DNA from: Chitinispirillales bacterium
GTDB lineage: Bacteria; Fibrobacterota; Chitinivibrionia; Chitinivibrionales; Chitinispirillaceae
Assembly (NCBI GenBank): GCA_031254105.1
Contig: JAIRVB010000033.1
Location: 1 to 64,000 of the forward strand
Direction: 5' to 3'
DNA length: 64,000 nucleotides
The position numbers and the translations under genes were made by a program. The notes under the pieces are model-generated. The model was not told where the DNA came from. It saw only the letters and a list, made by a program, of their open reading frames with translations, and did no database searches. Shown in pieces: positions 1 through 64,000 of the stretch (within the stretch, counting starts at the first letter, position 1; each line of letters opens with the position of its first letter).

Positions 1-236
<236 letters not shown>

Positions 237-240
237 TTGG

Positions 241-2616
241 TTACCTCTTTTTGACTCCCCGCGCTATCAACACTGTCAGGCAAACCAAAAGCGTAAGTAA
301 ACTTAACAACGCTCCAACGTTAAAGAGCGTTGAACTAAAATGGAATATGACTTTGGATTCCCCGGCGGGTACGCTGACAGCCCTGAAACTGTAGTTCGCT
401 CTGTAAACATCAGTTTTCTTTCCGTTGACTGCCGCTTTCCAGGCGGGATACCAGATGTCACTCAGCCAAAGAATAGCTTCCCGGTCGGTTTTAACGTCAA
501 TCTTAATCCGGTTGAATTTATATTCGGTAATTTCGGCTTTCCCGTTTCCTGTTTGTCCTGAAAGAACAGCGGGCGGCTTACCCTTACCCTCTGAGATCAC
601 AACTTCATTATGATGATCGTATTGCGGACTGTTCATGTAATTCAATACAAGCGAATCATCCCCGGAGATAATTTTTGATTTGTAAAATAGTTTCGCGCGC
701 GGCAGATACGTTGTGTTGTGAAGCACCACATTCTGTTCATCTTTTTTGAGATATGGATTAACGTAATACTTGACATTTAACAAGTCAAGCACAGTGCCGA
801 ACTTTTCAGCGTCAAGTGTCGGCATATAATGTTTTAAAAGCAGCGGAGTATACCCTTCGGTAATATGAATACCGCTTACGGTACCCTGATTCTTATTCAT
901 GAGCATGAGCGGTGACTGTTTACTTATCTCACTTCCGGAGGTAACGATAAACTGACGGGAATTGAACCGGAAGATCTCCTTATCCGACTGCCCCTTTATC
1001 CAGTCAACGGATGCTTTAGCGCGGTTGAACTCCTGCGGAGCTCCGCCACCCCCCGATACAACATGTTGACCTGCGGCAAATATAAGCATGTCAACTGCCA
1101 GACAGCCGGCGATAAGAACTTTCGCGGTTTTGATTTTTATTACATCTTTAAAAAACATAATAAGAACCGCCGCCATAAACCCCGCGTTAAGCAGCAGGAT
1201 CAATCCCTGCTCAGACACATACTGCGCTCTTGCTTCAACCACGTTCATTAAAGGAAATATCGACTTAAGGCCGCCTGCCGCCGTAAAAATTCCAAGAGCC
1301 ATTGCCGCAAAGCAAATAGAGAGAGAGGCGGTCTTCAGCTTTTTTGACTTTAGCTCATCTAACGAATCAAGTACGATGGCGGCGATAAACGGAAACAAAA
1401 AGTTCCATGTGAAAAGGATTCTGGCCACATGACGGAATCCCGTAAAACCTGGTACCCCTAAAGAGAACAGCGTTCTGAAAACGAAAAAATTCCCGCCTAA
1501 AGCAATTGCAAAACTCCCCAGTATCCACAGGGTGACAAACAATACAGAGCGCTTTGTTTTGATTTTGCGGAACCAGAAACAGGAGAGAATAAGCGTAGAT
1601 ACCCCAAAGTAAAAACATGTTTCCCAGTAATTATAGTATCCATGTCTGAAAGAATCTTCAAGCCAGAATGGGGGAATACCCGTGCTGCCCGTATACGCTC
1701 CGAAAACCTTGGGCATAAGGGCTGTGAGCAGTTGGACAAACTGCAATGAACCTTCGCTTGCGTCGTTTATTGTGTAGTCGGCCCGAAGCGTTAAACCGCT
1801 GAGTTCAACAGACGGCAGATACTGAACAAGAGACAAACCAGCGGCAATCGAAAAAAACGCTGTAATAACAGTGATACGCTTGACAAGCCGCTCTCTTATC
1901 TGAAATAAAAGAAACGCGCTGACCGCAAAAAGAAAAATAAACTCGTAAAATGTAAACTGCGGATGTCCGGCAAGCATCGTAAGCCCAAGCAGCAGTCCGC
2001 CCTGCACCGCGTGAGTAAACTTAATTTCACGAATTGATTTTTCTAGGAAAAGCAGCACAAGCGGAAACCACGCTAATATGTAAACCATCATAGTATGAAC
2101 AAGATGGGTGATCAGAAACCCGCCGAACATGAACGCTGCGGCGCCGAAAACGGACGCGGTATAGGATCTTTTCTTAAAACGCAGATACACAAGCATCGTT
2201 ACGCCCGCGATTAAAATATGAAAAGCTATACCCGCTTGTAAAAGGCGCCAGAAAACCTCATCGCTCACCGGAAGCAGCGAAAGTAAAACGTTGAAAGGAT
2301 AGAGCACTCCCGGAACCTGCGCGGCAAAAAAAGGCACTCCGTTAAAAGCAAAAGGATTCCAGTGAGGAAACTCGAATTGATAAAAGGCGGCACGGGAAAA
2401 TATGCGTACAGGAAAATCCTGCAATACGATATCTTCCCAAAAATGTACATTCCCAACAAGAAGCGAATAAAATTGGATGAGCCAAAGAACTGCAAGAACG
2501 CCGATTGACACAACAAAACTGCGGCGCAGGGTAAAGAAAGGTTCAGCCATAGGTTTTAGTAAATTTTGATCAGGTATTTTTCGCGCTTTTTGATTAGGTT
2601 TTTTCTTTTTTGACAT
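241..2616 (-). CDS. YfhO-family multi-pass membrane protein
   Basis: A 791-aa integral membrane protein of the YfhO family (GT-C-like fold), whose members are linked to glycosylation of cell-envelope polymers. A basic N-terminus (KKKKPNQKARK) precedes about a dozen hydrophobic helices. An early extracytoplasmic loop carries the family-typical QDFPVRIF and FPHWNPFAFNGVPFFA segments. The C-terminal soluble domain has the characteristic WYPAWKAAVNGKK motif followed by VPAGESKVIFHF and a final helix. The ATG abuts the stop codon of the upstream DUF2723 gene with no spacer, so the two are probably translationally coupled and may handle related lipid-linked sugars. Substrate is unknown. Confidence 0.85.
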   Translation of the reverse strand: MSKKKKPNQKARKIPDQNLLKPMAEPFFTLRRSFVVSIGVLAVLWLIQFYSLLVGNVHFWEDIVLQDFPVRIFSRAAFYQFEFPHWNPFAFNGVPFFAAQVPGVLYPFNVLLSLLPVSDEVFWRLLQAGIAFHILIAGVTMLVYLRFKKRSYTASVFGAAAFMFGGFLITHLVHTMMVYILAWFPLVLLFLEKSIREIKFTHAVQGGLLLGLTMLAGHPQFTFYEFIFLFAVSAFLLFQIRERLVKRITVITAFFSIAAGLSLVQYLPSVELSGLTLRADYTINDASEGSLQFVQLLTALMPKVFGAYTGSTGIPPFWLEDSFRHGYYNYWETCFYFGVSTLILSCFWFRKIKTKRSVLFVTLWILGSFAIALGGNFFVFRTLFSLGVPGFTGFRHVARILFTWNFLFPFIAAIVLDSLDELKSKKLKTASLSICFAAMALGIFTAAGGLKSIFPLMNVVEARAQYVSEQGLILLLNAGFMAAVLIMFFKDVIKIKTAKVLIAGCLAVDMLIFAAGQHVVSGGGGAPQEFNRAKASVDWIKGQSDKEIFRFNSRQFIVTSGSEISKQSPLMLMNKNQGTVSGIHITEGYTPLLLKHYMPTLDAEKFGTVLDLLNVKYYVNPYLKKDEQNVVLHNTTYLPRAKLFYKSKIISGDDSLVLNYMNSPQYDHHNEVVISEGKGKPPAVLSGQTGNGKAEITEYKFNRIKIDVKTDREAILWLSDIWYPAWKAAVNGKKTDVYRANYSFRAVSVPAGESKVIFHFSSTLFNVGALLSLLTLLVCLTVLIARGVKKR

Positions 2617-5169
2617 TTACTTTTGTTCCATATTTAAATAATACTCGATTAAGTTTTGCGTCTGAGGATCAGCTGGATTTATTAATGAGTACTGCCTTAC
2701 GACATGAATAGCACTGTCATACATACCGGCAGCTTCAAAATTTTTTGCTATCGCTAAATATACAAGCTGCAAATCAATACCGCTTGTCTGAAGCATCCGC
2801 AGCGCATCGTTGGCTTCCGCGTATCTTCCCTGACTGCCAAGGGCGGCGGCAAGCATCTGCTTATAACGGTGTTCCTGAGGATTAAATCTTATAGCTTCGC
2901 GCGCGTACTTTTCCGCTTCTTCAAACTGCTCATTCTCCATAAGCACTTCATGCCGGATGTAGCGCAAACGCCAGTCGGAGGGCATGAATTTTACACACTG
3001 AGATAATTTTAGATGGGCGGTGTTTATGTTGTCCGCTATCTGCGCTTTAAGCAGCGCGGCTTCCTCTTTGTCCTCTATACCGGAAAGCAGCTGTTTTTGA
3101 TTGTTGACTTTCTCATTTAACGCAAGAGCAAGCTGTATAAAGGTGTTTGCGTAATTATACACCATCTTCTGTGAAGTTTCATCAAAATGATCCCGTCCCG
3201 TAGCGGCGCTTCTGAACTTAAAAACGCTGTCGATAAGATACACTGTTTTGTCAATATCAACCTTTTCACTGATTGACACTTCATAAGGCATGATCCTGCA
3301 CGCGAGGCCTTCAAGCCGCGTATACGGCTCAAGCCCCGCCTTGTGCATATCAGGAACAGCGGAAGCGAAGTAAATCGGTTTTGACCAGTTGGTCGTCCTT
3401 AAAATATCAATAACCATCTGGTCCTGAATCTTGAAAAAAGGCTGCTCCTTTTTCGGAGGAATTACAACATCCACACCTGCAATCTCCATCCGCGCGGCGT
3501 TCTCATACGGATTGACTACAGCTCTCAACCTTGTGTCAATCTCATTTTCCGTATAGGAAACAGGCACCTTCGGCGAAAGCGTTTTAAGCTGCTTTATATA
3601 CCACTCTTTATTCAGAAGAGTCAAGTTTACCACTCTTACATCTTTACGGATGCCATAAGCTTCCTGAAGCGCCCACAACGGAAAAGTCTCGTTATCACCG
3701 CTTGTAAACAGAATCGCGTCTTTTTCACATGACATCAGCAGATTATACGAATGATCATAAGCTAAAAAATCGTTTGAACGGTTATTGATCTGCCAGTTTT
3801 GAGTAAGCGGCAGCGCCGGAGAAAACGCGAATAAAACAGCGGCGGCGGGAGCCATTCCCTGTCTAAAAAATTTGCGGCGGTTTGTAAACAGAGCGTTAAG
3901 AATAATACTTGCGCCAATACCAATCCACATCCCCAAGTGCATATAAGCCGCGCTGAAAGCGTAGTCCCGAATCCTGACCTCTCTTTGAGCAAGCGGCATC
4001 TCTATAACTCTTCCCGTATGCACCCAATATTCGTAATCGATCTTTTCCGGCCTTGTGCCATCCGCAAAATTCATATAGTATACGAGAAATACCGAGGTCA
4101 AAAGAAAAATAGATATGAGTAAAAGCGCATAGACGTTTTCTTTTTTGTAAACATACCGCCAAGCATAAAGCATAAGCGCTGTAGGAATCAGATAGATGAA
4201 TAATTTTACAAAACCGCCTGTTATACCATTGCTGAATAAACTTCTTTTGAAATCCTGTTCGCTGAATCTAAAAAATTGTGTGATATGATGCCCGCCGTAT
4301 CCTATATGCCCCTCTATTCCGAACTGGTTAGAAAAAGAACCTCTGGGCCATAACATCCTTACAAACATATTCTCTTCCCCATACGGTTTTTCTCCCAAGT
4401 AATTTTTTAACGCTTCATACGTTGACGGTTGTCCCACGTTTACCAAAGGCTGCGTTGACGAACGAACGGGCAGATAAAAATTTGTTGAAAGACCGATTAA
4501 AGCAAAACTTATCAGAAGGGTGCCAAAACGCCAGTTTTTCAGCTTGCTTCCATCTGTCAAAATAACAAAAAGCAGCATTGGGGCAAGTACGATCAGGGAA
4601 TAAATCTGCATCCCAATACCCGCAAAACAAATAAATACAGCCAAAAGGATAAGCCTGTCACGCAGCGCACTCTTACTTTGCGCCCATACTAAAGTTATCC
4701 AACAGCAAACAGCGATTACAAACATAAAAAAATTGATTTTACTTGCTTCACCCGCGCTAAACCAGAATGTTTTGCCGAATACGGAGGAAAAACCCGCTGT
4801 CAAACCGCCAACATAAACAGTAATCCTTCTCCGAAAAGAGTCTGGCACGCCAAAAAGCGCGATGATAATACGTATTGCAATCAAATAAATGAAAACAGCC
4901 GCAAGAGCGCTAACAACCGCGGCCATAATGTTCATTCTGAAACCGGTATCATCAACAAAAAATAAAAACAAAGTTGACACACGCAGCATCATCGTAAAAA
5001 GAGGATTAGCGGGCGGATGTCCAATTCCAAGAGAGTGGCCGATTGCCGCGTTTTCCCCGCACTCCCAAAAAGCAACCGTAGGAGCCGCCGTAAGAAGGAA
5101 CGCTGTTAGTGAGAAACTAAATATAAAAATCGCGCACAATTTATTTACACGGGCGTGAAGCTTATCCAT
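2617..5169 (-). CDS. DUF2723 membrane protein with C-terminal TPR repeats
   Basis: An 850-aa protein with the DUF2723 signature near the N-terminus (TVAFWECGENAAIGHSLGIGHPPANPLF) and many transmembrane helices through residue ~440. DUF2723 proteins resemble GT-C mannosyltransferases and are common in FCB-group bacteria. A periplasmic domain follows (LFTSGDNETFPLWALQE; TTNWSKPIYFASAVPD). Residues ~700-850 form TPR-like helical pairs (EEAEKYAREAIRFNPQEHRY, YAEANDALRML, YDSAIHVVRQYSLINP). The stop is immediately adjacent to the start of the YfhO-like gene and nusB ends 23 bases upstream, suggesting one transcript. The acceptor and donor substrates cannot be read from sequence. Confidence 0.85.
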   Translation of the reverse strand: MDKLHARVNKLCAIFIFSFSLTAFLLTAAPTVAFWECGENAAIGHSLGIGHPPANPLFTMMLRVSTLFLFFVDDTGFRMNIMAAVVSALAAVFIYLIAIRIIIALFGVPDSFRRRITVYVGGLTAGFSSVFGKTFWFSAGEASKINFFMFVIAVCCWITLVWAQSKSALRDRLILLAVFICFAGIGMQIYSLIVLAPMLLFVILTDGSKLKNWRFGTLLISFALIGLSTNFYLPVRSSTQPLVNVGQPSTYEALKNYLGEKPYGEENMFVRMLWPRGSFSNQFGIEGHIGYGGHHITQFFRFSEQDFKRSLFSNGITGGFVKLFIYLIPTALMLYAWRYVYKKENVYALLLISIFLLTSVFLVYYMNFADGTRPEKIDYEYWVHTGRVIEMPLAQREVRIRDYAFSAAYMHLGMWIGIGASIILNALFTNRRKFFRQGMAPAAAVLFAFSPALPLTQNWQINNRSNDFLAYDHSYNLLMSCEKDAILFTSGDNETFPLWALQEAYGIRKDVRVVNLTLLNKEWYIKQLKTLSPKVPVSYTENEIDTRLRAVVNPYENAARMEIAGVDVVIPPKKEQPFFKIQDQMVIDILRTTNWSKPIYFASAVPDMHKAGLEPYTRLEGLACRIMPYEVSISEKVDIDKTVYLIDSVFKFRSAATGRDHFDETSQKMVYNYANTFIQLALALNEKVNNQKQLLSGIEDKEEAALLKAQIADNINTAHLKLSQCVKFMPSDWRLRYIRHEVLMENEQFEEAEKYAREAIRFNPQEHRYKQMLAAALGSQGRYAEANDALRMLQTSGIDLQLVYLAIAKNFEAAGMYDSAIHVVRQYSLINPADPQTQNLIEYYLNMEQK

Positions 5170-5192
5170 AGGCCTGTATGCGGTTTCACTCC

Positions 5193-5657
5193 TTAGGCTT
5201 CTGCTGCCGGTTTTGGGAAAAGTTTTTTGCGGACAGAGTCAAGGACGCCATTTACAAATTTACCGGAAGCATCCGTACCGTAAGTTTTGGCTATCTCTAC
5301 AGCCTCATCAATTACCACTTTAAAAGGGACTGTGTCTTTAAAGTAAATAAGTTCTGCGACAGCCAGCCTTAGCACGTTTCTGTCAATCGCCGCCATTCTG
5401 CGCAGTTCCCAGTTTGCCGCTTTCATGGCAAGCAGGGAATCTATATGCTCCATATTTTCAATAGCCGCACGAACCAGATCCCGCGCATATATTTTTGTGT
5501 TTGAACCAAGCTGCTCATTTTCAGCTATAGTTTCAAGCATCGGTTCCCATTGGCCTCCATTGTCAGCTTCACACGCGTACAACGTATGAAGAGCCAGTTC
5601 ACGGCTCTTATGCCTGCTTTTGGCCATTTCACTTCCGGAATATTTTTTCTCAGACAT
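5193..5657 (-). CDS. nusB: Transcription antitermination factor NusB
   Basis: A 154-aa all-alpha protein that binds boxA RNA with S10/NusE in rRNA antitermination. Seen here are the N-terminal RHKSRELALHTLYACE helix, the central YARDLVRAAIENMEHIDSLL region and the C-terminal VPFKVVIDEAVEIAKTYG and FVNGVLDSV segments, all typical of NusB. Length is normal. The assigned ATG has a weak SD. An internal ATG at 5627 (MAKSRHKS) has GGAAG four bases upstream and could be the true start. nusB commonly follows ribH, as it does here, although a 167-bp repeat-containing gap separates them. Confidence 0.93.
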   Translation of the reverse strand: MSEKKYSGSEMAKSRHKSRELALHTLYACEADNGGQWEPMLETIAENEQLGSNTKIYARDLVRAAIENMEHIDSLLAMKAANWELRRMAAIDRNVLRLAVAELIYFKDTVPFKVVIDEAVEIAKTYGTDASGKFVNGVLDSVRKKLFPKPAAEA

Positions 5658-5728
5658 TTTTGGTTAGTCCACTTCGTGATATTGATGCTTTAATTTTTGT
5701 GCGCAGCAAAAAAATTTTCTGCTGACGC

Positions 5729-5817
5729 ACGTCACCCTCGCAAAGGCAAGGATCTATTGTTCCTGGTTGATATTGCGGAACGATGGCTGATCGTTCCCTA
5801 CGGAACAAATAACGTCA
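5729..5817. repeat. Degenerate dispersed intergenic repeat
   Basis: The segment begins ACGTCACCCTCGC, contains GATCTATTGTTC and an 8-bp inverted repeat (GGAACGAT 5777-5784, ATCGTTCC 5790-5797), and ends AACGTCATTC. It resembles the CGTCACCC / ATTGTTCTTAC elements at 45204, 51623 and 53152. It separates nusB from ribH. Confidence 0.5.
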
Positions 5818-5824
5818 TTCATAC

Positions 5825-6289
5825 TTAAATTTTTGTAAACAGATCCGCCATTTCAAGGGCGCCGAGCGCCGCATCCCATCCCTTGTTACCCGCTTTTGTT
5901 CCCGCCCGCTCTACCGCCTGTTCTATACTGTCGGTTGTAAGGACTCCAAAAATAACCGGCAGGCTTTCATCGAGACTTACCTTGGCGATTCCCTTGGAGA
6001 CCTCAGAGGCGACGTAATCAAAATGCGGCGTAGATCCGCGAATAACCGTGCCAAGACAGATAACAGCGTCATGTTTTTTTGAACGCGCCATCCGTTGAGC
6101 TGCAACGGGAATCTCAAAAGCGCCCGGAACCCAGCATACCGTTATATCATTTGCGTTAACTCCGTGACGCTCAAGACAATCAAGCGCTCCATCCAGTAAT
6201 TTACTTGTAATAAGCTCGTTAAACCTGCCGGCTATAATTCCAAAACTTTTGCCGCTGCCGCTGAGCATTCCCTGTACTACGGTTGACAT
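5825..6289 (-). CDS. ribH: 6,7-dimethyl-8-ribityllumazine synthase
   Basis: A 154-aa lumazine synthase. It condenses 5-amino-6-ribitylamino-uracil with 3,4-dihydroxy-2-butanone 4-phosphate and normally assembles into pentamers or 60-mer shells. Diagnostic segments are [54 protein letters not shown] and the C-terminal [23 protein letters not shown]. The ATG overlaps the ribBA stop by 13 bp and has an AAGGGAG SD about 6 bases upstream, so the start is secure. It is the third gene of ribE-ribBA-ribH. No ribD is present in this window. Confidence 0.96.
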
Positions 6290-7494
6290 ATGCCGCTCCC
6301 TTCAAAAAGATGACCCATTTTCTGTTTCTTGGTGTCGAGGTATTTTTCATTTTCATCACACGGACTTATTTCAACAGGAACCCGCTCAACCACCTCAAGG
6401 CCATATCCCTCAAGTCCGATAATCTTGCGCGGATTGTTTGTCATGAGGCGGATTTTACGTATTCCAAGATCAGCCAGAATCTGAGCTCCGATGCCGTAAT
6501 CGCGCAAATCGGGGCCAAACCCCAAATGTTCGTTTGCTTCCACTGTGTCCATGCCGCTGTCCTGCAGCTCGTAGGCCCGCATCTTGTTGACAAGGCCTAT
6601 TCCCCTGCCTTCCTGGCGTAAATAAAGAATAATTCCGCCATGGGCCGAAACCTGCCGCATAGCTGTCTGAAGCTGTTCCCCGCAATCGCAGCGTTTTGAT
6701 CCCAGAAGATCACCCGTAAAACATTCCGAATGAACCCGTACGAGTATCGGCTCATTGGGGTCTAAAGAACCCGCCTGCAATACGATATGAACCGCGTTTG
6801 ATAAAACTTCTTCATATGCTATCATTTGAAAAGTGCCATGCGGAGTGGGAAGTCTTGTCTGAGCGGCGCGCCGGATAAATTTTTCATGCGCTCTGCGGTA
6901 ACGGATGAGATCCGCTACAGATATAATCTTCATATCGTGCCGCTTACCGATCTCAATTAGTTGGGGCATACGCGCCATACTGCCGTCTTCATTCATTATC
7001 TCACAAATCACACCTGATGGAGTCAGCCCCGCAAGACGCGCCATATCGACCGACGCTTCTGTCTGGCCGCTGCGTACAAGCACCCCGCCGTCACGCGCCC
7101 TTATGGGAAACATGTGTCCGGGCATAACAAAGTCAGACGGTTTGCTTTGCGGGTCGGCAAGTTTTAGAACCGTTATTGACCTGTCAGAGGCGGATATTCC
7201 TGTTGTCGTACCCTCTTTGGCTTCAACCGAAATAGTAAACGCTGTCTCAAAGCGCGAAGTGTTTGAGGGTACCATAAGCGGAATCTGCAGTTCATCAAGC
7301 CGCTTGCCCTCCATCGACACACAGATAAGCCCGCGTCCGTATTTGGCCATGAAGTTGATTTTCTCAGGCGTACATTTTTCAGACGCGAAAGCGAAATCAC
7401 CCTCATTCTCGCGATCCTCATCATCCACTATGATAACGATCTTACCATTTCGGTAATCGTCAATAACCTCTTCTATCTCTTTAAAACTTTTCAA
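6277..7494 (-). CDS. ribBA: Bifunctional DHBP synthase / GTP cyclohydrolase II
   Basis: RibBA supplies both precursors of riboflavin. The N-terminal RibB half has [15 protein letters not shown] and [21 protein letters not shown] (Gln in the HTEA position, a variant I believe also occurs in other RibBA proteins). The C-terminal RibA half has the zinc motif [14 protein letters not shown] and [10 protein letters not shown] set the start at a TTG (7494-7492) that overlaps the ribE TGA as TTGA. GGAAAGG lies 8 bases upstream, and the resulting 405 aa match the usual family length. A longer frame to 7578 would begin with TTG inside a palindromic repeat and is rejected. Confidence 0.93.
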
Positions 7495-8177
7495 AACCCT
7501 AACCTTTCCATTTTTGTCAGGAGCGATTCCACGTTTTCCGGCTTGTTTTGGGATGGGGAAGCGGAAGCGGGCGGCCAATGGCCGCCCCTACGGTGTATCA
7601 TATTGTAAATGTATCTTGCGAGGACGTCGCATTCTATATTGACAAATTCGCCTGGCTTCTTGATAAACATTGTTGTTTTCGCCGCTGTCGCCGGAATAAT
7701 TGATAATAATATTGTATTTCCGGCATTTTTCGCTATTGTCAAACTTATGCCGTCAATTGCCACAGAACCCTTTTCCGCCATGAATATCTCAAGCTCCGGG
7801 GGTATCTTTATAGTACGCACAACGCTTATCCCAACATGCTCATCACTAAGTATCTTGCCCCTGCCGTCTACATGACCCAAAACAAAGTGCCCGTCAAGCC
7901 GTCCATCCGCCCGCATAGCCCGCTCAAGATTAACCCTGCGGCCAACGCTGGGTTTTGCAAGAGTAGTACGTGAGAGCGTTTCGGACACAGCAGTGAAAAA
8001 CAGCTCGCCGCCGCCGCCATGTTTCTCAAGAGTAAGGCATACTCCGTCAATAGAAACAGAGGCGCCTGTATCTACCGCAAAACCGGGCATATCCGGCCTT
8101 ACGCAAAGTTCAACACTTTTTCCGTAAGAGCGGGCGCCGACAACTGCGCCCATTGTTTCAATGAGTCCGGTAAACAT
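7491..8177 (-). CDS. ribE: Riboflavin synthase alpha chain, with in-frame repeat insertion
   Basis: Riboflavin synthase dismutates two lumazines to riboflavin and ribityllumazine. Two lumazine-binding repeats are visible: [12 protein letters not shown] with [16 protein letters not shown], then [12 protein letters not shown] with [12 protein letters not shown]. The protein is 228 aa, longer than the usual ~200-215. The extra residues ([19 protein letters not shown]) lie between ARYIYNMI and the normal-looking tail [10 protein letters not shown], and coincide with a palindromic dispersed repeat. First gene of ribE-ribBA-ribH. I see no FMN riboswitch upstream. Confidence 0.94.
7567..7591 (-). 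repeat. Palindromic dispersed repeat inside ribE (GGCGGCC core)
   Basis: A perfect inverted repeat with 9-bp arms around one base (GGGCGGCCA 7569-7577, TGGCCGCCC 7579-7587). On the minus strand it is framed by GTAGGG and CCCGC. It belongs to the same family as the units at 19468, 48902 and 49021, which share the frame but have different palindromic cores. Here it is translated in frame as [10 protein letters not shown]. Confidence 0.7.
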
Positions 8178-8399
8178 TTTCTATTAAATTAACTCCCTTG
8201 CTGCCGCGCAAAGAGTGCACGCAAACCATCAGGCAGAACAACCAATAAAAATACTTCAGGCCAAATGGGGAAATATAATTACGATTGGGTATAACCAAAA
8301 ACGCGGGAGGAGGAAAGCTTGTACAAACCGGTTATTTAGTGTATAATATTATAAATCTTAATCTTAACATTCAAACGCACACTATCGGGAGAGACTCAG

Positions 8400-9380
8400 G
8401 TGGGACATATTCCAAGTCCGGTTGCGCGTCATGGACAACTCAGGGTTGAAGGCAGCAGGGTGCTTGATGCGCATGGCAAAGCGGTGCAATTGCGGGGCAT
8501 GAGCTTTTACTGGAGCTGCTTAAAAGGGGGTTGGGAGTTCTGGAACGCCGATGTGGTGAATTGGTTAGCCGATGACTGGCAGATAAGTATTGTAAGAGCG
8601 GCAATGGGTGTGGAAGATTTTGGCGGATATTTGGACGGCGACACCCCCGGCAGCGGAAGGTCAAACAAAGATCATCTTTTTGATCTGGTGGACGCGGCTA
8701 TTGCCAAAGGGATTTATGTTATTATTGACTGGCACTCCCACAACGCGCATTTATATACAAATGAGGCAAAAGCGTTTTTTGAGGAGATGGCGCTAAAGTA
8801 TAAAAGCGTTCCAAATGTTCTTTATGGAATTTACAATGAGCCGCTTGGGCCGTTGGAAGAGTCGCCCGGATACGCGTGGGATACTGATATTAAACCTTAT
8901 TCGCAAACAATTGTTGACGCGATAAGAGCGATTGACCCCGATAATATCATCATCGTAGGTACGCCGTGCTGGAGTCAGGCCGTTGATACCGCAACGGATG
9001 ATCCTGTAGAAGGTAAAAATTTGATGTACGCTCTGCATTTTTACGCGGCTTCCGAATTTCACAAACAAGAGCTGCGGGATAAAGGAATAGCCGCGCTTAA
9101 CAACGGCAAAGCGGTTATTGTTTCGGAATTTGGCACATGTAACCATGACGGAGATGTTCCGTACGATTTCGATGAAGCGGATATCTGGCTTGATTTTCTT
9201 GACCAAAACAAGATAAGCTGGTGCAACTGGTCGGTACATGACTTATCCGAGGCGGCATCCATACTTATGCCGGGGGCGAGTAAAAATGGGAACTGGACAG
9301 ATGAAGATCTTACTGAATCCGGCAGATATATTCGTAACAGGTTGATTACCTATTCACCAATCGGCTTCTGCGCCCGATAA
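8400..9380 (+). CDS. Glycoside hydrolase family 5 endoglucanase-like
   Basis: A 326-aa (beta/alpha)8 GH5 catalytic domain, probably a beta-1,4-glucanase (cellulase). It starts QLRVEGSRVLDAHGKAVQLRGMSFYW as in GH5_2 enzymes and contains VIIDWHSHNAH, YGIYNEP (acid/base Glu) and VIVSEFGTCNHDG (nucleophile Glu). The start is GTG with GGGAGAG 6 bases upstream. No signal peptide or carbohydrate-binding module is visible, so secretion is unexplained. The last ~12 residues after SGRYIRN look like read-through, and the 3' end overlaps the convergent DUF3791 gene by 31 bp, suggesting the original stop was lost at an insertion junction. Confidence 0.9.
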   Translation: MGHIPSPVARHGQLRVEGSRVLDAHGKAVQLRGMSFYWSCLKGGWEFWNADVVNWLADDWQISIVRAAMGVEDFGGYLDGDTPGSGRSNKDHLFDLVDAAIAKGIYVIIDWHSHNAHLYTNEAKAFFEEMALKYKSVPNVLYGIYNEPLGPLEESPGYAWDTDIKPYSQTIVDAIRAIDPDNIIIVGTPCWSQAVDTATDDPVEGKNLMYALHFYAASEFHKQELRDKGIAALNNGKAVIVSEFGTCNHDGDVPYDFDEADIWLDFLDQNKISWCNWSVHDLSEAASILMPGASKNGNWTDEDLTESGRYIRNRLITYSPIGFCAR

Positions 9381-9829
9381 CTCTCATACAAGTACTGCGG
9401 GTTTTCAAAGTACATGCTGCTGTTGTAATCATCTATTTTCGCGCTTATCCATGAGCCGTAAACTTCTTTGAGCGCATCGGCGGCAGAAATTCCCTTTGCG
9501 CCGCTCACTGCCCAAATCAGTCGTTTGTATACTTTCGCGATGTCAAAATGCGTGGGGACGTTGTATTCACATTTCGCCACGTTGTCGAAATCGCCCTTTG
9601 TAATATGGTATTTTTCAATCAATCCGTCACCTGTATTTTCAACCGGTTCGCAGTGAAGCACATCCGCAAGTTCTAATGTGCGGGCGATCTCTTTGCCGCC
9701 GATTTTTTCAACTACGGCGGAACGCCGGTTTTTGGTTTTTCTCCCGATATATTCAATTACACTGCATACGAAAAACAGATCATTTTCGTCCTTGCTCTCT
9801 CTGCCCAGCTCATTCATCTTTGACCTCAT
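9350..9829 (-). CDS. DUF3791-type protein, putative partner of DUF3990
   Basis: A 159-aa soluble protein. Residues ~15-80 (LFFVCSVIEYIGRKTK with LADVLHCE) resemble DUF3791. The C-terminal part (YGSWISAKIDDYNSSMYFENPQYLYESY) matches the tail often seen in proteins encoded next to DUF3990 genes. Its ATG overlaps the DUF3990 stop by 20 bp (an alternative ATG at 9817 would overlap by 8), so co-expression is likely. By genetic context it could be the antitoxin or a target adaptor for the DUF3990 protein. That role is inference. The family call is from memory of the motif pattern. Confidence 0.65.
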   Translation of the reverse strand: MRSKMNELGRESKDENDLFFVCSVIEYIGRKTKNRRSAVVEKIGGKEIARTLELADVLHCEPVENTGDGLIEKYHITKGDFDNVAKCEYNVPTHFDIAKVYKRLIWAVSGAKGISAADALKEVYGSWISAKIDDYNSSMYFENPQYLYESYRAQKPIGE

Positions 9830-10268
9830 AACTTTTCACAAACTTTAGCATCTCAAGACTGGCGGAGTTGCATAAAGCAATTTGATGTGTCGGATGTTTG
9901 AATTTTGCCAGTACCCAAAACTGTTCTCTCGTCAGCACTCCGGCGATGTAATCGGCAACATAGTTCCAAACTTGATCATTGGCCATCGCGCCTGTTACAA
10001 TATCATAATTATGCGGCTTGCCCGCGCGGCAGTCTGCGATAAAATCAAGCCATTCCTCCGTCATATCGTCAAACAGCAGAATGTTGAGATCGTTTTTTTC
10101 GGTATATTCATAAACGCTGATAACAGGCGTGTCAAACCGCTTTGCCCACCGCTCAGCTTGCGTTTGTAACTCGGTACAGTAAAATCCCTGCCCGAAGTCT
10201 TTGTTGTTTTGTGAGGGGCGGATTTCCGGGGTTGTGATTTTACAGAATCCGCCGTGGTAGATTATCAT
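9810..10268 (-). CDS. DUF3990 ADP-ribosyltransferase-like protein
   Basis: A 152-aa protein of the DUF3990 family, which is placed in the ADP-ribosyltransferase fold superfamily. Seen here: MIIYHGGFCKITTPEI at the N-terminus, then the strongly conserved NNKDFGQGFYCTELQTQAERWAKR and an ISVYEYTEK strand. I use the ATG at 10268, preceded by AGGAAAG about 6 bases upstream, and not a TTG eight codons earlier. It lies 33 bp after the YobI-like gene and overlaps the DUF3791 gene, forming a three-gene unit. Likely an ART-type effector or toxin modifying a protein or nucleic acid. The substrate is unknown. Confidence 0.75.
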   Translation of the reverse strand: MIIYHGGFCKITTPEIRPSQNNKDFGQGFYCTELQTQAERWAKRFDTPVISVYEYTEKNDLNILLFDDMTEEWLDFIADCRAGKPHNYDIVTGAMANDQVWNYVADYIAGVLTREQFWVLAKFKHPTHQIALCNSASLEMLKFVKSYEVKDE

Positions 10269-10301
10269 TTTTGCTTTCCTGTTTTGTATCAAACGTAATA
10301 T

Positions 10302-13300
10302 TTATTGTAATTGTTCCGCATGTACCGCCAATTTTACGATAAATTCGTTTTTCGTCTTTGCACTTCTATATGTTATTATATTCTTTTCTTTAATAAGAAC
10401 TTTTAGGAAGTTCTCAACGGATTCAGACTTCTCAATTCTTATCTCTTCTTTTTTATCAAAAAGTGAAGTATAAGGTTCTCCAAATGACTTTACAAATTCT
10501 ATTATGTTCGGAGTGTCACTACCCTTGATTACGTAGCTACAAGCCTCGAAAATTGCCATTTTATAGTTTATGGAAATATTAGAAGATGTGAATTGCCATA
10601 GTATTCCTGGAGTGATTAATATTTCCCTTTTTATGATATTATCGGCATATATCATTTCATGCCCAGCTATTTGAATTATTGACCAGCACTTTTCTACCAA
10701 CGTTTTCTTTATTTTAATATCTATACCTGAACAAGCAATAACCGCTGCAATTATTGTGTTTGCGTTAGGTTTTTCAGAGTATATTATTTGCTGTTTATTA
10801 ACGTATTGATGATTTTTAACTACTCGAATAGTTTTTTCTGTTTTTTGTGGTAAAACACAATCAAAAAAGTCATCAAAATTATTAAGTATATGGTTTACGT
10901 GAAATTTTAAGTACGCGCAAAGACTCTTTGGCTTGTTATATAACAACGGTAAATCACAACCATTATATACCACGGAATGATCTTTACCAATGTAAATACT
11001 TAAATTATCATCATCTATGCCCTCAATCTCCAATTCTGTAATCGAATGTAGGAACACAGTTGGTAATACGATTTTTTCCAACTCAACCGCTGTAACACCA
11101 CGCAAGAGTTCTTTGCAGAAATTTAATATTCTTTCTTCATCTTTCTTTTTTTCGCTAAAAAGTACTTTGCTCCCTTCTAGTTTTAATTTTTGTACCAAGT
11201 AAGCTTTTATACACTCGAATCCTTTTTTCTCGAATGCTAACAAAATGTTCGACCATGTTGGTTGTATGGCATCGTTATCTATTAGTGCGGAGAAAAGTTC
11301 TACGTCGAAATCGGTTATGTTTTCAACCTTAATATTGCTTTTAACGATTATACCTTTCTTTACTTCAAGTTCTATATTTGGTGATTTTATTAAAAACTCT
11401 ACTCGTTCTTGTGGCTCTTTACAAAGCGTTATCCTGTCGTTTAAAAGAACCTCTTTCACATATGTGTTTAATTTTCCGTTTATATATTCTACTATGGATG
11501 AAATTGTGTCAGAACCTTTCGCAGTACTTATATAGTCGTAGTTTTTTGTGTAAAAGTCAACGTTTTTGTCGGTTTTATCTGCTATATTAAAGATTGTTTC
11601 CAAATTTTCCAAAGTAAGCGTATATTTATTATTTACTATTATATAATGTTGTATTTCTCCTTCTAAATCATTATTACTTATCTGCTTGAAACATGGTGAA
11701 ATTTCATCAATAAATTTTATCACCTTTTTGTTGTCACCTACACTAATTAACAAATTCAAATAATCATCATGTGCATTAATATAATTAACAAGCTGATTTT
11801 CACTATTCGCTAATTTGTAATCAGTTGCATGCCAAAGAATGTTGGCAAAAACTATATCAAGTTTTTCAATTGTTAAATTACCTGCCAATAACAATTCTGC
11901 AAAGATGACTTGTCTTGTTGGTATTATTTCCTTTAACAAAATGTCGCAGTCATTTTTTTCGGATATAATTATAAATTTTTCTATAGCCTCAAATGTACTT
12001 TCTTCTGTCGTATTCGAAAGCAATACCAACAGGTTATTATATTTTTTCGATTTTTCGGTATGCGAGACTGTTTTGACTGTTTCTATACAGGAGAGTAATT
12101 TTCTGTTTAATATCGCGGTGTGCTTAAAGTCATTTTCGTCTAATCTCGTTATTACTGCGTCTATATCGTCTTGAATACACTCGAAGTCCTGCTCGTGCCG
12201 CTGAAGTGATAGAATAAACTTCACATCTTTAGGCGATATCAACTGTGCTTTATAGTTTGATGTATATTCAATATAATGTTCATCTATATATTCTTGAGCC
12301 ACAAGGAAACGTAAAAAATTGAGCTGCTCCTTAATTTGTTTTTCGTTGAATTCAACTCCATATTGTTTGTATTGTTCTATTGTATCTTTTAGAAAACAAA
12401 AAGGTACACCATGTTTGGTTATAATTTTAGCGAAAGTATATTTGAGAATAGTCTGTTTTTCTTTTTCTAATTCGGCAATTTTCGCATTTTTCTTTTCGAT
12501 GCCGTTATTGCATTTATCAGTAATCATTCGCTCTTTATCTTCGTAACGTTCACCACTTGGTGTAAGGATTTCGGTTTGCCCGTTTTGTAATATCCCATAT
12601 TTATAACCGTTATGAAATGGATGTAATATTCTGGCAAAATTAAGTTTATCAAATGTTTCAATCTCTAATGCATTAATTACAGGATTATCGTATATTTGAC
12701 GTGAACGTGAGAGTTGCAATTGAGTAATCTGCCCAATAAACTGTGCTTTTAACTCTTCGAAAGACGTAAGTTTCTCTGATTTAAGAGTTTCAATCCATGC
12801 TTTTGTTTCTTCAATTTGGGTGTTTATTTTTTTTACGGATAGTGCTCGCAATCTCTTAATATCAACTACAATCGGAATTAAACCTTTGTTATTTTCAAGC
12901 AAAGCATAATCATAAGGAAATAGGTTTTTATATAGGCAAAGCGCGAAAAGTTTCTCGGTACTTAAATATTCAGGTTTAGCATTTTTGTCTTCAAAAATTT
13001 TATGAAACATTATGATATAATCGTTAAAAGTGTTCTTTAAAACGCGCATATCGGGTATATATCCTGCTATGCCTTTTATGAATCTGTCATGTAATTTCAT
13101 TTTAGAGTTTTTGTTAATCAAATTTTCAAGTTTATTGCGTAATTCCTCCTCTGTTGTAACAGGATTTATTACCGGAACTACCGGCAAAATGAATTCAAAA
13201 AATTTTGCTCGTTCTTCTTCCGTTTTGAAGAGGTCATCTTTTACGGCGTATAGAAAAGTAACTTCACCCCTATTATGATCTCTGCTTCCGTTTATTATCG

Positions 13301-14165
13301 TATTTAGTTCGCGAAGTTTGACGAAAATATCAGTTTTATATAAACGATCTAAATCTTCAAATATTACGAGATTAATATCCACGCACTCGAAAAAGTATAA
13401 AACTTCATCAATAAATTTGTTTATCAAACTTGTAACTTGTTCTGAACTTCGGGTGTCATCATTCGCACGAATATCAGCCTCAAAGTCTTTGATTTTTATT
13501 CGTTTTAATTGTTGGTAGTGGATCAGTTCGTATATAATTGCACAAAGCAAGATTGCTGCAAAAGACAAAAGAATAAATTCAATTCCTTCTACTCTGATCC
13601 CGTTAATATGAAATAAATGCGTACCGCTTATCTCAATACCGAACAATGTTATTGTGACGAAAAAAAGTGCAATAACCAATCCTGCACCAAGCGAAACCCA
13701 TTTGGACGTTTTATTAGTTCTTTTTATCTCTGAATTAGGAAGTTTCGTATGTTTACGACTATATAAAAGTTGTTGCAAAATACTTCTTTCGATTGCAGAA
13801 TCATCGTATTTAGCCTCGTTGAATGTCGAAAGCGTAATGCGTGTATATTTATTCTTAGCAGGATTACTACCCTTTTTGTTTCTGTATTTTTTGAGATATG
13901 TGTTTATAACGCTGCTTTTACCCGCACCGTATTTTGCGACTACTGCGATATTACGGACACTCAGATTTTTATCTATCTGCTTATGAAGGATTTCTGCTTC
14001 ACCGTTATATTCTTTATATGCTTGCGGTGCGTTATCGGTAAGTAAATCAAGATATGCGAAACACTTACCTTCTTTTTTTTCAGGTGGCGGCGTCAACAAA
14101 TTTTCGGACGTAGAATTCTGAAAACGATTCTTTAAGAAGGATGAAAATTTTTCGAAAGCGGTCAT
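10302..14165 (-). CDS. YobI-like membrane-anchored P-loop NTPase
   Basis: A 1287-aa protein of the YobI/KAP-like P-loop NTPase group. The Walker A AKYGAGKSS lies at residues ~77-85 and the Walker B LVIFEDLDRL at ~265. Between them are two hydrophobic helices (WVSLGAGLVIALFFVTITLF, then LLSFAAILLCAIIYELIHY), so the NTPase is membrane-tethered. The remaining ~900 residues are a long, Lys/Glu/Ile-rich, largely helical region with no domain I recognise. The DNA is clearly AT-richer than the flanking rib and nrdJ genes, suggesting acquisition. Tight downstream linkage to DUF3990 and DUF3791 genes suggests a sensor/effector arrangement in conflict or phage defence. That is inference. Confidence 0.8.
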   Translation of the reverse strand: MTAFEKFSSFLKNRFQNSTSENLLTPPPEKKEGKCFAYLDLLTDNAPQAYKEYNGEAEILHKQIDKNLSVRNIAVVAKYGAGKSSVINTYLKKYRNKKGSNPAKNKYTRITLSTFNEAKYDDSAIERSILQQLLYSRKHTKLPNSEIKRTNKTSKWVSLGAGLVIALFFVTITLFGIEISGTHLFHINGIRVEGIEFILLSFAAILLCAIIYELIHYQQLKRIKIKDFEADIRANDDTRSSEQVTSLINKFIDEVLYFFECVDINLVIFEDLDRLYKTDIFVKLRELNTIINGSRDHNRGEVTFLYAVKDDLFKTEEERAKFFEFILPVVPVINPVTTEEELRNKLENLINKNSKMKLHDRFIKGIAGYIPDMRVLKNTFNDYIIMFHKIFEDKNAKPEYLSTEKLFALCLYKNLFPYDYALLENNKGLIPIVVDIKRLRALSVKKINTQIEETKAWIETLKSEKLTSFEELKAQFIGQITQLQLSRSRQIYDNPVINALEIETFDKLNFARILHPFHNGYKYGILQNGQTEILTPSGERYEDKERMITDKCNNGIEKKNAKIAELEKEKQTILKYTFAKIITKHGVPFCFLKDTIEQYKQYGVEFNEKQIKEQLNFLRFLVAQEYIDEHYIEYTSNYKAQLISPKDVKFILSLQRHEQDFECIQDDIDAVITRLDENDFKHTAILNRKLLSCIETVKTVSHTEKSKKYNNLLVLLSNTTEESTFEAIEKFIIISEKNDCDILLKEIIPTRQVIFAELLLAGNLTIEKLDIVFANILWHATDYKLANSENQLVNYINAHDDYLNLLISVGDNKKVIKFIDEISPCFKQISNNDLEGEIQHYIIVNNKYTLTLENLETIFNIADKTDKNVDFYTKNYDYISTAKGSDTISSIVEYINGKLNTYVKEVLLNDRITLCKEPQERVEFLIKSPNIELEVKKGIIVKSNIKVENITDFDVELFSALIDNDAIQPTWSNILLAFEKKGFECIKAYLVQKLKLEGSKVLFSEKKKDEERILNFCKELLRGVTAVELEKIVLPTVFLHSITELEIEGIDDDNLSIYIGKDHSVVYNGCDLPLLYNKPKSLCAYLKFHVNHILNNFDDFFDCVLPQKTEKTIRVVKNHQYVNKQQIIYSEKPNANTIIAAVIACSGIDIKIKKTLVEKCWSIIQIAGHEMIYADNIIKREILITPGILWQFTSSNISINYKMAIFEACSYVIKGSDTPNIIEFVKSFGEPYTSLFDKKEEIRIEKSESVENFLKVLIKEKNIITYRSAKTKNEFIVKLAVHAEQLQ

Positions 14166-14264
14166 TTAGACACTACCTTAACTTATTGTGAAAGTCTTTC
14201 AAAACGTTTAATTAATATAAATCAATGTTACAGATCGAAAACATATCACTGCTTTAAACAGTAC

Positions 14265-14291
14265 TTCACAAAGTGAACGCAACTCGTTCAC
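14265..14291. promoter_or_regulatory. TTCAC/GTGAA half-site cluster upstream of the YobI-like gene
   Basis: Three half-sites lie within 27 bases: TTCAC 14265-14269, GTGAA 14273-14277 and TTCAC 14287-14291. The last two extend to a perfect 7-bp inverted repeat (GTGAACG, 5-base spacer, CGTTCAC). The cluster is ~100 bp upstream of the YobI-like start, a plausible operator position. No regulator gene is obvious nearby. Confidence 0.4.
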
Positions 14292-14320
14292 AATTTCGAT
14301 AGCTGAGCAAAATTTGCAGC

Positions 14321-14399
14321 TTTTTTCTTTCAATTACCCCGAATTCGAGGGAATTGACCAAAATAATAAAATCCCACAAACAACCCGGTTTACAAGACT
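14321..14399. repeat. Direct repeat copy A downstream of KilA-N gene
   Basis: It shares with 15060-15186 a ~33-bp block ending GAATTCGAGGGAA (14341-14353) and a ~50-bp block around ACAACCCGGTTTAC. Copy B differs by a ~47-bp insertion carrying an AATTCCCC/GGGGAATT hairpin. The two copies bracket the KilA-N gene. Confidence 0.7.
14359..14399 (-). terminator. Intrinsic terminator after KilA-N gene
   Basis: Read on the minus strand, a 12-bp stem (right arm 14388-14399, left arm 14370-14381, several G-U pairs, 6-base loop CGGGTT) is followed by TTTTATTATTTT. It lies just after the KilA-N stop codon at 14417, as expected for a rho-independent terminator. Confidence 0.7.
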
Positions 14400-14416
14400 C
14401 TATTACTTATGTACTA

Positions 14417-15049
14417 TCAAGAAGCAGAAACTTCCGAAACCTTAGGCAAAGCAAGCAACTTATCATGCCTTATTCTCGCATTCATAAGCGATTCAAGCTG
14501 CTTGCGCGCTGCTTTATTCAACAGTATGATCCGCTCTTTTTGCGGTAATCCCTGCTCAATCAAAGCTGCGTTGCAGCTCTCTATATTAGTCAGTACTAAC
14601 AACTGTTCAACGCTTGCGTAGTCGCGCATATTACCTGGTTTATCGGGATTTTCTGTCCGCCATTGCCCCGCTCTTTTGCCGAAAAGTGCGACATTTAACA
14701 TATCCGCTTCGGTGGCGCATACAAAAGAGGTTTGCTTCGGTGTAAGTTCAGGTACTATCAAATTATCTTTTATTGCATCTGTGTGTATGCGGTAATTAAC
14801 TTTGACGAGTTCCCGTTTTGCCGTCCATTCAAGAGTTTTCTGCTCATCTTCTTTAAGTCGCATAAACTCTTTTATTATATAGAGTTCAAACTCAACCGCA
14901 CTACGGTTACGCATCCAGTTTTGCATGGTATCGCTTGAGTAATCGGCGTTTCTGTATCGTGATATGTCCGTAAGTGAAATGTAATCGTTTTCGTTCACTC
15001 GTTTGTAATGTACGTCTATCCCCTGCACGGTCATTTTTTGGGCTGTCAT
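14417..15049 (-). CDS. KilA-N family protein with internal deletion
   Basis: A 210-aa protein resembling KilA-N domain proteins of FCB-group bacteria. The N-terminal NDYISLTDISRYRN and NWMRNRSAVEF, and the C-terminal IIKEFMRLKEDEQ, LVKVNYRIHTDAIKDNLIVPEL, GNMRDYASVEQLLVLTN and IEQGLP segments, match the family. Full-length relatives, as I recall them, are ~270 aa and have ~60-70 residues between IEF and LYLIKEF. Here AVEF is joined directly to ELYIIKEF around 14887, so most of the DNA-binding KilA-N core is missing in frame. SD GGAGGAG precedes the ATG. The remaining reading frame is intact. Function is doubtful. Confidence 0.7.
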   Translation of the reverse strand: MTAQKMTVQGIDVHYKRVNENDYISLTDISRYRNADYSSDTMQNWMRNRSAVEFELYIIKEFMRLKEDEQKTLEWTAKRELVKVNYRIHTDAIKDNLIVPELTPKQTSFVCATEADMLNVALFGKRAGQWRTENPDKPGNMRDYASVEQLLVLTNIESCNAALIEQGLPQKERIILLNKAARKQLESLMNARIRHDKLLALPKVSEVSAS

Positions 15050-15059
15050 CTATCTCCTC

Positions 15060-15186
15060 CGTTTTCTTTTAATTCCATCGAATTCGAGGGAAATGAATTC
15101 CCCCTGAAGCAGAGCTTCGGGGAATTAGACCATCCTGAGATTAACCAAAATAAAAAAGTCTCGCAAACAACCCGGTTTACGAAACT
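15060..15186. repeat. Direct repeat copy B upstream of KilA-N gene
   Basis: Begins directly upstream of the KilA-N SD. Contains GAATTCGAGGGAA (15080-15092), an inserted AATTCCCC...GGGGAATT hairpin, and the ACAACCCGGTTTAC block shared with copy A at 14321-14399. Together the copies make the KilA-N gene a ~740-bp unit between direct repeats. Confidence 0.7.
15146..15186 (-). terminator. Duplicate intrinsic terminator upstream of KilA-N
   Basis: On the minus strand the arms AGTTTCGTAAAC (15186-15175) and GTTTGCGAGACT (15168-15157) form a 12-bp stem with two G-U pairs and a CGGGTT loop, followed by TTTTTTATTTT. No minus-strand gene lies upstream to be terminated, so it is probably the leftover end of a lost gene copy. 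Confidence 0.65.
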
Positions 15187-15449
15187 CTATAATTTATATA
15201 CCATTCAGACGTTCTAAAACCCTCGCGAATGGCGCATGTTTTCTAAATGCCGGTCAAATACAGTCATAAATTACATTATGGTTTCGCAGACCTTCAAAAG
15301 ATTACTTTCTCACCCGCACTCCGCCTTTCCTCCCGCACCTCCACGCGCTATTACCCTGTCAAAGTACCGTAAGCAACCCTCAAAATCAATGCGTTGTAGT
15401 GCCGTTTTAACCGGTACACAAAATATTGTGGCCGGAATCAATTTTTGAT

Positions 15450-15478
15450 TTGACTTAGACCGTATGTTTTCCTATATT
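15450..15478 (+). promoter_or_regulatory. Sigma-70-type promoter for nrdJ
   Basis: TTGACT (15450-15455), 17-base spacer, TATATT (15473-15478): near-consensus -35/-10 with ideal spacing, ~80 bases before the nrdJ start. The rest of the 15187-15449 intergenic stretch shows no gene. No NrdR box or cobalamin riboswitch pattern is visible between promoter and start. Confidence 0.65.
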
Positions 15479-15559
15479 TAATCGTCTTCCCGAAACGACT
15501 TTAATTGATGTGCGTCGAAATATATTCCATCTATAATATGTGATTTAAAAAGAAAGTGA

Positions 15560-17917
15560 TTGAGTAAAATGGTTTCCAAAGCAGGGGTTGAAAGTTTGAG
15601 TAAAACTGTAAAATCAGCGGTTTCAAAAACTGCCGCCGGTAAGGAGAAAGAGCAGGATTCACGTTTGAAAGACCATCTCATTCAAAAGAAGACCGCAATC
15701 AGCGATAACGCGAGAGTCGTACTTGAGAAACGTTATTTGGTTAAGGATGATAACGGCAATGTGGCTGAGACGCCCGAAGACCTCTTTTTCAGGGTCGCGG
15801 AGAATATCGCGTCCGCGGAAAAGTGTTTCAGCGATGAAGCCAATACCGATTTATGGACAGAAAAGTTTTATAATCTGATGGTAGATATGGAATTTCTTCC
15901 AAATTCACCTACGCTTATGAACGCGGGACGGGAGCTTCAGCAGCTCAGCGCCTGCTTTGTACTGCCGGTTGGCGATTCGATGGATGAGATTTTTACATCA
16001 ATTAAAAATACCGCGCTTATCCATAAGAGCGGCGGCGGCACAGGGTTTTCTTTCTCGCATATCAGACCCAAAAACGACCGCGTGAGATCTACAAAAGGCA
16101 TCTCAAGCGGCCCGCTTTCGTTTATGCGCGTGTTTGATATGGCAACGGAAACCGTAAAACAGGGCGGAACGCGCAGGGGCGCAAATATGGGAATTCTCTC
16201 ATGCAGCCACCCTGAAATTATTGACTTTATTGAGCTTAAGGCAAAAGACGGGGTATTGTCAAATTTTAATATCTCCGTTGGGATTACAAAAGAGTTCATG
16301 GACGCTCTCAAAAGGGGTGAGGAGTACCCGCTTAGAAATCCCCGCAGCGGCGAGGAGATGGGGCGGCTTAAAGCGTCTCGCGTATTTGACAGAATTGTGG
16401 AACTCGCGTGGAAGAACGGCGAACCTGGAGTTGTGTTTTTAGACAGAATCAATGAGCATAATCCCACGCCTCATGTAGGGCGCATGGAGAGTACAAACCC
16501 TTGCGGCGAGCAGCCGCTTCTGCCGTACGAGTCCTGCAATTTGGGTTCAATTAATCTCGCGAAAATGATTTGTATAAAAGATGGTAAAAAGTATGTTGAT
16601 TATGATAAGCTTGAAAGTGTAATTTGTACGGCGGTTCGTTTTTTAGACAATGTGATAGAGGTTAACCGCTACCCGCTGCCGGAAATTGATAAAATGACAA
16701 AAGCCAACCGCAAGATCGGACTTGGCGTTATGGGTTTTGCCGATATGCTTGTTGAGCTTGGGGTAGCGTATAACTCAAGCGCCGCGGCTGACATTGCGGA
16801 AGCTGTTATGAAGTTTATACAGGATGAGGGCCGCAAGGTAAGCGCGTACCTTGCGCGCGAGAGGGGAACATTTCCTAATTTTATAGGTTCAGTTTATGAC
16901 AAAGAGGGTGGGTTGCAGCTGCGTAACGCCACTATTACAACAATCGCTCCCACAGGCACTATAAGCATGATTGCGGGCTGCTCAAGCGGCGTTGAACCGT
17001 TGTTTGCAATTGTTTACGAAAAGAATGTGCTTGACGGCAAGCGTTTTCTTGAGATTCACCCTGAGTTCAGACATACCGCTCAAGCCGAAGGGTTTTATTC
17101 CGATGAACTTATGAAGATGGTGGCGGAGTGCGGAAGCCTTGACAGGATTCACGGAATACCCAAGCGGATAAAAGATGTATTTGTAACCTCTCATGATATT
17201 GAACCGCGCTGGCATGTTACAATTCAGGCGGCGTTTCAGAAGTTTACAGATAACGCTGTTTCAAAAACAGTCAATTTCCGCAATGAAGCGACTATGCAGG
17301 AGGTGGATGAGGCGTTTCGCTATGCGTATGAACTTGGATGTAAGGGCATTACCGTTTACCGCGACGGCTCACGGCAAAATCAGGTGCTTACAAGCGGTAA
17401 CAGCGGCGAGCATACTAACGGCGAGTTTCTTGTAGCGGGTTTCATACACCCAAGGCCAAGACCGGAGATCACAAGCGGCCGTACCTACAAGACAAAAACC
17501 GGATGCGGCAATCTATATGTGAATATCAATTCAGACGGCGTCGGCTTTTGCGAAGTGTTTACACAGATGGGAAAATCGGGCGGATGCGCCGCTTCTAACG
17601 CGGAGGCGGTGTCGAGATTGGTTTCTTTAGCTTTACGTTCGGGGATCGATCCCGGTTCTATCGTAGGCCAGCTGCGCGGGATCCGCTGTCCGATGACCGC
17701 GTGGCATGGGGGCGAAAATATTCTCTCATGCGCGGACGCTATAGGCCGGATTCTTGAAAAAGCGATAGGTGAAACTCACGGGAAAAATAAAACGCAAATC
17801 GCGTATACCGGACTTGACATCGGTTATTGCCCCCAGTGTCCCGATTGCGGCGGAATAATGGAACATGAGAGCGGCTGCGCGGTGTGTAAATCGTGCGGGT
17901 TTTCTAAATGCGGGTGA
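15560..17917 (+). CDS. nrdJ: Class II (adenosylcobalamin-dependent) ribonucleotide reductase
   Basis: A 785-aa reductase making dNDPs (or dNTPs) with a B12-generated thiyl radical. Visible are EFLPNSPTLMNAGRELQQLSACFVLP, HKSGGGTGFSFSHIRP, GTRRGANMGIL, NPCGEQPLLPYESCNLGSINLAK (active-site Cys), IAPTGTISMIAGCSSGVEPLFA and a C-terminal zinc-ribbon-like CPQCPDCGG...CKSCGFSKCG. The assigned start is TTG at 15560. An ATG at 15569 (MVSKAG) is equally possible, and neither has a strong SD. It is transcribed divergently from the KilA-N/YobI block. Its presence implies access to cobalamin and oxygen-independent DNA precursor synthesis. Confidence 0.96.
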   Translation: MSKMVSKAGVESLSKTVKSAVSKTAAGKEKEQDSRLKDHLIQKKTAISDNARVVLEKRYLVKDDNGNVAETPEDLFFRVAENIASAEKCFSDEANTDLWTEKFYNLMVDMEFLPNSPTLMNAGRELQQLSACFVLPVGDSMDEIFTSIKNTALIHKSGGGTGFSFSHIRPKNDRVRSTKGISSGPLSFMRVFDMATETVKQGGTRRGANMGILSCSHPEIIDFIELKAKDGVLSNFNISVGITKEFMDALKRGEEYPLRNPRSGEEMGRLKASRVFDRIVELAWKNGEPGVVFLDRINEHNPTPHVGRMESTNPCGEQPLLPYESCNLGSINLAKMICIKDGKKYVDYDKLESVICTAVRFLDNVIEVNRYPLPEIDKMTKANRKIGLGVMGFADMLVELGVAYNSSAAADIAEAVMKFIQDEGRKVSAYLARERGTFPNFIGSVYDKEGGLQLRNATITTIAPTGTISMIAGCSSGVEPLFAIVYEKNVLDGKRFLEIHPEFRHTAQAEGFYSDELMKMVAECGSLDRIHGIPKRIKDVFVTSHDIEPRWHVTIQAAFQKFTDNAVSKTVNFRNEATMQEVDEAFRYAYELGCKGITVYRDGSRQNQVLTSGNSGEHTNGEFLVAGFIHPRPRPEITSGRTYKTKTGCGNLYVNINSDGVGFCEVFTQMGKSGGCAASNAEAVSRLVSLALRSGIDPGSIVGQLRGIRCPMTAWHGGENILSCADAIGRILEKAIGETHGKNKTQIAYTGLDIGYCPQCPDCGGIMEHESGCAVCKSCGFSKCG

Positions 17918-17945
17918 TCTTTTGAAACATTAAATAATAATGCAG

Positions 17946-18008
17946 AATGCAGAATGCAGAAATAAAACTAAAAATTTTCCAGCCTCTTTTATTTCTGCAT
18001 TCTGCATT
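17946..18008. repeat. GCAGAAT-type hairpin repeat
   Basis: Perfect 22-bp inverted repeat: left arm 17946-17967 (AATGCAGAATGCAGAAATAA plus AA) and right arm 17987-18008, with a 19-base loop. A further partial copy (ATTTCTGCA) follows. It fills the gap between nrdJ and mgtE. Related, more degenerate copies occur at ~29050-29105 and 60474-60568. Confidence 0.75.
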
Positions 18009-18040
18009 ATTATTTCTGCATTTTTCAGGACGCGCGGCGT

Positions 18041-19399
18041 ATGCTTAAAGAGCTATTAACCCCCGAAATAAAGCAGCTAATCGGCGAGCGGCAGTGGGCG
18101 GATCTGCGTCAGGCCCTTATTATCTGGCCGCCTGTGGAGGTTGCGGATCTTATCCAGTCTCTTGACGAGCCGGAGCGCGTTCTTCTTCTGCGTTTTTTGC
18201 CCCGCCGGTATTCAGCCGATGTGTTCTCAGAGCTTAGTCCTGCCCTGCAGGATGATCTGCTCAGAGATTTAAATAATGAAGATATAAAACGGCTTTTGGC
18301 GGATTTAAGTCCGGACGACAGAACCGCTCTTATTGAGGAGATGCCCGCAGAGGTAACGCGCAAGCTCTTCGGTCTGCTTTCTGTTGAAGATCTTAAAGAA
18401 ACCCGCCAGTTGCTTGGATACCCCGAAGGCAGCGTGGGCAGGGTAATGACGCCGAACTTCGTAGACATAAGGGCGGAGTGGACAGTTGAGAGAGCGCTTG
18501 AACATATCAGGCTAAATGGATGGAACAGTGAAACTATTAACATAGTTTATGTAATAGATGAATACGGAACGCTTTTAGATGATATAACCCTGCGTCACCT
18601 GATCCTGGCTTCTCCTGGAAAAACAGTTGAGTCGCTTATGGATAACAACTTTATCTCCCTGAGCGGATACAGCGATCAGGAGGAAGCTGTGGCGATGATA
18701 AAAAAGTATAACTACCTGGCTATTCCGGTGGTTGACTCGGCGGGAATACTTCTGGGTATTGTTACAATTGATGATATGATGGATGTGGCTGATGAGATCG
18801 TCACGGAGGATTTCCAGAAACTTGGCGGCGTGAGTATAGAATCCGGACGCAATAAAGGACCTATCGAAAGTATACGCGACGCTACGGTTTCTCTTCTTTT
18901 TCGCAGAAGAATCGTGTGGTTAGCCACACTTGTTTTTGTAAATATATTTTCAGGCGCCGGAATCGCTGCTTTTGAACAAACCATTATGTCTGCGGTTGCG
19001 CTTGTGTTTTTTTTACCGATGCTAATCAACAGCGGAGGCAACGCGGGAGCTCAGGCCTCCACTCTTATACTGCGCGCTCTTGCCACAGGCGACGTTAAAA
19101 TGAGCGACTGGTGGCGCATGTTCGGAAAAGAACTTTTAGTGTCTTCAGCCCTTGGCTTGACAATGGGCGCCGCAGTTTATGCTATCGGTTTTTTCAGAGG
19201 GGGAACGCGGATCGGCCTTGTGGTGGCAACCGCAATGGTTTTAATAGTTGTAACAAGCAGCCTTGTAGGAATGCTTCTTCCCTTTATTCTTCAAAGGTTC
19301 GGCAAAGATCCCGCTACAGCAAGCGCTCCTCTGGTAACAAGTATCGCGGATATTTGCGGAGTGCTTATTTATTTTTCCATAGCATCCGTGATGATATAG
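18041..19399 (+). CDS. mgtE: Magnesium transporter MgtE
   Basis: A 452-aa Mg2+ channel/transporter. The N-terminal superhelical domain (LIQSLDEPERVLLLRFLPRR; LSPDDRTALIEEMP) precedes a CBS pair (YPEGSVGRVMTPNFVDIRAEWT; ESLMDNNFISLSGYSDQEEAVAM...VTIDDMMDV). Five transmembrane helices from ~residue 285 include PMLINSGGNAGAQASTLILRALATG, the MgtE pore signature. Length is typical. The cytosolic N and CBS domains gate the channel in response to internal Mg2+. Start ATG after a purine-rich stretch, separated from nrdJ by the hairpin repeat. Confidence 0.95.
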   Translation: MLKELLTPEIKQLIGERQWADLRQALIIWPPVEVADLIQSLDEPERVLLLRFLPRRYSADVFSELSPALQDDLLRDLNNEDIKRLLADLSPDDRTALIEEMPAEVTRKLFGLLSVEDLKETRQLLGYPEGSVGRVMTPNFVDIRAEWTVERALEHIRLNGWNSETINIVYVIDEYGTLLDDITLRHLILASPGKTVESLMDNNFISLSGYSDQEEAVAMIKKYNYLAIPVVDSAGILLGIVTIDDMMDVADEIVTEDFQKLGGVSIESGRNKGPIESIRDATVSLLFRRRIVWLATLVFVNIFSGAGIAAFEQTIMSAVALVFFLPMLINSGGNAGAQASTLILRALATGDVKMSDWWRMFGKELLVSSALGLTMGAAVYAIGFFRGGTRIGLVVATAMVLIVVTSSLVGMLLPFILQRFGKDPATASAPLVTSIADICGVLIYFSIASVMI

Positions 19400-19467
19400 T
19401 ATAATGTATATTATAATATAAAAAAGGCGGAGATACAGGTTCGCCCATACAATGAATGAATATGAAG

Positions 19468-19493
19468 GTAGGGCAGACTTGTATGTCTGCCTC
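19468..19493 (+). repeat. Variable-core palindromic repeat (GGCAGAC core)
   Basis: GTAGGG frame followed by GGCAGAC (19472-19478), TTGTAT, GTCTGCC (19485-19491) and TC. Same frame as units at 7567, 48902 and 49021. A weaker related unit (AGGCGGA...GTTCGCCC) lies just upstream near 19430-19447. Confidence 0.6.
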
Positions 19494-19534
19494 TATATCA
19501 TGCATAATATGGTATATTTCGCAGGAGGGGGGTT

Positions 19535-21118
19535 ATGAGATCTTTAGTTGCGGTGTTTGCCGCGGCATCGGTCTGCTTTGGCGCGTATTCCGATATGGCG
19601 TTTCATGATTTGAGGCTGTCGGAGGGACGGTCATTTTTTACAAACAACGAAGCTTACAATAGTTATTACCTGTATGGTTCGCCCCTTGGGATATTTGAGA
19701 TTGATTCATCGCAGATGAGTCTTGAGCTTGGATACAAGCTTAAGAGTTTTAATCAAGCGATAGATAATTTGCCTAAACGTGATTTTGGGACACATGATTT
19801 AACTTTACCTGTTTTCAGAGTGGGGGAACCGGGACGCGCATTTTTTCAGGCTTTTTATATGCCGGATTTCAGGTGGAATAATATAGATTATCGTAATGGT
19901 TCCAGCAGCGCTCAAAATCTGCCGATACAGAGGTTTGGACTCTCCGTGGCAGGTCAGACGCAGTCCGGCTCTTTTGGCGGAGCGTTTACCGCGGATGGCT
20001 ATTTAGGCTCTTCAAGCTTAGAGGAGAGCAATCAGGCCGATTTCCAAAAAACCACCAGAGAACTCCTGGGATTTGAAAAGCTCAGGCTTGACTTTAATTC
20101 TAAGGTACATCAGACGTTACGGATGGGAGCGTTTTTTCAAGTTACCGCTCATGTAGACACATTGTACTATGTGGTAAAGGAAGGCGAATACAGGAATGAA
20201 GACCGTTCTTTCCAAATGAACATTCCTTCCGTGGGAGGATATATAGATTTTGATGGAGGAGATCTGCTGCCCGTACCGGTACACAGTACCATATCTTTAC
20301 AATATGCCTCAGGACGCTCTGTACATACGATAAAAGATGGCGTCAATTATCCTGATGTGGACGCCCTTGGCAACCGTGATGCCATAATTAATGACAGCCT
20401 CCGGTTTATGTGGATGGCGAAGGCCGCGGTACCGTTCAAAGGGCACACTTTTAAGCCTGGATTACTTTTGGGATACGCAAATGGTTCGGGAAAACTGCAT
20501 GAACCTGATAAAGACAACAGTCCTTTTAAGATGGGCGGCATTTTGCCATTCTCTCATTACAATTTAGGGGAATTGCAGTTTGGCCTGGGAAGCGGATTCG
20601 AGTTTTTAAATTACTCGGATCTGTTTCTTGAGTATACAGTTACCGGAGCGACATTAAAATACGGATCGTTTTATTACAGGTATGAAAATGGCGACAGGGT
20701 TTCACAGGGGAATCGTCCCAATTTCCCTGAACAGGAGAGAAAGCGTACGCTCCACCGTATCTCTTTTGGAGCATCAACTCAACTGCACAACTATTTGGAG
20801 ATGCCTGTAGAAATTACCCCGCGAATAGCGTACTTTGCCGATGGATTTACATCCGGGGCAGGAACAAATTACTGGGACATAGACGCGCAATTTGGCGGAG
20901 ATCAGGATAAACGCTATAATCCTGAATACTATCTTGATCATTTCCAACGCACGGCAGGATTTACTTTAGGCGCTGATATATGTGCTCCTGAAAAAGGTCT
21001 GGGTGGCGCTGTTTACATGACATTTCTATCAATATCCGTCCCTGGAACCGATATTTCCGCCAGCGGATTTGAGTTGGGAATGGCTTTTACCTTAACGATT
21101 CCAGGAGCAGGCAGGTAG
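19535..21118 (+). CDS. Signal-peptide-bearing, probable outer-membrane beta-barrel protein
   Basis: A 527-aa protein I cannot assign to a named family. The N-terminus MRSLVAVFAAASVCFGAYS is a good Sec signal peptide with a strong SD (GGAGGGGGG). The mature part is rich in alternating polar/aromatic strands with many Gly and Tyr (LELGYKLKSFNQAI, FGLSVAGQTQSGSFGGAFT, SKVHQTLRMGAFFQVTAHV, ISFGASTQLHNYLEM, FELGMAFTLTIPG), the look of an outer-membrane barrel. It ends in a hydrophobic strand. It is monocistronic between mgtE and the sigma factor. A role as porin-like or lineage-specific surface protein is inference. Confidence 0.6.
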   Translation: MRSLVAVFAAASVCFGAYSDMAFHDLRLSEGRSFFTNNEAYNSYYLYGSPLGIFEIDSSQMSLELGYKLKSFNQAIDNLPKRDFGTHDLTLPVFRVGEPGRAFFQAFYMPDFRWNNIDYRNGSSSAQNLPIQRFGLSVAGQTQSGSFGGAFTADGYLGSSSLEESNQADFQKTTRELLGFEKLRLDFNSKVHQTLRMGAFFQVTAHVDTLYYVVKEGEYRNEDRSFQMNIPSVGGYIDFDGGDLLPVPVHSTISLQYASGRSVHTIKDGVNYPDVDALGNRDAIINDSLRFMWMAKAAVPFKGHTFKPGLLLGYANGSGKLHEPDKDNSPFKMGGILPFSHYNLGELQFGLGSGFEFLNYSDLFLEYTVTGATLKYGSFYYRYENGDRVSQGNRPNFPEQERKRTLHRISFGASTQLHNYLEMPVEITPRIAYFADGFTSGAGTNYWDIDAQFGGDQDKRYNPEYYLDHFQRTAGFTLGADICAPEKGLGGAVYMTFLSISVPGTDISASGFELGMAFTLTIPGAGR

Positions 21119-21233
21119 GTTGATTTTAATGTTATACATTATGTATCATTCCATAATAATGTCTCATGTTGTGTAGTATGAGGCCAATTTTGTAAAATTA
21201 GCTATTTAATCAAGATATAAACGGCGAAGTATA

Positions 21234-22559
21234 ATGGAAAACAGCGGAAAAAAAGGTTCTCACGCAACAGACAGGCCCACACACTACAGTGATCCTACCT
21301 GGTCATATTTGAACAGTCTTGGTAAGGTTCCGCTCATGAGCCGGGGACAGGAGATACAGCAGGCGATCATTATGCGTTTTGCTCAGTATAAGCTCCTTGA
21401 TATGGCTTTCAGAGAACCCTTTATATTAGATTCCCTCTACAGGATTTGCGGTCAGCTCAAAGAAGGCGCGCTTGAAACCACGGATGTTTTGAGGATAGAG
21501 GAGGGACAGGCTAAGGATCCTGTACAGATGGAAATGCTGCATAATGAATTTCTTGAGCTTATTGAATTGATCCGGAAACATGATGCCGAATTAAGAGAAT
21601 TGAAAGCTATAGAAGGTAACTCAGGCGCGGAGGAGTTTAAGCAAAAGCTTTATGCTCTCGAAGACGCATGTGTTGACAAATGTCAGGAACTGCGGCTTAA
21701 ATCCGGGCAGATAAAGGACATCCTTTTCAGATACAGGGAGTATTTACAGGAAAAAAATCTTGAGCTGCATCTTGAGAAACTTACCTATTGGGAAGGAATG
21801 CGCAATCAGGCCAAGTGTAACATTATTGAAGCCAACGTCCGGCTTGTGGTCAGCATCGCTAAACGTTATGTGCACAGGGGCATGGAGATAAGCGATCTGA
21901 TTCAGGAGGGCAACAAAGGGCTTATAACTGCTGTAGATAATTTCGATTACCGTAAAGGTTACAAATTTTCAACCTATGCTATATGGTGGATCCGTCAGGC
22001 GATCTCACGAGCCATTCACGAAAAATCCAAAACTATTCATCTGCCCGCAAACACTTTTGATTTAGTAAATAAAGTGGAACGTTTCAGCAGAAAGTGGCAG
22101 CTGCAGTATGGCGAAACTCCCTCTGTAGAAATGATAGCGGATGAATTAAAATGTTCTGTAGAAAAGGTTGAAATGGCGATGGAGCACGCCGCAAATCCTG
22201 TCTCTCTTGACATGGAGATAGGCAATGACAGCGGGACTACAATTGGGGAGTACATAGAAGATACTCACAGTGAAGATCCTTTTAACCGTTTGTCATTAGA
22301 TAGTCTCAGAGAGCATATTGATCTGGTTTTGGATACCCTTGACCCTAAAGAAAGAAAGACCGTTATAATGAGATTTGGACTCGATGACGGCAGAATAAAA
22401 ACTTTAAATGAGATAGGTTCGGAGCTTAAACTTACAAATGAACGTGTTAGACAGATTGAGATTAAAGCTCTGCGAAAACTTAAGCAGTCAACCAAAGTAC
22501 AGGAGGAGCTGGAGCCCTGGATAGAGGATGTCGGAAATATCATGGAAACAGAGTACTGA
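21234..22559 (+). CDS. RNA polymerase sigma-70 factor, RpoD family
   Basis: A 441-aa group 1/2 sigma factor. Region 1.2 ([23 protein letters not shown]) is followed by a ~130-aa non-conserved helical region, region 2 ([59 protein letters not shown]), region 3 ([22 protein letters not shown]) and region 4 with the [29 protein letters not shown]. There is no region 1.1. The [13 protein letters not shown] stretch differs from the usual RpoD IADQARTIRIPVH, so this may be an alternative (RpoS-like group 2) factor and not the primary one. I cannot decide without the rest of the genome. Confidence 0.85.
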
Positions 22560-22714
22560 CATAATTTGTACTACTGCGAAGCTAATCCATTATCATTACT
22601 GCGGGGAATGATCTTCGGTTGTTCCGCCATATCAGTTAAGAAACAATATATCCCTCTTCACGAGGCAAAGCATATGAAGTTTGTTACATCCCGGTACGCA
22701 ATAATACCATATGT

Positions 22715-22752
22715 GAGACGAAATTTTTAGAGTTGATCGTCTCTTATATAAT
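22715..22752 (+). promoter_or_regulatory. Inverted repeat overlapping a candidate promoter of the GGDEF gene
   Basis: GAGACGA (22715-22721) and TCGTCTC (22737-22743) form a perfect 7-bp inverted repeat with a 15-base spacer. It ends four bases before TATAAT (22747-22752). No good -35 element is present. The arrangement suggests an operator or activator site for the GGDEF gene starting at 22797. Confidence 0.4.
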
Positions 22753-22796
22753 ACTTATACCATGTTAATAGTTTTAACGTTTTAAAGGATATATAA

Positions 22797-23753
22797 TTGA
22801 GTATAATATCTATGACAAGTAATAACAAACAAGAGTCTGGTGACAAGCGTGACTATAACGAAGATATTTCTGACACCAGTCTCAGTATTGAAGATATCTC
22901 TAACCTCAAGAAGCTTACTGATCAGAAGTTTATTGAGATGGCCAGCGGGGACATTGAGGAACATATTCAAAGCGATGAGCATCTGCTTGAAACTATTGGT
23001 AAGAAACCAGGAACCTACTACCGCGATCTGATTTTTGCTATTATCCAAATTCGTCTTCCTGAAGAGGAAGCGCGGCGGGACTGGAAAGAGATCCTTAAAC
23101 ATAAGTACACTATGAGCGAAAAGCTCAACAGAAATGTCGGTATTCATGTGGCGACGCTTGATTATTTTACGAATATCAAAAAGAAGCTTGTCAACCCTAA
23201 AATTGTTAATGTAAACGAGTATGTGGATACGGCAAGCCGCGCGCTGACGGATGAGCTTACCAAAGCTTATAACAGGCATTTTTTTGAATATGAGTTCCGT
23301 AAACTTTTTACTATGGCGCGTTCCACAGGCCGCGTCTTCTCTCTTGTAATGCTTGACCTCGACCATTTCAAAATGTTCAACGATTTAAACGGTCATATAC
23401 AGGGTGACATCGCGTTAATAGAAACTGTGCGCATTCTTCACGCCGTTTGCTCTCAAGGTGATACTGTGAGCCGCTATGGCGGAGAGGAGTTTGCGATTCT
23501 CCTGCCGACGCAGCCTCTCAATCTTGCGGTACGCACAGCCGAAAACATCCGTCAGGCGATTTACGATTATCGTTTTGTTAATGAACAAACTTTGCCTTCC
23601 GGAAGACTTTCGGCATCGCTTGGAGTCACCTGCTACCGTGACGATGTGAGTTCGTTTCAAGATATGATCAAAGAGGCGGATACCGCGCTTTACAAAGCAA
23701 AGGACAGCGGGCGCAACAGGGTCAAAGCTTTTTTAAGCGACCAGGCGGCTTAA
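22797..23753 (+). CDS. Diguanylate cyclase (GGDEF domain)
   Basis: A 318-aa soluble protein. Residues ~145-310 form a GGDEF domain (DELTKAYNRHFFEYEF, MLDLDHFKMFNDLNGHIQGD, SRYGGEEFAILLP, ASLGVT), with the intact GGEEF needed to make c-di-GMP. The product-inhibition I-site (RxxD five residues before GGEEF) reads SQGD, so feedback inhibition is probably lost. The N-terminal ~140 residues are an unrecognised helical domain (YYRDLIFAIIQIRLPEEEARRDWKE). The start is TTG with AAAGGA 7-8 bases upstream, preferred over an ATG at 22812. aroE begins 1 base after its stop. Confidence 0.9.
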   Translation: MSIISMTSNNKQESGDKRDYNEDISDTSLSIEDISNLKKLTDQKFIEMASGDIEEHIQSDEHLLETIGKKPGTYYRDLIFAIIQIRLPEEEARRDWKEILKHKYTMSEKLNRNVGIHVATLDYFTNIKKKLVNPKIVNVNEYVDTASRALTDELTKAYNRHFFEYEFRKLFTMARSTGRVFSLVMLDLDHFKMFNDLNGHIQGDIALIETVRILHAVCSQGDTVSRYGGEEFAILLPTQPLNLAVRTAENIRQAIYDYRFVNEQTLPSGRLSASLGVTCYRDDVSSFQDMIKEADTALYKAKDSGRNRVKAFLSDQAA

Positions 23754-23754
23754 A

Positions 23755-24636
23755 ATGGAATCTTTTATAACAGGCCGCACACAAACAATCTGCTTGCTGG
23801 GATTTCCGACCGCCCACTCGATCTCTCCGCAGATACATAATCACGCGTTCCGCAGCCTTGGGCTGCCATACGTCTACATCCCCCTTAATGTGGCTCCGCG
23901 CAATTTAGCAGCGGCTATTTTCACAATGCGTTGCGGCATGTCAGGAGCTAATGTTACTATTCCGCATAAGGAAGCTGCGCTTCATTACTGTGATGAGATT
24001 TCACCGCTCTCAGCTGTCACAGGAACGGTTAATACTTTGTACTTAAAGGACGGACGGCTTTGCGGGACTACAACTGACCCCGCAGGGTTTTACAAAGCGC
24101 TTGCCGCGGCAGGTCATGTTTTGGGAGATGACCATGTGGTGATTCTTGGGAATGGCGGTACGGCAAGGACTCTTGGCGCAAGCTTGCTTCTTGACAAAAA
24201 GTGCCGCTCGCTTGTTTTTGCAGCACGATCAGAAAAAAAGGCCGCTTTACTCGTCTCACAACTTAAAAAAGATGAAAACATTCCCGTTGACTACTGTGTG
24301 CTGAGATCCCCGGAGTCAGCCGAATTTTTTGACCGTTGTACTCTTCTTATAAATTGTACCAGTGTTGGGATGCACCCTCAAACAAAAGAGACCCCGCTGG
24401 ACGCAAAGTTTTTTCATCCCGAAATGACAGTATTTGACGTAATATATAACCCAGGTATAACCCGTTTTTTAACTGAAGCCGCAGCTGCCGGCTGTAAAAC
24501 ACAAAACGGTCTGCTGATGCTTCTCTACCAGGGTTTGGAATCTTTCAGATATTGGACAGGTGTCAGCGCGCACGCCTCACTTTTTGATATCACAGAACTT
24601 CAGGCTTTGGCAGACAAAGGTAACCACTCTAAATGA
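23755..24636 (+). CDS. aroE: Shikimate dehydrogenase
   Basis: A 293-aa NADP-dependent reductase of dehydroshikimate. N-terminal substrate domain: LLGFPTAHSISPQIHNHAF, MSGANVTIPHKEAAL (catalytic Lys), TVNTLY and TTDPAGFY (catalytic Asp). NADP domain: VVILGNGGTARTLGASLL. C-terminal NGLLMLLYQGLESFRYWTG. It starts 1 base after the GGDEF gene and overlaps aroA by 4 bases (ATGA), so the aromatic pathway genes are co-transcribed with the diguanylate cyclase gene. Confidence 0.95.
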   Translation: MESFITGRTQTICLLGFPTAHSISPQIHNHAFRSLGLPYVYIPLNVAPRNLAAAIFTMRCGMSGANVTIPHKEAALHYCDEISPLSAVTGTVNTLYLKDGRLCGTTTDPAGFYKALAAAGHVLGDDHVVILGNGGTARTLGASLLLDKKCRSLVFAARSEKKAALLVSQLKKDENIPVDYCVLRSPESAEFFDRCTLLINCTSVGMHPQTKETPLDAKFFHPEMTVFDVIYNPGITRFLTEAAAAGCKTQNGLLMLLYQGLESFRYWTGVSAHASLFDITELQALADKGNHSK

Positions 24637-25904
24637 AATGGATCATCCGCCCCTCAAAGTTGTCCGGCTCTATAGTCATTCCGCCTTCCAAATCACATAC
24701 AATTCGCGCTCTTCTAATCGGTTCTCTTGCTAAAGGAGAGTCGGTTATAAGACGTCCGCTTATCAGTGGTGACGGCGCATCGGCTTTACGGGCCGCTGAA
24801 TCGCTTGGAGCGTCTGTGGAGGTGCGGGATGAGGATGTGTATATAAAGGGTACGGGCGGTAATTTTAATTCAGGCTGTGATTTTATTGACATGGGCAACT
24901 CTGGAACCGGACTCAATTTATTTTGTTCCGTTGCCGCGCTTGGTTCAAAACCGCGCCGCTTCGACGGCGATGCTTCTTTACGTTCAAGACCAATGAAACC
25001 TGTCATGGACGCGTTAAGGCAATTGGGAGCGCATATTACCGTTGAAAGTAAGACGCAGGATTTACCTTTTATCATACAAGGCCCAATTAAAGGCGGTAAC
25101 GTTTCTGTTGATGGAATCTCCTCACAGTTTGTCTCAAGCCTTCTGTTCGCTTCTCCTCTGGCTCCGCAAGATTCGCATATTACAGTGTACAATATCCATG
25201 AGCACCCTTATATCGGAATCACTTTATGGTGGCTTGAAAAACAGGGAATTAAACTTGAATACGTGAAAGATCTTACTGAGTATAAAATTTACGGATCTCA
25301 GAGTTACCATTCTTTCGATATGACTGTACCCGCTGATTTTTCATCTGCCGCCTTCTCCGCTGTCGGAGCTTGTTTAGGAAAACAGAGCGTCATACTTCGC
25401 GGACTTGATTTTTCTGATCCCCAGGGAGATAAGGGCATATTTGAGGTTCTTGCCTCTATGGGCGCAAAAATAACTCATGGTGACGGGGCAGTTCAGGTTT
25501 GCGCTGATAATTTACATGGTACAATCATTGATCTTAACAATATGCCTGACGCGCTCCCTGCTCTCTCTGTTGCCGCTGCCTGCGCCAAAGGCGAGACTGT
25601 ATTTACAAATGTTGCGCAGGCGCGTATAAAAGAAACCGACCGCATCGCAGTCATGGCTTCTGAGCTTTCAAAAATGGGTATAAAAGTCAGGGAGCTTCCG
25701 GATGGTATGGCGGTACAGGGCGGAGTTCTCAAAGGAGCTCATGTGAATGGTCACAATGACCACCGGATTGTGATGGCGCTGGCCATTGCGGGTATGAACG
25801 CACAGGACGAAACTATAATTGATACTGCGGAAGCGGCAGAAGTAACATACCCGACGTTTGTGAATGATTTCAGGGAGCTTGGGGCTGATATAACGGAAGT
25901 GTGA
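24633..25904 (+). CDS. aroA: 3-phosphoshikimate 1-carboxyvinyltransferase (EPSP synthase)
   Basis: A 423-aa EPSP synthase joining phosphoenolpyruvate to shikimate-3-phosphate. Key segments: VIPPSKSHTIRALLIGSLAKG, DMGNSGTGLNLFCSVAALGS, RFDGDASLRSRPMKPVMDAL, GISSQFVSSLLFA, VPADFSSAAFSAVGA, ARIKETDRIAVMASEL and GHNDHRIVMALAIAG. The GNSGTGLNL motif varies from the common GNAGTAMRPL, and I make no prediction about glyphosate response. The start ATG overlaps the aroE TGA (ATGA). Confidence 0.95.
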   Translation: MKWIIRPSKLSGSIVIPPSKSHTIRALLIGSLAKGESVIRRPLISGDGASALRAAESLGASVEVRDEDVYIKGTGGNFNSGCDFIDMGNSGTGLNLFCSVAALGSKPRRFDGDASLRSRPMKPVMDALRQLGAHITVESKTQDLPFIIQGPIKGGNVSVDGISSQFVSSLLFASPLAPQDSHITVYNIHEHPYIGITLWWLEKQGIKLEYVKDLTEYKIYGSQSYHSFDMTVPADFSSAAFSAVGACLGKQSVILRGLDFSDPQGDKGIFEVLASMGAKITHGDGAVQVCADNLHGTIIDLNNMPDALPALSVAAACAKGETVFTNVAQARIKETDRIAVMASELSKMGIKVRELPDGMAVQGGVLKGAHVNGHNDHRIVMALAIAGMNAQDETIIDTAEAAEVTYPTFVNDFRELGADITEV

Positions 25905-25924
25905 TCAAAACAAGCCCAGCTTTA

Positions 25925-26016
25925 CTGCCGTCCCCACGAAGACGAGAAGCATTGCTCTTGTTTTAAATCCTAAAGATAATAACAATAGATCCCCACCTTC
26001 GCAGGATAATTTTAAG
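25925..26016. repeat. Degenerate copy of the CGTCACCC/ATTGTTC intergenic repeat
   Basis: The segment contains CCGTCCCCACGAAGACGAG, GCATTGCTCTTG and AATAACAATAGATCCCCACC with TTCGCAGGA, echoing the left and right halves of the elements at 45204, 51623 and 53152. Termini are eroded. Otherwise the 25905-26126 gap contains only the SD (AAGGGGATCTC) of the S41 protease gene. Confidence 0.45.
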
Positions 26017-26126
26017 CAAATCTTTATCGATTAACCCGCCAAAAATGGCATATCCTTTGCCCTTAAACCTAAGTCAGTGCAGATTATGCAACCTGCAGCA
26101 AGTTTACTTAATTGTAAGGGGATCTC

Positions 26127-27428
26127 ATGAAAAGGATTTATGGGGTATTTTGCGGTGCGGTTATTTTGTTCTCGGTTATTGCTATAAGCATTGGCTGCGC
26201 GTCCCTGCGAGCGGTAAATAACAGGGCGCTCTCTCCCGAATACATGTTTGCCTGGGATTTTTTGGATGTTTTTTTTCTTTTCAGAGATAACATCCCGCGT
26301 GACCCTTTCGCGTTTGCGTCTCCGGTAGAACTTTATGAGAGCGTTAATGAGCCTTTTACAAACTATTATACCCCCAATCAGGCGAGCCGTATATTAAACA
26401 GCCTTGGAACCTCTTCTGCGGGACTTGGGGTAAGACTTGACTCTGTGCAAAGCGGTTACGCTCTGCGTGAAGTGTTTCCGAATACGCCGGCTGAAAAAGC
26501 GGGACTTAAAAAGGGTGATACATTAACATCTATTAATGGGAAAAAAACAGCCGGATTATCCGCACGGAAAGTATCACAGCTTCTTAGCGGTAAGCGCGGA
26601 GAGCAAAAGGAACTTGAAATAGCGCGTGCCAATGATGAGCATTTTGCCATTACTGTGGCTATTGATGAGTTTCTGGCCCCATCTGTTTTCTCTGATAGCC
26701 TTACGCCTCAAATCGCATATATCTTTATCAGTTCATTTTTTACCCAGACTGCGGTACCGGGCGGCACTGCCGCGGAGTTTAAAAACGCTTTGCAGGAAAC
26801 AGCCTGGGCAGATCAGACGATTCTTGATTTAAGAGATAACCCCGGCGGCGAAATAGGTCAGGCAGTGCAAGTTGTAAGCGAGTTTCTTGAGCCCCAAACT
26901 CCAATTGTAAAAGCGACTGAACGTACTTTAAACCCAAATACCGCTCAGGGTATCACAGTAGACACTACCTGGGTCTCTCTTGAAAACCACTCAAGCGCAG
27001 TCAACCGTACATTTTTTGTACTTATGAACCAGGCAACCGCAAGCGCATCGGAATTTCTTATAGCAAGTTTTAACGCTCACCGTTCCGACATCATTTCAAT
27101 AGGTAGCAGGTCATACGGCAAGGCGCGCGGACAAGCGGTTGTCCTCACCCCTGACTCCGGATTGTCGGTTGTCACCTTTGCTCTCATTACTCCTATTGAC
27201 GGTCCTAGTTATGATATGACCGGAATTGAACCTAATATAAAAATCGGAAGCCGCGAGGACGCTTTGGATAAAGCGCTGGAGATAGCGGAATCCAGATTAA
27301 CAAAAGCATCTCTTGACTCACGTTCCGAGAACAACAAGGTTTCTCTCTTGCGCTACATGTATTCTTTGCAAAACCGTAAACCAATGGCAATAAGAGAATT
27401 TAACGCCAACGGAATCTTTTTACAATGA
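26127..27428 (+). CDS. S41 family (C-terminal processing) peptidase, PDZ-containing
   Basis: A 433-aa envelope protease of the CtpA/Tsp family. The N-terminus MKRIYGVFCGAVILFSVIAI then SIGCAS is a signal peptide, possibly lipoprotein type though the lipobox is not canonical. PDZ domain at ~90-170 (GLGVRLDSVQSGYALREVFPNTPAEKAGLKKGD). Catalytic core: TILDLRDNPGGEIGQAVQVV, the serine in QATASASEF and the lysine in GSRSYGKARGQ. The short N-terminal helical region is as in other CTPs. The stop overlaps the start of the downstream phosphodiesterase (ATGA), so the two proteins are made together. Confidence 0.9.
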   Translation: MKRIYGVFCGAVILFSVIAISIGCASLRAVNNRALSPEYMFAWDFLDVFFLFRDNIPRDPFAFASPVELYESVNEPFTNYYTPNQASRILNSLGTSSAGLGVRLDSVQSGYALREVFPNTPAEKAGLKKGDTLTSINGKKTAGLSARKVSQLLSGKRGEQKELEIARANDEHFAITVAIDEFLAPSVFSDSLTPQIAYIFISSFFTQTAVPGGTAAEFKNALQETAWADQTILDLRDNPGGEIGQAVQVVSEFLEPQTPIVKATERTLNPNTAQGITVDTTWVSLENHSSAVNRTFFVLMNQATASASEFLIASFNAHRSDIISIGSRSYGKARGQAVVLTPDSGLSVVTFALITPIDGPSYDMTGIEPNIKIGSREDALDKALEIAESRLTKASLDSRSENNKVSLLRYMYSLQNRKPMAIREFNANGIFLQ

Positions 27429-28930
27429 GTCCTGTTGCGTCAGGTAAAGTAAAACCTTCCCGTAAGGCTAAACGCTTTGCTTATGCGAGCCGTATTTTCT
27501 CTCCTTTACGGCTCAGCGTCCTAGCAGCCGCGGTTGTCGGTTTCAGCAAACCAAAAGGCAAAGAAGCCGGACTCCTTATGATACAGATTGACGGATTGTC
27601 AAGGCGCCAGTTAGAGAGAGCGCTTGAGAACGGTAAAATGCCTTTTATCTCTTCTCTTATAAGGCAAAAAAACTATAGTACCGGCTCATTCTACTCAGGA
27701 CTGCCCTCAAGTACTCCAGGGGTTCAAGCAGAACTTTTTTATGGAGTAAAAAACGCGGTACCAGCTTTTGGATTTATGCACCGTCAAAGCGGCGAAGTGT
27801 GGACTATGCTTACCGCTAAAGCTTCATCATGGGTACAAAACAAACTCAAAAAGCAGTCAAACAGTATTTTAAAAGGCGGCAGCGCATATTCCGATATATA
27901 CAATGAATCTGCGGCGGTTTCCGGATTTTGCTCACCCGACATGAGTATACGTTCTTACTTGCGCCCTTTTAATCCGCTGGGTGCTGTTTTACTCACTATT
28001 ATTCACGCTCCGACCATTATCAGAACAGCTTGCTTATTAGTGATAGAACTTGTTGTCGCGCTTGTTGATCTTGCAAGAGGGCTTATTCAGAAAGAGAACA
28101 TTTTGATGGAGCTTTCATTCATAGGCGCGCGCGTGGGACTTTGTGTTATACTGCGTGAAGCTATAACGTCAAGTGTATGCATAGACGCAAGCCGCGGACT
28201 GCCGATTATCCACTGCAATTTTTTGGGATACGACGAACAGGCGCACCGCCGCGGACCATCTTCCCGTTTTGCCCACTGGACTCTTAAAGGGATAGACTAC
28301 GCCGTAAAGAGAATGTGTATGGCAGCTTCGCGGTCAAATAGGCGTGACTATCAGGTGTGGATATACTCAGATCACGGTCAGGAGAAAACACTGTCTTACT
28401 CCAGCGTTACCGGAACATCCGTACAAAAAGCAATTCGTGAATTGCTCAAAAAAGATGCCGGCGTTCCGAGAGTGGTATCTGTCGGGCCTGTAGGACATGT
28501 TTATTTTTGTAAATCTTATTCAAACGCGTATTTACAAAATACAGCGAAGCTACTTGTCGAAAAATGTTCAATACCTCTTGTAATGATGAAAGTGGATAGT
28601 AAAAAAGCAAAGGCATGGACTCGCCGTGGTGTGTTTATGCTGCCCCGCGACGCAGTTGATGTACTTGGGGACAATCATCCTTTTTTGCGGGAAGCGGCGC
28701 GCGACCTGGCTGCTCTGGTACACAATGAGGATTCGGGTGATCTTGTGATTTGCGGCTGGGAGCCGCAAGGGATACCGTTAAGTTTTCCGAAAGAAAACGG
28801 CGCTCATGCCGGGCCGGGCATAGAGGAAACTCATGGTTTTTATTTAGTGCCGCCTGCGGCAAATATCCCGCAAAAAAGTTACCTGCGCCCCTGTGACCTC
28901 AGAAATGTTGTTATCAAATATTTTAGTTAG
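27425..28930 (+). CDS. Alkaline-phosphatase-superfamily phosphodiesterase
   Basis: A 501-aa protein of the type I phosphodiesterase / nucleotide pyrophosphatase group. Metal-binding and nucleophile motifs are visible: LMIQIDGLSRRQL, PSSTPGVQAELFYG (Ser/Thr nucleophile region), NFLGYDEQAHRRGPSS, IYSDHGQE and late HAGPGIEETHGF. A hydrophobic pair around 180-215 (VLLTIIHAPTIIRTACLLVI, ELVVALVDL) could be a membrane hairpin. No signal peptide is evident, although the N-terminus is basic with a hydrophobic stretch near LSVLAAAVVGF. It is translationally coupled to the S41 protease. The substrate is unknown and could be a phospholipid or teichoic-like head group. Confidence 0.8.
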   Translation: MSPVASGKVKPSRKAKRFAYASRIFSPLRLSVLAAAVVGFSKPKGKEAGLLMIQIDGLSRRQLERALENGKMPFISSLIRQKNYSTGSFYSGLPSSTPGVQAELFYGVKNAVPAFGFMHRQSGEVWTMLTAKASSWVQNKLKKQSNSILKGGSAYSDIYNESAAVSGFCSPDMSIRSYLRPFNPLGAVLLTIIHAPTIIRTACLLVIELVVALVDLARGLIQKENILMELSFIGARVGLCVILREAITSSVCIDASRGLPIIHCNFLGYDEQAHRRGPSSRFAHWTLKGIDYAVKRMCMAASRSNRRDYQVWIYSDHGQEKTLSYSSVTGTSVQKAIRELLKKDAGVPRVVSVGPVGHVYFCKSYSNAYLQNTAKLLVEKCSIPLVMMKVDSKKAKAWTRRGVFMLPRDAVDVLGDNHPFLREAARDLAALVHNEDSGDLVICGWEPQGIPLSFPKENGAHAGPGIEETHGFYLVPPAANIPQKSYLRPCDLRNVVIKYFS

Positions 28931-29044
28931 CGGAGACCAACATAGGCGGCTTTAAAGAGAATATAAATGGTTTTCCGTAAGTTTGCTAATTACTGCGGAA
29001 TGCAGACTGCGTTTATCGAAACATAAGCCGGATATTAAACCATT

Positions 29045-29108
29045 TAATAATACAGCAAAAAATTCTACCGCGTTTTAACTTTTTTATTTTTGCGTTCTGC
29101 ATTATTCC
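29045..29108. repeat. Degenerate GCAGAAT-type repeat between convergent genes
   Basis: AATAATACAGC at the left and TTTATTTTTGCG, TTCTGCATTATT at the right are an eroded version of the 17946-18008 hairpin. It sits between the phosphodiesterase gene and asnS, which converge here. The rest of 28931-29121 shows nothing else. Confidence 0.4.
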
Positions 29109-29121
29109 CGCACCATGGGTA

Positions 29122-30507
29122 CTAAAACTCAGCACTCCCCGGAAAACGAGGAAACGGAATAACTTCCCTTATATTCTGCAACCCTGTAACAAAAAGCAGA
29201 AGTCTCTCAAATCCCAAACCAAAACCCGCATGAGGAGCCCCCCCAAACTTGCGTAAATCAAGATACCACCAGTAATTACGCTCGTCAAGGCCGCACTCTT
29301 TTATTCTTGAGATGAGTACGTCCATACGCTCTTCACGCTCCGAACCGCCTATAAGTTCCCCGATTCCCGGCACTAAAATATCCATCGCCCTTACTGTTCT
29401 GCCGTCATCATTAAGCCGCATGTAAAAAGCTTTGATCGCCTTTGGGTAGTCATAGACGATCACAGGTTTTTTAAAAATGTGTTCTGTAAGAAACCGCTCA
29501 TGTTCAGATTGAATATCAGCCCCCCATGATACGGGATACTCAAACGCGTGTCCACTTGACGAAAGCCTCTCAACCGCCTCCGTATAACTGATACGCTCAA
29601 ACCCCTGTAGCGCCACGCTTTCCAAATTGGAAAGAACCGCCGGATTTACGCGGCTGTTAAAAAACTCTATATCTTCCCTGTTATGCTCAAGCACATAGGC
29701 GCAAAGATAACGTACAAACTCCTCGGCCAAATCCATATCCTGCTCAAGCCCGCAGAACGCCATCTCAGGCTCTATCATCCAGAATTCAGCAAGGTGACGC
29801 GAGGTATTGGAATTCTCAGCCCGAAAAGTCGGCCCAAATGTATAGATACGCCCCATAGCCATCGCGTAAGCCTCACCCTCAAGCTGACCGCTTACTGTAA
29901 GGCTTGCCGGTTTGCCGAAAAAATCTTTACTAAAGTCTATATGCCCCTGCTCTGTTTTAGGAAGCTTTTCCATATTAAGTGTTGACACTCTGAACATTTC
30001 GCCCGCGCCTTCGGCGTCGCTTGTCGTTATAATAGGGGTATGGACATAATAGAATCCGCGCTCCTGAAAAAATGTATGAACCGCAAATGAGAGCGAACTT
30101 CTCAAACGAGCCACCGCGGAAATTGTGTTGGTGCGCGGCCGCAGGTGCGCAATCTCCCGCAGATACTCAAACGAATGTTTCTTCTTTTGCAGGGGATAAT
30201 CAGGCGGAGCGACATTATACACAGTTACCTCAGTGGCCTGAAGCTCATATTTTTGCCCCTTGCCTAAAGACTCTGTTAGTACCCCTTTCACCCGAACACT
30301 GCTGCCGGTTGTCACACGCGAAAGAAGCGTTTCAAAATCGGGAAGCGTGCCAGGAATAACAGCCTGTATCCCCGATAAACAGGAACCGTCATTAACCTCA
30401 TAGAAGCAGAACCCCTTGCCGTCTCTGCGGGTTCTTACCCATCCGTCAATTACTACCTCCGCTCCGGCGCCCTGGAGCGCTAAAATTTCCTTTATCCTGC
30501 TTTGCAT
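29122..30507 (-). CDS. asnS: Asparaginyl-tRNA synthetase
   Basis: A 461-aa class IIb aminoacyl-tRNA synthetase. An N-terminal OB-fold anticodon-binding domain ([25 protein letters not shown]) precedes the catalytic domain with [39 protein letters not shown] (motif 2) and the C-terminal [29 protein letters not shown] (motif 3). The last motif, with [11 protein letters not shown], is characteristic of AsnRS over AspRS. The start overlaps the apt 3' end by 16 bp, so apt-asnS form an operon. Confidence 0.96.
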
Positions 30508-31031
30508 ACTTCTTCACTGTTGTAATTTATAAGTGTCTTTGGATTGTAACGTCCGATTTTTTCCTCATAGTTAAGAAACGGCAACCCTATTATTGAAAAA
30601 ATTCCTGCGACCCTGGCGCCTACACTCTCAACCATAGCTGCCACAGCCGCAAGCGTTCCTCCTGTAGCGATCAGATCGTCAATAATAAGCCAGCGTTTTC
30701 CTGGGATAAGATCCTCCTCATGAATCTCAAGAGTAGCGGAACCGTATTCCAGATCATAAGACATCTCAATGGTTTTGCATGGAAGCTTACCCTTTTTTCG
30801 CGCTAAAACCAAAGGGACATTTTTATGATAAGCAAAACATGAACCCAGCAGAAACCCACGGCTCTCAATAGAGATAACCCCATCCACACTCTTATCTTCA
30901 TAAAACTCAAGCATGGAATCTACAACAAACCTAAAGGCAGGCGGGTTGGCGAAGATGCTTGTAATGTCATAAAAGAGAACTCCTGGTTTGGGAAAATCGG
31001 GTACCTTGCGAATTGCACTGTCGAGATCCAT
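30492..31031 (-). CDS. apt: Adenine phosphoribosyltransferase
   Basis: A 179-aa purine-salvage enzyme converting adenine plus PRPP to AMP. The N-terminus [24 protein letters not shown] and the PRPP loop [20 protein letters not shown] are diagnostic. [31 protein letters not shown] is the usual hood/flexible-loop region. Length is normal. First gene of apt-asnS. The overlap suggests coupling. Confidence 0.95.
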
Positions 31032-31101
31032 TGAATTAAGTCCTTCCGTTTACAAAATATTTGGCGTTATAGTGTTGATATTACGATAATAAGTAAACTG
31101 T

Positions 31102-34100
31102 CTATAAATATTTTTTGAGTACCTCATTCTTCAGTTTCGGAATTTCGGCTAATAATTTTTCAAAACCAACAATTTCCGTTTCAATTTTTTCGATTTCGGA
31201 AACGATTTTTTGTTGTTCGGGAAGAGGAGGAAGAGGAACAGGTAAAGATGATAATAAAGTTTGATTTAAACTTTTAATATTTGAGCCGCCACTATTTTTC
31301 GTCAGTTTTTCTCTAACCGTTTCTGTTCGTAAATAATAACAAAGATACTTTGAATTAACTTTTTCAAAATCAGGTCTAATTCTTATAGTAAAACCGGAAA
31401 AAGAAGTATTTGGCAATATTTTATCTATCAACAAAAATCGACCGACTAAATTTGCTGAACCATTAGAACGCACAACAAGCAAATCGTTAGGTTCTAATAA
31501 ATAATCTTCTGTAAGTTTGCCGTCAATTTGTATTTGTTCTATCAAGTCCAAATTTGGAACAATATTATTTTGAAAATCACCAACACCAATAATATTTACT
31601 ATATCTCCTGCACTTTTACGGTTATAATTTAAACCATTTTTCAAAGCAACAATATCCCTCAATTCAATAGTTTCAAATTTAAGGGTTTCAAATATGTGCC
31701 CTATTTCGTTATACAGTTTTTTTGTTTTTTCTTTTGCCTCCACCTCTTTATTTTCCAACACATCAATTTCCGCAACTATTTTCTGTTGTATTTCTTTTGG
31801 TGGGAGGGGAATTTGAATAGAATTAAATACGTCAACATCAATATTTTTTTGGGCAACACCTCTGCCACATAAATAAACCGTCTCTTGATTTAAAAATAGA
31901 TAATAATCAAGAAATTTTTGATTCAATAATTTACTTGAACTATTTAATGTCATCCCTGAATCATTAAGGAAAAATTCTCCTGAAACAAATCTTACACACT
32001 CGGGAGACATTCCAAATCTCGAAATAATATAAGAATCTTTTCTATTGAATGAATTTGCCTTAAAAGTTTCTCCGCCGCCGCCAAATACAGGAAAAATAGT
32101 TCCTTCTTCTATTTTTCTTACTATTCTTGCGCCGTAATTAATTTGCGAAACATCGCCCAATTTTACAATTTCCCACTTACTCTCAATCTTCACTTTTTTT
32201 TTAACATTGGTCGAAATATTTTTAGCAAACCCCGCTCTGTCAAAAGTCAGCATATCCACCAGGCGAACACGAGAAATATTATTCTTCAAACATTCGTCAA
32301 TCGGGAAATCATAATCACCTAAAAATGCTTTGTATATATATGTACTTGCTTTTTCTTTGTTGTCAAATCGTTCTTCATCAAAAAGTTTGGTGCATTCGGT
32401 AATTGTTTTTCCTCGCTGTATAGGGTGTATGCCTTCGCTGCCGCGCCGATTTGAAAATTCATAGCCGAGAAACCGTTTTTCTGCATCTTTTTCGCCCGTT
32501 TTTACGAGAACTACTTTTTGCGGGTATGCTAAAATAAAATAAAGCAATTTTTCTTTTTCGGTATTAATTACAAACTTCCAAAAATCTTTTTCATTTTTTG
32601 CTTTTATTTTTTTTCGGTATTCTTTGTAAATTTCGTGATTTTCAATATTGTCATTCGGTTGATTTTTGAGCATTGAAACATAATCATCAAAACTTATATT
32701 CTCCCAAACAAGATTCAGATATTCGGAAATCGGTTTTTCAATGCCGTTTATTGCGTTATCTCGATAATTATCTAAAGAATTTTTAAGATATTCATCAAAA
32801 CGCTGAAAATCATAGTTATTTCTTCGGCGCAAAAACAAAACAACTGTATTTGTGCCTGTTGCCATAAATGTATTACTGCCTAATTCGGTAATCGCGACAA
32901 TTTCAAAATATTTCAAAATTATTTCGCGGGATTTTGTGTAAATTCCTTCGTTACTTAAAATAGAACTCGGTAAAATTACACCAGCTATTCCGCCATCTTT
33001 TAATAATTGTTTTGTGCGTTCAACAAACAAACATTCTATTTCGCTGCTGTTGTCGGTTAAATTGCTGTAAAGGTCAAAATCGTTTTCAGTGTAATAATCT
33101 CGTGTGGTTTGTCTAAATGCAGAAACCGAATAAGGCGGGTTGCTCAGTAAAATATCAAATTGTTGATTATCTATTGAGGTGTCTCTGGCATCTTTTTTCA
33201 GTTTGTCTTTGTAATTTTTACACTTGTTGAAATTAGCAAGCCCATCGCTTAAAATTACATTTGCCAAACCATCTCCGTGAAGGTAACAACCAACTTTTCC
33301 TACTTTAACTAAACGATAATCTTTTTCAATCCCGTAAACATAATCAGGCGCCCAATCAAAATGGTTTTCTTTCCAATTTTTAATTTTTTTTGCAGTTTCG
33401 TCAATATAATCTGTAGGTTTTTCCAAAGAAATTAATCGTTGAACTTCGTGCATGTATTCAGTTATAAAATGTCCGCTTCCGGCAGCATAATCAATCATAT
33501 ATGGTAACACATCACCATCTTTTTGTTTCAGTTTTTCAGAAACAATTATATCAAGAGGCAAACTTTTTATAATAAATTGTGCTACCGGAACAGGAGTAAA
33601 AAACTGTCCGGATTCTTGTTTCAAGCCTGTTGTTAGAAGTAACTCAAAAAAATCGGAAAGATATTGCTGTCTTTTATTATAACGAATTCTATAATTTTGA
33701 ATAAGTTCGACTATTTCTTTAACAACTTTTGCATTCTCTAAAAACGATTGATTGTCAAACACTTCCTTAACTGCAAATTCATTGTTTTTTTCCAAGCGAA
33801 GCCTGATAATCTCTTGAAGCAAATCTTTTTTCACACTCTCATCAAGTGTTCCATATCTGTCATTAAACGCTTTTTCTGAAAAATCACTTACAGTTCGTTC
33901 TAAAAATTTTTGCATTCCTTTGCAGTAAAGGTCTGTTAGGCGTAATTGAAAATCAACATGGTTATCAACTCCTTCTCGCCACTGAAATTCTAATTCTTCA
34001 TTTTCATTTTTTGTTGTTTCATCATACACTTTACATAAAAACAAAGTGAAAATTTTATTAAAAGCGTTGCCTTTGTCAGAAACAACATTATGTCGAAGTA

Positions 34101-34809
34101 TTTCCAAAAAACGATTGAAAATAAAACTTGAATCTTCCGAGCGTATTTCTTTAAGTTGTCTTTTTATTATAGCCTTACTTTGAAAATTATACGGCTTTAG
34201 CCAATCTTCAAAAATGCCGTTATCTTTCGTGAGTTTATTCCATTTCTCATAGAAATCTTTTACATCTCCCGTGCGGTAATCGTCTTCTATTTTTACAATT
34301 TCATTGCGATAAATTATTTCTTTGCCCTTGAGTTCAGAGGCGTAAAGCATTATTACATCAGCTTTGTTACTAAATTTGAAGTAAGTAAAAAGTTGTCCAC
34401 CGTCTTTTTTCATGCGGGTAACCGCTTTTTCAAATTCTTTACCGAATGTCTTACATTCTATAAGCAAATACTCTGAACCATTGTCACGAGTTACGCAAAT
34501 ATCCAAACGTCCCGAAGTACCATGTCCGGCAGGATAAGTCTTTTCTAAAACAATATTTTCTGGTTTGTACCCTTTTTCAAGTAAACGATCCACACACTCA
34601 AGCACAACAAAATTTTCGGGTTGGGAAAAGTTTTGCGTCGTTTTGCTTTCACACAGAATTTTATCACCATAGTTGATTGCTTTTTTATCAAAATCAACCT
34701 CAATAACGTAACCGTTCTCATATATCTTCTCAAAAATACCGAGAGAACCCTCTTGGGGCTTAAATCCTAATATCTGTATTAGACCCTTGATCTGTTTTTC
34801 ATCGTCCAT
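31102..34809 (-). CDS. Single-chain restriction-modification enzyme (nuclease-methylase-specificity fusion)
   Basis: A 1235-aa fused R-M-S protein. Residues ~60-150 are a PD-(D/E)xK nuclease of the HsdR-N type (GRLDICVTRD with D103, LLIECK with E118 and K120). The N6-adenine methylase follows with MIDYAAGSGHFITEYMHEV (SAM motif, ~435) and ILLSNPPYS (motif IV, ~558). From ~875 to the end are two HsdS-like target-recognition units (KWEIVKLGDVSQINYGARI...PLPPKEIQQKIVAEI and ETIELRDIVALKNGLNYN...PLPPLPEQQKIVSEI). This is the organisation of Type IIB/IIG enzymes such as AloI. AT-rich composition and flanking remnants indicate horizontal gain. No separate hsdR gene is present. Confidence 0.9.
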   Translation of the reverse strand: MDDEKQIKGLIQILGFKPQEGSLGIFEKIYENGYVIEVDFDKKAINYGDKILCESKTTQNFSQPENFVVLECVDRLLEKGYKPENIVLEKTYPAGHGTSGRLDICVTRDNGSEYLLIECKTFGKEFEKAVTRMKKDGGQLFTYFKFSNKADVIMLYASELKGKEIIYRNEIVKIEDDYRTGDVKDFYEKWNKLTKDNGIFEDWLKPYNFQSKAIIKRQLKEIRSEDSSFIFNRFLEILRHNVVSDKGNAFNKIFTLFLCKVYDETTKNENEELEFQWREGVDNHVDFQLRLTDLYCKGMQKFLERTVSDFSEKAFNDRYGTLDESVKKDLLQEIIRLRLEKNNEFAVKEVFDNQSFLENAKVVKEIVELIQNYRIRYNKRQQYLSDFFELLLTTGLKQESGQFFTPVPVAQFIIKSLPLDIIVSEKLKQKDGDVLPYMIDYAAGSGHFITEYMHEVQRLISLEKPTDYIDETAKKIKNWKENHFDWAPDYVYGIEKDYRLVKVGKVGCYLHGDGLANVILSDGLANFNKCKNYKDKLKKDARDTSIDNQQFDILLSNPPYSVSAFRQTTRDYYTENDFDLYSNLTDNSSEIECLFVERTKQLLKDGGIAGVILPSSILSNEGIYTKSREIILKYFEIVAITELGSNTFMATGTNTVVLFLRRRNNYDFQRFDEYLKNSLDNYRDNAINGIEKPISEYLNLVWENISFDDYVSMLKNQPNDNIENHEIYKEYRKKIKAKNEKDFWKFVINTEKEKLLYFILAYPQKVVLVKTGEKDAEKRFLGYEFSNRRGSEGIHPIQRGKTITECTKLFDEERFDNKEKASTYIYKAFLGDYDFPIDECLKNNISRVRLVDMLTFDRAGFAKNISTNVKKKVKIESKWEIVKLGDVSQINYGARIVRKIEEGTIFPVFGGGGETFKANSFNRKDSYIISRFGMSPECVRFVSGEFFLNDSGMTLNSSSKLLNQKFLDYYLFLNQETVYLCGRGVAQKNIDVDVFNSIQIPLPPKEIQQKIVAEIDVLENKEVEAKEKTKKLYNEIGHIFETLKFETIELRDIVALKNGLNYNRKSAGDIVNIIGVGDFQNNIVPNLDLIEQIQIDGKLTEDYLLEPNDLLVVRSNGSANLVGRFLLIDKILPNTSFSGFTIRIRPDFEKVNSKYLCYYLRTETVREKLTKNSGGSNIKSLNQTLLSSLPVPLPPLPEQQKIVSEIEKIETEIVGFEKLLAEIPKLKNEVLKKYL

Positions 34810-34931
34810 TACAGAAGCCTTTCAAAGTGAAAATAAACGTGTCCGTATCCTACTGTTATACTGTCTCCATAAAATAATTCTTGCTGATAGAGTTTCGTAC
34901 TGTGGATGTAGTATTTTTAATATATAAAATT

Positions 34932-35283
34932 ATGAACAGAACCGATAAAGCGATAGTATAAGTATATTTAACAGCGGAGATAATTGCAGCCAAAGTGTAG
35001 TCATGGCCTATTGCGATCTATTTGGTTTAAATATAAAAAAAGTCCGGCTATTGCCGCGGGTTATGGCGGAGAGATTGCCGGTATGCGGCAGATGTGCGGC
35101 GTCATAAACGCAATGATAATTCTTGCCGGGCTGAAATTTTGCGGCGAAGGCACGGATAAGAAACGGCTTAATGAAACCATCGTAACCACGGTCAGTGAAT
35201 TCCAGTTAACGGCAAGCTCCGATAACTGCAAAATTCTTCTCTCAAAAGTTGCCGGTTTTGATGATATGATTTTATTGGTATAG
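34932..35283 (+). pseudogene. Decayed C_GCAxxG_C_C-family redox protein
   Basis: Pieces of one protein lie in three frames. MNRTDKAIV (from ATG 34932) stops at TAA. A second frame reads FNSGDNCSQSVVMAYCDLFG then LNIKK. After an A7 run at 35035-35041 a third frame continues SPAIAAGYGGEIAGMRQMCG and VINAMIILAGLKFCGEGTDK to TAG 35283. Joined, these follow the C_GCAxxG_C_C family layout (NCSQ..., GGEIAGM, MCG). At least two frameshifts make it a pseudogene. It may originally have been a redox-active membrane-associated protein. Confidence 0.7.
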
Positions 35284-35371
35284 AGTAAATAATGGACAAA
35301 AAGGAAACAAAGAGTTTTTAATACAAGATCCTGATGGATATTTATTAAGATTTTCAGAAAATATGTCATAA
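35270..35371 (+). pseudogene. C-terminal fragment of a VOC/glyoxalase-fold protein
   Basis: A short frame ending TAA at 35369-35371 reads NNGQKGNKEFLIQDPDGYLL then RFSENMS. The EFLIQDPDGYLLRF motif is the C-terminal metal-binding strand of vicinal-oxygen-chelate (bleomycin-resistance/glyoxalase-like) proteins. Only about 30 residues remain, directly behind the decayed C_GCAxxG gene, so the two were probably joined by deletion. Confidence 0.65.
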
Positions 35372-35388
35372 TGCGAAAATTATACTTC

Positions 35389-35441
35389 GCGTAACAAACA
35401 ATATACGCTTCACCACTTTTGGCGGCTCCGCGGGGTTACGT
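35389..35441. repeat. attC-like inverted repeat before nitroreductase gene
   Basis: GCGTAAC (35389-35395) and GTTACGT (35435-35441) are near reverse complements enclosing ~40 bases rich in TTCACCACTTTTGGCGG. It begins 17 bases after the VOC fragment stop and ends upstream of the nitroreductase. It deviates from the strict RYYYAAC/GTTRRRY consensus. Confidence 0.35.
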
Positions 35442-35516
35442 TAGTCGAAATAATTTTTGAATTGGCCGGTGGCGTAATATAAGATTTTTGCTAATCTAAA
35501 AAATATGGAGGATATA

Positions 35517-36143
35517 GTGGATTTTTATGATGTTGTAAAATCAAGAAGGACTATTCGTGAATTTTGTGATAAAAAAGTGGATAAAGAAATAATTGAAAGG
35601 ATTTTATCCGCAGGATTAATGGCGCCAACAAATGATCATTTAAGAAATTGGGAATTTGTGGTTATTTTGGAAAAAGAGATAATTGAAAAAATAATTAGTC
35701 CTTTACCAAAAACTATTTCCAAAAAAGAACTTGATTCTGTAATTGAAACATGGGAAGTCGGAGCGCCTTTTCAAAAAGAAATGTATGAAAACGCAATACC
35801 GAAGCAATACAAAATGCTGATCCAATCCGAGTGTTTGATATTGCCGTTCTTTAAGCAAGAGAGTCCATTGCTGAAACCAGAAAATTTGAGCGCGCTAAAT
35901 AATTTTGCTTCAATTTGGTGTTGTTTGGAGAATATTATGCTCGCGGCAACAGTAGAAAATTTAGGTTGTGCAATGCGAATACCTTTTGAGAAAGAAACAG
36001 AACATATATTTGAAACAATAAAACATCCAAAAGAATATTTTATGCCATGCTACTTGGCCATTGGATATCCTTTATCAAATAATAGAACTCCTGAACAAAT
36101 TAAGCAAAATATAAAGGAAAAAATCCACTATAATAAATGGTAA
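35517..36143 (+). CDS. Nitroreductase-family flavoprotein
   Basis: A 208-aa FMN-dependent nitroreductase-fold oxidoreductase. The N-terminus DFYDVVKSRRTIREFCDKKVD and GLMAPTNDHLRNWEFVVI are the usual FMN-binding segments. WCCLENIMLAATVENLGCAMR and the C-terminal YLAIGYPL complete the fold. I place the start at GTG 35517, because GGAGG lies 5 bases upstream and MDFYDVVKSRR is the normal family N-terminus. The ATG at 35505 would overlap that SD. It stands alone between two attC-like inverted repeats. Codon usage is AT-rich. The substrate is unknown. Confidence 0.85.
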   Translation: MDFYDVVKSRRTIREFCDKKVDKEIIERILSAGLMAPTNDHLRNWEFVVILEKEIIEKIISPLPKTISKKELDSVIETWEVGAPFQKEMYENAIPKQYKMLIQSECLILPFFKQESPLLKPENLSALNNFASIWCCLENIMLAATVENLGCAMRIPFEKETEHIFETIKHPKEYFMPCYLAIGYPLSNNRTPEQIKQNIKEKIHYNKW

Positions 36144-36167
36144 AATAATAAAAACAAATATTACTTT

Positions 36168-36247
36168 GCCTAACAACCGGGACACACTTTGTTTTCTTCA
36201 GCCACCAGGCTTCCGCAAAACCGCAGTGCGGATATGCCAGGGTTGTT
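36168..36247. repeat. attC-like inverted repeat after nitroreductase gene
   Basis: GCCTAAC (36168-36174, fits RYYYAAC) lies 24 bases after the nitroreductase stop. The inverted repeat AACAACC (36172-36178) / GGTTGTT (36241-36247) encloses a GC-richer imperfect stem. No clean GTTRRRY is seen at the right end. Confidence 0.35.
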
Positions 36248-36326
36248 TGTTCCTAAAACCGGAACCGCTATTTAAAATGATGCTGTCTTTATTCCGCTTT
36301 AGTTTTTGTAAATTATGATTATCATC

Positions 36327-37100
36327 TTAAATACTCATCTGCATCCGCTTATTATAAAGCGTCTTATACCCAAAATAAAGTGAACAAAACACTGATAAAC
36401 ATGTTACCGCACAAATGGCGATAATAATTGCGATTTGATAGAGTATCGCTGTCGCAGGCAGAGTGCCGGAAAGTATCTGCCCTGTCATCATACCCGGCAA
36501 TGAGATAATCCCCATACCGATCATGGAATAAAGCGTAGGCAGCAGCGCGGTTTCCACGGCTTGATTAACAAAGGGAATTAAAATTTTTTGCGGTGTTACG
36601 CCGATATTTAAAAGCGAATCAATGCGAAGCTGCTTAGATTTTATATTTTCGTTAAACACCCGCAAGCCAAGACTCACCCCTGTCATGGCATTGCCTATTA
36701 TCATTCCGCTGATAGGGATAGTATACTGCGGATTAAATATATTTACGCCAACTACTGCCATAATAAAAAAACAAACGATACTGAGTCCGGTAAGCGCTAA
36801 AGAAAATCCCACAATTATTTTGAACTTTTTGTTGATGCTTTTATTACGCGACAATGTAACATATATGGCAAATCCGGTCATTAATAACAGGTAAGCGAGC
36901 GTGAATACAGGATGTGGATTCTTTAAAATATATGTCAATACTAACCCGGCTAACGCTAATTGCGCTGTCATGCGAAAACTTGCCGCAACTAACAGTTTTG
37001 TTTGGTTGATTTTGCACTTTTTCATAATGAGAAGCACGATAATCAACAACAGATATATCAGCGCGAATTGCCATATGTTTAATGAGACAATTTCACTCAT
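36327..37100 (-). CDS. fetB: FetB-like ABC transporter permease
   Basis: A 257-aa permease of the FetB/UPF0014 family (iron-export ABC transporter of E. coli). About seven transmembrane helices are visible. ISGMIIGNAMTGVSLGLRVF and LPTLYSMIGMGIISLPGMMTGQILSG are highly characteristic. The start is ATG 37100 (MSEIVSLNIWQFALIYLLLI), overlapping the ATPase stop by 8 bp. A longer frame to 37175 lies inside the ATPase gene and is rejected. With fetA it forms a two-gene operon. Metal specificity is by homology only. Confidence 0.88.
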   Translation of the reverse strand: MSEIVSLNIWQFALIYLLLIIVLLIMKKCKINQTKLLVAASFRMTAQLALAGLVLTYILKNPHPVFTLAYLLLMTGFAIYVTLSRNKSINKKFKIIVGFSLALTGLSIVCFFIMAVVGVNIFNPQYTIPISGMIIGNAMTGVSLGLRVFNENIKSKQLRIDSLLNIGVTPQKILIPFVNQAVETALLPTLYSMIGMGIISLPGMMTGQILSGTLPATAILYQIAIIIAICAVTCLSVFCSLYFGYKTLYNKRMQMSI

Positions 37101-37728
37101 GCCTGATACCTCCCGCAAGCATGATGGTATTATCCGCATAAGCCTGCGCAAGCGCTCTATTATGTGAAACCACAATCAGCGTTATATTATTTTCATTGCA
37201 GAATGCCTTGATGTTTGACATCATTGTATTTGCGGTCATATCATCAAGCGCGCTTGTAGGTTCGTCAAGTAAGAAAACTTTTGGACGCAGTGAAAGGCAA
37301 ATAGCCGTAAACACCCTCTGTCTTTCGCCGCCCGACATTGTAACGCATAAAGCATCCAATCGAAAATTTGCCGCGCATATCTTCAGATATGTATTTATTT
37401 TATCTTGATTTATTGGATGTAAATCACGATATTTATAATACTCTATAAAATTTTCCTGAACACTTTTATCAAAAAGAAAAGTAGATTGTCCGCACAGTAA
37501 AACATCCCGGCGAAGCGTAACCGGATCATAATCCTCAATATGCCTGCCAGAATACAGAACCTCCCCTGTCTCAGCCGAAACTATGCCGTTAAGGAGTTTT
37601 AACAGTGTGCTTTTACCGCTGCCGCTTTCACCGCAAATGAATGTGGCGGCGCCCTGGGGTATTTCCATATCGGGGTAATGGATTATATCTTTGAAACGAA
37701 CATTTTTTAGGGAAAATAATGACGGCAT
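37093..37728 (-). CDS. fetA: FetA-like ABC transporter ATPase
   Basis: A 211-aa ABC ATPase with Walker A CGESGSGKSTLL, Q-loop region LCGQSTFLFDKSV, signature MSGGERQRVFTA, Walker B KVFLLDEPTSALD and H-loop VVSHNR. Small size and coupling to the UPF0014 permease identify the FetAB pair. First gene of the operon. No metal-box regulator site is evident upstream. The operon is read opposite to the neighbouring nitroreductase and MBL genes. Confidence 0.88.
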   Translation of the reverse strand: MPSLFSLKNVRFKDIIHYPDMEIPQGAATFICGESGSGKSTLLKLLNGIVSAETGEVLYSGRHIEDYDPVTLRRDVLLCGQSTFLFDKSVQENFIEYYKYRDLHPINQDKINTYLKICAANFRLDALCVTMSGGERQRVFTAICLSLRPKVFLLDEPTSALDDMTANTMMSNIKAFCNENNITLIVVSHNRALAQAYADNTIMLAGGIRHE

Positions 37729-37866
37729 GAACGCTTCACCTTATTGTTTATACACTCTATGCTTTTTACTTAAGAGCTCATCGGCTTTTTGGAATTTTTC
37801 AACAGGTGTCATCAGCTAACCTTTATCAGGTGTAAACAGCAAAATTTGTCAGCGCTTGCTTAATAC

Positions 37867-37952
<86 letters not shown>

Positions 37953-38004
37953 AAAAATAGTCGCGAGCTGCGCTCTCGCTGTAATTTTATAAAATAATTG
38001 GAGC

Positions 38005-38403
38005 CTACTGAACCCATACCCTATTTTTGATTATTATCTTATCCTGTTCCAGACAGCATCCCGATATGATCCAAGCTAAAAATAGCCCAAGAACCTTTCT
38101 CAGGTTCAGCACCAGTATTGACATTGCCACGCGAAGAATGAGGTTTCTTTTAGTCGAGTTGTAATCAACCCCAACCCACATTTTCGTTTTGCTAAACTAA
38201 AGCGCCGTTCAACTTCTATACATTCGCAGGCATCTTGATAGGCCAGTTTTTTATCAGTAACGCCGCTTTATCTTCTTAGGCCGTCCCAACGCAGGGCCTG
38301 ACAAACGGATATTTCTCTCTTTGCAGTATTTCAGATTGTCCATGTTTCGATATATTTTGTCTGCCTGCACAGTTTGCGGATAATGCCCTGTGCGCTCTTT
38401 AAA
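38005..38403 (-). pseudogene. IS5-type transposase remnant
   Basis: On the minus strand, three consecutive frames carry the C-terminal part of an IS5-group DDE transposase. These read FKERTGHYPQTVQADKIYRN, KYCKERNIRLSGPALGRPKK (stop), then CIEVERRFSLAKRKCGLGLI and TTRLKET, then ILRVAMSILVLNLRKVLG with a TAG at 38005. At least two frameshifts and loss of the N-terminal half show a dead copy. I could not define terminal inverted repeats. Confidence 0.75.
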
Positions 38404-38746
38404 CCTTTCTATTTAGACGAAGACTTACTCGACTGGGGCGATGGGGGGCGAAGGGTTTTTTTATTACGAATATATAACCAAGCTCGAAAAAGACGCCGTC
38501 ATCTCAGGATGCGGAGATATGTGCTGACATTTATTATATTTACCAAAATCGGCTCGCCTCCATGCCTCAGTTCGCCAAGGTTTGCGGTTGCTGGTCTTGC
38601 TGCGCAAGCCCTTATACGCACCCCAAACCGGAATATGCAGCAGGAATATTAGACATGAGCGGATGACAGCGCGTTGGACAATGAAATGGAAAATTAAAAA
38701 TAAATAAAGTATAAACCGTCTGAAAGGGACATAAAAGTAAATCAAA
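38404..38746. other. Non-coding stretch between IS remnant and MBL gene
   Basis: No convincing gene is present. It contains a GC-richer segment (38590-38640, GCGCAAGCCC, CCCCAAACCGG) and GTTGGAC (near 38671), a match to GTTRRRY. Then GGACAATGAAA, also found before the AlkD-like gene (39702-39712), leads into the MBL start. It may therefore include the left cassette boundary of the MBL gene. Confidence 0.35.
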
Positions 38747-39487
38747 ATGAATAAATTTTTTAAAAGAATTTTGATAGCCGCAGGTGTTATCATAGCCGTA
38801 TGTGTATTGGCATTTGCCGGAATGTTGTTGAAATTGAAATTCGAAATGAAAGAATTTGCTCCTATGGAAACAGGACAGGTTGTTGATAATATTTTCGTTG
38901 TAAAAGATGATTTCGCCAATATTTTTATTATACAAGACAGCGCACAATATATTGTTATCGACTGCGCAAACAATCCTGCAATAGTGAAAAAAGAAATGGA
39001 AAAGTTGGGAATAAATCCCGACAATATTGTGGCGGTATTCTTAACCCATACTGACGGCGACCACGTTGGCGCATTGAATTTGTTTGATAAGGCAAAACTT
39101 TATATGTCAAGAGAAGAAGCAAAGATGATAGACGGCACGACAGCGAAATTTCTGTGGTTTGGCAATTCGCTTTCCCGCACCGACTATATTTTGTTGGCTG
39201 ACCGCGAGGTGGTTCAGATCGGAAATTTGAAAATAGAGGCGATTCTCGCACCCGGACACACAAGCGGAACGACGGCTTATCTTGTGAATAATAAATATTT
39301 ATTCACAGGTGACATCGCAAGTCTGAAAAACAGCAAAATTGCACCCATCCCCGCGTTCTTCGATATGAATACCGAACAAGCAGTAAAATCGCACGAAATA
39401 ATCCGCCATATATCAACTGCCGAATATATTTTCACAGGACATTGGGGATATACAAACGATTATCAAAAAGCAATAGAAATGGATTGA
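38747..39487 (+). CDS. Metallo-beta-lactamase-fold hydrolase, membrane-anchored
   Basis: A 246-aa MBL-fold protein. The N-terminal FFKRILIAAGVIIAVCVLAF is a signal anchor. The metal motif is LTHTDGDHVGA (the HxHxDH pattern with Asp at the second position), followed by LAPGHTSGTTAYLV, LFTGDIA and TGHWGYT as later ligands. The family includes lactamase-like, glyoxalase II-like and lipid hydrolases, so the substrate cannot be named. A single-gene unit flanked downstream by an attC-like inverted repeat. Composition is AT-rich relative to trp and aro genes. Confidence 0.82.
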   Translation: MNKFFKRILIAAGVIIAVCVLAFAGMLLKLKFEMKEFAPMETGQVVDNIFVVKDDFANIFIIQDSAQYIVIDCANNPAIVKKEMEKLGINPDNIVAVFLTHTDGDHVGALNLFDKAKLYMSREEAKMIDGTTAKFLWFGNSLSRTDYILLADREVVQIGNLKIEAILAPGHTSGTTAYLVNNKYLFTGDIASLKNSKIAPIPAFFDMNTEQAVKSHEIIRHISTAEYIFTGHWGYTNDYQKAIEMD

Positions 39488-39500
39488 CAAAATACCGAAC

Positions 39501-39680
39501 GCCTAACCGGCATAGCCGTTGCCTAACTTTCTCATTCTCAATTTTCAAACGAATTGTTCGACAGGTACGGGCGGTTTGGCGTCAGGAAGGGTGCGGCTCA
39601 CCCGACAGTTTTATGGGACTTTAAAACTTCGGCTGCCCATCCGAGTGTGGCACACCCGCCAAGCCGCCAACATGTTAAGC
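39501..39680. repeat. attC-like long inverted repeat after MBL gene
   Basis: GCCTAAC occurs at 39501-39507 and 39521-39527 (RYYYAAC), the first 13 bases after the MBL stop. GTTAAGC (39674-39680) is a perfect GTTRRRY. Inner arms GGCGGTTTGGCG (39570-39581) and CGCCAAGCCGCC (39657-39668) pair over 12 bases with one G-U. This is the best attC-like candidate in the window. Confidence 0.45.
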
Positions 39681-39744
39681 GTAAGAGGGCGGCAGTTCAG
39701 CAGGACAATGAAACTCAAAAATGAATATTAATAATCTGTGAGAA

Positions 39745-40455
39745 ATGAAAATAATAACGGAAATTCGTCAAGTATTGCAAAATTGCGTTGATGAGAAAAT
39801 ACTTAAATCTTCAAGCCGCTTTTTCAAAGAAGGAGAGAGGGCTTTGGTTCACGGTGTTGGTATGAAAGAAGTCGGCAGAATAGGGAAAGAATTTTACACG
39901 CAAATACAAGATAACCCGAAAAGAGAAATTTTTGATATTTGCGAAGAACTCTGGAAATCAAAATACCTTGAGGAAGCAGTTATTGCTTGCATATTTTCGG
40001 AATCATTGCATAAAAAATATGAGCCTTCCGACTTTAAAGTTTTTGAACATTGGGTTAAGGAATATGTAAACAACTGGGCAGACTGTGATACCTTATGCAA
40101 CCATACAATAGGGACATTTGTGACGGTGCATCCTGAATATGTAAGTGAGTTGAAAGATTGGGCAAAATCACCTGATCGTTGGGTTAGAAGGGCTTCCGCA
40201 GCGTCGTTGATTATACCCGCGCGAAAAGGGATGTTTTTAAAAGATATTTTTGAAATCGCTGATATTCTTCTTCTTGACAAAGATGATATGGTGCAAAAAG
40301 GTTACGGCTGGATGTTGAAAGCCGCAGGCGAAGCGTACCAAAAGAAAGTTTTTGATTATGTGATGTCCAAGAAAAAAGTAATGCCGCGTACGGCATTACG
40401 TTATGCAATCGAAAAAATGCCGCAGGAGTTAAAGACAGAAGCAATGAAAAAATGA
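39745..40455 (+). CDS. AlkD-like DNA alkylation repair protein
   Basis: A 236-aa all-helical HEAT-like protein of the AlkC/AlkD DNA glycosylase superfamily, which excises positively charged alkylated bases. Characteristic segments are VGMKEVGRIGKEFY, EELWKSKYLEEAVIA, VNNWADCDTLCNHTIG (catalytic Asp region) and WVRRASAASLIIPAR. Length fits AlkD. It is a lone gene after the attC-like element at 39501-39680. GCTTAAC follows 9 bases after its stop. Likely acquired as part of the accessory block. Confidence 0.85.
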   Translation: MKIITEIRQVLQNCVDEKILKSSSRFFKEGERALVHGVGMKEVGRIGKEFYTQIQDNPKREIFDICEELWKSKYLEEAVIACIFSESLHKKYEPSDFKVFEHWVKEYVNNWADCDTLCNHTIGTFVTVHPEYVSELKDWAKSPDRWVRRASAASLIIPARKGMFLKDIFEIADILLLDKDDMVQKGYGWMLKAAGEAYQKKVFDYVMSKKKVMPRTALRYAIEKMPQELKTEAMKK

Positions 40456-40757
40456 AATGCCAGAGCTTAACTGGCATGCCTTACGCACAAAAGAAGAGTG
40501 TGGATAAATTATAGTAAAATAATGAAATACGGGCAAACGGCATATACAGCCGGAGCGTTGTATACAATGCGGGCGGACACCTCAAACGAAATAAGAATAT
40601 GCCTGGGTTTTAGATCTCAAAAACGATAAATTAAGAACTAAGCTCCGCCATTGTTAATTACAAGAAACAGCCCCCTGCCATAAATTTAAACCGGCTTCCC
40701 CTGTCCTGATATATTTTTAATGTGAAAGGTTTTGGTTTTTACTTTTGGGGGAGATAA
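40456..40757. other. Intergenic region with small palindrome; trpC leader
   Basis: Directly after the AlkD-like stop, ATGCCAG (40457-40463) and CTGGCAT (40471-40477) form a hairpin whose loop carries GCTTAAC. Further imperfect inverted sequence (GGCATATACAGCC, GTTGTATACAATGCGGGCGG) continues to ~40590, like the other cassette-end elements. The last ~80 bases are the trpC leader with SD GGGGGAGA. No gene or trp attenuator peptide is visible. Confidence 0.4.
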
Positions 40758-41549
40758 ATGAATAAAATTCTTAAAGCAATTATCGAGCAGAAACATCATG
40801 AAATACGGCTGCTCAAAGATATCAAAAATACGTTTACAAAGCGAAGCGATCCGAAACGCCCGTTTGCCGCCGCGCTTGATAAGCCCCCTGAACTTGCGCT
40901 GATTGCGGAGGTCAAAAAAGCCTCTCCATCAAAAGGTGTGATAAGAGCGGATTTTGATCCTGTGAAAATTGCCGCCGAATACGAAAACAACGGCGCGGCG
41001 GCAGTATCTGTTCTTACTGATGAAAAGTTTTTTCAAGGCCATATAGATTATCTTAAAGCAGTGCGGGAAAACATCTCTCTCGCGGTGCTGCGCAAGGATT
41101 TTATTATAGACATATTACAGGTGCGGCACACCGCGTCAATGAACGCGGACGCAATGCTCCTCATCGCGGCGGCGCTTGACGACAGTCAGCTCAAAGACCT
41201 CTTTCAAACCGCCTGTGAACTTGAGATAGAACCGTTAATTGAGATTCACAACACTGTCGAGCTTGACCGGGTAATGAAACTTGAGCCCCAGCTAATCGGC
41301 ATCAATAACCGTAACCTGGATACATTTGTTACCGATATAAATATTACTGTCGAATTAGTAAAGCATATTCCGCGTAGTGTAACCGTTATTTCAGAAAGCG
41401 GAGTCTCGAACGGTTCCGAAGCGAAGCGGCTTGCGGCCAGTGGGGTAAGAGCGCTTCTTGTCGGTGAGTCACTCATGCGCGCCGCTGATACCGGCGGCCT
41501 TATGAGGGAACTGAGACTCAGCGCCGCAAAAGCGGAAGGTGAAACGTGA
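40758..41549 (+). CDS. trpC: Indole-3-glycerol phosphate synthase
   Basis: A 263-aa TIM-barrel enzyme closing the indole ring in tryptophan synthesis. Seen: LIAEVKKASPSKGVIRADFDP, AAAVSVLTDEKFFQGHIDYL, LRKDFIIDILQVRHTASMNADAMLLI, EPLIEIHN, LIGINNRNLDTF, VISESGVSNGSEAKRL and ALLVGESLMRA. Standard length, strong SD. It overlaps trpF by 4 bases (GTGA). No other trp genes are in the window. Confidence 0.96.
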   Translation: MNKILKAIIEQKHHEIRLLKDIKNTFTKRSDPKRPFAAALDKPPELALIAEVKKASPSKGVIRADFDPVKIAAEYENNGAAAVSVLTDEKFFQGHIDYLKAVRENISLAVLRKDFIIDILQVRHTASMNADAMLLIAAALDDSQLKDLFQTACELEIEPLIEIHNTVELDRVMKLEPQLIGINNRNLDTFVTDINITVELVKHIPRSVTVISESGVSNGSEAKRLAASGVRALLVGESLMRAADTGGLMRELRLSAAKAEGET

Positions 41550-42160
41550 GAATAAAAATTTGCGGCATCACCCGGTATGAGGATGCGCGGATAGCGGCGA
41601 ATTTGGGAGTGGACGCGCTTGGGTTTATCTTTTATCCGCAAAGTTCAAGATATATTTCCCCTGTAAACGCGGCGGAGATTATAAAAAAGCTTCCTCCTTT
41701 CATCTCCAGAACGGGCGTTTTTGTAGATGAAGACCCAAACCGCGTCGTTGAAATTACCGCGCTCGCCGGACTTGACACCGTGCAGCTTCACGGAAATGAA
41801 TCACCTGAGTATTGCGCCGCAATGCCTGTACCGGTAATTAAAGTTTTCTCCATCCATGACAAATCCGATATTTCAAAATTGTCGGATTACAAGGTCAGCG
41901 GCTACCTCCTTGACACATGGAGTCCTGATCGCAAAGGCGGAACCGGTAAAATTTTTGACTGGTCTGTGGCCGCGAAAGCATGTTCAATTTATAATACGGT
42001 AATTCTTTCAGGCGGCCTGGGACCGTCAAATCTTCAGGAAGCAATGGAAACAGTGCGCCCGTTCGCCGTAGATGTAAACAGCGGGGTTGAGATTAGTCCG
42101 GGAGTCAAAAGCCCTCCGAAGATGAAGGACGCTATTTCAATTGTCAAAAGCTTTCAATAA
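41546..42160 (+). CDS. trpF: Phosphoribosylanthranilate isomerase
   Basis: A 204-aa (beta/alpha)8 enzyme performing the Amadori rearrangement before TrpC. RIKICGITRYEDARIAANLGVDALGFIFYPQSSRYI at the N-terminus has the catalytic Cys. VQLHGNESPEYC, LLDTWSPDRKGGTGKIFDW and LSGGLGPSNLQEAM with AVDVNSGVEISPGVKS complete the signature. The start is GTG overlapping the trpC TGA as GTGA, so trpCF are translationally coupled. Confidence 0.96.
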   Translation: MRIKICGITRYEDARIAANLGVDALGFIFYPQSSRYISPVNAAEIIKKLPPFISRTGVFVDEDPNRVVEITALAGLDTVQLHGNESPEYCAAMPVPVIKVFSIHDKSDISKLSDYKVSGYLLDTWSPDRKGGTGKIFDWSVAAKACSIYNTVILSGGLGPSNLQEAMETVRPFAVDVNSGVEISPGVKSPPKMKDAISIVKSFQ

Positions 42161-42278
42161 CGCGGAAATTTCTGTCAGGCAGCCCCCATTTTCAGAAATA
42201 TATATTGATGGATACTCTTGAAATCAAAAGTTAAATTAGTCCGCTTTTTTTAACGGAAAAAGGTAATACGTTAATAAG

Positions 42279-43580
42279 ATGGACAGAACTCGTGTCTTCA
42301 TAAGCAGCGTGCAGGATGAGTTTGTGCGTGAACGGTCTATGCTGTTTGATTATTTGCGGCAGGACGCTCTTCTTGGACAACTGTTTGAGCCCTTTATATT
42401 TGAGCGTACTGAGGCATGGGATAAATCCGCGCAAGATGTTTATTTGAGTCAGGTGCGAATGTGCGATATTTATATCGGGCTTTTTGGTGAAAAGTACGGA
42501 TACGAAGATGCAAAAGGCATTTCGCCTACTGAAAGAGAGTATGATTCAGCGGCTCAATTACATAAAACACGGCTGATTTATGTTAAGCGTACCGTAAACC
42601 GTGATAAAAAAGAAACAGCGTTAATAAGTAAGATCGAAAAAGATGTGGTGCGGAAATCATTTGCTGATGAGAATGAGTTGAAAGCCGAAGTTTACGCTTC
42701 TTTGATACGGTATCTTGAAGAAAAAGAGATCTTACGTTTGTTTCCGTTCGACGCTTCATTTAGCAGAGCCGCGATATTGGATGATATTGACGAACAAAAA
42801 ATCAAAAATTTTGTCGCGAGAGCAAGAATAAAACGTAATTTCCCATTCGATGAGAGCGCTGATTACAGGACGGTATTATCGCACCTGAACTTAGTTGCGG
42901 GCGGAAAAGTAACAAACGCGGCGGTTCTGTTGTTTGGTAAGAGACCGCAGAAATTTTTGATTAACTCTTCCGTGAAATGCTGCCAGTTTTACGGAAACAT
43001 AATAGAAAAACCGATACCGTCATATCATATTTACGAAGGTGATGTATTTGAACTTATTGATCAGGCGGTAAGTTTTGTCATGTCGCGTATTAACGCTAAA
43101 GTAGGTGACAGGGATAAAAGCGTATTGGCCGACGTAGAACCGGAACTACCGCTGCCGGCGGTAACGGAAGCGATTGTGAATGCTGTCTGTCATCGTGACT
43201 ACACAAGTAACGCGAGCGTGCAGGTCATGCTTTTTAAAGACCGGCTTGAAATCTGGAATCCGGGACAGCTTCCATATGGTTTGACGACAGAGATGTTGAA
43301 AACTCATCACAGATCCCAGCCCGCAAATCTGCTGCTGGCTGTTCCGATGTATCTTTACGGTTCTATTGAGCAAATGGGTACGGGTACGGAGATGATAGTG
43401 AGAATGTGCCGTGAACACGGGCTGCCGACACCGGAATTTCAGCAAAGTGAGATTTTTCAGCTCACTTTTTGGCGTCATGGAGCTAAATCAGGTCGTAAGA
43501 AAAGCGTGAAAACAGCCACAGAAAACGGCCACAGAAGCCACAGAAAAATTAACCGCCAATCAGCAGCTAATATTGGATAA
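42279..43580 (+). CDS. DUF4062 protein with AlbA_2/HATPase-like domains, C-terminus frameshifted
   Basis: A 433-aa protein. An N-terminal DUF4062 domain (TRVFISSVQDEFVRERSMLF, CDIYIGLFGEKYGY, SPTEREYDSA) is followed by a putative DNA-binding/ATP-binding module with PLPAVTEAIVNAVCHRDYTS, FKDRLEIWNPGQLP and GTGTEMIVRMCREHGLPTPEF, as in GHKL-type HATPase_c_4 proteins. The reading frame ends in a low-complexity ATENGHRSHRK linker. A winged-helix segment continues in the +1 frame (43510-43734), so the native protein was ~485 aa. Such multidomain proteins are often in accessory regions and may be transcription regulators or defence proteins. Confidence 0.75.
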   Translation: MDRTRVFISSVQDEFVRERSMLFDYLRQDALLGQLFEPFIFERTEAWDKSAQDVYLSQVRMCDIYIGLFGEKYGYEDAKGISPTEREYDSAAQLHKTRLIYVKRTVNRDKKETALISKIEKDVVRKSFADENELKAEVYASLIRYLEEKEILRLFPFDASFSRAAILDDIDEQKIKNFVARARIKRNFPFDESADYRTVLSHLNLVAGGKVTNAAVLLFGKRPQKFLINSSVKCCQFYGNIIEKPIPSYHIYEGDVFELIDQAVSFVMSRINAKVGDRDKSVLADVEPELPLPAVTEAIVNAVCHRDYTSNASVQVMLFKDRLEIWNPGQLPYGLTTEMLKTHHRSQPANLLLAVPMYLYGSIEQMGTGTEMIVRMCREHGLPTPEFQQSEIFQLTFWRHGAKSGRKKSVKTATENGHRSHRKINRQSAANIG

Positions 43581-43734
43581 TATCTTAAAAACTCCCACAA
43601 TTAAAACCGATGAACTGTCTTCAATTATTGGAATAAGAGCGGATAGCATTCGCAGGATTCTGTCCAAACTCAAAGCTAATGGGTTGATTGAGCGTATTGG
43701 TTCGGACAGGGAGGGGTATTGGAAAGTGTTGTGA
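43510..43734 (+). pseudogene. Out-of-frame winged-helix tail of the DUF4062 protein
   Basis: In the frame one base ahead, codons read TATEATEKLTANQQLILDN then ILKTPTIKTDELSSIIGIR, ADSIRRILSKLKANGLIERI and GSDREGYWKVL to TGA at 43732-43734: a typical winged HTH. Removing one A from the run at 43522-43525 would fuse it to the upstream protein. It is either a real recent frameshift or an assembly error. Confidence 0.75.
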
Positions 43735-43904
43735 GTATGCGCCAATTTGTGAAATGGCGTGAAACATTATGTATTTTAGCATCCTAGTGATATTATAGTA
43801 ACATCATTTTATAACTATTGTTTTATAACGAATTACGTTCATCAACAACTAATTTTTCGTTATATTTGCTGATGGAACGACCTTCTTAAAGGTTCCGGTT
43901 ATAT

Positions 43905-45080
43905 ATGTCCCCAGATAATTTTCTTTCTATATACATTCATATACCCTTCTGTATCCGTAAATGCCGGTACTGCGATTTTTACTCAATACCGTTTGATGTT
44001 TCTCTGGTATACCGATACATAGAAGCATTGGGTAAGGAGTGGGAGATGTATGAAAGTAACCCGCTTATCAAAGAAAAAACGGTGTATACAATTTACATAG
44101 GAGGCGGTACGCCCTCTATTCTTGATATACAAATGTGGAAGAAACTTGATGAGGCGCTTTTTTCTAAAATAAACATGTCGGATGTCAAAGAGTGGTCGCT
44201 TGAGTGCAACCCCGAATCATTCAGTATAGAAAAAGGAGAAATGTATGCCGATACAGGCGTAACGCGCCTGACTTTTGGCGTACAGTCACTAAACAGGCGC
44301 GAACTTTCTATTTGCGGCAGAGCGCATAGCGCGGATAGGGCGCTTGAGACGCTTAATGACAGCGGGCTTGACGGGTTATTCAATTCTATCGGGGTTGATT
44401 TGATTTACAGCCTGCCTGGTCAAACTCCTGAAACGCTTGACAATACACTATCAAAAGTTTTTTCCGTACCAATAATAAAACACCTGTCCGCGTATGAGTT
44501 GACCATTGCGCAAGACACCACTTTTGGACGTCACAGTAAGAGACTTCCTGTCCCTTCCGAAGAGTTATCAGTTCAAATGTATGAACTTATCGGAAAACGG
44601 TGTAACCGACGCGGGATGCGTCAGTATGAAATTTCCAACTACGCGATGCCAGGCTATGAATCTCTCCACAATAAAGCGTACTGGTCTCATAAACCGTACA
44701 TAGGACTTGGGGCCTCAGCCCACTCCTACATTCACCCAAAGCGCTGGAGTAACGCGGCGGATGCGGAAAGCTATATATCAAAAATATTCGATGGCAGGAG
44801 CGCGGTAAATTTTGAAGAAACTTTGGGCCCCCTTGAGATCGCGGCGGAGATGATTTTTTTAGGATTGCGCAGTGAAGGCGGTATAAATGAAAAAGAGTTT
44901 GCCGCCCATACCGGAATAGAGTTTTACGCGGACGGCAGAGAGAAAATGCTTGACGAATACAGCAGCTCGGGATTTCTTGAAAAGAGGGACGGGATTTGGA
45001 TACCATCTCCTAAAGGGATGCTTTTTGCCGATATGATGGCAAGAGGTCTGATACCGCGCAAAAAAAATCATACCGCATAA
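43905..45080 (+). CDS. hemW: Radical SAM protein HemW-like
   Basis: A 391-aa radical SAM protein of the HemW family (heme chaperone, formerly annotated as oxygen-independent coproporphyrinogen oxidase). IYIHIPFCIRKCRYCDFYS holds the CX3CX2C cluster motif. IYIGGGTPSIL, RLTFGVQSLNRREL, SIGVDLIYSLPGQTPE and the HemW-type SLHNKAYWSHKPYIGLGASAHSYI are present, with a C-terminal HemN_C-like domain (GLRSEGGINEKEFAA). Monocistronic. Confidence 0.93.
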   Translation: MSPDNFLSIYIHIPFCIRKCRYCDFYSIPFDVSLVYRYIEALGKEWEMYESNPLIKEKTVYTIYIGGGTPSILDIQMWKKLDEALFSKINMSDVKEWSLECNPESFSIEKGEMYADTGVTRLTFGVQSLNRRELSICGRAHSADRALETLNDSGLDGLFNSIGVDLIYSLPGQTPETLDNTLSKVFSVPIIKHLSAYELTIAQDTTFGRHSKRLPVPSEELSVQMYELIGKRCNRRGMRQYEISNYAMPGYESLHNKAYWSHKPYIGLGASAHSYIHPKRWSNAADAESYISKIFDGRSAVNFEETLGPLEIAAEMIFLGLRSEGGINEKEFAAHTGIEFYADGREKMLDEYSSSGFLEKRDGIWIPSPKGMLFADMMARGLIPRKKNHTA

Positions 45081-45203
45081 CTACATTGTTTGTCCTGAAA
45101 ATCAAAAAATTGAAGCATTCCCCGCAGGGAAATTATTAGTTTTATATATTATAGTTGATCTATCTTGAAAAACAGTCTGATTACCGGATAAAGTATTTTC
45201 AAG

Positions 45204-45337
45204 CGTCACCCCCGCGAAAGCGGGATTATGTTTACCGGGGCGTAAGCAAATCCCATTGTTCTTACTGCAGGGAACGATTTGTGACCTTTGCGCCGTATCA
45301 CCTGAGAACATAGACCGCTGCCAATGAGCGGGTGACG
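45204..45337. repeat. MITE-like element with CGTCACCC terminal inverted repeats
   Basis: 8-bp perfect terminal repeats CGTCACCC (45204-45211) and GGGTGACG (45330-45337) enclose 118 bases that include CCCGCGAAAGCGGG and CCCATTGTTCTTACTGCAGGG. Fills most of the 45081-45404 gap, otherwise empty apart from the SD AGGAGCGG of the next gene. Related copies: 5729, 25925, 51623, 53152. Confidence 0.65.
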
Positions 45338-45404
45338 TAAAAACAACAGACCTTTTATCAACTATACGCGGTATATTCGTAAAAAAAACAAGGAGCGGAA
45401 AAGT

Positions 45405-46115
45405 ATGATACGTAAAACAGTATCTGTGTTGCTTTTGGCTGCAGGACTTGCGGTTAGCGTTGCGACTCCCAGAATTGAGGTTGATAACACCACCTTTAAC
45501 TGCGGCAAGGTCGTTGAGGGCAAAGACTCAAGCGTAAAGGCTAAATTCGTGCTTAAAAACACCGGAACATCACCGTTAAAGATCTCAAACGTTCGGGTAA
45601 GCTGCGGCTGTACGGTGCTCAAGTATGATACAATCATTGATCCCGGTAAAACCAGCATCATTGAACCTGTGGTGAATATTGAGGGCTTCAGAGCGGGCTT
45701 CATGAGCAAGTCCATTACAATTATCTCAAACGCCCAAAATAATCAGGCGCTGAACCTCATCATCGAAGCTGATATAGCGCCGGCTATCGAAATATCCGAA
45801 ACTTACCTTACTTTCGAAAATGTCAAATCAAAAACGCTCTATCTCGCATCAGCAAAAAAGGATCTTAAAGTAAGCGGCATCGTTTTCAAGCCTCAGGCGC
45901 AGGGAAACCAGGGGTGGGCGGCCAGCGTTCCCTTGAATCTCAAGTATAAGTTTACAGCGCTGGACAGCACCCGCGCCGATGGTTTCAGGGTATACAGGCT
46001 TGATATCAATTCGCCGGGCGCGGACAAGGAACCGCTCCTTGGTGAATTCCACTTAACAACGAATCATCCGGATAAGCAGGAAGCGCAGCTGCGGGGCAGG
46101 ATTAATAATCAGTAG
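45405..46115 (+). CDS. DUF1573 secreted protein
   Basis: A 236-aa protein with a signal peptide (MIRKTVSVLLLAAGLAVSVAT) and a DUF1573 Ig-like/ASPM-SPD-2-Hydin-type domain: FNCGKVVEGKDSSVKAKFVLKNTGTSPLKISNVRVSCGCTV and DPGKTSIIEPVVNIEGFRAG. Family members are periplasmic proteins of unknown function that are abundant in FCB/PVC bacteria. The C-terminal ~100 residues form further beta strands with a DSTRADGFRVYRLDIN segment. It precedes another small secreted protein by 63 bases, possibly co-transcribed. Confidence 0.85.
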   Translation: MIRKTVSVLLLAAGLAVSVATPRIEVDNTTFNCGKVVEGKDSSVKAKFVLKNTGTSPLKISNVRVSCGCTVLKYDTIIDPGKTSIIEPVVNIEGFRAGFMSKSITIISNAQNNQALNLIIEADIAPAIEISETYLTFENVKSKTLYLASAKKDLKVSGIVFKPQAQGNQGWAASVPLNLKYKFTALDSTRADGFRVYRLDINSPGADKEPLLGEFHLTTNHPDKQEAQLRGRINNQ

Positions 46116-46178
46116 TTTTTGTTATATTTACAAACATAACATTACGCCGCTCGAATTTATGAAAGGATCTTTACGGTT

Positions 46179-46751
46179 ATGATGATTAAAAAATTCGCTT
46201 TGATGATTGCGCTTGCCGCGGCAGTTTCAAGCTTTGCGGCTAAACCCGGTTCAACGATGAGTTTGACGCTGGAGGATGGCGAGGAGGTGGTTTTGCAGCC
46301 TGACAGCACATGGGACTACGTTAAGCGAAGCATTCTTGCGAAAAAACAGGATGATGTATACATCACCCTGAGCGACAACAGAGTTCTCTGGCTTAAATCA
46401 GACTATACGTGGACATTTACAAAAGAGCAGCCGAAGTCAAATAAGCCAAAAGAATACCCCGCGATTGCGGTAGTTGGAACCGCTACCAGACCCGCGCTTG
46501 ACATAGCGGTCAACGCGGCAACCGAAGACGCTTTCACCAAAGCTGTAGCAGCGCTGCGCCGTCACGCGCCAGCAACAAAAAAGAATATTCAGCCGTTTCT
46601 GCTGGCTTGTCTGAAAAATGAAACCGGCGCACATGGTGTAGAAACCGCTTTCAACTCAGGAAAAGCGCCGTTTAAAGCTGACGCCAAAATCAGCCTCACT
46701 CCCCAGCAGGTTTTTAAAATTATGGATTGTTTGGAAGTTCAATTAGAATAA
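46179..46751 (+). CDS. Secreted protein of unknown function
   Basis: A 190-aa protein with signal peptide MMIKKFALMIALAAAVSSFAA. The N-terminal half has two related beta motifs (LTLEDGEEVVLQPDSTWDYV and ITLSDNRVLWLKSDYTWTF), an internal duplication ending in D-x-T-W. The C-terminal half is helical (ATEDAFTKAVAALRRHAP, TPQQVFKIMDCLEVQLE). I do not recognise a named family. SD AAGGATC precedes the ATG. Likely periplasmic. Confidence 0.7.
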   Translation: MMIKKFALMIALAAAVSSFAAKPGSTMSLTLEDGEEVVLQPDSTWDYVKRSILAKKQDDVYITLSDNRVLWLKSDYTWTFTKEQPKSNKPKEYPAIAVVGTATRPALDIAVNAATEDAFTKAVAALRRHAPATKKNIQPFLLACLKNETGAHGVETAFNSGKAPFKADAKISLTPQQVFKIMDCLEVQLE

Positions 46752-46906
46752 TAGTGTCTAGCCGGATAAATTTCAGATATTATTTTGTCGATAATTTTAC
46801 ATTTTTCCTGATATTTTTCAATACTATACATAAATTTATACTTACGCGATCAGGCAATAGTTTTTCAGTTACCGGAAAAACAAAGAAACATGAGCGGCTG
46901 ATAAAA

Positions 46907-47749
46907 ATGAAATATATAGGTCCGCATGTATCCGCTTCCGGCGGAGTGCATAACGCTCCGCTTAATGCGAAAAAGCTCAATGCTACCGGATTTGGTCTTT
47001 TTACAAAAAACCAGAGACGCTGGGAGTCTAAACCACTTGCCGCGGCAGAGATAGACAGCTTCAAAAAAAACATGGAACTTTGCGGATACCCGCCGCAGTC
47101 AGTACTCGCTCATGACAGTTACCTGATTAATATCGCTAACCCGAATCCGGATATAAGAAAAAAATCCACTAACGCGTTAATTGACGAGGCGCAAAGATGC
47201 TCGGTCTTAGGATTGCCGCTGCTTAACATCCACCCCGGCAGCCATCTGGACGCAACTCTTGAAGAGGGTCTTTCACATATCGCCGAATCTGTCAATAATG
47301 TTCTTAATATAACAAATGGAGTGACAATTGTCCTTGAAGCTATGGCCGGACAAGGAACAAATATCGGCGGGCGTTTTGAACACTTAGCCGCCGTTATTGA
47401 TAAAGTTGAAGACAAAACCCGCGTTGGGATATGCCTTGACACCTGCCACATATTCGCGGCAGGCTACGATATCAGAGATACGGAAAGCTACGCTGAAACG
47501 ATGCGTGAGTTCGGCCGTGTAATAGGTTTTAATTATTTGCGCGGCCTGCACCTTAACGATGCCAAAGCAAAGCTTGCAAGTCACCTTGACCGCCACGAAA
47601 GTATCGGAAAAGGAACTCTGGGAACAGAGGCGTTCCGGCTGTTTCTGCAGGATACCCGATTTGACAAAATACCATGCGTACTTGAAACCCCAGGCGAGGA
47701 ACTCTGGCCTGCCGAAGTGGAACTGCTTAAGAGCTTGGAAATGAGATAA
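46907..47749 (+). CDS. nfo: Endonuclease IV (AP endonuclease)
   Basis: A 280-aa TIM-barrel zinc enzyme cleaving at abasic sites in base-excision repair. MKYIGPHVSASGGVHNAPLNA, GFGLFTKNQRRW, LAHDSYLINIANP, LNIHPGSHLD, VLEAMAGQGTNIGGRF, GICLDTCHIFAAGYDI and HLNDAKAKLASHLDRHESIGKGTLG give the metal ligands. I place the start at ATG 46907. A 60-codon in-frame upstream extension to 46727 is hydrophobic nonsense overlapping the previous gene. Its stop TAA overlaps the first base of an inverted-repeat element. Confidence 0.94.
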   Translation: MKYIGPHVSASGGVHNAPLNAKKLNATGFGLFTKNQRRWESKPLAAAEIDSFKKNMELCGYPPQSVLAHDSYLINIANPNPDIRKKSTNALIDEAQRCSVLGLPLLNIHPGSHLDATLEEGLSHIAESVNNVLNITNGVTIVLEAMAGQGTNIGGRFEHLAAVIDKVEDKTRVGICLDTCHIFAAGYDIRDTESYAETMREFGRVIGFNYLRGLHLNDAKAKLASHLDRHESIGKGTLGTEAFRLFLQDTRFDKIPCVLETPGEELWPAEVELLKSLEMR

Positions 47750-47840
47750 GTTTCCAGTTGTTAATTTACAGTTACCAGTTATAAGAAAAACAAGGAAAAG
47801 TGATTCTGTTTTTAAAACTGGTAACCGGTAACTGGAAACT
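47749..47840. repeat. Nested inverted repeat element before mnmA
   Basis: Outer arms AGTTTCCAGTT (47749-47759) and AACTGGAAACT (47830-47840); inner arms GTTACCAGTT (47771-47780) and AACTGGTAAC (47816-47825). Further ACTGGAGACTGGAAACT copies continue to 47868, right up to the mnmA coding region. Confidence 0.65.
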
Positions 47841-47891
47841 AAAATCCTTAAACTGGAGACTGGAAACTCTATCAAAAAAGTATTAATCGCA

Positions 47892-48884
47892 ATGAGCGGC
47901 GGCGTAGATTCATCCGTTGCGGCCGCGCTTCTTAAAGAACAGGGTTTTGAGGTTAGCGGCGTAACCATGCGGCTGTTTGACGGTAAGGAAAACGCGGCTG
48001 TCACAGACGCTAAACTTGCGGCAAACGCTTTGTCCATACCTCATTATACAGTAGACGCTGCTGACCTTTTTGAGCAGATTGTCATCAATAACTTTATAAA
48101 TGAATACAAATCAGGCCGTACTCCCAATCCATGCGTAAAATGTAATCACCGTTTGAAATTTGGTTTGCTTATGGATAAAGCCGATGAGCTTGATTGCGGT
48201 TATCTGGCAACAGGCCATTACGCGGTTATTGAAAATGGGAATTTACGGCGGGGGGTTGATAATCACAAAGACCAGTCTTATTTTTTATATCCGGTTTTTG
48301 CGTCTTCTGTTGACAGAATTTTATTTCCCATGGGCAGACTCACTAAAGAGCGGGTAAGAACCATTGCCGCCGGGTTTAACCTGCCCGCTGTCGGCAAAAA
48401 AGAGAGTCAGGATATCTGTTTCATCCCATCCGGCAATTATCTTGATTTTCTGAAATCAAGAGGTATGGAAAACAGCTCTTCCGGCCCGATTGTGGATATA
48501 AATGGGAATAAGCTTGGAACTCACAGCGGTGTTCACAACTTCACAATCGGTCAGAGAAAAGGATTAGGCGCGCTTGGAAAACGGATGTACGTCAAACAAA
48601 TTATTGCTGATACTCACACTGTCATCGCGGCAGATGAGCATCAGCTCGAATCCAGCGCCATTAAAGTACAGGATGTGCTGTGTTGTAAAAATGGATTGAA
48701 ATCAGGTGACCGTTTTCAGGTACAGATAAGATACCGAAGCAAACCAACTTTGGCGACAGTAACAGATTTTAATGATGGTACACTTTCTCTTCTGTTCGAT
48801 GAACCTGTAAGAGCCGCCGCATCGGGCCAATCAGCAGTGCTTTACGATGGAGATACCGTAGCTGCCGGAGGGATAATATCTTAA
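47892..48884 (+). CDS. mnmA: tRNA-specific 2-thiouridylase MnmA
   Basis: MnmA thiolates U34 of Lys, Glu and Gln tRNAs. PP-loop AMSGGVDSSVAAALL, TPNPCVKCNHRLKFG (catalytic Cys), GYLATGHYA, KDQSYFLYPV, KKESQDICFIPSGNY (second Cys) and HNFTIGQRKGLG are present. The insert after MRLFDG is shorter than usual. From ATG 47892 the protein is 330 aa but lacks the first beta strand. In frame upstream, KKVLIA is encoded with no ATG/GTG/TTG, only ATC (47871) or CTG. The native start may use AUC, or was displaced by the repeat element upstream. Confidence 0.92.
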   Translation: MSGGVDSSVAAALLKEQGFEVSGVTMRLFDGKENAAVTDAKLAANALSIPHYTVDAADLFEQIVINNFINEYKSGRTPNPCVKCNHRLKFGLLMDKADELDCGYLATGHYAVIENGNLRRGVDNHKDQSYFLYPVFASSVDRILFPMGRLTKERVRTIAAGFNLPAVGKKESQDICFIPSGNYLDFLKSRGMENSSSGPIVDINGNKLGTHSGVHNFTIGQRKGLGALGKRMYVKQIIADTHTVIAADEHQLESSAIKVQDVLCCKNGLKSGDRFQVQIRYRSKPTLATVTDFNDGTLSLLFDEPVRAAASGQSAVLYDGDTVAAGGIIS

Positions 48885-48901
48885 AAACACTGATACTATT
48901 T

Positions 48902-48926
48902 GTAAGGACGGCAGCCTGCCGTCCGC
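48902..48926 (+). repeat. Variable-core palindromic repeat (GGACGGCAG core)
   Basis: Perfect inverted repeat GGACGGCAG (48906-48914), C, CTGCCGTCC (48916-48924), framed by GTAAGG and CCGC. On the minus strand it follows the T8 run after tRNA-Phe. Same frame, different core from 7567, 19468 and 49021. Confidence 0.65.
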
Positions 48927-48938
48927 AAAAAAAAGAGG

Positions 48939-49011
48939 TGCCGCCTCGCAGAATCGAACTGCGGACACAGGGATTTTCAGTCCCTTGCTCTACCGGCTGA
49001 GCTAAAGCGGC
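48939..49011 (-). tRNA. tRNA-Phe (GAA)
   Basis: A 73-nt tRNA. Acceptor GCCGCTT pairs with AGGCGGC (one G-U). D-arm TAGCTCAGCCGGTAGAGC, anticodon loop CTGAAAA (GAA), T-arm CGCAGTTCGATTCTGCG and discriminator A. The 3' CCA is not encoded (CCT follows). A run of eight T follows within a few bases on the minus strand and may terminate it. Confidence 0.95.
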
Positions 49012-49020
49012 ACACATCCT

Positions 49021-49047
49021 GTAAGGCGAATCTATGTGTTCGCCCTC
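49021..49047 (+). repeat. Variable-core palindromic repeat (GGCGAA core)
   Basis: GTAAGG frame, arms GGCGAA (49025-49030) and TTCGCC (49039-49044), loop TCTATGTG, then CTC. It lies on the 5' side of tRNA-Phe, with the 48902 unit on the 3' side, so the tRNA is bracketed by two members of the family. Confidence 0.6.
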
Positions 49048-49095
49048 TCTTATAAAAAGAACAGTGTACTAATATAAATAATAGAACAGCCGCAA

Positions 49096-49512
49096 TCAAG
49101 AACCTTTTACTCTTTTGATAAAACTTATGTCGGTTTCAAAGCAATCAACCGAATCAAAGAATGAGTTAACGTTCATAACATCAAAGAAATCATCAAGTGT
49201 GTCATTGGGCTGCTTGCTCATAAGCCCTATTTTAATCATATTATAAACGATGTATCCAAAATCATCTGTAACGCTGATTCCCCAGTGCGCAAGGACACTT
49301 CCGGCCATCAGCCCATATTGTTTATGCGCAAACGCCAGAAGCCCCATAGAAAGTTCCTGGCCGGTTACATGGCGCTTTTCACCGATTTTCGTAATGTAGA
49401 AATCCAGACCATTAAGAACAAATTCGTAAGCGCCGGTTTTATAACGGTCATCAAGGCCGCTTTCGATGATCTCTGCTCTTATTTTTTCAGTGATCCGAAC
49501 AGGAATAGACAT
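49096..49512 (-). CDS. Minf_1886-family conserved protein
   Basis: A 138-aa soluble protein. RYKTGAYEFVLNGLDFYITKIGEKRHVTGQELSMGLLAFAHKQYG and LMAGSVLAHWGISVTDDFGYIVYNMIKIGLMSK match the conserved core of the Minf_1886 family, found in Planctomycetes, Verrucomicrobia and related phyla. Its function is unknown. The C-terminal acidic/Phe-rich region (NDTLDDFFDVM) is also family-like. It is separated by 87 bases from the downstream end of the PEGA gene and could share its transcript. Confidence 0.8.
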   Translation of the reverse strand: MSIPVRITEKIRAEIIESGLDDRYKTGAYEFVLNGLDFYITKIGEKRHVTGQELSMGLLAFAHKQYGLMAGSVLAHWGISVTDDFGYIVYNMIKIGLMSKQPNDTLDDFFDVMNVNSFFDSVDCFETDISFIKRVKGS

Positions 49513-49599
49513 TTTTAGTTATATTTCGATTGACAATTGTAAAAAAATGGCAGACTTCAGGTTTGAAAATCTGCCATTTTGATTGTATTTGGCCGATAC

Positions 49600-51243
49600 C
49601 TACCTTAGATTGACAAACCGGGTCGGATTCTTGCCCGGCGTGAATGTCATAGATTCGGTCTTCTCTAAGCCGTCTTTTACAAATCTAACTTGATGAGTAC
49701 CTACAGGTACCTGCAGTTCCGCATCGTTTGATTTTCCGATAAGCCTCCCGCCAATGAAGATATCCGCGTGAGAAGGCAGGGTCGCGATAAAAATGCTCGC
49801 CCCGGCCGCGGCTGGCGGAGGAGGAGGCGGCGCGACCGCTGCAGGTGGTGGAGGCGGCGGCGCTGCCACGGCTGGTGGTGGTGGAGGAGGCGCTGCCGGA
49901 GCCGGAGGCGGCGGGGGCGGCGCGGCAGCGGCAGCCTGCAGAGTAAACGCATGGGTTTGTGAGCCGCCGGTATAATCTATAGTTTTTGACGCTGTAGTAA
50001 ATCCGCTCCTTGAAACTGAGATAATCATGTCACCAAAGAATGGCGTACTCCACGTAAAAGGAGTGACCCCTTTTCTTTCACCGTCGATTTCGACAGTTGC
50101 GCCGCTCGGGATAGATGTTATAACTATTTGATTTCGCTCAGCAGGTTTGGGCGGCGGCTCAGCTGCTTTGGCGGCGGCAGGCGCGGGTGTCGGCGCCGGA
50201 ACAGGCGCAGCTTTTGCGGCTGGCGCCGGCGCAGTTTTGGCGGCGGGCGCCGGTCTTGGCGCAGGGGCCGGAGGAGCTTTGGCAACATGAGCCGGCGGCG
50301 TACTGACAGGTACTGTTCTTGGCGACTCGACCGTTGCTATGGGAATCTCTTCTTCTTTAGGAGCAGGAGGCGCTTCTTCTACAGGTTTTTCTTCGACCGC
50401 AGGTTTAGCCGGAGCCGCAGCAACAGGAGCGGCGGGCGCGTCATCCGGTTTCCCCGTAAACAGGAAGATGCCCGCGATGCCAAGCGCCACAACAACAGCA
50501 GCGGCAACCGCAATAACCGGAAACCCTTTTTTGGGCTTTTTAAATTCATCATCAAAATCTTCTAAGCCGCTGATATCTTTTTCCGCAACAGGAGCTTTAG
50601 GTTTAACCGGAGCTTCGGGATATTGCACGCTCGGCTGACTTGGCGGCGGTATCGGAGCAATGGACGGCGCAGCGTCTGTTCTGGGCGGCGGCGGCGGAAA
50701 CGCGGGAGCCTTGGGCAGTGGCGGCGGAAGCGGCGCAACAGGCGGCGCGGGCAGCTCCTCCTGGAAAATATCAAACTCCTGAGAAGGAGGCGCAACGGGA
50801 AGTTCCGCAGACACTCTTTGCAAACCGCCATCTCCAAATGCCGAACCTATTTCCGTGCGCAGGCTCTCAAATTCCGATTGCGGCGCCTGATGTTTTTTAA
50901 TCTCATCGGACAGCGCCATAAGCTCGCTCTCAGTTTTGAGAACCCCGATAATACTGGGGATCTCCATTCTCTGGAGAAGCCCCGCCACTTTGGGCTGCGG
51001 GGAGAGCATCGTGAACGTCCCGTTCAGCCCAAGAACTCTCTTGTTAAGCTCTCTGAAAGCGTTGTTGTCACCGGAGGAAAAATCATCCAGCGGTGAAATA
51101 TCAATAGCGAAATTGCGCTTACCAGCCGAAATCATCTGCTCGATAAACTCTTTGAGCATGCTGGAATTGAAGACTATATCATCCTCTTCAAAAACCGGCT
51201 GCACAACATCGAAAATTCCGAGTGTCCTAGTACGGAAGTTAAT
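49600..51243 (-). CDS. STAS-PEGA protein with proline/alanine-rich linkers
   Basis: A ~547-aa protein. The N-terminus up to ~130 is a STAS-like domain (FRTRTLGIFDVVQPVFEEDD, ISAGKRNFAIDISPLDDFSS). A Pro-rich stretch, one hydrophobic helix (GFPVIAVAAAVVVALGIAGIF), long Pro/Ala linkers and two PEGA domains follow (IVITSIPSGATVEIDGERKGVTPFTW; ASIFIATLPSHADIFIGGRLIG). So a cytoplasmic STAS and extracytoplasmic PEGA are joined through the membrane. A GTG at 51204 would truncate the STAS domain. I favour ATT at 51243, since GGAGG lies exactly 5 bases upstream and no ATG/GTG/TTG precedes the domain. Possibly an envelope-linked anti-anti-sigma-type adaptor. Confidence 0.8.
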   Translation of the reverse strand: MNFRTRTLGIFDVVQPVFEEDDIVFNSSMLKEFIEQMISAGKRNFAIDISPLDDFSSGDNNAFRELNKRVLGLNGTFTMLSPQPKVAGLLQRMEIPSIIGVLKTESELMALSDEIKKHQAPQSEFESLRTEIGSAFGDGGLQRVSAELPVAPPSQEFDIFQEELPAPPVAPLPPPLPKAPAFPPPPPRTDAAPSIAPIPPPSQPSVQYPEAPVKPKAPVAEKDISGLEDFDDEFKKPKKGFPVIAVAAAVVVALGIAGIFLFTGKPDDAPAAPVAAAPAKPAVEEKPVEEAPPAPKEEEIPIATVESPRTVPVSTPPAHVAKAPPAPAPRPAPAAKTAPAPAAKAAPVPAPTPAPAAAKAAEPPPKPAERNQIVITSIPSGATVEIDGERKGVTPFTWSTPFFGDMIISVSRSGFTTASKTIDYTGGSQTHAFTLQAAAAAPPPPPPAPAAPPPPPPAVAAPPPPPPAAVAPPPPPPAAAGASIFIATLPSHADIFIGGRLIGKSNDAELQVPVGTHQVRFVKDGLEKTESMTFTPGKNPTRFVNLR

Positions 51244-51415
51244 AGTAACCTCCTTGAATAATATTTCTGTTTAGTTTAGTTATATGTGTTAGTTTATATC
51301 TCTTTTTTTACCGCTTATTACCATAAAAAACACGTACTGCCATATGTCCGGCGTATCAACGGTCACCATCAAAAATGCCATTGCGCCAAGCTTTTCTATG
51401 AACATCGCCAAAAAA

Positions 51416-51489
51416 TACGCCAGACAGGATTCGAACCTGTGGCCTTCGGCTCCGGAGGCCGACGCTCTATCCAGCTGAGCTACTGGCGC
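51416..51489 (-). tRNA. tRNA-Arg (CCG)
   Basis: A 74-nt tRNA. Acceptor GCGCCAG pairs with CTGGCGT (G1-U72 wobble). D-arm TAGCTCAGCTGGATAGAGC, anticodon stem TCGGC/GCCGA with loop CTCCGGA (CCG), T-arm ACAGGTTCGAATCCTGT, discriminator A followed by a T run. CCA is not encoded. Confidence 0.94.
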
Positions 51490-51622
51490 GAGACTTCATA
51501 ATGTATAAATATAATAACTGGGAAAGAGAAGGTAAAAATAAAGAATAGTATACCGAAATAGCGTAACCTTACATCCATCATCCACGCAAAAGAGGGGAAT
51601 TCAGAAATAGCAAAAAAATCCC

Positions 51623-51723
51623 TGTCATCAGTAACCCTTTATACCCGCGAATGCGGGGATCCAATGCCGCGCTCTTCTCTGTGAAAACAAAAATAACAGG
51701 TTCCCGCCTTCGCGGAAATGACA
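51623..51723. repeat. MITE-like element with TGTCAT termini
   Basis: TGTCAT (51623-51628) and ATGACA (51718-51723) bracket 101 bases containing TACCCGCGAATGCGGGGATC near the left and GGTTCCCGCCTTCGCGGAAA at the right. Related to the elements at 45204 and 53152. The rest of 51490-51746 is AT-rich and shows nothing else. Confidence 0.6.
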
Positions 51724-51746
51724 TGTTCGGGCAGACTTTTTTCAAG

Positions 51747-52238
51747 TTAAATTACTGTATTTGTATTTTTTCTATCTAATTCCGTAATAATTATGGGTGT
51801 AACTTTTTTGATATATTTCTCGATAACAGTATAAGCCGCACGAAAATCTTCATCCGTACCGCCGTATGGGTCCCAAATCTCACCTTTGCCGCTCTCTTTG
51901 CCCGGCCAGGAACCAAGTAAAAAAGTCCGGCTTCCGATTTTAGGGAAAATTCCTTTTAAAAAGTCGCGCTGCCATAAATCCATAGTGAAAATAAAATCCG
52001 CCTCATGGAGCTCCTCAGGTATTAACGGACGTGAACGGTGAGCGGACAGATCAATGCCATGCGAGTTGCAAACCCGCACAGCCTCCCGCGCCGCCGGCCA
52101 TGAGGGAAGCCCCTTAACCCCCATTGACGTAACTTGTATCCCGCCTCTCGAAACAGACGTTAGACGCGCTTTCAACACTCCTTCGGCCATTGGGCTGCGG
52201 CAGATGTTTCCGGTACATATAAATATGATACGCTGCAT
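51747..52238 (-). CDS. Low-molecular-weight protein-tyrosine phosphatase family
   Basis: A 163-aa LMW-PTP-fold enzyme. The P-loop CTGNICRSPMAEGVLKARL (CX5R) is at the N-terminus and the general-acid Asp is in IWDPYGGTDEDF. SAHRSRPLIPEELHEADFIFTMD is a family motif. Related proteins dephosphorylate bacterial tyrosine kinases of polysaccharide export or act on free substrates such as arsenate. The adjacent context (no wzc-like kinase) does not distinguish these. Monocistronic. Confidence 0.9.
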   Translation of the reverse strand: MQRIIFICTGNICRSPMAEGVLKARLTSVSRGGIQVTSMGVKGLPSWPAAREAVRVCNSHGIDLSAHRSRPLIPEELHEADFIFTMDLWQRDFLKGIFPKIGSRTFLLGSWPGKESGKGEIWDPYGGTDEDFRAAYTVIEKYIKKVTPIIITELDRKNTNTVI

Positions 52239-52289
52239 AATATTAGTTGTTAGTTAAAGATTAAGATAATATGAGCCGCAACAAAAACA

Positions 52290-52474
52290 GAAATAAAATG
52301 GCGGAACGCGGAAATATTAAAAACGACAAAAAGAATCAATCATATCTTAATCTTAGCTGGGTCTGATTCCCTGGAGCTAGTTTCGTTTACAGAGGATTTA
52401 GTTCCATCAGATACATCGAATCTCAGCTTCGTGTCAGTTCATTTTTTTATTTCCGCGTTCCGCCATTTTATTTC
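52290..52474. repeat. MITE-like element with 27-bp terminal inverted repeats
   Basis: Perfect 27-bp arms at 52290-52316 (starts GAAATAAAATGGCGGAACGC) and 52448-52474 (reverse complement) flank 131 bases of unrelated sequence with no ORF. Arms are of the same character as the GCAGAAT/CGGAA hairpins at 17946 and 60474. The remainder of the 52239-52821 gap is AT-rich and contains only the SD (AGGAGA) of the next small gene. Confidence 0.75.
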
Positions 52475-52821
52475 CGTGTTGATCAACGAAATTATAGCGA
52501 CTCTTAACATGACATTGACATGTTTTCTGCGTTAAATATTCGCAAGAAATGATATTTTGAGCGGTTTTTCAATCTATAAACATGTCAATACATAATCACA
52601 TTGTTATATATAGATCATTTACACGCTCGACAATACCGTTTATAGAAATTTATAGACAGCAATAACTATACAAATTATGATAAAAATGAAATTTTCCCTG
52701 GAAAATATATAGATCGGCCTGCTATTCGATAGACTAATCACCAGCCGCCATCCACTAACCACTGTTAATCACAAGCCGCGAAATATATTTTTATATTCAA
52801 ATTAATACAGGAGAATGCGTA

Positions 52822-53148
52822 ATGTCTTTGACGAATGAAGAGAAGGGTTTGATTGAGGAAGCTCTTTCCGTTTATCTGCAGTTAGTCGCCCGGCAGGTTC
52901 CTCCTCAGCAAGTTCAGCAGATTGCCGCGGCGGCTCAGGGAATTGTTAAAAAGCTTGATCGCATTGGCGGCGCTCAGACTGATGGCAGCAACAAACCTGC
53001 CGGAATTTCTGATGAATGGTATAAAAATGTATGCCTGTCCTGCGACAAACTCGACCCTGGCGGCTGCATGGATAAAGTCACGGAAAAATATCCCGGCAAA
53101 TGCGATCCTATCCTGCATTACGAGAGAGGAAAGTTACTGACGCAATAA
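52822..53148 (+). CDS. Small cysteine-containing protein of unknown function
   Basis: A 108-aa protein. The N-terminal ~50 residues form amphipathic helices (NEEKGLIEEALSVYLQLVAR, QQVQQIAAAAQGIVKKLDRI). The C-terminal part has four cysteines (NVCLSCDKLDPGGCMDKVTEKYPGKC), a plausible metal or Fe-S site. SD CAGGAGA precedes the ATG, and codon use resembles the neighbours, so I regard it as a real gene. I cannot name a family. A MITE-like hairpin follows immediately. Confidence 0.7.
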   Translation: MSLTNEEKGLIEEALSVYLQLVARQVPPQQVQQIAAAAQGIVKKLDRIGGAQTDGSNKPAGISDEWYKNVCLSCDKLDPGGCMDKVTEKYPGKCDPILHYERGKLLTQ

Positions 53149-53151
53149 GAT

Positions 53152-53245
53152 ATCCGTCCTCTCGTAAAAATGGAAACCCATTGTTCTTACTCTTAAATTT
53201 TCAGAGTAAGAACAATAGACCTCCGCCTTCACGGAGGCAACGGAT
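53152..53245. repeat. MITE-like hairpin element with ATCCGT termini
   Basis: ATCCGT (53152-53157) / ACGGAT (53240-53245) outside, and a perfect 13-bp inner pair TTGTTCTTACTCT (53181-53193) / AGAGTAAGAACAA (53203-53215). Lies between convergent genes (small Cys protein and tyrS) and could act as a bidirectional terminator. Confidence 0.65.
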
Positions 53246-53261
53246 AAGAAGTCTGCCCCGG

Positions 53262-54542
53262 TTACGCAACACTAAATATGAAGTAGCCTTTTTTCCCCTT
53301 CTGAAACAGCAAATATTTGCTGTTAAGAAGCATGTCCGAAGTGATCCGTAAAGCTGGATCATCAATCTTTATCTTATTAACCGAAAGCCCTCCCTGAGAG
53401 ATCATACGGCGCGCTTCGCCCTTCGTAGGAAAAAAGTTACTCTTTTCCGAAACCAGATCAAGAGCCTGTATTCCTGAATCCAGTTCCGATTTAGACACTT
53501 GCGCCTGAGGAACGCCTTCAAATACCGAAAGAAAATCGCTCTCGGAGAGGGACAGAAGCGCTTCCGTGGAACCTTTGCCGAAAAGTATTTCGGACGCGTC
53601 AATTGCTTTTTGGCATTCCTCAACAGAATGAACGCGAATTGTTACATCTTTCGCGAGCGCCTTTTGCATTATGCGTTCATGAGGAGCCTGCGCGTGCCGC
53701 TTTTCAAGTTCCAAAATCTCTTCCCGGCTTAAAAGCGTAAAGAAGCGCAGCAGTTTTGGAGAGTCTTCATCGGTACAGTTCAGCCAATATTGGTAAAATT
53801 TATAGGGACTTGTCATCTGCGGATCAAGCCACACCGATTCTCCGCCCTCTGACTTGCCGAATTTCTTTCCGTCCGAACGTTTGAGAAGCGGACATGTAAG
53901 AGCAAAAGCATCGCCGCTTACTTTACGTCTTATAAGCTCCGTACCGCTTGTAATATTACCCCACTGATCCGATCCGCCCATCTGAAGGACACAGTTTTTA
54001 TTTTCGTTGAGCCAGTAAAAATCGTAAGCCTGCAAGAGCTGGTAACTGAATTCTGTAAAAGAAATCCCCTGCTCCAGGCGGTCTTTCACAGAGTCTTTAG
54101 CGAGCATATAGTTTACTGTAAGGTATCTTCCCGCTTCACGCAAAAAATCAAGAAATTTTATATCTTTGAACCAATCGTAGTTGTTGACCATCTCCGCGCT
54201 GTTAGCTTCACCGCTGAACCGCATAAATTTCTCAAGCTGCCGGCGGATAGATTTTACATTAAAAACAACTTCCTCCGCAGACAGCATATTACGCTCCGTA
54301 GACCTCCCCGAAGGATCCCCAATCATCCCTGTAGCCCCGCCAACAAGCGCGACAGGTTTATGCCCGCAGCGCTGAAGGTGTGTCAGAAGCATAATCGGTA
54401 TCATGTGTCCTATATGCAAAGACTTACCGGTAGGGTCAAAACCCACATACCCAGAAACCATAGCGCTCGAAAGTTTCTCCTCAAGACCCGGAGTAATATC
54501 ATGAATCATTCCCCGCCAGCGCAGCTCTTCTACGAAATCCAT
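53262..54542 (-). CDS. tyrS: Tyrosyl-tRNA synthetase
   Basis: A 426-aa class I synthetase. YVGFDPTGKSLHIGHMIPIMLL (HIGH), LVGGATGMIGDPSG, NYDWFKDI, QMGGSDQWGNITSGTELIRR and KRSDGKKFGKSEGG (KMSKS equivalent) identify bacterial TyrRS. A C-terminal S4-like RNA-binding domain (PTKGEARRMISQGGLSVNKIKI) is present. Normal length. Monocistronic on the minus strand. Confidence 0.96.
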   Translation of the reverse strand: MDFVEELRWRGMIHDITPGLEEKLSSAMVSGYVGFDPTGKSLHIGHMIPIMLLTHLQRCGHKPVALVGGATGMIGDPSGRSTERNMLSAEEVVFNVKSIRRQLEKFMRFSGEANSAEMVNNYDWFKDIKFLDFLREAGRYLTVNYMLAKDSVKDRLEQGISFTEFSYQLLQAYDFYWLNENKNCVLQMGGSDQWGNITSGTELIRRKVSGDAFALTCPLLKRSDGKKFGKSEGGESVWLDPQMTSPYKFYQYWLNCTDEDSPKLLRFFTLLSREEILELEKRHAQAPHERIMQKALAKDVTIRVHSVEECQKAIDASEILFGKGSTEALLSLSESDFLSVFEGVPQAQVSKSELDSGIQALDLVSEKSNFFPTKGEARRMISQGGLSVNKIKIDDPALRITSDMLLNSKYLLFQKGKKGYFIFSVA

Positions 54543-54648
54543 CCTTAAGTAATCCTTAGTAAAAGTAAAAATATCTGTAAAAACAATTCTAAAATAGCAG
54601 GTTTTTCAAATGCCTGTTTATCAGGCGCTTACAATGAAAATAATAAAT

Positions 54649-55002
54649 TCAAGCTAAAAAAGCATTTGGAATATGATCTATTTTACCCATAAAAACAGAA
54701 ATGACATCCACGCGCCGGGGATGGGAATGCAGTTTGCGCTCGTACATGTAGCGCTGCGCGAGGCGGATAATGTTTTTTTGCTTTGCGGGCGTGATTCGAT
54801 ACAAGGGGTTGCCGCATCCGCGATTTTGCGCGGCTTTAACTTCTACGAAAACAAAAGTTCCTTCCGGCGATTTGGCTATAATGTCAATTTCGCCATGCTT
54901 GGTTCTGTAATTTCTGGTTTCGATTGTGTATCCTTTTGAGAGCAGGTATTCGGCTGCCGCGCCTTCTCCCTGTTTGCCTTTTTCGCATGTATTCACAGGC
55001 AT
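54649..55002 (-). CDS. yraN: YraN/UPF0102 family endonuclease-like protein
   Basis: A 117-aa protein with the UPF0102 restriction-endonuclease-like core: GEGAAAEYLLSKGYTIETRNYRTKHGEIDIIAKSPEGTFVFVEVKA (D...EVK triad) and TPAKQKNIIRLAQRYMY. Its role is thought to be in DNA processing but is not established. Normal length, minus strand, just downstream of the HEPN/MNT pair. Confidence 0.92.
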   Translation of the reverse strand: MPVNTCEKGKQGEGAAAEYLLSKGYTIETRNYRTKHGEIDIIAKSPEGTFVFVEVKAAQNRGCGNPLYRITPAKQKNIIRLAQRYMYERKLHSHPRRVDVISVFMGKIDHIPNAFLA

Positions 55003-55092
55003 TCTCCATTATTCCGGGGGTAATAAGTATATGAAAAGTAAATGGAAGATTCGAGAAGTATTGGGAATAATACCGGTTTGGATGGAGAGAAT

Positions 55093-55407
55093 TTACGCGG
55101 CTTTCTTCCTGTATATTACTTTCCCGACTCTGTCGATATGTTCTTTCAGGTCTTGATTATCAATTTTGTCGTATTGTGAGATGTCAACAAGATACGGAAT
55201 GTCCGAATCGTTAAAATCTCCCGCGACGCGTAAGAGATGGGTATGGGTAAATGTATCGTCGGTTCGCAAGGCTATGTCAATATCCGAGCCATTACGGTAA
55301 TTTCCTTTTGCCCTGCTTCCGTAAAGAACAACCTGTTCTATATTTTCGTATTTATGGAATATTTTTTCCATAGAATTCATAGTTCTTTGCGATAAGCCGT
55401 AATTCAT
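55093..55407 (-). CDS. MNT-type minimal nucleotidyltransferase (antitoxin-like)
   Basis: A 104-aa nucleotidyltransferase with QVVLYGSRAKGNYRNGSDIDIALRTD, the GSxAxG...SDxD active site of the Pol-beta superfamily. Adjacent and overlapping by 4 bases (ATGA) with a HEPN-type HI0074-family gene upstream. In characterised HEPN/MNT modules the nucleotidyltransferase AMPylates and neutralises the HEPN RNase toxin. That role is inferred here from family and linkage. Confidence 0.88.
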   Translation of the reverse strand: MNYGLSQRTMNSMEKIFHKYENIEQVVLYGSRAKGNYRNGSDIDIALRTDDTFTHTHLLRVAGDFNDSDIPYLVDISQYDKIDNQDLKEHIDRVGKVIYRKKAA

Positions 55408-55829
55408 ATAAGGCTCTCCATTTTTTCACGGAACCTCGTAAATAACGAATAATAAATTCCAACAATATCACGAACTAATAATTCAGCAGTCTTTTCATCG
55501 TATGTGTGAGAAATAATATTTCTACCCTCAATCATGTCAAGCCACGTCTGCCCATCATCAATAAGTCCGCGGTTAAAAGAGTTTCTTACCGCGTCTCTGG
55601 AGCCGCTTATGTTTTTAACGCCGTCATCGTGAAGATAATCTTTCATAACATTCCAGGCAAGCTCTATCGTAAATTCAAAACACTGTATTAAACCCTCATA
55701 TGAAATCTCGCTTATTGTCTCGTTAAATAAATTCTTATCATCACTGACAAACTCGACCGCGTTAGACAACTTATTTAACGCTTTCTTGTAGTTGTTAAAC
55801 CTTTGACGCCATCTTATATCTTTTTTCAT
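55404..55829 (-). CDS. HEPN-type HI0074-family protein (toxin-like)
   Basis: A 141-aa all-helical nucleotidyltransferase-substrate-binding (HI0074) protein. RQRFNNYKKALNKLSNAV, YEGLIQCFEFTIELAWNVMKDYL and the HEPN-like catalytic motif RNIISHTYDE (RX4-6H) are visible. It is the first gene of a HEPN/MNT toxin-antitoxin pair, translationally coupled to the nucleotidyltransferase gene. A solitary copy in this window. Confidence 0.87.
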   Translation of the reverse strand: MKKDIRWRQRFNNYKKALNKLSNAVEFVSDDKNLFNETISEISYEGLIQCFEFTIELAWNVMKDYLHDDGVKNISGSRDAVRNSFNRGLIDDGQTWLDMIEGRNIISHTYDEKTAELLVRDIVGIYYSLFTRFREKMESLI

Positions 55830-55907
55830 TTATGAAAAATATCTCCGGTTATAATTACAATTATCTTTGCCTCTGTATGATAAAATATAACAGGATGATA
55901 CCTGAAT

Positions 55908-56072
55908 GTGACTTTTTATAAAGATCGGCTGGCGGAGTTTTCAACTGTCGCAAATTTTGCGGCAGTTGCCGCCAACGGCAAAGCCTGTCAGATGAAATAT
56001 CATTTTCGTAAACTCATGAAGATGATAATGCGCATTGATTTTTTAAATGAATTACAGGAATTGGACGTTTGA
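55908..56072 (+). CDS. Possible small ORF in an otherwise empty 440-bp gap
   Basis: A 54-codon frame from GTG 55908 to TGA 56070-56072 reads VTFYKDRLAEFSTVANFAAV, AANGKACQMKYHFRKLMKMI and MRIDFLNELQELDV. It is helical and basic, but there is no SD and no family I recognise. It could be a fragment of a larger lost gene. I see nothing else in 55830-56271. Confidence 0.25.
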   Translation: MTFYKDRLAEFSTVANFAAVAANGKACQMKYHFRKLMKMIMRIDFLNELQELDV

Positions 56073-56271
56073 AACGGGCAAAGAAAAAACTTGCCTTTTG
56101 TCCGCACTGATTTTGTAAATTTGTAACAACGGAAATAGAAAATTATGTGAGAATTTCAGAAATAAATGAGAAGAAATTTCTACTGTATACTAGATAATAT
56201 AAATCTTTTATTCAGAAAATGAGACTGTTTTTTAGAGATTCGGCGAACAGTGTTCGCCGAATCGCGTGTAG

Positions 56272-57363
56272 TCACCCGCTATTCTTCAAATGTAAAACCA
56301 ACGCCGCCCCCAATCCCGCAATAGCAAGCCAGGAAACCCACTGCGTCTTAACCATCATCTTCCAATACCTGAGACTGCAAAAAGGCGCCTCAACAAATGA
56401 AACCGTCTGCCGCCGGTCTGTAATCCTGCGGTCATCCGCTTCGGTTTGTTTTGTTGTTTTACCGGAACCGCCCCTGGTAACAGGGTTAAACCGGACAGTC
56501 GGGCGGTCGGCAAGTTCATTGGGATCTACCGAATCAAGATGCTCAAGGAGTTCCTCTACGGATTCGTAGCGCTCATGCTTCTCTTTTTTGAGAGCTTTTA
56601 AGATGATGAGTTCAAGACGTTTCGGGGTATCTTTACGCTTCACAGAGGGAGGCACAGGCTGCTCATGAACCTGTTTGTAGGCTACGGCCATAGAGTTATT
56701 AGCTGTAAACGGGGGCTTTCGGGTCAGCATCTCGTACATCAGGATACCAAGGGAGTAGATATCGGTCTGCGCGTCAAGTTTCTTACCCTGAGCCTGTTCG
56801 GGCGACATATATTCGGGAGTGCCTACGGCTGATCCGGTCATAGTTATGTCAATGCTGGAAAACATCTTCGCGATTCCAAAATCGCTTATGTGAACAACCT
56901 TATTTTTGTCAAGAAGAATATTTTGCGGTTTTATATCACGGTGAATGATATTACGGTTATGCGCATAACGCAGACCGCGGCAGATCTGTTTTGAAAAATC
57001 GATTATCTCCGGAACAGCTACAACGCGGTTCTCGTTAATGTAACAGCCAAGATCCATTCCGTCAACAAACTGCATGGCAAAGAAACGGTACCCGTCCTCT
57101 TCGCCGTATTCGTATATGCTTACAATGTTCTGATGTTCCATCAGTGAGATCGCTTTGGCCTCAATCTCAAACCTTTTTGCAAACTCCTCATCTCTTGAGA
57201 GTTGGGGCGGCAGCACTTTTAAGGCCACTACGCGGTTAAGGGGCTCCTGTACAGCTTTGTAAATATCACCCATACCGCCTTTACCTAATTTACCAATGAT
57301 CTTGTAATTACCGATAAATGAGGGTTCTAAATCTACAAACTTGTTTTTTAACATCTGCTTCAT
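56272..57363 (-). CDS. Membrane-anchored Ser/Thr protein kinase
   Basis: A 363-aa Hanks-type kinase: IIGKLGKGGMGDIYKAVQ (Gly loop), VVALKVL (catalytic Lys), RNIIHRDIKPQNILLDKNKVVHISDFGIAK (HRD and DFG), GTPEYMSPEQAQG and DIYSLGILMYEMLTRKPPF. A single C-terminal helix WVSWLAIAGLGAALVLHL anchors it with no sensor domain outside. I set the start at ATG 57363, 5 bases after the ABC gene stop (SD AGGAG two bases upstream; ATG 57354 is an alternative). The upstream frame to 57465 overlaps the ABC gene. Probably phosphorylates the FHA-containing transporter encoded just before it. Confidence 0.9.
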   Translation of the reverse strand: MKQMLKNKFVDLEPSFIGNYKIIGKLGKGGMGDIYKAVQEPLNRVVALKVLPPQLSRDEEFAKRFEIEAKAISLMEHQNIVSIYEYGEEDGYRFFAMQFVDGMDLGCYINENRVVAVPEIIDFSKQICRGLRYAHNRNIIHRDIKPQNILLDKNKVVHISDFGIAKMFSSIDITMTGSAVGTPEYMSPEQAQGKKLDAQTDIYSLGILMYEMLTRKPPFTANNSMAVAYKQVHEQPVPPSVKRKDTPKRLELIILKALKKEKHERYESVEELLEHLDSVDPNELADRPTVRFNPVTRGGSGKTTKQTEADDRRITDRRQTVSFVEAPFCSLRYWKMMVKTQWVSWLAIAGLGAALVLHLKNSG

Positions 57364-57368
57364 AGCTC

Positions 57369-59570
57369 CTATGCGCCTGCTCCGTGACGGTCCGCCCGCG
57401 CTCCCTTGAGCGCAGCCCAGAATAAAATAATTAATCCTGCGCAAAGCAAAAACAATTCTGTCCATTCCCGATGCCAGAACAGAGTCTCCTCACGCAGAAA
57501 TACACCTTTCATTCTTCCGAAAATTGGCCGCGAAATAGTCAGATGAGAGAGCTTTTCTCCCCATTTGGACATGTGTTCAAACGGCACCAATATCCCCGAA
57601 AAGAAAATTTGCGGTATAAGAATGATGGGCAGCGTACTTATGGCGCGCCCTACGTTACTGCTCCACGCGCTGACCGCAAGCCCTAACAGATTACCGGAAA
57701 ATATAGCGGTAAACAGGAGTATGAGCAGTTCCATGGAAAATGTGATATGATTAAATATAATGACGGTAAATATAGTAAAGAACAGCGATTGAACAGCGCT
57801 GAGGACAGCCGCTGTAATTACGCGGGCAATAATATAAGAAAAACGGTTCATGCCGCACTTAGCTTCACGGTTAAGCAGATGCCGCTCTCTCGCAACTTCG
57901 CGGACAGCGTCAAGCCCTCCAACCCAGATACCGGTAACTGTCAAACAAAAATACAGTCCGGTTTCAAACAGTGCGATCGACGCTTTTTCATACACTAATC
58001 CAAGCAAAACTGTGATTAGCGGCGTTTGAAGGAGAAGCAAAGAGATGTTGCGGTGATCTCTGATGTAAATATTTGTATACCGGGAAGTCATCGCCGATAT
58101 TTGACGCGTGAAAAATGAGATTTTTTTTAACGGGTGCCGGAATTTGGCAGACCATTCGACGTGAGAGATATTCTGTCCGGAGTGCTGCGGGGCGATCTGT
58201 TCGGTATGCACCTGACGGTTTTGGGATGCTGTTTCGCTGCTTGCGGCTTTTTCATAAACTTCAGAAAGATTAGATACTCCAAAATGAACGCAAAGCTGCT
58301 GAGGGGGGCCGCAAAACCGTACCTTTCCCATCTGCATGAACACCGCGCGGTCGCAGAGTTCAAGCTGTTCAAGCGTGTGAGTCACTAAAATCAACGTATG
58401 CCCTTTGTCGCATATGCGCCTGAAGAGCTGCATGAATTTACCTATAAGACCGGGATCAAGCCCGGCAAGCGGTTCATCAAGAATGAGCGCTGCGGGAGAA
58501 GCTAAAAGTTCAACGCCCACATGCAGCCGTCTTGCTTCCCCGCCGGAAAGATTTGCGACACGGTGATTTCTGAGGCGTTTGAGCTCCATCAGCTCAAGCA
58601 CCTCTTCCGCCCGCATAAGGCGTTCATTTGCGGTACTGTCTCCGGGAAGTCTGATTAAACTTTGATCTGTCAGTGTTTCCCATACTGTTAACTCGGGACG
58701 CAAAAGAACCTGCTGGGAAACGTAACCGATACCTCTGGTAAAAGCCGCTCCGAATTTGTCAACAGGAAAACCGTTCATGAAAAGCCGGCCTGAAGTGGGA
58801 GCAACCTGTCCGGAAAGAACCCGCGAAAGCGTTGACTTGCCCGCGCCGCTTGCTCCGAGAAGCGCAACAAACGCGCCGGGTTCTATAACAAGACTTACGT
58901 CATCAAGAAGCTTTTTTCCTTTAATACGCAACCCAAGAGCGCAGCCCTCTATTTTGATTTTATTAAGATCATCAGCCCTTAAAAATTTTCCGCCGCTTAC
59001 ATAGAATCTGAAAGGGCCGATATGCACCGCATCCCCTTCGCCGAGCGCCGCTGTTCTTACAGCGCGGCCATTGACATAAGTGGAATTGGAACTGCCCTGG
59101 TCAACAATTATTAATCCGTTTTGATTGGTTCTTACAATCGCGTGAAAGCGGGAAACAAGCGGGTGAGGCAGACAGATATCGTTTGCCGTGTCCCTTCCTA
59201 TTCTCCAAATACCTTTGTTTTCGTACTGAGATGAAACATCGCCGCTCTCTTTTTCGAGAACGGTTAAATTAATATATCCATCTCTTATATCAATACGAAG
59301 AACCTGAATGCCGATAGTCAGGATTGAACCGTTTAAAAGCCCGCCTGTCTTTACAGGCGTGTCATTAATGCGTATCCCGAAAGTGCTGTCCGAATCGGTA
59401 ACAGAGGGAGAAACGCCGTCACAGCGGATTACCGCATGATGCCGTGAAACCCCTACTCCCGCAAGACATATATCACACGCGGGATCCCGGCCTATCCGGC
59501 GTTCGCTGCCGTCAAGAGGAAAACTAAACTTTGTTCGCGCCGCTGTTTTTACAGAGTCTACGGATATCAT
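57369..59570 (-). CDS. FHA-FHA-ABC ATPase-ABC2 membrane fusion transporter
   Basis: A 733-aa ABCG-like half-transporter with two N-terminal FHA domains (RRIGRDPACDICLAGVGVSRHHAVI; WRIGRDTANDICLPHPLVSRFHAIV...DQGSSNSTYVNG). The ABC ATPase has LLGASGAGKSTLSRVLSG, LSGGEARRLHVGVELL and ALILDEPLAGLD. A six-helix ABC2-type permease follows (HRNISLLLLQTPLITVLLGLVY ... ILIPQIFFSGILVPFEHM). FHA domains bind phosphothreonine, and a Ser/Thr kinase gene follows 5 bases downstream, so phosphorylation-controlled transport is likely. The start overlaps the gmk stop (ATGA). The substrate is unknown. Confidence 0.9.
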   Translation of the reverse strand: MISVDSVKTAARTKFSFPLDGSERRIGRDPACDICLAGVGVSRHHAVIRCDGVSPSVTDSDSTFGIRINDTPVKTGGLLNGSILTIGIQVLRIDIRDGYINLTVLEKESGDVSSQYENKGIWRIGRDTANDICLPHPLVSRFHAIVRTNQNGLIIVDQGSSNSTYVNGRAVRTAALGEGDAVHIGPFRFYVSGGKFLRADDLNKIKIEGCALGLRIKGKKLLDDVSLVIEPGAFVALLGASGAGKSTLSRVLSGQVAPTSGRLFMNGFPVDKFGAAFTRGIGYVSQQVLLRPELTVWETLTDQSLIRLPGDSTANERLMRAEEVLELMELKRLRNHRVANLSGGEARRLHVGVELLASPAALILDEPLAGLDPGLIGKFMQLFRRICDKGHTLILVTHTLEQLELCDRAVFMQMGKVRFCGPPQQLCVHFGVSNLSEVYEKAASSETASQNRQVHTEQIAPQHSGQNISHVEWSAKFRHPLKKISFFTRQISAMTSRYTNIYIRDHRNISLLLLQTPLITVLLGLVYEKASIALFETGLYFCLTVTGIWVGGLDAVREVARERHLLNREAKCGMNRFSYIIARVITAAVLSAVQSLFFTIFTVIIFNHITFSMELLILLFTAIFSGNLLGLAVSAWSSNVGRAISTLPIILIPQIFFSGILVPFEHMSKWGEKLSHLTISRPIFGRMKGVFLREETLFWHREWTELFLLCAGLIILFWAALKGARADRHGAGA

Positions 59571-60157
59571 CCGTTAATAATCGTCCTTGTTAATTTCGAA
59601 ATTTTTTCTTTCGCGCGTTCAAGATCATCATTTACAATTGTGTACTCATACTTTCCTTCGCCCGCCGCAAATTCCATCTCTGTTCTCGCGTTTTCTAACC
59701 TTACCAAAATAGTCGATTCATCGTCGGTTTTTCTTAGCCGCAAACGTTTTTCAAGCTCCTCTATTGAAGGAGGGGTTATAAGTATGCCGACAGCCTCAGG
59801 AAATACACAGTCCAATTTCTTTTTTCCGAAAACATCGATATCCATAACTATACTGGCGCCTCTTGACACTACAGATTCAACGAACAAACGGGGAGTGCCG
59901 TAGTAGTTTCCATGAACCAGCTCCCATTCGGCGAACTCATCATTTGCGGCCCTTTGCCGAAATTCCTCCTCGCTGAGAAAGAAGTAATGCTTTCCATTAA
60001 CCTCACCCTGCCGCGGTTTACGGGTCGTAGCGGAAACAGAATACACAAGCCCGGGTACAGTCTCTAAAAGGTAGGAGAGCAGGGTTGTTTTTCCGGCTCC
60101 TGAGGGCGCGGAGAAAACTAATATTTTCCCTCTATTTTTTATCATCGTCGTCATCAT
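59567..60157 (-). CDS. gmk: Guanylate kinase
   Basis: A 196-aa GMP kinase: ILVFSAPSGAGKTTLLSYLL (P-loop), YSVSATTRKPRQGEVNGKHYFF (GMP-binding), FAEWELVHGNYYGTP and VMDIDVFGKKKL. The start is uncertain among ATGs at 60157, 60154 and 60145 within the 3' end of the upstream gene. It overlaps its neighbour on both sides, so it is embedded in the FHA-ABC/kinase transcript. Confidence 0.95.
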   Translation of the reverse strand: MMTTMIKNRGKILVFSAPSGAGKTTLLSYLLETVPGLVYSVSATTRKPRQGEVNGKHYFFLSEEEFRQRAANDEFAEWELVHGNYYGTPRLFVESVVSRGASIVMDIDVFGKKKLDCVFPEAVGILITPPSIEELEKRLRLRKTDDESTILVRLENARTEMEFAAGEGKYEYTIVNDDLERAKEKISKLTRTIING

Positions 60158-60404
60158 TTTCTTCCGCTTTTTTCTTTTCTTCTACTTTTTGTTTCTCTTC
60201 AAAAAATTGCGAGTGCTCCTTGCCGCTAACATCAAGCCTGTATTTCAGCTTAATAGCTTCTACCTTGATCTCATACTCTTTACGCAGCAGGTATTCTAAT
60301 TTATAAAGCACATTATCAATATTACCTGTTGTCTGGCTAATCACCAAAAACAAAATAAAAAGAGCTACTACAGTAAATATTGCAATAATAATCTGAGCTG
60401 TCAT
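60132..60404 (-). CDS. Small membrane protein with charged coiled tail
   Basis: A 90-aa protein from ATG 60404 (SD GAGAGAGAAAA). One N-terminal helix (TAQIIIAIFTVVALFILFLV) precedes a charged, probably coiled-coil segment (YKLEYLLRKEYEIKVEAIKL) and an acidic/Lys tail ending NDDDDDKK. The frame could extend to 60455, but the shorter start gives a normal membrane N-terminus. It overlaps gmk, so it is co-expressed. No family recognised. LapA-like in layout. Confidence 0.65.
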   Translation of the reverse strand: MTAQIIIAIFTVVALFILFLVISQTTGNIDNVLYKLEYLLRKEYEIKVEAIKLKYRLDVSGKEHSQFFEEKQKVEEKKKAEENDDDDDKK

Positions 60405-60473
60405 TTTTCTCTCTCTTATGCAAAAAGATACCCTGTTTAATATACAATCTTTCAACTACTAACTAATAGTTAA

Positions 60474-60568
60474 TGCAGAAATAATAATGCGGAATGCAGA
60501 AATGAAACCACAGATATACAACCTGGCTTTTCTTTGTATTTCTAAGTATGTTTGATATTTCCGCATTG
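60474..60568. repeat. Degenerate GCAGAAT-type hairpin repeat
   Basis: AATGCAGAAATAATAATGCG plus GAATGCAGAAATGAAA on the left and TTTCTTTGTATTTC ... GATATTTCCGCATTGT on the right form an eroded inverted repeat of the 17946-18008 type. It separates the small membrane protein from the PAP2 gene. Confidence 0.5.
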
Positions 60569-60579
60569 TATCTCTATCC

Positions 60580-61443
60580 CTAAAACACAAACATCGCAGT
60601 TAAAGCCGCCCCCGCCCCATCGGGCGCTATTCTCATATTAAAATTGCCGACATACCTGTAAGGAGCAAAAAAAGCCTTATATGAGGCGTTAACTAAAAAA
60701 GTACCGATCAGCGCGCCCGCAAGTATATCTGTGGGATAGTGTTTGGCGCCTTCCACACGGCCCCAGGCTGTGGCTAAAGTAAGGGCTGTCAGAGTGCCGT
60801 AGACTGGGTAACTATATGTTTTTGGAAGAGACATGCCGCTTATTGTTCTTATAGAATAACCATTTGCTGCCGCTGCCGCTGCGGTATGAGCGGAAGGAAA
60901 AGAGAGAGTGTTTGTCGAATCGGGCCGTAGTCGCCTTGTCGTTCTTTTCAAAACTTCTGTAGTTCCTAATGTCAATGCGCCGGATACAACAGCGGCTTCC
61001 GCGGCGGCAACCGGAGCATAGAGATTGGGCGGAATCCCAAATTCAGTTTGCAGAGGACAACCTCGGTCAGCCGCTTCATCTAAAGGAAAGTACTTCACAA
61101 AATAAGCAGCCGCCGCTATTCCGGCAGACGTAACTACAAAAATATCGCTGGCGGTTCTGGCATTTTCAATTGAACCAAAAACAGGTGTACTTTTCGTTGC
61201 GCGGGAGGAGATTTGTTTGTCCTTTCCCGATGCCGCAACAGCAATAAGCGCTGCTGTTGTGATCCCTATATAAGGATCAAAAAGCGCGTCCTTGAGCGAC
61301 GCTCCAATTCTTGATTTTTCCGGTAATACTTTTGGGTCTTCAAACCCATTAGCCTTGAATACTCTGCTTGAGCAGCCGCCAAAAAAACAGCAAGACAAAC
61401 TCACGCAAAGTAAAACGGCTCTCTTAAAAATATCTCTCACCAC
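60580..61443 (-). CDS. PAP2-family phosphatase, putative lipoprotein
   Basis: A 287-aa protein. The N-terminus AVLLCVSLSCCFFGGCSS looks like a lipoprotein signal with a Cys after FGG. The PAP2 motifs are KRTTRRLRPD (KX6RP), LSFPSAHTAAAAAA (PSGH-like) and WGRVEGAKHYPTDILAGALIG (SRX5HX3D-like), with helices between. Probably dephosphorylates lipid phosphates at the envelope. The end GAGAALTAMFVF is hydrophobic. It lies downstream of rfbDB with a 16-base gap, possibly one transcript. Confidence 0.85.
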   Translation of the reverse strand: MVRDIFKRAVLLCVSLSCCFFGGCSSRVFKANGFEDPKVLPEKSRIGASLKDALFDPYIGITTAALIAVAASGKDKQISSRATKSTPVFGSIENARTASDIFVVTSAGIAAAAYFVKYFPLDEAADRGCPLQTEFGIPPNLYAPVAAAEAAVVSGALTLGTTEVLKRTTRRLRPDSTNTLSFPSAHTAAAAAANGYSIRTISGMSLPKTYSYPVYGTLTALTLATAWGRVEGAKHYPTDILAGALIGTFLVNASYKAFFAPYRYVGNFNMRIAPDGAGAALTAMFVF

Positions 61444-61459
61444 TCACCTTCAACTTTAA

Positions 61460-62458
61460 CTATTTCTGTATTTTCGTAAGAAGCTTTCCCCACCACTCCT
61501 TATTTTCAAGATACCACTTTATAGTGGTACGTATTCCGGTTTCAAAGTCCATTGACGGCGACCAGCCCAGTTCCCGTTCAATTTTTGAAGCGTCAATAGC
61601 GTATCTGCGGTCATGACCGGGACGATCCTTAACGAATGTGATGAGGCTTTCCGGTTTTCCCAACTCAGCGAGAATGATCTTTACAATGTCAATATTGCAT
61701 TTTTCATTATTACCGCCGATATTGTAAACCTCACCCGGAATGCCCTTAAAGAGAACCGTTTCTACCGCGCCGCAGTGATCACATACGTAAAGCCAGTCCC
61801 TTACGTTCATTCCGTCGCCATATACCGGAAGCGGTTTATCATTCAGCGCGTTTGTAATCATAAGAGGAATGAGTTTTTCGGGAAACTGAAAAGGACCGTA
61901 GTTATTGGAACACCGGGTAATAAGAGTTGGAAAACCAAACGTTTCAAAGTACGAACGCGCCAGAAGGTCGCTGCCAGCTTTTGAAGCGGAATAAGGACTG
62001 TTCGGAGCAAGCGGAGTGGACTCTGTAAAATAGCCGGTTTTGCCCAAAGTTCCATATACTTCATCTGTAGACACATGAACAAAACGTTTGGAGCTGTAAT
62101 CGCCGCCCCATGCCTCTTTTGCGGCTTGCAGCAGCGTCTGAGTACCCAATACATTTGTAATGACAAACCGCGCCGGACCCGTTATGCTTTTGTCAACATG
62201 GCTTTCCGCGGCGAAATGCACAACCGCGTCAAACGTGTTTTTGTCGAAAACTTCCTTCACAGCAGCGGTATCGCAAATGTCACCCTTTACAAATGTATAA
62301 CGCGAATCACCGCTGATCTCGTTAAGATTATCCGAATTGCCCGCGTAGGTAAGCAGATCATAGTTGACGATAGAACAATTTTTTCCGCTCTTAAGCATAT
62401 GAATAATAAAATTTGATCCTATGAATCCCGCGCCCCCGGTAACTAAAATTCTTTTCAT
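61460..62458 (-). CDS. rfbB: dTDP-glucose 4,6-dehydratase
   Basis: A 332-aa extended SDR: MKRILVTGGAGFIGSNFI, DLLTYAGNSDNL, VHFAAESHVDKSI, HVSTDEVYG, YSASKAGSDLLARSY (YxxxK), TRCSNNYGPFQFPEKLIPL and VRDWLYVCDH, all RmlB signatures. I begin at ATG 62458, one base after the rfbD stop. A 33-codon upstream extension overlaps rfbD and is rejected. Second enzyme of dTDP-L-rhamnose synthesis, for O-antigen or capsule. Confidence 0.95.
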   Translation of the reverse strand: MKRILVTGGAGFIGSNFIIHMLKSGKNCSIVNYDLLTYAGNSDNLNEISGDSRYTFVKGDICDTAAVKEVFDKNTFDAVVHFAAESHVDKSITGPARFVITNVLGTQTLLQAAKEAWGGDYSSKRFVHVSTDEVYGTLGKTGYFTESTPLAPNSPYSASKAGSDLLARSYFETFGFPTLITRCSNNYGPFQFPEKLIPLMITNALNDKPLPVYGDGMNVRDWLYVCDHCGAVETVLFKGIPGEVYNIGGNNEKCNIDIVKIILAELGKPESLITFVKDRPGHDRRYAIDASKIERELGWSPSMDFETGIRTTIKWYLENKEWWGKLLTKIQK

Positions 62459-62459
62459 T

Positions 62460-63329
62460 CTACTTACCCCCTCTATTGTTCTCAATTGAAATAAACTCTT
62501 TGAATCCTGAGCGCCAATCGGGCATGATGTTAACGCCCATCGCTTTAAACCGCGCATTTTCCAGAACGCTGTAAGCGGGTCTTGGCGCCGGGCGGGGAAA
62601 CTCCTCTGTGGTACATGGATTTACATCAACATTTATACCTGAGGCGGTAACAACCGCTTTAGCGAAATCAAACCAGCTGCACTCTCCCTCACTTGTGCAG
62701 TGAAATATACCACGATCATCCTTATCAAGAACAGAAAGAATCTGCCTGCATACGCTTACCGTCCATGTGGGAGTACCGAACTGATCATTTACAACTTTGA
62801 GCGGCCTGCCCTCTTTAAACGCCGCGTCCGCAAATTTGCGTATATTTTTTACGAAGTTATTGCCGTGCATACCATACAGCCACGCAATTCTGAAAATCAT
62901 ATAATCTGGACAGTTTTCGGCAATTATCTCCTCACCCCTGAGTTTGGATCTTCCGTAAACGCTCTGCGGATTTGTGCGGCTCTGTTCCGTATAGGGAACC
63001 GATGCTTTTCCGTCAAAAACATAATCTGTGCTGAAATGTATGAGAAGCGCGTTGGTTTCACGAGCTGTTAAAGCCAGGGCGGCACAAGCCGCCGCATTGA
63101 CCCTAAAAGCCTCCTCCGGCTGTTCTTCGCACAAGTCAACAGCGGTAAAGGCGGCGCAATTTACTATAATATCAGGATTGATATCATTTACACATCTGTC
63201 AACAGATATTTTATCAGTAATGTTAATTTGAGGATAATCAACACCGAAAACAGAATGCCCCGCAATCTCAGCCTGTTCAACAAAGTCATATCCCAGCTGC
63301 CCGCCGGATCCTATCGCCAATATTTTCAT
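62460..63329 (-). CDS. rfbD: dTDP-4-dehydrorhamnose reductase
   Basis: A 289-aa RmlD: MKILAIGSGGQLGYDFVEQA, DINPDIIVNCAAFTAVDLCEEQPEEAF, IHFSTDYVFDGKASVPYTEQ, NPQSVYGRSKLRGEE (YxxxK), RIAWLYGMHGNNFV and ...QFGTPTWT. Final NADPH-dependent step to dTDP-L-rhamnose. Immediately precedes rfbB. rfbA and rfbC are not in the window. Confidence 0.94.
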   Translation of the reverse strand: MKILAIGSGGQLGYDFVEQAEIAGHSVFGVDYPQINITDKISVDRCVNDINPDIIVNCAAFTAVDLCEEQPEEAFRVNAAACAALALTARETNALLIHFSTDYVFDGKASVPYTEQSRTNPQSVYGRSKLRGEEIIAENCPDYMIFRIAWLYGMHGNNFVKNIRKFADAAFKEGRPLKVVNDQFGTPTWTVSVCRQILSVLDKDDRGIFHCTSEGECSWFDFAKAVVTASGINVDVNPCTTEEFPRPAPRPAYSVLENARFKAMGVNIMPDWRSGFKEFISIENNRGGK

Positions 63330-63344
63330 CTCTTCTCCGTAAAT

Positions 63345-64000
63345 TTAACGCAGCAGCGCGGTAAGGTTCCTGGCGATAGCCATGAAGCACTCCGTTGCTT
63401 TAGGGTTATTCTGAAGAACCACCGGCCCAAGAGTGCGCAGCGATTCACGTATCTCCGGTGTGTAAATAAGATAGCCGATATAGCGAAGCCGCACTGAAAG
63501 GTATTTTTGTACAATTGCGGTAAATCCCTCGCCAACTCTGATCTCATCGGGGCCTCTTACCATATTGAGAATAAGAAATGACTTACGGTTATTAAGCCAC
63601 TCTTCCATTTGTTCAGCTTCCTGAGGATACTTCGCGTTCATTTGCGCAAGCATACTGTCTATCGTTGGAGCCCGCTGACCGCTTTTGTCGGCGGTAAAAT
63701 CCTTTATAAATTTCTGAATCTCATTTCTGCCTGGAAAAAGGCGGACGAGACCCCGGTAGATACCGCTTTTAAGAAATCCATAAGCATTTTCTACAGATGT
63801 AGGCAGACAATCGGTTACTGTAATACTATTTGGAAAGGCAGCAAAAAAATCGGAAACGATGTTGCTGCTGCCCGCTCCCAAATCAACAATTATATAATCC
63901 GCTTTAAGATTTTTTATCCCGCTGAGTATCTTCTGTTTTTGGCCGAAATTAGGATTGGCAAGCTCTAAAAAATCCCCCGCGCCGGAAATAAGCCAGCTTT
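63345..64000 (-). CDS. MinD/ParA-like ATPase, 5' end outside window
   Basis: A partial CDS: the frame stays open to the window edge, giving ~218 codons of C-terminal sequence. ADYIIVDLGAGSSNIVSDFF is the Walker B-type strand of MinD/ParA P-loop ATPases, followed by TVTDCLPTSVENAYGFLK, the region between switch and helix. The P-loop itself lies beyond the edge. The C-terminal half (FLILNMVRGPDEIRVGEGFT, YIGYLIYTPEIRESLRTLGP) is typical of FlhG/MinD-like proteins. A role in flagellar or polar positioning is inference. It precedes rfbD by 15 bases. Confidence 0.8.
   Translation of the reverse strand, partial: SWLISGAGDFLELANPNFGQKQKILSGIKNLKADYIIVDLGAGSSNIVSDFFAAFPNSITVTDCLPTSVENAYGFLKSGIYRGLVRLFPGRNEIQKFIKDFTADKSGQRAPTIDSMLAQMNAKYPQEAEQMEEWLNNRKSFLILNMVRGPDEIRVGEGFTAIVQKYLSVRLRYIGYLIYTPEIRESLRTLGPVVLQNNPKATECFMAIARNLTALLR

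Follow-up and report, generated by a model that had tools for sequence, protein, structure and literature searches.

The window, that is, the whole stretch of 64,000 nucleotides analysed here, carries on its minus strand a gene whose predicted product joins an N-terminal STAS domain to a transmembrane stretch and PEGA sequences (STAS-PEGA), located between a tRNA-Arg(CCG) gene and a gene of the Minf_1886 family (Table 1). An open reading frame (ORF) list limited to ATG, GTG and TTG places the start of this gene at GTG 51204. None of these three codons, however, is found between the in-frame stop and this GTG, including the nine codons that separate TAA 51273-51271 from an in-frame ATT, and no Shine-Dalgarno (SD) sequence could be recognized by eye in the 13 nt preceding the GTG. 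The initial annotation had proposed this ATT as a likely AUU start, since a consensus AAGGAGG was placed exactly 5 bases before it and no ATG, GTG or TTG was available nearby, and both observations were confirmed (AAGGAGG at 51255-51249, ATT at 51243-51241). It had also stated that the STAS domain begins about 13 codons before the only GTG; the distance holds, but this GTG is rather the first canonical codon, as ATGs follow at codon indices 28 and 36. The minus-strand sequence across the start reads CAAGGAGGTTACT and then ATT AAC TTC CGT ACT AGG ACA CTC GGA ATT TTC GAT GTT GTG.

Table 1. Features of the STAS-PEGA locus in the window.
Feature	Position	Strand	Remarks
ATT start codon, STAS-PEGA gene	51241..51243	-	ATT/ATC at same codon in 37/40 genomes with a readable orthologous start
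Shine-Dalgarno AAGGAGG	51249..51255	-	5 nt upstream of ATT; spacer TTACT = 51248-51244
STAS-TM-PEGA gene	49600..51243	-	547 codons + stop; stop codon 49602-49600; frame open throughout
GTG, first canonical codon downstream of ATT	51202..51204	-	codon index 13; rejected as start
In-frame TAA stop, blocks upstream start	51271..51273	-	
tRNA-Arg(CCG), upstream of STAS-PEGA gene	51416..51489	-	ARAGORN (2216-2289 of locus L002)
Minf_1886-family gene, conserved downstream neighbour	49096..49512	-	TIGR04138, 112.2 bits vs cut-off 60
Possible 8-bp hairpin GGAGGTTA / TAACTTCC, start codon at tip	51234..51253	-	family f1

The PEGA assignment of the window protein was strong (PF08308, 67.4 bits against a cut-off of 20.8, E=1e-18, in two stretches). 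The STAS match (PF01740, 18.4 bits, E=0.0019) was under the cut-off of 22.6 in this protein and over it, at 27.4-35.1 bits, in six relatives scanned, which included one each of families f9, f13, f2, f10 and f12. Modelling of residues 1-125 with AlphaFold2 (mean pLDDT 89.9) indicates that a STAS fold is present, and the best PDB matches of the model were STAS, anti-sigma-factor antagonist and stressosome proteins, with TM (query) of 0.64-0.78 in the 16 matches with E<=0.001. In this model, strand E2-8 directly follows the start and is followed by strand E11-17, within which the GTG (residue 14) is placed; thus, with a GTG start the first of these strands would be lost and the second interrupted, and ORF lists limited to ATG, GTG and TTG truncate the protein inside its second strand. 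Ser57 is nearly invariant, and it may correspond to the phosphorylation site of SpoIIAA-like proteins. The STAS part is followed by a hydrophobic stretch (GFPVIAVAAAVVVALGIAGIFLF), taken by eye as transmembrane, and then by Pro/Ala-rich linkers and PEGA, an arrangement that probably puts the STAS part in the cytoplasm and PEGA on the outside.

Of 100 relatives searched, 59, with the window's own genome among them, yielded matches, and a profile search of 167 Fibrobacterota genomes found some STAS match in 156. The start was read in the strong, long orthologues listed, which comprised 40 genomes and, together with the paralogue L093, 41 rows; rows with ATT or ATC at the start column are referred to as ATY rows. 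These counts exclude f8, f11 and other distant STAS proteins of unsettled orthology (L040-L054, L056-L059, L094-L107), as well as repeats, namely L001 (the own gene), L032 (judged from length and sequence to be the contig of L003), L055 (from the genome of L036 and like it in the compared part), L060-L089 and L108/L109 (repeats of L033/L034). ATT or ATC occupied the start codon in 37 of the 40 genomes, distributed over 22 genera and nine families, and ATG in the other three (f9 and f13). With L093 included, there were 19 ATT, 19 ATC and three ATG rows; the AUU proposed for the window therefore has to be widened to AUU or AUC across relatives. The ATY rows are phylogenetically correlated, and the six f10 rows are near-identical.

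Within the window's order, all 30 readable starts were ATT or ATC, and none was ATG, GTG or TTG, out of 40 genomes in the order; the start could not be read in G002, G008, G012, G014, G017, G020, G021, G030, G036 and G037. Outside the order, ATC was found in f10 (six genomes of one genus) and f12 (one genome), and ATG in f13 (two genomes) and f9 (one genome). No row presented ATA, although this codon makes up 35% (own genome, G000) and 19% (G025) of the isoleucine codons in the ORFs surveyed. On a gene tree built without the short L024 and L035, both of which remain in the counts, the ATT and ATC labels required about five changes, three of them forced by well-supported branches, with many deep forks weak. 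The ATG orthologues fix the position of the start, since their ATG is found at the same aligned codon: in f13 it sits at the ATT column (MRFETRTIGVFEVLS), and in f9 it does so in a gene followed, as in f2 and f5, by M23 endopeptidase-like and Minf_1886-cluster genes. Both L034 (f9) and L092 (f13) encode STAS plus PEGA. The orthologues read also keep the FRTRTLGIF strand and start at the ATT codon; it had been suggested that homologues starting at the GTG or lacking that strand would speak against the AUU start. Altogether, by comparative evidence, the non-AUG start of the STAS-PEGA gene is real, conserved and selected. For f8 and f11, whose STAS proteins are shorter and more distant, inspection by eye of the loci compared showed an ATG or GTG in frame within ~5 codons of the column (L053 unaligned). 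The paralogue L093 (G024:C2, 1638-4013 on the plus strand) combines a STAS domain with a KAP NTPase in one fusion and presents an ATC start after GGAGG, with a second ATC directly adjoining; the unusual start thus seems to have accompanied the STAS domain when it was duplicated.

In the 38 ATY rows, the spacing between SD and start was 5 nt in 33, 6 nt in three and 4 nt in two, and the SD duplex energy had a median of -11.8 kcal/mol (range -13.3 to -7.2). The corresponding medians at best-SD ATG sites were -5.5 (G000) and -6.0 kcal/mol (G025), and the ATY median was reached by only 2.6% of 266 ORFs in G000 and 2.8% of 217 ORFs in G025, taking the best ATG within 60 codons. The three ATG orthologues ranged from -4.8 to -6.4 kcal/mol, which is suggestive of a link between a strong SD and a weak start codon, as far as three such rows of only two lineages can tell. 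Four of 15 genomes (G001, G031, G164, G041) yielded the exact 16S tail pattern, which gave no direct view of the anti-SD of the own genome. The start codon is also set in a particular context, with U at -1 in 35/38 and A at +4 in 35/38 ATY rows and both (U-AUY-A) in 33/38, whereas U-AUG-A was found at 23/149 (G000) and 18/137 (G025) of the SD-supported ATG sites, 41/286 together. The -1 U is able to pair with A37 of the initiator tRNA. Pairing of the +4 A with U33 of the same tRNA has been proposed (PMC9841429).

In f1, the family of the window, the SD and codons 2-4 can also form a hairpin (GGAGGTTA/TAACTTCC) that carries the start at its tip. Folding of positions -13 to +15 gave -8.8 kcal/mol in the window, -7.8 to -10.3 kcal/mol in 13 of the 17 f1 rows, with the remaining four at -5.2 to -5.4, and the single f4 row formed a hairpin of -9.9 in a different register; the median of 21 infC rows folded was -2.4 kcal/mol. 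Codon 3 was TTC in 17/17 f1 rows and codon 2 was AAC in 16/17, while the rest of those ORFs used TTC in 173/396 (44%) and AAC in 108/229 (47%) cases, a bias that suggests synonymous constraint and to which no probability is attached because the rows are related. Seven of the 38 ATY rows, all from f1, beat 90% of their synonymous nulls, the mean rank over the 38 rows was 0.46, and in L004-L006 the real codons folded worse than most random synonymous nulls. The idea that all rows share a start hairpin was considered and rejected, given that the hairpin was strong in f1 and the f4 row and weak elsewhere. In a wider fold (-45 to +45) of the 41 rows, the median unpaired probability was 0.36 for the SD, 0.68 for the start and 0.48 for the whole segment. 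The f1 hairpin may mask the SD and act as an additional brake.

Regarding the gene neighbourhood, the Minf_1886-cluster gene was present in eight of the 12 neighbourhoods examined, and an M23 endopeptidase-like gene, with NCBIfam matches under equivalog cut-offs, was present in three, which hints at envelope work for the STAS-PEGA protein. A tRNA-Arg(CCG) gene was found upstream in all 25 primary f1-f6 loci scanned (L002-L025, L037) and in both f13 loci (L091, L092), and the scans revealed none at paralogue L093 or at the loci of f7, f9, f10 and f12. Since the 3′ end of this tRNA lies only 33-45 nt from the STAS-PEGA start in L004-L006, L008, L016 and L017, and 12-15 nt from it in f13, both genes may be co-transcribed.

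The gene best known for such a start, infC, was compared in the same clade. In 30 infC genes, for which the codon after the SD was chosen by eye and a second copy in G019 was left out, the start was ATT in 13, ATC in eight, ATA in two, TTG in five and ATG in two, and the 21 ATT/ATC rows presented U at -1 in 21/21 and A at +4 in 19/21. Nevertheless, the start codons of infC and STAS-PEGA do not track each other, since in g32 (three genomes) and f12 STAS-PEGA starts with ATC while infC has TTG and ATG, respectively, and in f9 infC has ATT while STAS-PEGA has ATG. The infC genes with an apparent ATA, placed after GGAGG, both belong to family f7 (L135 in G029 and L126 in G038); an apparent infC TTG was observed in g32 and f13, and the other relatives of the order had ATT or ATC.

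The specificity of the trait was approached by a survey of codons after SD motifs in parts of two genomes, the own genome (~462 kb) and G025 (~400 kb). After GGAG, ATG was clearly enriched (45 observed against 8.5 expected in G000, 39 against 5.2 in G025) and GTG was enriched to a lesser extent, while neither ATT (11/9.6 and 4/5.0, observed/expected) nor ATC (4/5.4 and 3/5.2) was enriched in these samples. In G000, ATT was somewhat over-represented after AGGAGG (3 against 0.7 expected) and GGAGG (6 against 2.6); one of the three AGGAGG-ATT cases was the STAS-PEGA gene itself, and the other two directly precede an ATG. The pattern AGGAGGN{4,6}ATYAA occurred at four sites in the 3.68-Mb own genome and its reversed version at 11, which means no enrichment, and two of the four sites corresponded to STAS-PEGA and infC. 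Among 12 stand-alone STAS paralogues, ten from the order and two from f9, picked from match lists rather than exhaustively, all started with ATG, 11 at the same column and one a codon earlier. In these samples, the non-AUG start is thus a trait of the STAS-PEGA gene and infC, with sporadic other candidates. One such candidate is a 223-codon membrane-protein-like ORF in the own genome (L199, G000:C42, 8320-8988 on the plus strand; also L145 from 1512), which combines AAGGAGG with an ATC start and lacks canonical codons ahead of codon index 41. It was rejected as a third conserved ATC start, because eight of 60 genomes matched, the own included, and its closest two homologues (G004, G007) have an ATG ~9 codons upstream of the aligned place; the ATC may be a start that arose recently in this genome. 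Another is a sucC-like ORF (IKLHEYQSRELLAEFG; L156, G032:C14, from 1512 on the plus strand) with an apparent ATT start after AGGAGG and an in-frame TTG eight codons upstream.

The explanation that we favour is that ATT 51243-51241 is the true translation start and that its initiation is weak by design and limited by IF3, a reading which, taken as a whole, we consider likely. Comparison of the relatives establishes where the start lies and that it is conserved, as well as the strength of the SD, a context like that of infC and the ordinary ATG starts found elsewhere. The ATT would be decoded by the ordinary fMet initiator tRNA despite the third-base mismatch, and a near-perfect SD at near-fixed spacing, together with the U before and the A after the codon, would rescue enough 30S binding, while IF3 would keep rejecting the AUY-fMet-tRNA complex. 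Consequently, this envelope protein would be made at a low level, and more of it would be produced whenever the ribosomes have less active IF3 at their disposal, as happens with infC; the hairpin may add a further brake in f1. Such IF3-limited low expression is the most likely mode of working, because the start codon class, the SD strength and the conservation match those of sigR, ccpN and cvfC1, and STAS-PEGA output is probably tied to a translation factor. According to PMC4611024, IF3 discriminates in general against triplets that lack a 3′ G; the same source indicates that too extended an SD is also discriminated against, which counts against this explanation. It is possible, though less than probable, that STAS-PEGA would be a second IF3-gated gene, held at AUU or AUC in nine Fibrobacterota families and acting as an inverse reporter of IF3 per ribosome, to which one family would have added the hairpin as a further lock. 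If so, envelope or peptidoglycan work would be coupled to the state of the translation machinery.

Different readings of the start itself were weighed. Translation could begin at GTG 51204, the first canonical codon and the one chosen in the ORF list, or at a later ATG, leaving the conserved upstream stretch untranslated; however, amino-acid conservation extends from codon 1, only 6/38 ATY rows show a GTG at that index (13) and no canonical codon exists in the next 29 codons in 5/38, and the window GTG lacks an SD and would cut strand E11-17. As the ATG orthologues begin at the ATT position and not at the GTG, this reading is extremely improbable, and the likely AUU start proposed initially was upheld. 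Alternatively, the ATY could be an internal isoleucine of a longer product, reached from an upstream in-frame start, by frameshift or by coupling to an upstream frame. An in-frame canonical codon does occur upstream in 4/38 ATY rows (L012, L022, L030, L039), and in some rows (e.g., L003, L004, L010) an out-of-frame uORF has a TAA overlapping ATTAA. Nevertheless, 34/38 ATY rows have no ATG, GTG or TTG between the in-frame stop and the ATY, this stop lies within 16 codons in 30/38, and 11/38, the window included, have no upstream out-of-frame ORF reaching the start. Moreover, ATCAA and altered second codons occur without an overlapping TAA, and in six loci (see above) the tRNA 3′ end lies only 33-45 nt from the start. 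This alternative is highly improbable.

Other readings accept the start and dispute its meaning. AUU and AUC could be general start codons in a clade with relaxed start selection, as the isolated ORFs of G000:C42 and G032 and the mild excess of ATT after AGGAGG and GGAGG in G000 would allow; we regard this as improbable, though slightly less so than an internal isoleucine, given that GGAG enriches ATG and not ATT or ATC in both samples, that the 12 paralogues use ATG and that the two closest C42 homologues do so upstream. A dedicated initiator tRNA with a GAU anticodon could instead read AUU and AUC as strong starts. An initiator-like arm GGGCTGATAACCC was indeed found at six places in G028, G164, G082 and G041 (L248, L249, L250, L252, L254, L255), and GGGTTGATAACCC once in G016; a CTTAT version of the arm was seen at four places. 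However, ARAGORN recognized no tRNA at any of the six GGGCTGATAACCC places, the CTCAT version of the arm corresponded to tRNA-Met(cat) at four of six places examined, and the own genome contained only the CTCAT version among the arm sequences searched. Judged on the GGGCTGATAACCC and CTCAT places examined, the probability of such a tRNA appears to be minimal. A far more serious alternative is that the weak start sets a constant low dose, as is reportedly suggested for pcnB, without responsive regulation by IF3, and the persistence of ATC in STAS-PEGA where infC has TTG or ATG is in keeping with it. On the other hand, general discrimination by IF3 against triplets whose 3′ base is not G, as described in PMC4611024, would lead one to expect some IF3 dependence, and a constant dose is considered possible while falling short of probable.

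A non-AUG start kept through nine families, with several switches between ATT and ATC and not a single ATG among the 30 starts read in the order, is evolutionary evidence that the weakness itself has been selected. The ATT, ATC and ATG orthologues of one gene also constitute a natural series for measuring the purpose of a weak start. The initial remark that AUU starts are usually regulatory fits this comparative pattern. Searches of open-licence papers listed none on this STAS-PEGA gene, and none that mentions a PEGA domain together with a STAS domain.

To our knowledge, non-AUG starts outside infC are few. In E. coli, pcnB reportedly has an AUU start that limits its product, as attributed to Binns and Masters in 2002; it thus resembles STAS-PEGA in its start and encodes a different protein. 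With infC, STAS-PEGA shares the AUU/AUC start, the strong SD, the -1 U and the +4 A, and the AUYAA context is mostly common to both genes in the clade. However, the protein is unrelated and not autoregulatory for IF3, and the SD-start hairpin of 13/17 f1 STAS rows (-7.8 to -10.3 kcal/mol) contrasts with the infC median of -2.4. In Streptomyces, repression by IF3 has been demonstrated for sigR, which has a GTC start with AGGAGGTG (PMC5472188); the start was GTC in 32/34 and GTT in 2/34 Streptomyces genomes, and that source reports no evidence for it in the other actinobacterial genera it discusses. Like STAS-PEGA, sigR is a gene distinct from infC that has kept a non-canonical start along with an extended SD, but sigR is experimentally proven and its GTC/GTT start is described for Streptomyces, whereas the AUU/AUC start of STAS-PEGA extends over nine families and is known from sequence comparison. 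According to PMC13009471, Staphylococcus cvfC1 (AUU) and ccpN (AUA) also have extended SD sequences, and their reporters reached ~10% of AUG expression in poor medium. They share with STAS-PEGA a conserved non-AUG start with an extended SD, although these are other genes in another phylum, where S. aureus and B. subtilis have the ccpN start in common (PMC13009471). Comparative evidence therefore places STAS-PEGA among the selected non-AUG starts, as for infC, sigR and ccpN, where it is notable for the depth of its conservation.
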